DNA of 35,660 nucleotides, taken from NCBI GenBank assembly GCA_947467125.1, contig CANIGN010000003.1, positions 1 to 35,660 of the forward strand. The letters are read 5' to 3'. A model generated the notes under the pieces. That model was not told where the DNA came from and searched no databases. It saw nothing but the letters and a program-made list of their open reading frames with translations. Position 1 is the first letter of the stretch. Each line of letters begins with the position of its first letter. The stretch comes from Bacteriovoracaceae bacterium (GTDB taxonomy: Bacteria; Bdellovibrionota; UBA2428). The position numbers and the translations under genes are program-made. Positions 1-35,660 of the stretch are shown in pieces.

Positions 1-948
1 ACCCTGAGCGCGAATTTCAAATTTTAAACCAAACTCTTTTCCATTCCAAGGCAAAGAAGCTCGCTCCCAATTCAAAAGACAATAATCAGAATCAGGATCT
101 TCTCCATAACGAAAAACTTTTTTGTTTTGAGCCTTCAAACTCACTGCAATTTTTTCAACACTTGTTGGACGAGGAGCGGACAACTGATCAACGAGCAACC
201 AGCCCTGAGAAGTTAGCTGAGCCAGCTTCAAGAAACTATTTTCAATTTGTTCAACAGTTGAAAAAATATCTGCATGATCAAATTCAATTCCCGTTCCCAC
301 AACCCACGTCGGACGATAGTGTAAAAACTTAGATTCTTTATCCCAATAAGCTGTATCGTACTCGTCGCCTTCACTCACAAAGACACTTGATCCCCAGCGA
401 GAGCCGCATTCAAAGTTTTTAGGAATTCCCCCTATGAAAAACCCTGGGTCTTTTCTTAAAACTTCAAAGGCCCAAGCAAGTAAAGAAGTTGTTGTTGTTT
501 TTCCGTGAGTTCCAGCCACCACAAAACTTTCTCGCTGAGCAATGACAAAATGACCAATCGCCTCGGGAAAGCTCATTTTCTTGAGGAGTCCTTTCACAAC
601 AAGCTTTTCCATTTCTTGCGCTTCTAAATTTGTACGAGAAATGGCATTTCCTACGATCACCACATCCGGATATTTTTGCTCAATTCCCCAGCTAGATCCG
701 CTTAAATTCTCAGGATCAAAAGTTGCCTTCAAAGGAATTTTTTGAGCCTCTAAAAAAGTGCTCATCGGAGGATAAAGTGGTCCATCACTTCCTGTGACTT
801 TTGCACCTGAATTTTTAAAAAGTCCCGCAAGGGCACCCATACCTGTTCCGCCAATAGCTAAGAAATGAACCCAAGGCACTTCACCAGATTTTTTTTGAAT
901 ACCAATAGATGCTAAGTCCAAGATTTTTGATCCGCTAAAGTTTTCCAT
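1..948 (-). CDS. mpl: UDP-N-acetylmuramate:L-alanyl-gamma-D-glutamyl-meso-diaminopimelate ligase (Mpl-type Mur ligase), 3' end outside window
   Basis: Manual translation from ATG at 948 (minus): MENFSGSKILDLASIGIQKKSGEVPWVHFLAIGGTGMGALAGLFKNSGAKVTGSD...; Mur ligase N-terminal GGTGMGALAGL and ATP-binding 'GTHGKTTTTSLLAWA'. Preceded by AGAAGAG Shine-Dalgarno. Confidence 0.9.
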   Translation of the reverse strand, partial: MENFSGSKILDLASIGIQKKSGEVPWVHFLAIGGTGMGALAGLFKNSGAKVTGSDGPLYPPMSTFLEAQKIPLKATFDPENLSGSSWGIEQKYPDVVIVGNAISRTNLEAQEMEKLVVKGLLKKMSFPEAIGHFVIAQRESFVVAGTHGKTTTTSLLAWAFEVLRKDPGFFIGGIPKNFECGSRWGSSVFVSEGDEYDTAYWDKESKFLHYRPTWVVGTGIEFDHADIFSTVEQIENSFLKLAQLTSQGWLLVDQLSAPRPTSVEKIAVSLKAQNKKVFRYGEDPDSDYCLLNWERASLPWNGKEFGLKFEIRAQG

Positions 949-1961
949 AATTCTCTTCTATTATTTTGCCAGAGAAGAGAGAAGAATTTTACTCGTAAAT
1001 GACGAATTTCTTCCATTGAAGCTTCTTGGTGAGAAGGATAGATGCGATTCGTTAAAAGCGTTCCACCCATCTTTAGAGCAGGATCCCACCAAAGCGCCGT
1101 TCCCGTATATCCCAAGTGGCCTATAACCGACTCCGCAGAGGCTCCTTTTCCAGCTTGAGTATCCTGACCGGTTGGTCGATCCCATCCACACCAAAAACGA
1201 TGTGTATGCTGAGGAGAAAAATAATATCTTACTTTTGAACTCAGCAGCTCACTTGTCTGCCAATTTTTCATCAACACAAGCCAGCTCCAAACTCCTGCAC
1301 ACGTTCCAAAAAGTCCTGCATGAGGAGCCACTTGCTGCATAAACAAGGCATTGTCATCGTTCACTTCGCCCTCTTGATGACGCTTTTCCGTTGGGCAAAC
1401 TTTAATGTTTCGAATTAACGGACCAAAGAAAAGATCATTTTTGGGAAGATGATATTTAACTTTAAAAGCTTCCCACAACTGTGAGAGATCTTTTTTGGAC
1501 AGCAATTCCAACAAGGCTCCCAAAACCCAAAAGTTGAGGTCAGAATAAATTGTTTCTTTATCTGGTAAGGACTGAATTCCATCGTTATGAATTCTTTTAA
1601 AAATGCTTTCCCACATTTCCTGACGATTTAAAGGCGAGCACTTACGATTTTTGTGAGTACTCAGCTCAATGTGAGGCTTTAAACCAGAACGATGATCCCA
1701 GAGCTGAGCAACCGTCAACTCCGAGAGAGGAGCTTTCAAATGAGGAAGCAAAGAAGCTAGTTTTTTTTCTCTAAACTCTAAAAGGTCGATTGATTTTGTG
1801 AGGCAATAATCAACAAGCAAAGAACCCGTGACAATAACTTTAGTAAGAGAGGCTAAATCAAAAAAAATATCTTTCGCTTCTGCTGCTCGTCCCCAACCGG
1901 CATGAAATTCTGCACGATCTAGGTCCAAACTTCCCGCACAAGCCACCCCTGTTTCGATCAT
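912..1961 (-). CDS. Serine hydrolase, class C beta-lactamase/esterase-like fold
   Basis: SxxK motif 'SLTK', 'YSDLNFWVLG' and C-terminal 'GHLGYTGTALWWDP' are characteristic of the beta-lactamase-related serine hydrolase family; 3' end overlaps mpl start. Confidence 0.85.
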   Translation of the reverse strand: MIETGVACAGSLDLDRAEFHAGWGRAAEAKDIFFDLASLTKVIVTGSLLVDYCLTKSIDLLEFREKKLASLLPHLKAPLSELTVAQLWDHRSGLKPHIELSTHKNRKCSPLNRQEMWESIFKRIHNDGIQSLPDKETIYSDLNFWVLGALLELLSKKDLSQLWEAFKVKYHLPKNDLFFGPLIRNIKVCPTEKRHQEGEVNDDNALFMQQVAPHAGLFGTCAGVWSWLVLMKNWQTSELLSSKVRYYFSPQHTHRFWCGWDRPTGQDTQAGKGASAESVIGHLGYTGTALWWDPALKMGGTLLTNRIYPSHQEASMEEIRHLRVKFFSLLWQNNRRELWKTLADQKSWT

Positions 1962-2036
1962 AATGAATCAGTTAACAGAATAACTCGGGTCCTATACAAG
2001 CGCTAGAGAGACCCAATCAAATAATTGAATACGAGC

Positions 2037-3185
2037 TTAGCTCTTGTAACGTAAAAAAATCATCCGACCACGGCCACTCAAAATCAAAATGCGCTGGCTA
2101 TCTGAAAAAGGACGAGAAACGATTCCCTCACCTAAATACTTTTCTTCAATAAGAGTGCCCTTTTTAAGATCAATCAAATGAACTCCAAAACGTGTTGAAA
2201 CAAACATTCCCACACCTTTCTTGAGTTCCACAATATCACCAGCCAAACCTTTTTGATCTAAAGTCATTTCCCAAAGAAGCTTCTTCGTCGAAATCTGATA
2301 CTTTCGAACGCTTCCATCTTGTGTCGAATAAGTAATACTTCCTTCGTTAAAATCAACCAAAGGCAAGAAACCAGACGCATCTGGAAAACTATCAATCGAA
2401 GAACCGTCCGAAGTTTTTACAACTTGAATGGAAAAATCAGGCAAAGCGACATAAAGAGTGGATCCATCTGGAGAAAGAACGGGCTCAGTATCCGCATCTT
2501 GAAAACGACCCTTGCGATTGAAAGCTCTTTCCCAAATCGTTTCACCCGTTGCAGAATTAAGAGCCAACAGTACCCCGTCTGAAAAACCTAGATACAACTT
2601 AGAACCATCTGCACTTAAAACACCTGCAGTATTTCCTCGAAGAGACCAGTAAAAAGTAGCCGCCGGAGAAGGCCGGCGAAGTGTCCAAAGTTCCTGACCG
2701 CTCTCTGAATTCAACGCCCACAAAACGTTATCTGCAGTTGCGACATAAAGTTTTGAAGCTCCATAAACAAGATTCCCCAAAGATTCAGCACTCAATTTTT
2801 TGCGCCAAAGTTCTTCGCCTTTGTTCAAAGAATAACAATAAACAAAACCATCCAATGCCCCTACAAAAACTCGATCGCCTTCAACAACGGGCCGAGAAGC
2901 GACACCGACTTTATAGGTTTTCTTCCATTTAAAACTGCCGTTTTGAGTATCAAAACGACCAAAAGATCCCCCTATGGTTCCCACAAGGAAGTCAGTCGGA
3001 GACACTTGAACAAGACCTGCAAAAGAGCCTAAATTTGCTCCGCGATTGTTTAAAGCGCCTCTTTCGATCTCAACTTCTCCTAACCCCTGAATGAGAGAGT
3101 GAGGCTTTTCACTCTTAGGAACAGTCAGTTTGTGCGTAGAGCATCCTGTAAAAAGCAAAGCGAAGAGGAAAGAAACTTTCTTCAT
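2037..3185 (-). CDS. bamB: BamB-like PQQ beta-propeller outer-membrane lipoprotein
   Basis: Lipoprotein signal 'MKKVSFLFALLFTGCS'; repeated PQQ-type blades (GFVYCYSLNKGEELWRKKL, NVLWALNSESGQELWTL, GVLLALNSATGETIWE). Start overlaps the stop of the YfgM-like gene (TAATG). Confidence 0.8.
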   Translation of the reverse strand: MKKVSFLFALLFTGCSTHKLTVPKSEKPHSLIQGLGEVEIERGALNNRGANLGSFAGLVQVSPTDFLVGTIGGSFGRFDTQNGSFKWKKTYKVGVASRPVVEGDRVFVGALDGFVYCYSLNKGEELWRKKLSAESLGNLVYGASKLYVATADNVLWALNSESGQELWTLRRPSPAATFYWSLRGNTAGVLSADGSKLYLGFSDGVLLALNSATGETIWERAFNRKGRFQDADTEPVLSPDGSTLYVALPDFSIQVVKTSDGSSIDSFPDASGFLPLVDFNEGSITYSTQDGSVRKYQISTKKLLWEMTLDQKGLAGDIVELKKGVGMFVSTRFGVHLIDLKKGTLIEEKYLGEGIVSRPFSDSQRILILSGRGRMIFLRYKS

Positions 3186-3895
3186 TAGCGAACCAATCCT
3201 GCCTCATAAACTCGAGCGGCTTGCTCGTAATAAGTTCCCGGAAAATCTACTTCAAGTTTTTTCACAAGAGTCTCAATCTCTTTATCTCTTGAAAGAGCTT
3301 TTAAAATCCTCACTCTTGCAAGAATCGACTCAGCAGCAATCATCGTTTTTTCATTTTTTGAAAGCTCTTCAAAATAACTTAAAGCTTCTGTTTTTTTATT
3401 CATGGACTCAAGGGTGTACCCTTTTCCAAGTTGCGCCGTTAAGGTCAAAACATCAGAAGGCAAATTGTTTCCAAACTTAATCACATCTTCAAAGTTTTTC
3501 AGGGCTGAATCATATTTTGCCTCTAAAAAATCTAGAGAAGCCAGACGTATACGACTTGATTGAGCCGCATTCGTCTTTGGAAATTCTGCAACAATCTCGC
3601 TGAGGGTTTTTCTCATCTTATCTTTTTTATCTTGGGACCATTCCATTCGAAGCTTTACAAATTCTTGGCTAAAAAGACGCGCATTAGACTTGAGTCCTTC
3701 GCCCTCTGCTTTTTCAACTTCAAAAAGCTTTTCAGTCGCTAACTTTTCAGTTTTGTCAGACTGTTCTTTTACAACATATTTCCCAAAAGAGATCGCCATC
3801 ACAAGAAGTGCAGCACCCACAAATAAGGTCCAAAAACGTTTACTCTCTAAAACACTGAGGATGCTTTGTTGAAAAGGTGTCAATTGATTGTCCAT
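3185..3895 (-). CDS. YfgM-like membrane-anchored TPR protein
   Basis: Single N-terminal TM (FWTLFVGAALLVMAISFGKYV) followed by TPR-like helices; immediately upstream of bamB-like gene as in many Proteobacteria. ORF track starts at 3913; internal Met (MDNQLTPFQ) preferred. Confidence 0.7.
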   Translation of the reverse strand: MDNQLTPFQQSILSVLESKRFWTLFVGAALLVMAISFGKYVVKEQSDKTEKLATEKLFEVEKAEGEGLKSNARLFSQEFVKLRMEWSQDKKDKMRKTLSEIVAEFPKTNAAQSSRIRLASLDFLEAKYDSALKNFEDVIKFGNNLPSDVLTLTAQLGKGYTLESMNKKTEALSYFEELSKNEKTMIAAESILARVRILKALSRDKEIETLVKKLEVDFPGTYYEQAARVYEAGLVR

Positions 3896-3967
3896 AAAAT
3901 GCGAGGCTACCATGACATATTCATGCTTTCAGCTAGCCGGGAGTTAAAAAACTTTTCCAAGAATGGT

Positions 3968-3979
3968 TATAATAACCCT
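3968..3979 (+). promoter_or_regulatory. Putative -10 box (TATAAT 3968-3973) exactly 6 nt before ATG 3980; candidate leaderless promoter
   Basis: Perfect TATAAT embedded in palindrome GGTTAT-A-ATAACC (3965-3977); no Shine-Dalgarno before ATG 3980. Confidence 0.5.
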
Positions 3980-4744
3980 ATGCGGCCTTTTAGAAAGTTA
4001 AAATATTTTCTCCTCGCAGGAGCTTTGCTCAACACCCTCTCCCTTTATGCACAAGAAAACATGAACGGGAATCTCTACGACGACTACACTGCCTTTGACA
4101 GCGACCCTGTGCAACTTGACGAAGAAGTCAGTCGATACTTTGGGCGTTTCTTTGAATCTGATTTTCTTTTAGGTGCGGGATTATTTACAGGCGACCTTGC
4201 TAAATCAAATGCTTCCGGATTTGACCTCGGTGTCCGCTTTGTTTTTTATTTTGATAAATTATGGGGAGGCGAATTAGGCGCTGGATATTTTTCCCACAAA
4301 AGTTTTTACAATCAAAGCAATACAGGTCTTACAAAACTCAACATCAACCTTGATACAGTGATGATCCCCATGAGCCTTGGCCTTCGCTATTCTTTTGACC
4401 GTGACAATTTGCCTCGAGGGATTTCAATGATGAATCCCTATGTCGCTGTTGCAGGCGAGCTTATGTTTCGCAGTGAAGGCGTAAAATATGACTCAAATAC
4501 AGATGCCCTTACCGATGCAGACCTCAAAGCAAAATTTGCTCCAGGCGCCGTGGTTAACACAACAGCTTTTGGTGTGAATATTGGGGGAGGCTTTGCCTTT
4601 GACGTCTACAAAAGCAAGATTCTTTTGGGAATGGACGTACGCTATCACTTTTTATACTGGCCAGACGCAGAGATTATGGTCGGCGCTCTTAGCCGAACAG
4701 GCGGATACTTCACCGCAATGGGACAAGTTTGTTATAATTACTAG
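3980..4744 (+). CDS. Outer-membrane beta-barrel protein (exported)
   Basis: Start chosen at MRPFRKLKYFLLAGALLNTLSLYAQ (signal peptide); amphipathic beta-strand pattern. The track ORF begins upstream at 3866 but that extension overlaps the divergent gene. Confidence 0.7.
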   Translation: MRPFRKLKYFLLAGALLNTLSLYAQENMNGNLYDDYTAFDSDPVQLDEEVSRYFGRFFESDFLLGAGLFTGDLAKSNASGFDLGVRFVFYFDKLWGGELGAGYFSHKSFYNQSNTGLTKLNINLDTVMIPMSLGLRYSFDRDNLPRGISMMNPYVAVAGELMFRSEGVKYDSNTDALTDADLKAKFAPGAVVNTTAFGVNIGGGFAFDVYKSKILLGMDVRYHFLYWPDAEIMVGALSRTGGYFTAMGQVCYNY

Positions 4745-4777
4745 GATCTTTCTAAGTTAGTTGATTATCATTAAAAT

Positions 4778-5182
4778 ATGGAACTCAAAACGACTCCTAT
4801 TTATGCTGCCATTCTTGGATTATTCTTTGTCTATTTGAGTTTTCTCACCATAAAGGCAAGAAGAAAAAATAAAATCGCAATTGGAGACGGAAACAATTTA
4901 GTCTTACAAAGAGCCATTCGAATCCACGGAAATTTTTCGGAATACGCTCCCCTTACAATTCTATTAGTAAGTTTTGTAGAATTGCTGGGTTACCCTCATT
5001 TTCTAATACACTCCTTAATGTTTGCATTTTTAATAGGAAGAATTTCGCATTTATATGGAGTGAGCAAACCTAAAGAAGACTTTAGATTTAGAGTCTTTGG
5101 AATCGCGACAACATTAAGTGTGATTGTGATTTCTTCAATTCTAATACTAGTAAATTCAATCCTAGTAACCCGCTTTTTCTAA
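4778..5182 (+). CDS. MAPEG family membrane protein
   Basis: Four hydrophobic segments; 'RAIRIHGNFSEYAPLTILLVSFVELLGYP' matches the MAPEG signature (R..NF.E..P..LL). Confidence 0.85.
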   Translation: MELKTTPIYAAILGLFFVYLSFLTIKARRKNKIAIGDGNNLVLQRAIRIHGNFSEYAPLTILLVSFVELLGYPHFLIHSLMFAFLIGRISHLYGVSKPKEDFRFRVFGIATTLSVIVISSILILVNSILVTRFF

Positions 5183-5334
5183 ATTTGAAATGATCTAAAC
5201 CACTATCTTCAAAAAAACATATAAAAAAACACGCTTAACTCGTTTGATCAGCCCCATAACCCCACACCTCAAACCTGCTTATAACAAAGCAATCTTTCTA
5301 TCGCGTAGAGTTATGTTGAAAATATTATCTGTAA

Positions 5335-7047
5335 TTATTTAGGAAGCTGATCTCTTCTTTTGCGATGAAAGCTAATCGCAAAACGATGCGCCTCATCACG
5401 AATTTCCGTTACCAAACGCAAGACCTCAAGACTTTTAACTGCTTTTGGAAGCTTTACACCCGGCAAAAAAATACGCTCCTCTGAAATCTCTAGTTTGTGA
5501 GATTTAAAGCTACGCTCCGTTCGTGCTTTTGCAAGCCCTACAGCTGGAAAATGCACCCCTACTTCTTTCATAGCTAAAAGAACGCTCTCTAGTTGAGCTT
5601 TTCCCCCGTCTACAATCAGCAAATCAGGACGAGGACTATCGGGCTTCCCATAACGCCTTCGAACAACTTCCCTTAAGCTTCCAAAATCATCCTGCCCCTC
5701 GATCCCTTTGATTATATAATTTCGATACTCGGAACTTTGTTTTTTTCCACCTTCAAAAACAACCACGGCTGCAACGTTTTCACTTCCTTGAAAATTAGAA
5801 ATATCCAAACATTCAATGCGATTAACCTTATGATCTAACTTTAAAAACTTTCTCAATTGTTCCACTGAATCGCGACGCTTTTCTCGAAGCTGAAGCTGCT
5901 CTTCACCAACAGATCGAGCGTTCGAAAGAGCCAAATCCCATAGCTTCCACAATTTATCACCACTATCTGGAGCGTTTATTTTTTCAAAAGCGAAAGGGAG
6001 ATCCTGTTTTTCCTCAGAGGTTTTTTTCAAAAAATCAGAAAGCAGAGTTCTTTGCTCTTGAGAAAACTCAGGAGAAATTACAACTTCCGATGGAATCTCT
6101 GCCTTTAAATAATAGCTCGAAAGCAAGCTCACAAACTCCTCTTGGTCCACAAAGCTTTCTTCCGCAAGAATGGGGAAATGTTTACGCCCCCACCACTTTC
6201 CCTCTCGAAACTGAAGCAAAATCAAATCTAAATCAGAATTTTCCTGAGGATTTTTAAAGAAATCAGCGGGCCAATAAGCCCATACATCACGACTTTTTTG
6301 ATCATTTAAATCCACAGCTCGTTGCTCTGTTTGCAAATCATCAAGAGCTTTTAAACGATCCCGAACTTTTCCAGCCTCTTCAAAATGAAGCTGCTCAGAA
6401 AGCAATTCCATTTCTTTTTTCCACTCTTCCTTGAGACTGAGATTCTCCCCTTTCAAAAAAGCAATAAAATCAGAAATCTGCTTTGAATACTTCTCCTTAT
6501 CGACATAACTCACACAGGGAGCTGTGCACTGACCGATCTGATAGCTCAAACAAGGTCTGGAGCGATTGGCAAACTCAGTATCCCTGCAATCACGAATCAA
6601 AAAAGCTTTCGAGGCCAACTGAAGAAGTTGCCTGAGTGCATAAGGATTGGGGTAAGGGCCAAAATAAAGTCCCGAGTTAGCACGAGCTTTTCGAGCATAG
6701 TACGCTCGAGGAAAATCATGATTTGTATCGATCCAAAGATAGGGATAAGTCTTGTCGTCTTTTAATCGGATGTTGTAGCGCGGACGATGTTTTTTGATGA
6801 GCGTATTTTCAAGTAAAAGAGCTTCAATTTCTGTGTCTGTTTGCAAAAATTCTAGCGATTTAATTTTTGAAACGAGCACATGAGTTTTGGCACTTTCATG
6901 TTTGCCACGAAAATAACTCTGAATTCGAAGGCGAATGTTTTTTGCTTTTCCTACATAAAGGATGTCACCCGCTTCATCCTTCATAATATAGCAACCCGGA
7001 GTTTTAGGAGCGTCCGCGATTTGCTCATCTAAAAGTATCCGAGTCAT
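5335..7047 (-). CDS. uvrC: Excinuclease ABC subunit C lacking the C-terminal HhH domain
   Basis: GIY-YIG domain (TPGCYIMKDEAGDILYVGKAKNIRLRIQSYF), Cys cluster (CRDTEF...RPCLSYQIGQCTAPC), UVR motif, RNase H-like nuclease (ECLDISNFQGSENVAAVVVFEGG). Ends at IRDEAHRFAISFHRKRRDQLPK. Confidence 0.95.
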   Translation of the reverse strand: MTRILLDEQIADAPKTPGCYIMKDEAGDILYVGKAKNIRLRIQSYFRGKHESAKTHVLVSKIKSLEFLQTDTEIEALLLENTLIKKHRPRYNIRLKDDKTYPYLWIDTNHDFPRAYYARKARANSGLYFGPYPNPYALRQLLQLASKAFLIRDCRDTEFANRSRPCLSYQIGQCTAPCVSYVDKEKYSKQISDFIAFLKGENLSLKEEWKKEMELLSEQLHFEEAGKVRDRLKALDDLQTEQRAVDLNDQKSRDVWAYWPADFFKNPQENSDLDLILLQFREGKWWGRKHFPILAEESFVDQEEFVSLLSSYYLKAEIPSEVVISPEFSQEQRTLLSDFLKKTSEEKQDLPFAFEKINAPDSGDKLWKLWDLALSNARSVGEEQLQLREKRRDSVEQLRKFLKLDHKVNRIECLDISNFQGSENVAAVVVFEGGKKQSSEYRNYIIKGIEGQDDFGSLREVVRRRYGKPDSPRPDLLIVDGGKAQLESVLLAMKEVGVHFPAVGLAKARTERSFKSHKLEISEERIFLPGVKLPKAVKSLEVLRLVTEIRDEAHRFAISFHRKRRDQLPK

Positions 7048-7139
7048 AAGCTCAAGAATGCCACGCACTCAAGATCTTCGCAACGAGACTTGTTTGCTCC
7101 AAAAAACTTCGCTAACTATGATTCAGTTCCCAGAAACAT

Positions 7140-8489
7140 ATGAATTTTAACTTTCTTAATTTTTTAAATCTCTTTTTTATTTTGCAAATTTCTTTTCTCC
7201 AAACTTCAAATGCAAAAAACATTCAAATCACTCCTGACGATCCTCTTCAAAAAACTTTCGAATCTTCTTTAAAAAATCTTTTTCAAAATCTTGATCGTCA
7301 AGACATTACAAAAGGTGCTGTCATTGCCTCTCCAAGCAAAGTTGCGCCCAATTATTTTTTTCATTGGACTCGAGACGCAGCCCTCACTCACCAAGCTCTT
7401 TTCCACGTTTACTCCCAGACAAAAGACCCTGCCCTTAAGCAAAAAATCAAACAAAGCGCTCTCAATTGGATTGAATTTGAAACAAAAGCCCAAAAAAACG
7501 CAGAAGAAGCAACGGCCTCTCTAGGAGAACCACGCTATCACACCGATGGCAGAGTGAATGTCGACCCGTGGGGTCGCCCTCAAAACGATGGTCCTGCCGC
7601 AAGAGCGATAAGTCTCAGTTTATGGGCACTTTCTTTTCTCGATCAAAACGAACACGCTTTTGTTGAAGAAAAAATTTACCGTGCTGAACTTCCCGCACAA
7701 AGCCTTCTTAAAAAAGATCTTGAATATGTTTCCAAGCACTGGCGTGAGCCTTGTTTTGACCTTTGGGAAGAAGTCAAAGGATTGCACTTTTTTACTCTCG
7801 CCCTTCAAAGAAAAGCTCTCCTTTTAGGCTCAATCCTTGCCGAAAGAATGAACGATCAAGGCGCTGCCCTTTGGTACAAAAGCCAAGCTACTGAAATCAA
7901 AAAAGTGCTTATTTCCTTTATCTCACCTCTCAATCATTCCATAAGTGCAACCCTTTCTCAGACAGAGGGATGGGGACATAAAAAATCAAATCTTGATATC
8001 GCTGTGATTATAGGAAGCAATCACGCTTTTTTTAGCCATGCTTTTTTTGAAGGTGATGAAATTTTTGTGGACTATCAAAAAGAATTTCTAGAAACGACTC
8101 AAACCCTGGAAAATAAATTTAAAGAGCTCTATCCGCTCAACCAGGAAGACCCAAAACTTGCAACAGCTTTTGGTCGTTATCCGGAAGACGTCTATGATGG
8201 AAACGACTTCTCAGGAGGCAATCCCTGGTTTATTGCAACTCATGCAGCAGCTGAATTTTATTGCCAATACTCAAAAAGACTTAAAACTCTAGGAGCTCCT
8301 CTTTCAAACAGAGAGGAATTTCATGCAAAAGGATTAAAATTCCTAGAGCGAAGCGCTCGTCATATCAATCAAGAAAACGGAGAAATGACCGAGCAATTTT
8401 CGCGTTTCAACGGTTATTTAATTGGTGCAAGCCATTTAACGTGGAGCTATGCTAGTTTCATCAGCGCGTATTTAAGCTGCGCCGACTAG
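7140..8489 (+). CDS. Exported glycoside hydrolase family 15 (glucoamylase-like)
   Basis: Signal peptide (MNFNFLNFLNLFFILQISFLQTSNA); GH15 motifs 'FHWTRDAALT', 'CFDLWEEVKGLHFFTLALQRKALL', 'GGNPWFIATHAAAEFY', 'EQFSRFNGYLIGASHLTWSYA'. Confidence 0.9.
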   Translation: MNFNFLNFLNLFFILQISFLQTSNAKNIQITPDDPLQKTFESSLKNLFQNLDRQDITKGAVIASPSKVAPNYFFHWTRDAALTHQALFHVYSQTKDPALKQKIKQSALNWIEFETKAQKNAEEATASLGEPRYHTDGRVNVDPWGRPQNDGPAARAISLSLWALSFLDQNEHAFVEEKIYRAELPAQSLLKKDLEYVSKHWREPCFDLWEEVKGLHFFTLALQRKALLLGSILAERMNDQGAALWYKSQATEIKKVLISFISPLNHSISATLSQTEGWGHKKSNLDIAVIIGSNHAFFSHAFFEGDEIFVDYQKEFLETTQTLENKFKELYPLNQEDPKLATAFGRYPEDVYDGNDFSGGNPWFIATHAAAEFYCQYSKRLKTLGAPLSNREEFHAKGLKFLERSARHINQENGEMTEQFSRFNGYLIGASHLTWSYASFISAYLSCAD

Positions 8490-8521
8490 GAATACGTAAG
8501 AATACGAAGGATGGACAAAAA

Positions 8522-9241
8522 ATGAATAATCGTTACGAAGAAATTCTTCAGGCATTAGGTGGCTCCGCCAACCTTCCCCAAATCGATGCTTGTATTTCAC
8601 GCCTCAGAGCGACCGTACAAGATACAAAACTTGTAAATGAATCTATTCTCAAATCTTTAGGCGCTGAAGAAGTCATCGTCGCGGGCAACAATGTTCAATC
8701 TATTTTCGGAGCCGAATCAGATCATATTCGTGAAGAAATTCAAAAACTTATAGGGAGTAACCCCACTGTGAAAATCAATCGTCAAATTATTCTTGGCTCC
8801 CCCATAAGCGGAAAAGTCCTCACTCTTTCAGAAGTCCCCGATAAAGTTTTTTCTGAAAAAATTCTTGGCGATGGATTTGCCATTGAACCAACTGAAGGAA
8901 AAGTCATCGCTCCTGTTGATGGAACGATTGTCAATATTTTCAAAACTGGCCACGCTTTGGGACTCGAAACAGAAACAGGTGTTGAAATTCTCATTCACGT
9001 GGGAATCGATACCGTAAAAATGAACGGCGATGGTTTTGAAGCTCTCGTCCTTTACGGTCAAAAAGTAAAAGCTGGACAAGAACTTATTCGCTTTGACCTC
9101 GAAAAAGTTCGAAGCCAAGCAACCTCTACAATTAGCCCTGTCGTTATTACGAACATGGATCGCGTTCTTCAAATTCACAAAAAAGGATTAGAAACAGCTC
9201 AAGCCGGACAAGAAATCGTCAGCTTAGAATTGAATATTTAA
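8522..9241 (+). CDS. PTS glucose-type EIIB-EIIA fusion, no EIIC domain
   Basis: IIB phosphocysteine motif 'LPQIDACISRLRATVQD'; IIA(Glc) motifs with both conserved His ('IFKTGHALGLETETGVEILIHVGIDTVKMNGDGF'). Confidence 0.9.
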   Translation: MNNRYEEILQALGGSANLPQIDACISRLRATVQDTKLVNESILKSLGAEEVIVAGNNVQSIFGAESDHIREEIQKLIGSNPTVKINRQIILGSPISGKVLTLSEVPDKVFSEKILGDGFAIEPTEGKVIAPVDGTIVNIFKTGHALGLETETGVEILIHVGIDTVKMNGDGFEALVLYGQKVKAGQELIRFDLEKVRSQATSTISPVVITNMDRVLQIHKKGLETAQAGQEIVSLELNI

Positions 9242-9257
9242 AAAAAACTTAAAAGAT

Positions 9258-9527
9258 ATGACACTCGAAAAAACATTTAAACTTGAATCTCAAGACGGAC
9301 TCCACGCTCGACCTGCAGGCCTTTTTGTAAAATGCCTTGCACCTTACCAAGTCACTGTTGAAGTAGAGCTTCGTGGACAAAAAAAGAATGGGAAATCCAT
9401 CATGAGCCTCATGTCTCTCGGAGCTTCTCCCGGAGATGATCTTAAAATTACCGTAACAGGTAACGATGCCGACAGCGCTTTAAAATGTATTGAAGATCTG
9501 TTTGCAAAAAAATTCTCTGCTGAATAG
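9258..9527 (+). CDS. Phosphocarrier protein HPr
   Basis: 'DGLHARPAGLFVK' active-site His and 'GKSIMSLMSLG' (Ser46 region). Confidence 0.95.
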   Translation: MTLEKTFKLESQDGLHARPAGLFVKCLAPYQVTVEVELRGQKKNGKSIMSLMSLGASPGDDLKITVTGNDADSALKCIEDLFAKKFSAE

Positions 9528-9537
9528 GTCGGTTGAA

Positions 9538-11232
9538 GTGCAAGTCCTCAAAGGAAAAGGTTCCTCTCCTGGTTTTGCGTTAGCGCCTGCCTTCATTCTT
9601 AAAAACACAAATCTTCAATTTTCGCATGAGCAGATATTCGATGACATCCACGAATCAAAACGCTGGAAGGCTGCGCACTCACAAGTCGTTCATGACCTGA
9701 GTGAACTTCAAAAAAAGTATTCTCAAAAAGGCCCCCAAGAAAGTGCTGAAATCGCTGAGGCCCACCTCATGATGGCTCAAGATCCAGAATGGATTTCAAA
9801 TATTGAAAGCTTCATGGGTCAAAAACATCAATGCGAATACTCGGTCAACAAAGCAAGCGAAGATTTCGCCAAAATGATCGAGTCTTTGGACGACCCCTAT
9901 CTTCGTCAACGTGCTCAAGACATACGTGATGTTGCGCGAAGAATTTTACGAGCTCTCGATGAACCCAATTCTCATGAAGAAAAAATAACGGGCGACCATA
10001 TTCTTGTTGCCGAAGACCTTCTTCCTTCTGAACTCCTTTCTCTTTACAGTCCTCAACTTAAAGGACTGGTTTTACAAAAAGGAAACCCTACTTCTCACAC
10101 AACCATTCTCGCTCGAACTTTTGAAATCCCTACCATTCTCACCGTGAATGGGGTTATGGAAAAAGTTCGCGCTCACGACGAAATCGCCGTGAGTGGAATG
10201 AGTGGCATCGTCACCATTAATCCAGACGCCTCCGAAAAGAAAAACATTCAAGATAAAATACAAAGAGACCTTTTTGAAAAAGAAGAATTAAAAAATTACA
10301 TCTCTGTTAAATCTGTTACTCGTGATGGCGTGGCCATTGAAGTTGCCTCCAACCTCAACAGCGCTCACGACTTAAATTTTGCTCTCGGAAAAGGCACCGA
10401 AGGAATCGGCCTCTTTCGTACCGAGTTTCTTTTGATGGATCGAAGCGCAGCTCCTAGCGAAGAAGAGCAGTACCAAGTTTATCGGAAAGTCATTGAATCT
10501 GTCTTTCCTCACAAAGCGATCATTCGAACTTTTGATATCGGTGGGGACAAGCAAGTGAATTATCTCAACTTGCCTAAAGAAGAAAATCCCTTTCTCGGCC
10601 TCAGAGGAATTCGCTATTGTCTTAAAAACATCGAACTCTTTAGAACTCAAATCAGAGCTCTTTTGCGAGCCGCTCAACACGGAAATCTCGGAATCATGAT
10701 TCCGATGGTGACCAAAGTAGAAGAAGTTTTGGAATTTAAAAACCTTCTTAAAAAGTTTCAAATCGAACTTTTAAACGAAGGAAAAAAACTCGAAAAATCT
10801 CCTGAAACGGGCATCATGATCGAAGTTCCCTCTGTGGCGATGATTGTCGATCAACTCGCTTCTCATCTTGATTTCTTTAGCATTGGAACCAACGATCTTG
10901 TTCAATACCTTTGTGCAGCAGATCGCATGAATAGCAACGTGGCTGATCTACACGACGCCTATCACCCTGCTGTTTTAAGAACGCTCAAATTGATTTCTGA
11001 TGGCGTCAAAAACACTTCTTGTTGGCTGGGAATGTGCGGAGAAATGGCTGCAAAATACGACTACCAGCCTCTTCTTTTGGCTCTTGGATTCAAAGAACTC
11101 AGCGTTTCTCCAGGCGCTGTCCTTCGAACTCGAAAGCAGATTCTTTCCCTCGACATGGAATCCTGCCACAAGATCCTTCAAAAGGCGCTTTTAGCAGACA
11201 GTTCCGAAAGCCTTAAAGCCGCGCTTTCTTAG
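9538..11232 (+). CDS. ptsI: Phosphoenolpyruvate-protein phosphotransferase (PTS enzyme I)
   Basis: Phospho-His region 'GNPTSHTTILARTFEIPTIL', PEP-binding 'GIGLFRTEFLLMD', 'MIEVPSVAMI', 'FSIGTNDLVQYLCAADR', 'LGMCGEMA'. Start taken as GTG 9538 after HPr stop; track ORF starts 9490 overlapping HPr. Confidence 0.93.
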   Translation: MQVLKGKGSSPGFALAPAFILKNTNLQFSHEQIFDDIHESKRWKAAHSQVVHDLSELQKKYSQKGPQESAEIAEAHLMMAQDPEWISNIESFMGQKHQCEYSVNKASEDFAKMIESLDDPYLRQRAQDIRDVARRILRALDEPNSHEEKITGDHILVAEDLLPSELLSLYSPQLKGLVLQKGNPTSHTTILARTFEIPTILTVNGVMEKVRAHDEIAVSGMSGIVTINPDASEKKNIQDKIQRDLFEKEELKNYISVKSVTRDGVAIEVASNLNSAHDLNFALGKGTEGIGLFRTEFLLMDRSAAPSEEEQYQVYRKVIESVFPHKAIIRTFDIGGDKQVNYLNLPKEENPFLGLRGIRYCLKNIELFRTQIRALLRAAQHGNLGIMIPMVTKVEEVLEFKNLLKKFQIELLNEGKKLEKSPETGIMIEVPSVAMIVDQLASHLDFFSIGTNDLVQYLCAADRMNSNVADLHDAYHPAVLRTLKLISDGVKNTSCWLGMCGEMAAKYDYQPLLLALGFKELSVSPGAVLRTRKQILSLDMESCHKILQKALLADSSESLKAALS

Positions 11233-11293
11233 GCTTTTATCTCTCCTCCTCCGCCTCAATTCCCCCTTTACCCGCCCATGAAGCTAGTCTATG

Positions 11294-11322
11294 TTCATTT
11301 GCACAACACACGCTGGGATAAA
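11294..11322 (+). promoter_or_regulatory. Putative rpsB promoter (weak -35 TTCATT 11294-11299; extended -10 TGG-GATAAA 11314-11322)
   Basis: TGn immediately before GATAAA (4/6 match), 17-bp spacer; predicted start ~11329-11330 coincides with the 5' foot of the leader's closing stem. The -35 match is weak. Confidence 0.4.
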
Positions 11323-11329
11323 AATTGAA

Positions 11330-11413
11330 ATAATCCGAGCGTTTGGATCAAGCCAAGCGGGCCTCCGCAAAAGCTTCCCAAGCGTTAAACTCAGCGGAGG
11401 AACATCGGATTAT
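11330..11413 (+). ncRNA. Structured rpsB 5' leader candidate (cis-regulatory RNA)
   Basis: P1: ATAATCCGA (11330-11338) with TCGGATTAT (11405-11413), 9 bp. P2: CGTTTGG (11340-11346) with CCAAGCG (11353-11359), 7 pairs incl. one G-U, 6-nt loop. P3: CCTCCGC (11362-11368) with GCGGAGG (11394-11400), 7 bp, enclosing a small GCTT/AAGC hairpin (11373-11383). Confidence 0.7.
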
Positions 11414-11476
11414 AGAAAACAAAGTCGCAGCAAGATCGAAAGCTCAAGCATTAGCGAACTTAAAAAAGGAAAAAAC

Positions 11477-12337
11477 ATGGCTACACAAATCACAATGAAA
11501 GACCTCCTCGAGGCAGGCGTTCACTTCGGTCACCAAAAGAGCCGCTGGAACCCAAAAATGAAACCTTACATCTTCGGAGATCGTAACGGTATTTACATCA
11601 TCGACCTTCAAAAAACTGTTCTCTTAACTCGCGAAGCTTTAACATTCGTGACTCAACTTTCTGCAAAAGGAAAAAAAATCCTTTTCGTTGGAACAAAATC
11701 ACAATGTAAAGACGTCGTGAAAGAAGAAGCAGAACGCGCAGGTTGCCCTTACGTAACAGAGCGTTGGTTAGGTGGAACTCTTACGAACTTCCCCACTATT
11801 CAAACATGTCTCGATCAAATGCAACAAATGGACGACAAAATCAGCTCAGGAATGGCTGATCAATTGAGCGCGAAAGAGCGTTCTGCGTTCGACAAAGAAC
11901 ATGAGCGTCTCTTGCGTAACTTAGGGGGCGTTCGTCACATGAAAGACAAACCCGGCGCGATTTTCATTATCGATCCAATGAAAGAACACAACGCAGTTAA
12001 AGAAGCGAAGAAATTGGGAATTCCTATCATCGCGATCACAGATACAAACTGCGATCCAGATGACGTTAGTTTCGTGATTCCTGGTAACGACGACGCTCTT
12101 AAATCAATCAAGCTTTTTGCAGCAGCTGTTGCAGACGCTTTCCTTGATGGCGCTCGTATCCACGAAGAAAAAATCCGTGCTTTCTCTGACAAACGTGAAA
12201 GCGCTCCTGTAGCAGCAGCTCCTAGCGCTCCCGCTATCAGCAAACCTTCAGAAGAATCAACAACAACTGACCGCGAAGGCCGCACAATCAACGTTGAAAA
12301 ACGTCGCAGCATTCGTTCATCAGACGAAAACAACTAA
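11477..12337 (+). CDS. rpsB: 30S ribosomal protein S2
   Basis: 'MATQITMKDLLEAGVHFGHQKSRWNPKMKPYIFGDRNGIYIIDLQKT'; SD AAAAAAGGA upstream. Ala/Pro-rich C-terminal tail. Confidence 0.98.
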   Translation: MATQITMKDLLEAGVHFGHQKSRWNPKMKPYIFGDRNGIYIIDLQKTVLLTREALTFVTQLSAKGKKILFVGTKSQCKDVVKEEAERAGCPYVTERWLGGTLTNFPTIQTCLDQMQQMDDKISSGMADQLSAKERSAFDKEHERLLRNLGGVRHMKDKPGAIFIIDPMKEHNAVKEAKKLGIPIIAITDTNCDPDDVSFVIPGNDDALKSIKLFAAAVADAFLDGARIHEEKIRAFSDKRESAPVAAAPSAPAISKPSEESTTTDREGRTINVEKRRSIRSSDENN

Positions 12338-12349
12338 GAGGAACAACAC

Positions 12350-13003
12350 ATGGCGATTACAGCATCATTAGTAAACGAACTCCGACAAAAAACCGGAGCC
12401 GGCATGATGGATTGCAAAAAAGCACTTGAAGAAAGTGCGGGCGATCTGGAAAAAGCTGTCGAAGTTCTTCGTAAAAAAGGACTTTCAGCGGCTGCTAAAA
12501 AAGCAGGTCGTATTGCAACAGAAGGAGCGATCGGTTCTTACATCCATATGGGTGGAAAAATCGGCGTTCTTTTAGAAATCAACTGTGAAACAGACTTCGT
12601 TTCTCAAAACGATATCTTTCAAGGTCTCGTAAAAGATATTTCTCTTCACATTGCAGCGAACAAACCACAGTACGTTCTTCCTGAAGAAATTCCTGCGGAT
12701 GTTCTTGCAAAAGAAAAAGAAATTGCACGCGACCAAGCTCTTCAGTCAGGAAAACCTGCTGCAGTGGCAGAAAAAATCGTCGAAGGAAAGATCCTCAAGT
12801 ACTACGACGAAGTTTGCTTAATGAATCAAGCTTACCTCAAAGATCCCGAGAAAAAAGTATCCACAATTATCCAAGAAATGGTTGCTAAAATCGGTGAAAA
12901 CATCAAGGTGCGTCGCTTCGTTCGCTGGGAACTCGGTGAAGGCCTTGAGAAAAAATCAAATGATTTTGCAGCAGAGGTAGCAGCACAGGCAGGGTTGAAT
13001 TAG
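12350..13003 (+). CDS. tsf: Elongation factor Ts
   Basis: '[38 protein letters not shown]', '[15 protein letters not shown]'. Confidence 0.98.
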
Positions 13004-13016
13004 CATAAAGTCTGTA

Positions 13017-13856
13017 ATGACACCTGCGACTCAGAAAACAGCTTATAAACGAATCTTACTCAAACTCTCTGGTGAAGCCTTAGCAGGCAAAAGAGAGTTT
13101 GGGCTCGATTCTGCAACCCTCGATTTTATGGCCGAACAAATTAGAGCTGTAAGAGAGATGGGCATTCAAGTCGCCGTCGTCGTCGGCGGTGGCAATATCT
13201 TTCGCGGAATTCAAGGATCAGAAAAAGGCATGGATCGCTCAACGGGCGATTACATGGGAATGCTTGCAACAGTGATCAACGCTCTTGCTCTGCAAGATGC
13301 TCTTGAGCGCCACAACATCGATACGCGCGTGCAAAGTGCGATTCGCATGGAGCAAGTGGTAGAGCCGTACATTCGTCGTCGCGCCACTCGCCACCTTGAA
13401 AAAGATCGTGTGGTTATTTTTGCAAGTGGAACAGGTAATCCTTACTTTTCAACAGACACTGCGGCTGCTTTGAGAGCCATGGAAGTTGAAGCTGATATTC
13501 TTGTAAAAGCCACCAACGTCGATGGTGTTTATGATTCTGATCCACGAAAAAACGTCAAAGCCAAACTTCTCAAAAACATCAATTACATCGACGTCCTCAA
13601 TCGTAATTTAAAAGTTATGGATAGTACGGCGATTAGTTTGTGTATGGATAACAAACTTCCCATTCACGTTCTCAACATTCGCACTCCCAATGCGATTGCC
13701 GAATTTTTAAAAGGCAAAAAAGTGGGAACAACCATCACAGTCGACTGCAAGAGTGATTTCGATGGCGAAAATGACTACACTGGAAAGAACGCTTCTTCGA
13801 GTGTTCACAAAAAACAAACCTCAAAAGAGCCTGCAAAGGCGAGGAGAAAAAAATGA
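13017..13856 (+). CDS. pyrH: UMP kinase
   Basis: '[15 protein letters not shown]', '[13 protein letters not shown]', '[20 protein letters not shown]', '[12 protein letters not shown]'; extra basic C-terminal tail ending [15 protein letters not shown]. Confidence 0.97.
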
Positions 13857-14413
13857 GCGAAGAAACAGTTAAAATTACAATTCAAGATACCCGTGAAAAA
13901 ATGGATAAGTCCGTTCAGGCTCTTAAGAACGAACTTGTTAAAATTCGCACAGGAAGAGCAAGCCCCTCACTCGTCGATAGCGTTCGAGTAGACTATTACG
14001 GCACGCCCACTCCCCTCAAACAAATTGCTCAAGTGGCAGTACCCGACGCTAAAACATTACAAATTTCTTGCTGGGATCAGAGCGCTATTCCTTTGGTGGA
14101 AAAAGCTATCGTTGCAGCAAACATTGGACTTACTCCGCAAGTAGACGGCAAGTTAATTCGCCTCAACATTCCTGCTTTGAGCGAAGACAGACGTAAAGAA
14201 ATCGTGAAAACGGTCAAAAAACTTGGCGAAGATTGCAAAGTTCACGTTCGAAATGCTCGTCGTGACGCAAACGAAATCATCAAAAATGACAAAAGCCTTG
14301 GTGAAGATCTTCAAAAGAAAAACCAAGATCAAATTCAAAAATTAACTGACGAATGCACGACTCAAGTCGATGCCATTATCGAAGCAAAGAGCAAAGAGGT
14401 GCTCACAGTTTGA
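13853..14413 (+). CDS. frr: Ribosome recycling factor
   Basis: '[43 protein letters not shown]'; ATGA overlap with pyrH stop. Confidence 0.98.
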
Positions 14414-15186
14414 GCTCACCTAAAGCGCTTTGGCCTCAGCACGTGGGCATCATCATGGATGGAAACGGTCGCTGGGCGAACACTCGTGGCTGGAAGAGAG
14501 TTCAAGGACACATTCAAGGCGCAGACCTTGTTATGTCTGTTGTAGAAGAAGCCATTTCTCTAAATCTCAAAGCGCTTTCTCTTTTTTGTTTTTCAACTGA
14601 AAACTGGAAACGACCAGATGATGAAGTCAACTTCCTCATGGATTTGATGTACAAGTTTGCGGAATCCCAAATGGAGAGAATGCACAAACTCAACATCAAG
14701 ATTCGTGTGTTTGGACAATACCATCGAGCCCCTGAAAGACTCAGAAAACAACTCGATATTGCTTCTGAACTTACCAAAAACAATACAGGCCTTTCGCTTA
14801 ACTTTTTAGTGAGCTACGGCGGCCGACTCGACATTCTAAAGGCCGCTCAAGAAACAGCCACTCTTGTTCAAGAAGGCAAGATCAAGCCCGAAGACATTAC
14901 AGAAGAACTTTTCTCTCAGCATCTTTATACCAAAGACGTGATTGATCCCGATTTGATCATTCGAACAAGCGGTGAATTTAGAATTTCCAACTTTATGCTT
15001 TGGCAATCAGCCTATGCTGAATTTTATGTCATTGATAAACTTTGGCCTGAGTTTAAACGCGAAGACTTACGAAAAGCGTGCGAATATTTTTCAAATAGAG
15101 ATAGACGGTTTGGCGGAGTGAATACCACCACAAATCAACCAACTTCTTTACAAGACCCCAAAAAAGAAACGCCTCCTCATGTCTAA
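14410..15186 (+). CDS. uppS: Isoprenyl (undecaprenyl) diphosphate synthase
   Basis: 'PQHVGIIMDGNGRWANTRGWKRVQGH', 'LFCFSTENWKRP', 'DLIIRTSGEFRISNFMLWQSAYAEFYV'. TTG start at 14410 overlapping the frr TGA proposed. Confidence 0.95.
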   Translation: MSSPKALWPQHVGIIMDGNGRWANTRGWKRVQGHIQGADLVMSVVEEAISLNLKALSLFCFSTENWKRPDDEVNFLMDLMYKFAESQMERMHKLNIKIRVFGQYHRAPERLRKQLDIASELTKNNTGLSLNFLVSYGGRLDILKAAQETATLVQEGKIKPEDITEELFSQHLYTKDVIDPDLIIRTSGEFRISNFMLWQSAYAEFYVIDKLWPEFKREDLRKACEYFSNRDRRFGGVNTTTNQPTSLQDPKKETPPHV

Positions 15187-16030
15187 AGAAACGAGAACAC
15201 GTACACTTGTAGGAATCATCCTTGCCGGACTTGCTCTTTGGATGCTTTTTGGAATGAATCCCAAAATCCTTGTGGGAGTTTTATGTATCTGTTCTTTTAT
15301 TGCGTGGTTTGAATATCTTAAAATCTTCAACTTCCCTCCCCGCTCACTCAAAAGCGTTGCAGGAGTTGTTGCTATCAATCTTTCTATTGTTGATTCCTTT
15401 TTATCGAACGCTGTTCACATACGATGGGTTTACATATTCTGGGTTCTTTCGCTTGTGTTTCTTGTCATTGACTCCACTTCGATTGTTCAAAAAAAACCTC
15501 AAAGCAAACCCCTCTCAACACTTCTTAACGAGCAAACTTTTTATTTTGCAGGACTTCTCTACATCTTTTTTCTTTCTGCTTTTTTTGGACCCCTTCTTCA
15601 AAATGCAAAAGCCCCCTATGGAAAAGGCGTTATCTTACTCACTTTTGTCATTGTCTTTGGAAGCGATGTTTGTGCTTATTTTATCGGTCGCCGCTATGGA
15701 ACCCGTCCCTTATGGCCCATTGTTTCTCCCAAAAAAACTATCGAAGGTGCCCTTGCGGGTCTTGCTGGTTCTTGGATTTTTGCGGCAATTTTTACAATTC
15801 TCTGGCACGCCTACGATCAAGCTCCCATACCCTTTAGCAAAATAGTCTTTTTCACTCTTTTTGCAGCTCCCCTTGCTCAAGGTGGAGACTTTTTTGAAAG
15901 TTTTTTCAAACGTGTTTCAGGAGTGAAAGATTCAGGCGACCTGATTCCTGGTCACGGCGGAATTTTAGACCGAATTGACGGACTCGCGTTTACTCTTCCT
16001 CTCGCTTATTTTATTTTCGTTCAAAGTTAA
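15179..16030 (+). CDS. cdsA: Phosphatidate cytidylyltransferase
   Basis: Multi-TM; signature 'SGVKDSGDLIPGHGGILDRIDGLAFTLPLAYF'; overlaps uppS stop. Confidence 0.95.
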   Translation: MSKETRTRTLVGIILAGLALWMLFGMNPKILVGVLCICSFIAWFEYLKIFNFPPRSLKSVAGVVAINLSIVDSFLSNAVHIRWVYIFWVLSLVFLVIDSTSIVQKKPQSKPLSTLLNEQTFYFAGLLYIFFLSAFFGPLLQNAKAPYGKGVILLTFVIVFGSDVCAYFIGRRYGTRPLWPIVSPKKTIEGALAGLAGSWIFAAIFTILWHAYDQAPIPFSKIVFFTLFAAPLAQGGDFFESFFKRVSGVKDSGDLIPGHGGILDRIDGLAFTLPLAYFIFVQS

Positions 16031-16080
16031 TTTATACTTTCACGAATAGACACGCTATATTCATATGAGAGGATAATCAC

Positions 16081-17769
16081 ATGCTTTACTACATAGCTGG
16101 CATCATGCTTTTGCTCGGAATCTTAGTTTTCATTCACGAATTTGGACACTTCTACGTGGCAAAGCTTTGTGGAATGAAAGTCAAAACTTTCTCCATCGGA
16201 ATGGGGCCTAAGCTCTTTAAATTTACTCGAGGCGAAACAGAGTATGCTCTCAGCCTGATTCCCTTTGGCGGATATGTAAATATCATGGGACAAGATCCCC
16301 AAGAAGACGTTCCGGAGAATGAAAAACATCGCAGTTTTTCTAAAATGCCTCTCCTCAAACGCTTTGCCGTGGTGATTGCAGGACCGACTGCAAATTTTAT
16401 TCTGACCTTTTTGGTTTTCTGGCTTCTTTTTACAAAAGGATTTCCTTCACCCAGTGCGACCATACATTTTATTCAACCTAACAGCCCCGCTGCACAAGCA
16501 GGAATCATTGCTGGAGACAAAATCCTGAGTATTCAAAGTGAGCAAGCTCAGCAAGAGATTCGAGAACTTTCTGATCTTCAAAGATTTTTAAGAACAAGCA
16601 AAGAAAGTCTCTTTAAATTAAAGATTGAACGAGAAGGAAAAACTCAAGAATTAAGCCTTCAAGGACAAATGGGTAAAATGAGCGATTCTCTTTCTGGAAT
16701 TGACAGGGAATCAGTCACTCTTCCAGGTGCAGAATTTCAATCACACCCTCCTATTTTTGCGGTTCAAAAAAAATCACCGCTTTCAAAAAAATACTCAAAA
16801 AACTTCTTTATCGTAGAAGCTTTGAAAGTTGGAGAACAAAAAACTGAAATCGATTCAATCTACCAATTAGAAAACGCTTGGAAACAAAACAAAGACCAAA
16901 AACAAAACCTCTCTCTTATTGTTCACTTCTTAGACGCTCAAAACGAAAAAGAAGCCGAAGCTGAAACACTTGAAATTGGTGTGCCTTCTAGCGACACTCT
17001 CAGCAGCTACGGCTTTGTTCCTGCCCACTTGATGATCACTCAGATTCTTGAAGGCTCAGCAGCTGATAAGCTTGGCCTCAAAAAAGGTGACATCCTTAAA
17101 GAACTCAACCAACAGCCCCTTTGGACTTTTAGTCAATTTAGAAATCGACTCCAAGAAGTTTCCTCTTCTCATCAAAGTTTAAATCTGAAATGGGTAAGAG
17201 ACGGAGAACTCAAAGAGGGATCTTTCACACCTCAATATGTTGAAAATGAAAATCCCATTACACAAGTTAAAGAAAAAAAGTTTCAATTAGGCGCGATGTT
17301 TGTAGGCTTTAGTGAAGCTTCTTTTGAAAAAGTAAAAGCCAAGAACCTCATGGATGGAATTCGCCTCTCTGCTACCAAAACATGGAACATGTCGGCCTCT
17401 ATTCTTGAAAGTTTTGTCTTTTTGGCAACGGGCAAAGTTTCAGTCAAAGCCATGGGCGGGCCCGTTATGATTGGAAAGATTGCAGGCGATAGCTTGAGAC
17501 TAGGCTTTGACTCTTTCATGAAAATGCTTGCCTTCATTTCTCTCAACCTCTGTATTCTCAACCTTATGCCGCTTCCTGTTCTCGATGGTGGGCACATAGT
17601 GCTTTTCGCAATAGAGGGAATTATTCGCAGACCGATTCCTTCTAAAATTATTGAAGGATGGGCGACCGTTGGCGCGTTTATGTTGATTGGACTCGCTCTC
17701 TTTGTAACGTTCAACGATTTGTCCAAATTGAATTTCTTGTCTCATATCTTAAAACTTTTTGGAAAGTAA
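16081..17769 (+). CDS. rseP: RseP-type site-2 intramembrane metalloprotease (M50) with two PDZ domains
   Basis: 'FIHEFGHFYVAKLCGMKVKTFSIGMGPKL' and 'LNLMPLPVLDGGHIV'; PDZ-like 'SPAAQAGIIAGDKILSI' and 'SAADKLGLKKGDILKEL'. Confidence 0.95.
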   Translation: MLYYIAGIMLLLGILVFIHEFGHFYVAKLCGMKVKTFSIGMGPKLFKFTRGETEYALSLIPFGGYVNIMGQDPQEDVPENEKHRSFSKMPLLKRFAVVIAGPTANFILTFLVFWLLFTKGFPSPSATIHFIQPNSPAAQAGIIAGDKILSIQSEQAQQEIRELSDLQRFLRTSKESLFKLKIEREGKTQELSLQGQMGKMSDSLSGIDRESVTLPGAEFQSHPPIFAVQKKSPLSKKYSKNFFIVEALKVGEQKTEIDSIYQLENAWKQNKDQKQNLSLIVHFLDAQNEKEAEAETLEIGVPSSDTLSSYGFVPAHLMITQILEGSAADKLGLKKGDILKELNQQPLWTFSQFRNRLQEVSSSHQSLNLKWVRDGELKEGSFTPQYVENENPITQVKEKKFQLGAMFVGFSEASFEKVKAKNLMDGIRLSATKTWNMSASILESFVFLATGKVSVKAMGGPVMIGKIAGDSLRLGFDSFMKMLAFISLNLCILNLMPLPVLDGGHIVLFAIEGIIRRPIPSKIIEGWATVGAFMLIGLALFVTFNDLSKLNFLSHILKLFGK

Positions 17770-17770
17770 G

Positions 17771-18181
17771 ATGTCGATTCTGGGTTTGGATTGGGGAGCC
17801 CGCTTTGTTGGCTTTGCAACAGCAAGTCCAGATGGCCTTGTGATTACTCCTCGAGGATTTTTCGAAAGAAAAGTTCCTAAGGATAAAATATGGCAACTTT
17901 TTCAAAAAGATTTAGTTGAATTAAAAAAGATTGTCTCTGATTGGGAGATTGAAAAAATAATCCTTGGACTGCCCCTTACGAATTCCCCTCACTCGGAGGA
18001 AACTTCCTCAAAGGTGTCTGCCCTCGCAGAACAACTCTCTCTACAGCTTCAAATTCCCGTACAAATGGTAGACGAACATCTTACAAGCTGGGAAGCCAAG
18101 CAATCCACTCACAACGAACACGCTCAAGCAGCTGCTTTGATTTTAAAAAACTACTTCCATGAAAAGGAAAAAAAGATATGA
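17771..18181 (+). CDS. ruvX: RuvX/YqgF-family RNase H-like (pre-16S rRNA nuclease / putative Holliday junction resolvase)
   Basis: 'ILGLDWGARFVGFATASPDGLVITP', 'KIILGLPLTNSPHSEETSSKV', 'VQMVDEHLTSWEA'. Start ATG 17771. Confidence 0.9.
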   Translation: MSILGLDWGARFVGFATASPDGLVITPRGFFERKVPKDKIWQLFQKDLVELKKIVSDWEIEKIILGLPLTNSPHSEETSSKVSALAEQLSLQLQIPVQMVDEHLTSWEAKQSTHNEHAQAAALILKNYFHEKEKKI

Positions 18182-19248
18182 AGAAACTCTCTCTTCTTTT
18201 GTTTTTATTATTTTCTTTGTCGATATCGTATCTGATTTACGATTTTAGCATTTCACCTAATGCTTCCTTACAAAAAGAAAGCATTATCGACCTCAACCCA
18301 GGAACTTCATTTGCAAGCATGCTGAAGATACTCAAAGCAAATGGAATTGAGATCCCCGAAACAGAAGCAAAAATCAGCGCCAAAATTTTTCACTTCGACC
18401 GTAAGGTCAAAGCAGGCGAATATCTTCTCACACCCAACCTTTCTTCACTTGGAATTCTAAAAGCACTCACTTCCAACAAAGGTCTTCAGCACCCCTTGCT
18501 CATCAAAGAAGGTCATAGCAAATGGGACATTGCAGACTCATGGTCACAAGCCTCCAAAAGTTTTGACCGAACTCAATTTTTAAAACTTATTCAAAATCCT
18601 GAATTACTTTCAAAAGCTAAAATACCAAGCGAAAATGAAATTCTTGCATTTGATCATTTACTTGCACTTGATCATTTAAAAGATCAAAAAGTTTCCTCAA
18701 ACTTCAGAAGCCTGGAAGGCTATCTTTTTCCTGAAACTTATAATTTTCAAAAATATGATTCACCTAAAGTGATTGTAGAAGAAATGCTCGCTCAATTTGA
18801 ACGCCGAGCTCGCCCCATTCTCAACCAACACCCATGGGCACAAAGTCCCCTTGGATTTTACCGCCTTCTCACACTTGCTTCGATCGTTGAAAAAGAAACA
18901 GGCAAGAGCGACGAGCAACCCTTTGTGGCTTCTGTTTTTTGGAATCGCTTGAATAAAAAAATGCGCCTTCAATCAGATCCCACAACGATCTATGGACTGA
19001 TGCCCAACTTTGATGGGAACCTTAAAAAGATCCACCTTCAAACATTTTCTATTTACAACACTTATACGATTCCAGAACTCCCCGTGGGGCCTATATGTAA
19101 CCCAGGAGAAAAAGCACTTCGAGCGGTTCTACATCCTGCCGCTTCAGAATATTTGTATTTTGTAGGTCGTGGAGATGGAACTCATGAGTTTGCAAAAGAC
19201 TACGCAACTCACAATCGAAATGTTCAAAAATTCCAATTGAAAAAATAA
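18178..19248 (+). CDS. mltG: Endolytic transglycosylase MltG (YceG-like)
   Basis: N-terminal TM; 'SLEGYLFPETYNF', 'LASIVEKETGKSDEQPFVASVFWNRLNKKMRLQSDPTTIYG', 'YNTYTIPELPVGPICNPGEKALRAVLHPA'. ATGA overlap with ruvX. Confidence 0.95.
   Translation: MKKLSLLLFLLFSLSISYLIYDFSISPNASLQKESIIDLNPGTSFASMLKILKANGIEIPETEAKISAKIFHFDRKVKAGEYLLTPNLSSLGILKALTSNKGLQHPLLIKEGHSKWDIADSWSQASKSFDRTQFLKLIQNPELLSKAKIPSENEILAFDHLLALDHLKDQKVSSNFRSLEGYLFPETYNFQKYDSPKVIVEEMLAQFERRARPILNQHPWAQSPLGFYRLLTLASIVEKETGKSDEQPFVASVFWNRLNKKMRLQSDPTTIYGLMPNFDGNLKKIHLQTFSIYNTYTIPELPVGPICNPGEKALRAVLHPAASEYLYFVGRGDGTHEFAKDYATHNRNVQKFQLKK
18643..18678 (+). repeat. 18-bp in-frame tandem duplication within mltG
   Basis: CTTGCATTTGATCATTTA (18643-18660) followed by CTTGCACTTGATCATTTA (18661-18678), one mismatch; encodes LAFDHL-LALDHL. 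Confidence 0.9.
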
Positions 19249-19259
19249 TTTAATCTAAT

Positions 19260-19874
19260 TTATTTCACTGAACTTATTCGACTCAGAACTTTTTGAAATT
19301 TAAAAAGCCCCTTTGTCAAAGCAAGTTCTAGCTTCGTTAATGACAATTCTAATTCTTTCGAAGCAATTACTCTCAAGTGATCCATCAACTTAGAAAACAT
19401 TTTAAGATTTCTCTTAAACATCAATTTTCGATTAGGTTTGATCTTCGCTAATTCATCAAAGCTAAAATGTGCACGCTGAATAACAGACGTTGCGCTCTTC
19501 CATTTTTGCTGAAAGCCTGGATCCTTAGACTTCATCGTTTCGAGCCTAAAGATACTATTTCCAATACGAATCACATCGCCCGACTTCACTTCCACTTCGC
19601 CACGAACTTCTTCGTTATTTAAAAAAGTTCCATTTGTGGAACCCATATCAGATAAAAAGAACTTTCCTTCTTTCATCAAAATTTGTGCATGCTCACGAGA
19701 AACGCGCTCATCTTCTAAAGGAAGACACGCACGAAAGCTACGACCCAAAATGTTTTTCTTTTTACCCAAAGGAACCAAGGCTCCTTGAGTTAAACCCGAA
19801 GAAACACGCAATGCGTATTCAGGCTTTTTCACTTTGACTTCTTTCTCTTTCACAACTTTTGATATGACGTTCAT
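19260..19874 (-). CDS. FHA-domain protein
   Basis: 'ILGRSFRACLPLEDERVSREHAQILMKEGKFFLSDMGSTNGTFLNNEEVRGEVEVKSGDVIRIGNSIFRLE'. Start uncertain (19874 or 19880). Confidence 0.9.
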   Translation of the reverse strand: MNVISKVVKEKEVKVKKPEYALRVSSGLTQGALVPLGKKKNILGRSFRACLPLEDERVSREHAQILMKEGKFFLSDMGSTNGTFLNNEEVRGEVEVKSGDVIRIGNSIFRLETMKSKDPGFQQKWKSATSVIQRAHFSFDELAKIKPNRKLMFKRNLKMFSKLMDHLRVIASKELELSLTKLELALTKGLFKFQKVLSRISSVK

Positions 19875-19927
19875 TTTCATAAAGCATTTCAGATATGCAA
19901 GGAGTGTGCTCAATCGCCAAAAGTCCC

Positions 19928-19975
19928 GCTGAGGCTTTCAAGAGCCTCTCAGCATTCTTTAGGGGAAATCCCCTA
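19928..19975. repeat. Two adjacent inverted repeats in the FHA/OMP intergenic region
   Basis: GCT-GAGGCT-TTCAAG-AGCCTC-TC-AGC (19928-19953) and TAGGGG-AAAT-CCCCTA (19960-19975); no T-tract on either side, so not a typical intrinsic terminator. Confidence 0.6.
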
Positions 19976-20083
19976 GCCCAAAGCTTAAACAGCGTAGACA
20001 ATTTTGAGCCCTCCTTTGAACGCGGTCAAATTCATGACTCTTCGCTAGCTGCCTGCACCCCGTTCCTGCCTTATTCTTAAGGT

Positions 20084-20800
20084 ATGAAGAGGCTTACCTT
20101 ACGCCAAGTTATTGCAATCCTTACTCTTTTCGCAGGCTTAAATGCACAAGCTCAAAACTCCCCCTTCTTTCAAACAACTGCGAATTCAGCAGACGTTCTC
20201 ACACCTATAGGTGGCCACCATGTCTTTGGAATAGGTTTTTACGCAGAAAGCACCTACCCACTTTCAAGTGCTTATTCGGCTCGACTACCTTCCGGATCAC
20301 AAGAAGACATGCGCTTTCAAGTTCCTGTAGGTTTTGGACTTGAAGGTTCTTTTGGAATCAATGAGTCCATGGAAGTGGCTGCAAGCTTTGGTTACGATAA
20401 CTTCAAAACTCAGCAATATATCGAAGGATCTGGAAATTCAAAAAAGTTTAACATCGCTCAATACAATCTCTATCCTTTGATGGGAATTTTTCGCTACCGC
20501 ATGCCTCGCAAATCTTGGGCACCCGAAGGAGAAGCTGCAATCGGAACAGCACTCGGTTCCATTGAAGTCAGAGAAACCTCTCAAAATGGAGTAACTCTTA
20601 CAGACAAGGGCCCTTTCTTACGCGGTCATTTAGCAGGAGGATTTGGATTTTCTTGGGCTGAAAACGCTTCTCTTCATTTCTTATTCGGATATGGATTTAA
20701 TCAGCTTGGAAGCAAATCCTACGATGGAACCACAATGCACGTTGAACAAAAAAATCAGCAAGGCGTTTTCTCGAAAGCTTATTTGAAGTTTTATTTTTAA
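20084..20800 (+). CDS. Outer-membrane beta-barrel protein (exported)
   Basis: Signal peptide MKRLTLRQVIAILTLFAGLNAQAQ; alternating beta-strand pattern ending in 'AYLKFYF' (terminal aromatic). Confidence 0.7.
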   Translation: MKRLTLRQVIAILTLFAGLNAQAQNSPFFQTTANSADVLTPIGGHHVFGIGFYAESTYPLSSAYSARLPSGSQEDMRFQVPVGFGLEGSFGINESMEVAASFGYDNFKTQQYIEGSGNSKKFNIAQYNLYPLMGIFRYRMPRKSWAPEGEAAIGTALGSIEVRETSQNGVTLTDKGPFLRGHLAGGFGFSWAENASLHFLFGYGFNQLGSKSYDGTTMHVEQKNQQGVFSKAYLKFYF

Positions 20801-21360
20801 GAAATCTTCTCAGCAAAATACTTGTGAAAGGGCGATGGAGTTTTAAGAGAAAGCTCAGGGTGAAAAGTTGTCACCATATGCTTTCCCTCTGTCACCCAAA
20901 CAGGATTACCCTTTGTAGAAGCTTTCACTTGGCAAGCTTTTCCTAATTTCTTAAGCAGAGGAGCGCGTATAAAAGAAACAGGATAGGAATCAATCTTTTC
21001 CTCGAAACTATCCACTTGTCGACCATAAGAATTACGTTCAACATCCAAATGCATCAGACCTAAAGATTTTTGCTTTGGATTCGTCACACGAAGAGCCATC
21101 AAAATACTCCCCGCACAAATTCCCCAGTATGGAATTTTTTCAGCGTATTCTTTTAGCACATCCCAAATTTGAAAGTGCTCAATTAATTTAAGCATTGTTG
21201 TGCTCTCGCCACCAGGAAGGATCAAGCCAGAAATGTTCTTAAAATCTTCTGCACGCCGAACTTCCACAAGCTCAGCGCCTAAGGCTTCAATGTGTTTTCT
21301 ATGAGGTTCTACGCAACCCTGAAGAGCCAGCACACCGATTTTCATTTTGGATGCGCTCAT
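20797..21360 (-). CDS. pdxT: Pyridoxal 5'-phosphate synthase glutaminase subunit PdxT
   Basis: 'KIGVLALQGCVEPHRKHIEALGAE', 'GLILPGGESTTM', 'YWGICAGSILMA', 'MVTTFHPEL'. Confidence 0.95.
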   Translation of the reverse strand: MSASKMKIGVLALQGCVEPHRKHIEALGAELVEVRRAEDFKNISGLILPGGESTTMLKLIEHFQIWDVLKEYAEKIPYWGICAGSILMALRVTNPKQKSLGLMHLDVERNSYGRQVDSFEEKIDSYPVSFIRAPLLKKLGKACQVKASTKGNPVWVTEGKHMVTTFHPELSLKTPSPFHKYFAEKIS

Positions 21361-21369
21361 GTTTTGCTT

Positions 21370-22332
21370 TTACCAGCCGCGTTCTGCCATCAATTCTTCT
21401 TGAGGAAGAGTTTTGATTTCGAGCCCGCGCATCGCTGCATCTAAATTTCTTGAAGCTGCTAAAACTTCTTCAGGACGATCAAAACCAGCAACAGCTTTGA
21501 CAATCGCTTTTGCAAATTTTTCGGGAGATTCAGATTTAAAAATTCCCGATCCTACGAAAACAGTTTCTGCACCTAACTGCATACATAAGGCAGCGTCTGC
21601 AGGAGTCGCAACTCCGCCTGCTGCAAAATTAGGCACAGGAAGTTTTCCTAGTTTTTTGACTTTCATCAAAAGCTCAAAGGGAGCTCCCAGATTTTTTGCT
21701 TCCGTCATCAACTCACTCTCATCAAGCATTCGAACACGCTTAATGTCTTGAGCTATTTGTCGAAGGTGACGAACAGCTTCCACAACGTTTCCTGTTCCAG
21801 GTTCACCCTTGGTACGAATCAACGCCGCACCTTCACCAATACGCCTCAAAGCTTCGCCTAAGTTTTTGCAACCGCAGACAAAGGGAACTTTAAAAGAATG
21901 TTTATAAATGTGGTACTCATCATCCGCAGGAGTGAGAACTTCACTTTCATCAATAAAATCTACGCCCAAAGCTTCAAGAATCTGAGCTTCTGCAAAATGT
22001 CCGATACGGCATTTTGCCATCACTGGAATACTCACTGAGCTCATAATTTTTTCAACAAGCTCTGGGGGACTCATACGTGCAACGCCACCTTCTTTGCGAA
22101 TATCAGAGGGGACACGCTCCAAAGCCATCACCGCAACAGCACCCGCTTGCTCGGCAATCTTAGCTTGCTCAGCATTCACGACGTCCATAATGACTCCGCC
22201 CTTGAGCATTTGAGCAAGACCCACCTTCAATTCAAAGGTTGGCTTGGGAGCTAAAGTGGGAACAATATTAGCTTTTTTAGTCGCTTTTTTTATCGTTTGA
22301 GCAGTTTTCTTGGTTTTTTTACGGAGACCCAT
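21370..22332 (-). CDS. pdxS: Pyridoxal 5'-phosphate synthase lyase subunit PdxS
   Basis: '[44 protein letters not shown]', '[15 protein letters not shown]', '[15 protein letters not shown]', '[24 protein letters not shown]'. Confidence 0.98.
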
Positions 22333-22406
22333 AAATATTGCTCAAATATATAATTGAGTAACAGCATATCTGTCGAGAAAAATGCTCATTTCTGCTATAA
22401 AAACCA

Positions 22407-22434
22407 AGTCTTTAACGGTCCTTTTTAAAAGACT
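22407..22434 (+). repeat. Inverted repeat / hairpin upstream of the exported hypothetical gene
   Basis: AGTCTTT (22407-22413) and AAAGACT (22428-22434), 7-bp stem with 14-nt loop. Confidence 0.5.
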
Positions 22435-22452
22435 GTAAAACAAGGTTTAAAC

Positions 22453-24090
22453 ATGAACTTTAATATGAAAATATTTTGGACAGTTCCTTCCCTCAAAACT
22501 CTAACATTAAGCTTTTTAGCAATCATTGGACTTACTCAGCAAAGCTTAGCCGCCGGCACTCATCCTTCTAAAAATGAGAATTGCCGCATTTTACTGAGCT
22601 CCCTTAGAACCGTTACCAACGAGGTTCTTCCCTCCGAAGAAATGAGTCGCTATATATCTCTTCATCGCTGGGCTCGAAACTGGAGAGGAGATCCGATTCC
22701 TCGCGAAGTTCAAATCGGAAAAAACCTCATCACAGAACTCGAAGATGCAATGGTCAACGACAAGTTAACTGTTGCTGTCAATATTGCTCGCACCATGATT
22801 GATGGAGCCGCAATTTCTTTTCGTCAACACGAGCAAGTGACTGCCGCCATGAAAGAGGTTTCAAACCTGCGAGCTCAAATTGAAATCCAAGGAGAAACAC
22901 TTGAGCCTGCCTTTCTCTTAAATCTCCAAGAAAAGTTTTTAGAGAATTTTCAAATTACTGAAAGCACTCACAAAACCAACTCTAAAGTTGCAAAAGAAGT
23001 TCACAGCCTCAACAAGCTCCTTCAAGACGATTACCTTATTTCAAAACAAGAAGTTCTCGATCGACTTTTTAGCATCTACGAACTTCTCGAAACATACGAC
23101 CTCATGCTTATCCAAAACATTGGTCGAAACTTTCCTCTTTACGAATTAGCAAGTCGATACTTGGGCGCTGACTTTGAACACCGCTTTGATTTGTTTTCTG
23201 TTCGCGAAGAAAATCCCAAGAACGAAGTAGAAGAAAAAGCGACTGACAACCAAATCATCGAAGTGACAAATCCAGGATATGAAAAAAGAAAAAAAACATG
23301 GGAAGACGCACGAACATTCCTTCTCAAAGAAGTGGGATGGAGTAAAAGAAAAGGCATTCGCTACCCTAGCCTCAACCAAGGAAACCCAGAAAAAGGTGAG
23401 ATCGAAAAATTTTACGACCAAAATATTTTTGCTCGCGAAGCACATGTTAAAAAAAGCCTCAGACAAGAACTCGTTGCAACCGCAACTCGACAAGCACTTG
23501 ACCTGACCTTGATCGTTCCTCTCGTAGAAGGAATTGTAAAAATTATTGCCAAAAAAGGCCCTGGGTTTTCATCCTTCTTTCGCAACATGATCTTGCTTGA
23601 TGAAAGAGCGACACTTGTTCAGCGAGTCCGTGAAATCGCAGAAAGCAAAGATCCCATTGACCTTAAAGCAAGCCAGCTTCTTGCTTATGCAGCAGACGGC
23701 GCAACAGGCGTAGAGTTTTTGCACATGTTTGCCGCCGATGCAGACCTTACAAGTATCAATACATGGACTGAATTGAGAAATCTTTTTTCTTCAGATTCAC
23801 GTTTTATCAAGTATAAAGAAATGATCGAAAAAGCAGACGAAGCAGCTTCCAAAAGCGGCCCCGTTAGTATCGCAAGTGTGCGCATGACAAACTCAAAAGT
23901 TGTGGGCCTCGTTGTAGGGGTTCCCCTTTGGACAAAAATTGCTCCGATATTATGGAAAGCAGTCGCCATTTACTTCGTCAACAACGCTCAACTTTCTCAA
24001 GAAGACTTAGAGAAAAAACTCAAGGAGCTTGAAGCTGAGCTTGAGAAGTATCAAGTTGAAGAAAACTCAAAACAAGAAAACCCTCATTAA
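22453..24090 (+). CDS. Exported protein of unknown function (545 aa)
   Basis: Signal peptide (MKIFWTVPSLKTLTLSFLAIIGLTQQSLAA); AAGG SD upstream; long alpha-helical body, no recognised family motif. Confidence 0.75.
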   Translation: MNFNMKIFWTVPSLKTLTLSFLAIIGLTQQSLAAGTHPSKNENCRILLSSLRTVTNEVLPSEEMSRYISLHRWARNWRGDPIPREVQIGKNLITELEDAMVNDKLTVAVNIARTMIDGAAISFRQHEQVTAAMKEVSNLRAQIEIQGETLEPAFLLNLQEKFLENFQITESTHKTNSKVAKEVHSLNKLLQDDYLISKQEVLDRLFSIYELLETYDLMLIQNIGRNFPLYELASRYLGADFEHRFDLFSVREENPKNEVEEKATDNQIIEVTNPGYEKRKKTWEDARTFLLKEVGWSKRKGIRYPSLNQGNPEKGEIEKFYDQNIFAREAHVKKSLRQELVATATRQALDLTLIVPLVEGIVKIIAKKGPGFSSFFRNMILLDERATLVQRVREIAESKDPIDLKASQLLAYAADGATGVEFLHMFAADADLTSINTWTELRNLFSSDSRFIKYKEMIEKADEAASKSGPVSIASVRMTNSKVVGLVVGVPLWTKIAPILWKAVAIYFVNNAQLSQEDLEKKLKELEAELEKYQVEENSKQENPH

Positions 24091-24091
24091 A

Positions 24092-26839
24092 TCAAGCAGC
24101 TACTTTTTTAGGTTCGAGAGTTGTACGTATACCAACTTCAATATCTTTAGCATTCTCTAAAATAAAGCATGTTTCTTTAGATAAAAACGCTTTCATTTCT
24201 TGATTGATCTTTTCTAATTTTCGAATGTTCATACTGTTGGCATCACAACAAACAATTCCAACTTTAGCATATCGAGATAAATCAGAAGCATCTGGCGCCT
24301 CTAAGCATGGACGAGTGTGTAGAAAAATATAATCGTACTGAAGACTTAATTCGATTAATAAATCCTTAAGGTTTTGTGACGCTAATCTATAGACAGAAGG
24401 AACCTGAAGAGGATCTCCAGTGATGACATCTAACCCCTCATTGACCTTAAACGGATAAATATTAACTTGTTCTTTATGCTGATAAAGTTCACTTACCCCT
24501 CCATTGAGAGGAGCTCCAGTGATTTTTTGAATTGAATTATTCGTCAAATCAGACTCTAAAATAAGAACCTTTTTTCCCGTACTTCCAAAAAAAGCACCCA
24601 AGTTCAGGGAAATAATTGCCGATTTCAAGGAATCCTCACTTGAAGTAAAAAGAACGACTTTACCTGCCAATGAGGAGAAAATGTTTTCCAATTTAATTCC
24701 CATACGCAAGTAACTCAAGTCAGTTACGCCATCTACCAGAGAACCTTCCTGAAATAAGTTACTTTTAGTTGAAGGCACAGCTCCTAAGACAGAATTGCCA
24801 CGCTCCTCAAATGATTTAATTGTTGTTAAAACTGGATCACCTAACTCTTTTAAAAAAGAGACACAAAATCCCACAAAAAAGCTTAAAAATAAAGAAATCA
24901 ATAAAAATAAGTAAAGAGAAACTGGTTTCTTTTCTTCTATAGGATCATAAAAAAAACTAATCTTTTTTCGACCCTTAAACTCAACTATTTCCATTTTCAA
25001 AAGAGAGTTTTTTAAAAGTTCTAAAGTTGACTGATTCGTTTTAATATAATCGCTCAACTCTGCTAACTGAGCTTCTTTTGCCGTCTTATCATTGAGCATA
25101 AAAGTTAACTCATCTAAAGCTTTACTTAACTCTAGGACCTTTGCCTCATAGAAAGAATTCTCACCTTTAATTTTCTCTAACGTTTCCCTTTGTTGGTAAA
25201 GTGAAGACTCATCGGGCATATACAAGTCATCAACCTTTAAGTCTTTTAAAGAAATATTTTTTTTCTTTTCTACTTCTTTAGTCGCTTTCTGTAAACTTTC
25301 CGAAACTCGCCTAGCTATGACACTATCCTCATCAACTCCTTGAATCTTTAGTTGATTTTGCAAATAAGCCATATTCGAAATATCTTGAATAGTGGTTGAA
25401 TAGTAATTTTTTTCTATCTTGCTCTTCTCATTTAGTAAATCAAGTTTTTTTTCAATCCCTGAAATCTTTTCGTTAAGCTTTGACTCAAAAAAAGCATTGC
25501 CTTGAATAGCATTCTTTGCCGACTGAACTTTATCTTTTAAATCCCTAATAATTTCTTTACTTATTATAGGGATTGAACTTGATTCATTTGGCTTCGTATC
25601 ACCATTTTCTGGAAAAGTTATATTTAGTGAATTTTTTAATTCTACGCCTAACTCTCGTGTCCCAATCTTTTTATTTAAATAAGAATTAATTTCGTCAAAA
25701 ACATTGTTCAACTCTGAAACCTTTTCTGAATTGAAAGACGAATTTTCATTTTTTCCAGGGACTTTAGATGGACTTTTGGAATTCTCCAAATACTTTAAAG
25801 TATTCGCTAATGAATTAGACAAATTTTTAAAGACAAAACTGTCCTTTTCTATCCCTTGTGCCCTCAACTCACTTTTTTGTTTTGATAAGCCCGCAAGCTC
25901 TTGACTTAACCCGTAAGCGTCGTCATCAGCGCTTCTTATGCCTTTAATCTTTTTTTCGATATCAGTAAGCTTTTCTTGAAACTGTGATTCTAAAACCTTA
26001 TTTCCACTTATAGCCATTTTTGTGGCTTGTAATTGACTTTGCAAAGAATAGATAACCGCCGTATCGACAAGCGGAATAGATTGAGAAAGCTTCAATTTTT
26101 TATCATTACTTTCATTTAAAGTTTTTTGAACATTATCAACCTTTTCTTCGATTATTTTTCGAGCCGCAACAAGCTCTTCCTGATCATTCACTGCAAAATA
26201 GTCCGCAAGAAGTTTCGTAACTTTTTCTGAGTAATTCTTTAATAAAACGGGGTTTTCGTCGTTCAATAACACAGAAAAATTAGATTGAGTGTTTTTTTTA
26301 TTCCTTGACGCTTCAACACTAAAAGTCATTCGACTATTTAAAAAAGACTTTATCTTTTCTTTTGTTCGATCCTCGAAAGAAGCTGAGTTAACTCCTTTCA
26401 AATCAATACCAAATATTTTTGCAATATCAGCATCACCTAAAGCTGCTTTATAGCAAAAACTTAAAAAAGATTCTGACTTCAAACTAGCCAAAGCCTTACC
26501 AACATCAACATCACTTGAATCAATTCCAGTATTAACAGTCATATCCAAGGCGCTAAAAAGAGTATTGTTTTTGGAGTTATTATATATTGCTGTAATATTT
26601 CTTTCGTACCATGTTCCTTTGCAAGCATATAAAAAAGCCAATGCGACATAGAATAAAATAGCTGTAATAAAAAGGAGTTTTTTATGTCTAAAACCTTTCC
26701 GAAGAAAATCACTTACATCAAGATACTCTTCAGAATCATTGTTGTTTTCTTTAAATAGACCTGGTCCAACAACTTCAAATTGTCCAAGAGAACTATGCTC
26801 CGCACTTTTTCTAAGTTCTTGAGTATCTAACTTCTTCAC
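24092..26839 (-). CDS. Wzc-like polysaccharide co-polymerase / BY-kinase-related protein with degenerate nucleotide-binding motifs
   Basis: N-terminal TM (LLFITAILFYVALAFLYA), long coiled-coil region, second TM (LYLFLLISLFLSFFVGFCVSFLKELGDP), C-terminal MinD/ParA-like domain. GTG start at 26839. Confidence 0.75.
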   Translation of the reverse strand: MKKLDTQELRKSAEHSSLGQFEVVGPGLFKENNNDSEEYLDVSDFLRKGFRHKKLLFITAILFYVALAFLYACKGTWYERNITAIYNNSKNNTLFSALDMTVNTGIDSSDVDVGKALASLKSESFLSFCYKAALGDADIAKIFGIDLKGVNSASFEDRTKEKIKSFLNSRMTFSVEASRNKKNTQSNFSVLLNDENPVLLKNYSEKVTKLLADYFAVNDQEELVAARKIIEEKVDNVQKTLNESNDKKLKLSQSIPLVDTAVIYSLQSQLQATKMAISGNKVLESQFQEKLTDIEKKIKGIRSADDDAYGLSQELAGLSKQKSELRAQGIEKDSFVFKNLSNSLANTLKYLENSKSPSKVPGKNENSSFNSEKVSELNNVFDEINSYLNKKIGTRELGVELKNSLNITFPENGDTKPNESSSIPIISKEIIRDLKDKVQSAKNAIQGNAFFESKLNEKISGIEKKLDLLNEKSKIEKNYYSTTIQDISNMAYLQNQLKIQGVDEDSVIARRVSESLQKATKEVEKKKNISLKDLKVDDLYMPDESSLYQQRETLEKIKGENSFYEAKVLELSKALDELTFMLNDKTAKEAQLAELSDYIKTNQSTLELLKNSLLKMEIVEFKGRKKISFFYDPIEEKKPVSLYLFLLISLFLSFFVGFCVSFLKELGDPVLTTIKSFEERGNSVLGAVPSTKSNLFQEGSLVDGVTDLSYLRMGIKLENIFSSLAGKVVLFTSSEDSLKSAIISLNLGAFFGSTGKKVLILESDLTNNSIQKITGAPLNGGVSELYQHKEQVNIYPFKVNEGLDVITGDPLQVPSVYRLASQNLKDLLIELSLQYDYIFLHTRPCLEAPDASDLSRYAKVGIVCCDANSMNIRKLEKINQEMKAFLSKETCFILENAKDIEVGIRTTLEPKKVAA

Positions 26840-26851
26840 GACAATTTTATA
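26840..26851 (-). promoter_or_regulatory. Putative -10 (TATAAA) 6 nt before the GTG start; candidate leaderless promoter
   Basis: Minus-strand TATAAA at 26851-26846, 6-nt gap, GTG at 26839; no Shine-Dalgarno. Confidence 0.4.
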
Positions 26852-26942
26852 TTCGGAAGAACCTTTACAAAACTTTAACCAAACTTTATTTATCTTATTT
26901 AAAAAACGGCAAGACTTTGATCTTTAATCTTAGAATTAAAAA

Positions 26943-27842
26943 TTAATTCGTAACTTCTTTTTGAAGCTCAAAATAGCGCAAGATTTTTTCAAGATGATCC
27001 CGGTTATGTAAGCTTGAAGACGATTTTATGACAGTACGTAAATCTTGAATAGCCGCCCGATAACGACCCATTCGAGCAAATAAGAAAGCACGTTCACGAA
27101 GAGCTTCTGTGCGTTCCACCGGACATAATTCTGACAGTGCTGTCAACACCCAGTACAAACGTGTGAGATCTTCTTTTTCAAAATAAATGGCACGTAAGTT
27201 TCGAAGCATGCGCGAAACAATTTCACGCGGATGAGCAATCTTTAAAGCCTCAGGACCAAAGGGAATCATTCCCTTTGTCCATGTTTCAAGGCGCTCTTTA
27301 CAATCATCAAGACTTAAAATTTTGGCTCCCTCAAAAGCATCAACAAACCATTCTTCGTTCGACTTTTTTTCAGAAGCTTTTTCACGATCCTTATCTTGAT
27401 CTAAAACTTTCACCAAGAAGTGACCTGGAAAACTAATTCCCGCAGCCTTAAGTTCAACCGCTCGACAAAGCTCCAAAAACACTAAGCTCAAAGTAATAGG
27501 GATACCCTTTCGACGAACAAGAACATCGTTCATAAAGGAATTTTTTACGTTGTAATAATTATTCGTGTCGCCCTGAAAACCCAGAGCCTCTCGAAAAACC
27601 GTCAGCAAAAACTCACTTTGCTCGCGAATAGATTTATTTTTAGGGAAATCCTTAAGAGCAGGCTTGAGCGATTCTCGAAAAGCCATCACCTGAGCCTTCA
27701 CATCAAGCGCGGGGTACTCAAGCTTTGAAACCCACATCCCCAACTCAATAGGATCCCAATCGTCTTTCGTAGGATCCTCAACTTTTTTGAGAAAAGAGGC
27801 CAGAGCTTCGATGGTTTTTTCTAGGGTATCTGGTGCAATCAT
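26943..27842 (-). CDS. SirB1-family transglutaminase-like/TPR protein
   Basis: 'VRRKGIPITLSLVFLELCRAVELKAAGISFPGHFLVK' (transglutaminase-like family 2 signature), C-terminal TPR-like helices. Confidence 0.85.
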   Translation of the reverse strand: MIAPDTLEKTIEALASFLKKVEDPTKDDWDPIELGMWVSKLEYPALDVKAQVMAFRESLKPALKDFPKNKSIREQSEFLLTVFREALGFQGDTNNYYNVKNSFMNDVLVRRKGIPITLSLVFLELCRAVELKAAGISFPGHFLVKVLDQDKDREKASEKKSNEEWFVDAFEGAKILSLDDCKERLETWTKGMIPFGPEALKIAHPREIVSRMLRNLRAIYFEKEDLTRLYWVLTALSELCPVERTEALRERAFLFARMGRYRAAIQDLRTVIKSSSSLHNRDHLEKILRYFELQKEVTN

Positions 27843-27932
27843 TTTAATCCATTCCTAGGGAAACCCGGCCACCTCGATAATCCCCCTGAACGCTTACATC
27901 TTATCGCTTTATGGAGTATTAATCTACTCACG

Positions 27933-29396
27933 ATGGCGCGGCGTCTTGGCATTTACACACTTGGACATTACTTGAGTCTTCCAAACGCTCTGAGTAAAAA
28001 AATCTGGAATCCCTTACTTAAAAACTATGAGACATGGGAACTGAGCTATCTCGATACGTCAAAAGCCCAAGATAAAGCAAATCTGGAAGAAACGCTTGAA
28101 GGGATGCTTTTAACGCATCAACAAATTCTCAAAGGCTTCTTTCCTCTAGTAGAAAGAGTTGAATGCCTTGAAAGAATAGAAGCTGAATTCTCTAAGAACT
28201 TCAACAACTTGGCTGCGATTCTATCCATGGAAATCCAAAAGCCCACTGCCCTAGCCCAACTTGAATGCGAGCGCTCGCTCGACACAATAAGAGCAACGAT
28301 TGAACTCGGAAGAGAATTACTCAAAAAACCCCTTACAAGAGAAGCCGAAGGTCGAGGCTCTTTTAGAGGATCATCTAGTGCAAGACCTCGAGGAATAGCC
28401 TTGGGCGTTACACCTTTCAATTTTCCCTATAACTTGAGTTTGCATAAAATTGCTCCCGCTCTTTTAGCGGGATCTCCTTTGATCTGGAGACCTTCTGAAA
28501 AATGCCAACTCACAAACCTTGCGCTGGTCGATGTACTTCATGCAGCAAAAGTTCCCGCAGGGCTCATCGCTTTTCTTCCCATGACTCATAAAAGTTTTTG
28601 GAACCTTTTAGAAGATTCACGAATAAATTGTGTTTCCTTTACGGGATCAGAAAAAATTGGCTGGCAAATAAGAGAGAGATTCAAGGGACCTCTTATTTTA
28701 GAACTTGGTGGAACAGCACCCGTCTACCTTGAAAAAATGAAAGACTTAGAACTTCAAAACGCTCTTAAAGAAATCGCAGTAAGTGCTTTTTCTTTTTCAG
28801 GACAAAGCTGCATCTCTGCTCAAAACTTAGCAATCCAAGAAGATATTTTTGAAGAAGCTGTTTCCCTACTCAAAAAAGAAGTTGATACATTTCCATCAGG
28901 AAGTGCAGACGCAGAAAAAGTTTTGTGTTCAGGAGTGATCGATGAAGACGCATACAATCGTATTCAAAAAACTCTCAATCATGCAACAAAAGATGGAGCT
29001 GAACTTTACTCTCAAAAGATATCGCCTCCAGAAAATGTTTTAAATTTTGTAGCCCCTACTCTTATTTTTAACCCTTCTGAGAAATTAAAAAGCGAGGAAC
29101 TCTTTGCACCCTTGCTAAACGTCTTTAAAGTTAAAAACATTGATGAATTTATAACTTTTGCAAATCACCTTCCTCATCGATTACAAGCTGCGATTTACTC
29201 GAGCGACTCAATGTCACTTGAAAAAGCTGAAAGAGAACTCGTCTTTGGAGGCGTTGCGCTGAATATTGCACCCTCTGTGCGCGTCGATTCCCTGCCTTAT
29301 GGAGGAAGAGGGCTCGCTGGATTAGGATCAGAAGATCCGCAAAGCAGTTATGAATTTTTTTCAGCAATGAAAACGATTTATGCAAAAAAGAATTAG
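27933..29396 (+). CDS. Aldehyde dehydrogenase family protein
   Basis: 'GVTPFNFPYNLSLHKIAPALLAGSPLIWRPSEK', 'SFTGSEKIGWQIRERFKGPLILELGGTAPVYL', catalytic Cys in 'SFSGQSCISAQNLAI'. Confidence 0.93.
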   Translation: MARRLGIYTLGHYLSLPNALSKKIWNPLLKNYETWELSYLDTSKAQDKANLEETLEGMLLTHQQILKGFFPLVERVECLERIEAEFSKNFNNLAAILSMEIQKPTALAQLECERSLDTIRATIELGRELLKKPLTREAEGRGSFRGSSSARPRGIALGVTPFNFPYNLSLHKIAPALLAGSPLIWRPSEKCQLTNLALVDVLHAAKVPAGLIAFLPMTHKSFWNLLEDSRINCVSFTGSEKIGWQIRERFKGPLILELGGTAPVYLEKMKDLELQNALKEIAVSAFSFSGQSCISAQNLAIQEDIFEEAVSLLKKEVDTFPSGSADAEKVLCSGVIDEDAYNRIQKTLNHATKDGAELYSQKISPPENVLNFVAPTLIFNPSEKLKSEELFAPLLNVFKVKNIDEFITFANHLPHRLQAAIYSSDSMSLEKAERELVFGGVALNIAPSVRVDSLPYGGRGLAGLGSEDPQSSYEFFSAMKTIYAKKN

Positions 29397-29404
29397 GAGA
29401 AAAC

Positions 29405-30370
29405 ATGACTTTTAAAAATATAAAATCAACAGCACTTCTTCTTTTAACAATGCAGCTATCTTTTGCAGAAGACATCACTCCAAAGATTGGTTTACTTTTA
29501 CAAACCTGGGCCTTCAACGATACAACTCTTGAGGCAAAGGCTAATTTTCGAATTCGAAGAGCCGAAATAAAATTAGGCGGAAAAACCAGTCCGGAATTAA
29601 GATACTTTGTATCCATTGATCCGGCAAAAAGTTTAAAAGAAGGCGCCGTGTCCAAAGCGAACGATAATAAAATTCTTCAGGATCTCGGTATTGAATACTC
29701 TCTCACTCCAGAATTTAAAATCACCGCAGGACAGTTCAAAGCTCCGAACACAGTAGAAAGTTTTACCTCGTCTTCTGAACTTCTATTAGCAGAACGCGCA
29801 ATCCAAAGCAGGAGCTACGGAGATAACCGTGAAACCGGCCTCATGCTGAGCTTTGAAAACGAAAAACTCAAAACGAAACTCATGCTTTCGAACGGTGGAA
29901 AAACAAACACAAACGATGACAATTCTGCAAAAGATCTAAACGCAAGAATTGATTACATGCCCACTGAAAACATAAGCCTTGGTACTTTTGCTACCTACGT
30001 AGACACAAGACAAAGCAAAGCTTACAGAAATGGTGCAAACTTTAAATTCTCATGGAACTCGTTCACCCTAGCAGCTGAAGGAATCACCGGAAAAGAAGCG
30101 GGTACTCCCTTTACTGGCTATTACGCAGATTTGTTTTATGACTATAAAACAATCCTCTTGCCAGTTGTCCGTTACGAATACCTTGACGCAAACAATCTCG
30201 TCTCACATATTTACAATATTGGACTCAGCTATAAACTTTTAGAATCCAAAGCCAAACTCCAACTTAATTATGCATTCTTAGATAATGCAACAACAGATAT
30301 GGGTTCACCAAAAACATTAAATGCATCAAAGGGAAGCCTCGTGATTGCCAACTTCCAACTCTCTTTTTAA
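29405..30370 (+). CDS. Phosphate-selective porin O/P-like outer-membrane porin
   Basis: Signal peptide; 'FRIRRAEIKLGGKTSPELRYFVSIDPAK', 'DLGIEYSLTPEFKITAGQFKAPNTVESFTSSSELLLAERA' typical of the porin O/P family; AGGAG SD. Confidence 0.8.
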   Translation: MTFKNIKSTALLLLTMQLSFAEDITPKIGLLLQTWAFNDTTLEAKANFRIRRAEIKLGGKTSPELRYFVSIDPAKSLKEGAVSKANDNKILQDLGIEYSLTPEFKITAGQFKAPNTVESFTSSSELLLAERAIQSRSYGDNRETGLMLSFENEKLKTKLMLSNGGKTNTNDDNSAKDLNARIDYMPTENISLGTFATYVDTRQSKAYRNGANFKFSWNSFTLAAEGITGKEAGTPFTGYYADLFYDYKTILLPVVRYEYLDANNLVSHIYNIGLSYKLLESKAKLQLNYAFLDNATTDMGSPKTLNASKGSLVIANFQLSF

Positions 30371-30379
30371 GCTCTTCTC

Positions 30380-31846
30380 ATGCAAACTTACGGACAAGTT
30401 CTTGAGCATTGGAAAAAAATTGAAACTCTAGGATCTGCTCAGAGTATTTTATACTGGGACATGGAAACTTACATGCCCGAAGGTTCCACTCCTACGCGCC
30501 AAGCTCACTTAACTCTCATAAGCGGACTTATTCACCAGTGGACAAATGATCCAAAATTTAAAGAAGCTGTCCTTTCTCAAAAAATTAAAGCTTCTAATGA
30601 AATTGAAAAAAGAAATCTGGAACTTTGGACAAAAAGCATTCTTGTAAGTTCTGCTGTAGACGAAAAATTCGTCGCAAAATTTTCTAAGATTTCTACAGAA
30701 TGTAACGTCAAATGGAGAGCAGCCAAAAAAGACTCCAACTTTAAAAGTATTGAACCACTTTTTAAGGAATTAGTTTCACTTTGTCGTGAAAACTTAGAAA
30801 AAATAAAAAACCTTCCTGATCTCAAATCTCGCTATGCAAACAAGAGTCTCTATGGAGTGGCCTTCGATCAATTTGAACCTGGTCTTGATATTACGGAGAT
30901 GGAAAAGCTTCTCACCAATCTCTGCAAAGGAACAAAAGATCGCCTTCCTCAATTCATCGAAAAAGCGCAGAAAAATAAAAAAGATATTCAAATCGACCCC
31001 AAACTCATCAACAAAGAATTCTGCAAAGATCTTATGGGTAAATTTGCTTTTGATTTTACGAAAGGCCGCCTCGATGAAAGCACCCACCCCTTTTGTGGTG
31101 GCACCACAGGGGACGTGCGTCTCACAACAAGGCTCAACCCTACAGATGCCGTAGAGGATTTATTCAGCACTTTGCACGAACTTGGTCACGCACTCTACGA
31201 ACAAGGTCTTCCCGAAAAAACAGCTTACGAGCCTGCCGGAAAAGCTTGCTCGATGGGCGTTCATGAATCACAAAGCCGCTTTCTTGAAAACTTCATTGGT
31301 CGCTCTCGCGCTTTTAGCAATTATCTTGCTCAAAAATTAAACGTTGATGCAGAAGCACTCTATTCACGCCTAAACCCCATCAAACTCGACTACATTCGGG
31401 TTGATTCCGATGAAGTTACATACAACTTCCATATTCTTTTACGTTTTGAAATGGAACGTGACCTCATGGAAGGAAAACTTGAAGTCAAAGACCTTCCTGA
31501 AAAATGGAATGCTCGCTTTCAAGAACTCACAGGACTTAAAGTCACGAAAGACTCCTTGGGTTGTTTGCAGGATACTCATTGGTATTCAGGTTCTTTTGGA
31601 TACTTTCCCTCTTACAGTTTAGGAAATATGTTTGCAGCAGAATTGTTCGTTGATTTTCAAAAAGCTCATCCCGATTGGAGTGAAAAAGTTTCACAGGGCC
31701 ACTTTGAATTTGTGCGCAACTTTATGGCCGATCGAGTGTATCCTCTAGCCGCTCACTACGATTCACCCGAAACAATGCAAAAAATCATTGGCCGCAAAGT
31801 CTCCGAACAAACCTTGCTCCAATATTTTGATAAAAAATTTGGGTAA
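30380..31846 (+). CDS. Thermostable carboxypeptidase 1 family (peptidase M32)
   Basis: 'SAQSILYWDMETYMPEGSTPTR', zinc motif 'LHELGHALYEQGLP', 'GVHESQSRFLENFIGRS'. Confidence 0.95.
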   Translation: MQTYGQVLEHWKKIETLGSAQSILYWDMETYMPEGSTPTRQAHLTLISGLIHQWTNDPKFKEAVLSQKIKASNEIEKRNLELWTKSILVSSAVDEKFVAKFSKISTECNVKWRAAKKDSNFKSIEPLFKELVSLCRENLEKIKNLPDLKSRYANKSLYGVAFDQFEPGLDITEMEKLLTNLCKGTKDRLPQFIEKAQKNKKDIQIDPKLINKEFCKDLMGKFAFDFTKGRLDESTHPFCGGTTGDVRLTTRLNPTDAVEDLFSTLHELGHALYEQGLPEKTAYEPAGKACSMGVHESQSRFLENFIGRSRAFSNYLAQKLNVDAEALYSRLNPIKLDYIRVDSDEVTYNFHILLRFEMERDLMEGKLEVKDLPEKWNARFQELTGLKVTKDSLGCLQDTHWYSGSFGYFPSYSLGNMFAAELFVDFQKAHPDWSEKVSQGHFEFVRNFMADRVYPLAAHYDSPETMQKIIGRKVSEQTLLQYFDKKFG

Positions 31847-31858
31847 AGGTTAAAAAAA

Positions 31859-33277
31859 CTAAATAAACTCGGACATGCTCTTTAACAGAAGTCGCTGAGT
31901 GATTTGTTTGATTTTGTTTTGAGCAAGCGAACCATCGCCAAAACGATCTTTCCAAGCAGAAACAGGAATGACAGCCTTCGCCATACTTCTATGCCCACCA
32001 GCCGAACCTAATTTGTCAAAATTTTCTTTAAAAATTTCTCCGCAATGAAGATCGTTTTCCCAGTTTCGACCAGAAATAACAATCGAATCATCCACAATAC
32101 CTGCAGCCGCCGCCAAGCGAACTCCATGAATTTGAGATACAAAATCTGCCGCTTGAGGAATCCAATCTTCAGTAACAATGTCTGGTAGAACAATCACTCC
32201 TAAGCTAGAGCGAATTTTAAAAGTCTTAAGAGACCGTCGCAAAGAATCAATATACCCCACGGGTAGTTCAGGACGTTCTATTTTTCGCAACTGCGGTCCA
32301 TTCACTTTTGGAAAAAGAGTTACAAAAGCTTCAAGATCTTTCTCCGAAACTCCACGATTAAAAAACAAAGTGTCGGATTTGATTCCGTAGTGAAGAGCTG
32401 TCGCCAAACGATGACTCACCTCTACTCCTGCAGCTTCAAGATAGAGAGTAAAAAGAGTTGAAATTGATCCTAGCTCTTCATCAATCTCCACCCACTCACA
32501 CAAATCGAGTGCAGGACTCTCTCCACGAGGATGATGATCGATCACGACATCACAGCGAATATCTCGACCTTTAAAGAAAGAAGGCTGACAATCTACAAAA
32601 ACGATTTTATCAAATTCGTTGATCGTTTTTTCAGTAACACGTTCTACTTCGATTTCAAGAAGTTGAACCATCGCTAAGTTTTCGGGGCGAGAAATACGAC
32701 CAAAAGAAACAATCGGAGCTGTCTGTGCATTTCTTCCCAAAATTTTTCGAAGTGCAAGAGCTCCCGCTAAACCATCTGGATCAGGATCATCTTGTAATAA
32801 AATCGCAACTCGTTCCGCGTCTACTAGTAAATTCTGCAGACCTACAATTTTGGATTGTATGCCCAAAAGATCCAGCTCATGAGCAAAACCCGACTCCATG
32901 AGATCTTTCCAGGCAACACTTCGCCGAACTTGGCCGAGAGCTGTTTTAGAAATTCGAGTTCCAAGTCTGAGGATCTGAATAGTGGGCAGTCGGCTTTTTA
33001 AAATACTTTCAACTTCTTCAGTACGATGAATATCCTCAAAACCTAAAATAGCGACAACATTTTTTCTAGCAGGATCAGGAAGAGAGCACTCTTCTGCAGC
33101 TAAACGAGGACTTTCAACAGAACGACCCACAAAGCTTGATCCGTTTGTAGGAGTGATGATCCAACCGCGGCCATCAATCCAAAGACCCAGAGCACTTTTA
33201 GCAGAGAGAATTGTTGTTATACTTTCAGCAGGCCAGCTCTGATCTGCAAAAACATAATAAAGCGTCGAACGGGCCAC
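31859..33277 (-). CDS. DHH-family phosphoesterase with N-terminal extension
   Basis: 'DDPDPDGLAGALALRKIL', 'VDCQPSF', 'VIDHHPRGE', C-terminal DHHA1-like 'GSAGGHRSMAKAVIP'. GTG start. Confidence 0.9.
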   Translation of the reverse strand: MARSTLYYVFADQSWPAESITTILSAKSALGLWIDGRGWIITPTNGSSFVGRSVESPRLAAEECSLPDPARKNVVAILGFEDIHRTEEVESILKSRLPTIQILRLGTRISKTALGQVRRSVAWKDLMESGFAHELDLLGIQSKIVGLQNLLVDAERVAILLQDDPDPDGLAGALALRKILGRNAQTAPIVSFGRISRPENLAMVQLLEIEVERVTEKTINEFDKIVFVDCQPSFFKGRDIRCDVVIDHHPRGESPALDLCEWVEIDEELGSISTLFTLYLEAAGVEVSHRLATALHYGIKSDTLFFNRGVSEKDLEAFVTLFPKVNGPQLRKIERPELPVGYIDSLRRSLKTFKIRSSLGVIVLPDIVTEDWIPQAADFVSQIHGVRLAAAAGIVDDSIVISGRNWENDLHCGEIFKENFDKLGSAGGHRSMAKAVIPVSAWKDRFGDGSLAQNKIKQITQRLLLKSMSEFI

Positions 33278-33335
33278 AATCTAATTTTTATCATCCTCAA
33301 GGAACATGTCCAGACAAGCTGTTCGCGTTCGAGAA

Positions 33336-34157
33336 TTATTCTGCGTTCATTTTCGTTTCATCTAAAGCAGTCTTATTTTCTTTATTTTTAATAGCTGTGT
33401 TCACTAAAAACCTGATTAAATTCGAGCGCTTAGCTCCGCCCAACAAAACCCTTAAATCCTCGTGCAAAGACGCGTCATTGACCAAAGCACCTAAAGTTCC
33501 CTCGCCCTTATCAACTTTCGCCAACACTGAATCCAAGTGAGTGAGGCTTTGATCTAATTTTTGTCCCCAATTGCCTTGAGTGTTTTTTTTCAAATTTGCA
33601 GAAGCTGTCACCATATTTTCTAAAATTTCATCGATTCTTTTTCCAGTTTTTCCACCTTTAAAAATAATCGACATATTCTGGGTGAGTTCGCGAATATTCT
33701 CTAAAGCCTCTCCGCCCTTTTCTAGATATCCTTGAAGTCCTGCGTCTTCATGGCTTCCAACTCGAGCATCTTCTTGCAAAAGATCTCCACCTTCTCCTTC
33801 GAGCAACACTAATGTTTTATCACCCAACATACCCGCTGATGAAATCTCAGCCTTTAGACTGGAACGCAATCGATCACGGTAACGACCCTCAACAGAAAAT
33901 CCAATCAAAACTCCTCTCTCACCAGGAGGCGGAAGCGCTTTGCGAAGGACGCGGCCCACATCCACACCCGACATGTAAACAGGTGCCCCCACGTTTAATC
34001 CACGAGCATCTTTAAAAAGAGCATTGAGTCTTAATTCGCTATTGAAGACTCCACTTCCCCCCATGAAGACAACAAATCCCGCACCCACAATCAGGGTTAC
34101 AAGAACAAATAATCCAACAATGAGGGTTGATGATCCTTTAGCGTTCGGTGCTTCCAT
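33336..34157 (-). CDS. mlaD: MlaD/MCE-family substrate-binding protein
   Basis: N-terminal TM (LIVGLFVLVTLIVGAGFVVFM) then MCE domain 'LNALFKDARGLNVGAPVYMSGVDVGRV'. Confidence 0.92.
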   Translation of the reverse strand: MEAPNAKGSSTLIVGLFVLVTLIVGAGFVVFMGGSGVFNSELRLNALFKDARGLNVGAPVYMSGVDVGRVLRKALPPPGERGVLIGFSVEGRYRDRLRSSLKAEISSAGMLGDKTLVLLEGEGGDLLQEDARVGSHEDAGLQGYLEKGGEALENIRELTQNMSIIFKGGKTGKRIDEILENMVTASANLKKNTQGNWGQKLDQSLTHLDSVLAKVDKGEGTLGALVNDASLHEDLRVLLGGAKRSNLIRFLVNTAIKNKENKTALDETKMNAE

Positions 34158-34881
34158 TTGTTACTCCTGTCATAAACTCTTCAATGCGTTTGTCTTTACG
34201 CATTTCTGCAACGGTTCCTGAAACAACTATCTTTCCATCTTTCAAAAGCGATATCCGCTCAGACACTGCAATCGCAGTGGGCATATCATGAGTTACAAGG
34301 ATTCCCGATTTTCCACGTTTTTTGAGATCGAGCATAATATCTTGAATGACGCGAGTGTTGAGGGGATCAAGCCCCGCAGTGGGCTCATCGTACAAAATAA
34401 TTTCAGGATCAAGAATAATCGCGCGCGCTAAACCCGCTCTTTTTTGCATTCCACCAGATAAATCAGAGGGAAATAAGTTTTCGGTTCCCTGCAGACCAAT
34501 CAACTCAAGAATTTCTTTCACGCGTTTCTTTTTTTGTGCTTTTGACAAATTTGTATGCGCATCGAGAGGATAGAGTAAATTTTCTTCGACTGTGAAGGAA
34601 TCAAAAAGCGCTCCGTTTTGAAAAGCATAGGCGATTTCTTTGCGCACTTTAAACCAATCTTCTTCAGAGTAAGAAGACATGTTTTGACCTTTGTAGCGCA
34701 TCGTTCCTGAATCAGGTTTCTCAAGGCCGATAAGAGCTCTTAAGAAAACGCTTTTTCCAGAGCCACTTTGGCCCAATAAGCAAACAATTTCTCCCTTTTG
34801 GAGATTAAAGTTAACACCTTTATGAACCAATTTAGATCCGTAACTTTTTTTAAAATCTAAAACTTCTACAAGAGGATCCAT
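34138..34881 (-). CDS. mlaF: MlaF-type ABC transporter ATP-binding protein
   Basis: Walker A 'GQSGSGKSV', signature 'LSGGMQKRAGLARAI', Walker B 'IILYDEPTAGLDP'. Start at ATG 34881 preceded by GAGGAG SD. Confidence 0.95.
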   Translation of the reverse strand: MDPLVEVLDFKKSYGSKLVHKGVNFNLQKGEIVCLLGQSGSGKSVFLRALIGLEKPDSGTMRYKGQNMSSYSEEDWFKVRKEIAYAFQNGALFDSFTVEENLLYPLDAHTNLSKAQKKKRVKEILELIGLQGTENLFPSDLSGGMQKRAGLARAIILDPEIILYDEPTAGLDPLNTRVIQDIMLDLKKRGKSGILVTHDMPTAIAVSERISLLKDGKIVVSGTVAEMRKDKRIEEFMTGVTNGSTER

Positions 34882-34883
34882 AT

Positions 34884-35660
34884 TCAACTCCTCATCATTT
34901 CGTGTTCGATCATCCACAAAAGTTTTGTGAGAACAAAGTCTGCAATCAAAATGACAATAGAAGATTTAACGACAGCATCTGTTGTGGCATTTCCTACTCC
35001 TACAGTTCCACCACGAGCACGATATCCTTCGTTGCAACTAATCGTTGAAATCAAAAACCCAAAGACCAATCCCTTCAACAAACCACCCACAACGTCGCGA
35101 GTGTTGATAATTTCAAACGACTTAAAAAAGTAATCATGTGCCTGAAGCCCTAACTGAGAAGAGGACGCCATCATCCCGCCAAACACTCCAACTAAATCAG
35201 CAAGCAAAGTCAGCAAAGGCGTTACGAGTGTCAGAGCTAAAACCTTGGGTGCAATCACTTTGCGAATAGGATCCGTGCCCAAAGCACGAATCGCATCGAT
35301 CTGCTGGCTGACTTTCATCGAAGCGATTTGTGCAGCCATTCCCGCTCCCACTCGACCCGAAAGCATGAGTGCCGTAAAGATCGGACCTAACTCACGACAC
35401 AAAGAAATCGCAACGATCTTGGGTACGTAGTACTTTGCACCAAAACGCTCGAGACCAAAACCAAATTGAATAGCAAGAACCAATCCCGTTGATAAAGCTG
35501 CGACAAAAACGATGAGGAATGATTGCACTCCGAGCATATTCATTTCGTAAGTCAGTTCTGAAAATGCGGGAGGTTTTTTGATCCACACACGAATCGTCTC
35601 AGCGGTGAGTAAAGAATACTCGCCCAAAGCCTCTATTTGCTGAAAGGTTCTTTTCTTTAA
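34884..35660 (-). CDS. mlaE: MlaE-type ABC permease, 5' end outside window
   Basis: 'QFGFGLERFGAKYYVPKIVAISLCRELGPIFTALMLSGRVGAGMAAQIASMKVSQQIDAIRALGTDP'. Frame stays open upstream of the track's TTG start (LKKRTFQQIEALGEYS) to the window edge. Confidence 0.94.
   Translation of the reverse strand, partial: LKKRTFQQIEALGEYSLLTAETIRVWIKKPPAFSELTYEMNMLGVQSFLIVFVAALSTGLVLAIQFGFGLERFGAKYYVPKIVAISLCRELGPIFTALMLSGRVGAGMAAQIASMKVSQQIDAIRALGTDPIRKVIAPKVLALTLVTPLLTLLADLVGVFGGMMASSSQLGLQAHDYFFKSFEIINTRDVVGGLLKGLVFGFLISTISCNEGYRARGGTVGVGNATTDAVVKSSIVILIADFVLTKLLWMIEHEMMRS

Follow-up and report, generated by a model that had tools for sequence, protein, structure and literature searches.

The rpsB-tsf locus

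The window, a 35,660-nucleotide stretch of contig CANIGN010000003.1 from a Bacteriovoracaceae bacterium, carries rpsB, which encodes ribosomal protein S2, followed by the elongation factor Ts gene tsf, presumably as the second gene of the same operon. Genes for an amino acid kinase family protein, ribosome recycling factor and undecaprenyl diphosphate synthase come next in order, and from this order we infer that the amino acid kinase family gene is pyrH. The Pfam S2 domain matches the ordinary product starting at 11477. On the upstream side the neighbor is a PTS enzyme I gene ending at 11232, and directly upstream of rpsB, on its coding strand, lies the structured element analyzed here (Table 1). 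Upstream of its ATG, the rpsB reading frame continues without a stop for 63 codons (an ORF from the ATG at 11291, covering 11291-11476), and for 38-57 codons in three members of the same family (G001-G003).

Two further observations concern the surrounding genes. The frr ORF (13853-14413) and the uppS ORF (14353-15186) overlap by ~60 nt when counted from the first start codon, and uppS probably starts further downstream than listed. Two long ORFs, at 22453-24090 (+, 545 aa) and 24092-26839 (-, 915 aa), have no Pfam match at E<=0.001.

Table 1. Features of the rpsB leader and its genes, in window coordinates, with the basis for each.
Feature	Position	Strand	Basis
Conserved 5' motif ACACACG, leader start	11306-11312	+	ACACAC invariant in 16/16 aligned leaders of other genomes
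P1 helix, 5' strand CGCTGGG	11311-11317	+	7/7 standard pairs with 11390-11396, conserved register
Pseudoknot helix, 5' strand ATAATCCGA, inside P1 just before P3	11330-11338	+	9 Watson-Crick pairs with 11405-11413
P3 long hairpin, 8 + 4 + 4 bp (11339-11346/11378-11385; 11350-11353/11373-11376; 11357-11360/11365-11368)	11339-11385	+	Folding energy versus shuffles
First hairpin CGTTTGG/CCAAGCG, shorter alternative form of P3	11340-11359	+	Nested minimum-energy fold
Second hairpin CCTCCGC/GCGGAGG, window-specific, overlapping P1 3' strand and GGAGG	11362-11400	+	Complement comparison with 38 leaders
P1 helix, 3' strand CTCAGCG	11390-11396	+	Pairing with 11311-11317, covariation
Conserved GGAGG after P1, distinct from the rpsB Shine-Dalgarno	11396-11400	+	GG(A/C)GG in 16/16 aligned leaders
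Pseudoknot helix, 3' strand TCGGATTAT, outside P1	11405-11413	+	Pairing, covariation
AAGGA, probable Shine-Dalgarno of rpsB, outside the leader structure	11466-11470	+	Sequence
rpsB, ribosomal protein S2 (286 aa), regulated gene	11477-12337	+	Pfam PF00318, E 2e-91
tsf, elongation factor Ts, presumed second gene of the operon	12350-13003	+	Pfam PF00889, E 1.4e-40

A pseudoknotted leader upstream of rpsB

The original prediction drew a 9-bp closing stem around two 7-bp hairpins, forming a compact three-way junction at 11330-11413. Every string that it named is present at its position: both strands of the 9-bp helix, those of the first hairpin (CGTTTGG 11340-11346, CCAAGCG 11353-11359) and those of the second (CCTCCGC 11362-11368, GCGGAGG 11394-11400), with 63 nt between 11413 and the rpsB ATG (11477). 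CCAAGCG also has a second copy at 11378-11384. Among nested folds of 11325-11480, the drawn one has the minimum energy, at -38.4 kcal/mol (z -2.2, with 6/200 shuffles equally good). The exact 84-nt interval, which was picked to suit the helices, gave -31.0 kcal/mol and z -4.0 (1/1000 dinucleotide shuffles equally good), and wider frames gave z -2.2 to -3.1 (11300-11416, z -2.2; 11300-11480, z -3.1). Taken across frames, these scores show structure beyond chance.

The helices thus stood, but the three-way junction did not hold up as the conserved fold. We found that the leader extends over ~11306-11413, so that its start lies 24 nt before that of the predicted interval, which therefore omits ACACACG and the 5' strand of a 7-bp helix, P1. 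Because these lay outside the interval, the drawn topology was incomplete and the 9-bp helix was mistaken for a closing stem. It is a pseudoknot helix: P1 encloses the long hairpin P3, and the strand joining P1 to P3 pairs with sequence 3' of P1. P3 itself (11339-11389) folds at -19.6 kcal/mol, with z -3.0 and 15/2000 shuffles equally good, and once P1 forms, its long form is favored over the first hairpin. The second hairpin is not conserved, being present in no relative that we examined.

The rpsB upstream regions of relatives share a common layout, in which ACACAC, the 7-bp P1, a GGU strand and a variable hairpin P3 are followed by the P1 3' strand, GGAGG, and an AACC that pairs back to GGU as a pseudoknot. 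The motifs and helices of the window occur in the same order, and the pattern ACACACG-N65-90-GCGGAGG occurs once in the window and in 0 of 100 shuffles. Two family members, G001 and G002, have the same pseudoknot and P3 layout as the window, with compensating changes; their GAATCCGGT / ACCG(T or A)GATTC aligns with the window's 5' pseudoknot strand. A MAFFT alignment of these three sequences misaligns the 3' half, so the helices were compared segment by segment. The class sample compared comprised four genomes, and identity to the nearest S2 proteins was 64-68%. Some relatives were deposited under Bdellovibrionales, Oligoflexia or unplaced Proteobacteria, and one leader (G017) matches that of record JAIXWV010000016.1 exactly.

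Covariation of P1 and the pseudoknot

Covariation across rpsB upstream regions, which the original prediction had proposed as a check, proved strong. P1 and the pseudoknot, scored together over 44 distinct sequences, were paired in 93.6% of cells, and 132 cells were changed on both sides, versus 38.7 in shuffles. The covariation score was 0.652 versus 0.230 shuffled; none of 500 shuffles attained any of five covariation measures, and the signal collapsed when partners were slid by 1-3 columns. P1 alone was paired in 99% of cells, with both-side changes at 7/7 pairs, although this alignment (A3) was made with a model containing P1, which biases the P1 counts towards P1; the pseudoknot was absent from that model. 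A structure-free MAFFT alignment (A1) gave the same covariation picture.

This pattern also bears on the open reading frame above the rpsB ATG, which could in principle encode a real in-frame N-terminal extension of S2, with the helices incidental. The run of codons free of in-frame stops is what speaks for such an extension. Conservation tracks base pairs, however, the upstream peptides of G001-G003 are unlike that of the window apart from the RNA motif, the S2 domain is accounted for by the product from 11477, and in-frame open lengths across the phylum range from 0 to 72 codons. We therefore rejected the extension as wholly improbable, and judged the open frame to be without sign of coding and due to chance.

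Membership in the S2-leader family

We built a covariance model (R1) from 16 other rpsB leaders, with the window excluded and P1 as the only structure. Within the window it gave a single match, at 11304-11417 (17.6 bits, E 0.019), and in the whole 1.17-Mb genome this leader was the only match at E<=10, with E 0.63 there. Such a score would be weak alone; together with the rpsB-adjacent position, the exact helices and the spaced motif pattern, we regard it as convincing. The same model matched the rpsB leader of E. coli K-12 (E 3.3e-5), which Rfam names t44 at 83.5 bits. Among 291 sampled genomes of the phylum, 51 had a match, one each, scoring 27-81 bits versus 17.6 for the window, and all 19 matches with known rpsB coordinates lay just upstream of rpsB. 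Of 80 named rpsB loci spread over many phyla, 38 had matches at E<=0.5, the weaker of which may include chance ones, and 37 of the 38 were upstream of rpsB.

A scan of the window with Rfam, at the gathering threshold and relaxed to E<=10, found no t44 or rpsB match. The leader is below the gathering threshold for both RF00127 and RF01815 and is filed under neither entry, while leaders of relatives gave sub-threshold matches to both. With t44 (RF00127, the E. coli tff / rpsB leader) the window shares the order ACACAC, P1, GGAGG plus pseudoknot, and R1 matches both; it differs in lacking an Rfam-level match, in its loops and in the loss of AACC. The rpsB sRNA model RF01815 falls exactly on the leader of G001 and on other phylum leaders at 26.6-32.7 bits (gathering 40), whereas the window itself has no match.

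The architecture is that of the published rpsB motif, a pseudoknotted element upstream of rpsB that is defined by architecture (Meyer et al. 2009, PMC2704228). As far as the available portion of that description goes, the window shares with it the position upstream of rpsB, P1, a P3 of variable length, and a pseudoknot between the P2-P3 joining strand and the 3' extension of P1; P2 is short or absent in many groups. The window differs in its long P3 (8+4+4 bp), in a pseudoknot of 9 pairs versus ~5, and in a changed core. The lineage of the window, probably Bdellovibrionota, is not named in that portion of the description (PMC2704228).

The suggestions that the element lies outside known features and possibly forms a distinct class were therefore not borne out: the published architecture is present, and a model built from other leaders matches it. 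A new ribosomal protein leader class with a nested three-way junction would fit the minimum-energy nested fold and the missing Rfam match, yet P1, ACACACG, GGAGG and the pseudoknot are all arranged in the known order and register, a model of known-type leaders matches, and the second hairpin is missing from relatives. Given the conserved P1 and pseudoknot, a new class is very improbable and already largely refuted. We conclude, with a probability of roughly 88%, that the rpsB-tsf mRNA leader contains, at 11306-11413, a divergent representative of the widespread rpsB-motif / S2-leader family, which is already known. The copy in the window is of this known family and is not a new three-way junction.

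Peculiarities of the window copy

The core of the pseudoknot is nearly invariant GGU/ACC in sampled leaders; in the window it is CGA/UCG, with pairing kept. The GGU/AACC letters, conserved in the leaders sampled though no part of how PMC2704228 defines the motif, are accordingly absent from the window. This loss and the low model score might indicate a leader in decay, in which structure persists and S2 binding has been lost, and one genome of the same family (G003) has no recognizable leader at all. The copy nevertheless retains P1 (7/7), the pseudoknot (9/9 Watson-Crick) and a stable P3, and pairing survived the core change, so we consider decay unlikely.

The second peculiarity is CCTCCGC, an exact 7-base complement to GCGGAGG that occurs in the window only; the other 38 of the 39 leaders compared have 0-5 bases. 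Because the resulting hairpin overlaps P1, the two are mutually exclusive. The nested fold has -32.0 kcal/mol versus -28.0 for P1 plus P3, before the 9-bp pseudoknot, of uncertain net gain, is added. By nearest-neighbor energies the nested fold may be as stable as the pseudoknotted one, and energy does not separate the two.

One reading of this is a two-state switch in the window's lineage, with CCTCCGC having evolved to pair with GCGGAGG and break P1. S2 would then choose between near-equal, exclusive folds, with P1 formed or broken, and the pseudoknot core would likewise have been rewritten through compensating changes. The complement's restriction to the window and the near-equal energies, a rough estimate, are in its favor. 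Against it, the hairpin is seen in no second genome, the complement may be a by-product of the long P3, within which CCGC (11365-11368) also pairs, and pseudoknot energies are not reliably calculable. A switch is thus a doubtful reading, and quite unlikely in our view.

Absence of the leader elsewhere in the phylum

In G003 (L004 / L143), an unfiltered search upstream of rpsB found no recognizable S2 leader, and the leader may have been lost or replaced there. That genome has a short GC-rich hairpin, GTCGGGC-CTCTAACC-GCCCGAC, before the ribosome-binding site. The ACACAC/GGAGG leader is also absent upstream of rpsB in several families of the phylum (for example L116, L127, L133 and L139). The phylum may thus have seen its loss or replacement on more than one occasion.

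Proposed mechanism and significance

In E. coli, S2 present in excess acts via the leader, with S1 assisting, to repress translation of rpsB-tsf, and the rpsB ribosome-binding site is outside the leader structure (PMC10931766). The window resembles E. coli in this respect, as its AAGGA is also outside the structure. Returning to the family reading, an S2-autoregulatory mRNA leader, as the original prediction had proposed, is by homology the best explanation of the element. By analogy with E. coli, S2 in excess of free 30S subunits would bind the pseudoknotted leader, probably with S1 as its partner, and the bound leader would block translation of rpsB and also lower that of tsf.

A terminator scan of 11200-11480 found nothing above threshold, which argues for control of translation rather than attenuation. 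A consensus promoter scan of the same region also found nothing above threshold. We make no claim for a promoter at TTTACC-17-TATGTT (11267-11295): in relatives, the top -35/-10 scores before ACACAC barely beat shuffles (mean 5.7 versus 5.2).

With this copy, the known S2 leader reaches into a deep lineage missed by the Rfam models. The changed core suggests that GGU/ACC can be replaced by other pairs, and hence that pairing rather than particular letters is needed there. R1, built from 16 sequences, detects leaders of this kind across many genomes of the phylum and across several further phyla, which leaves room to widen Rfam's coverage of the family.
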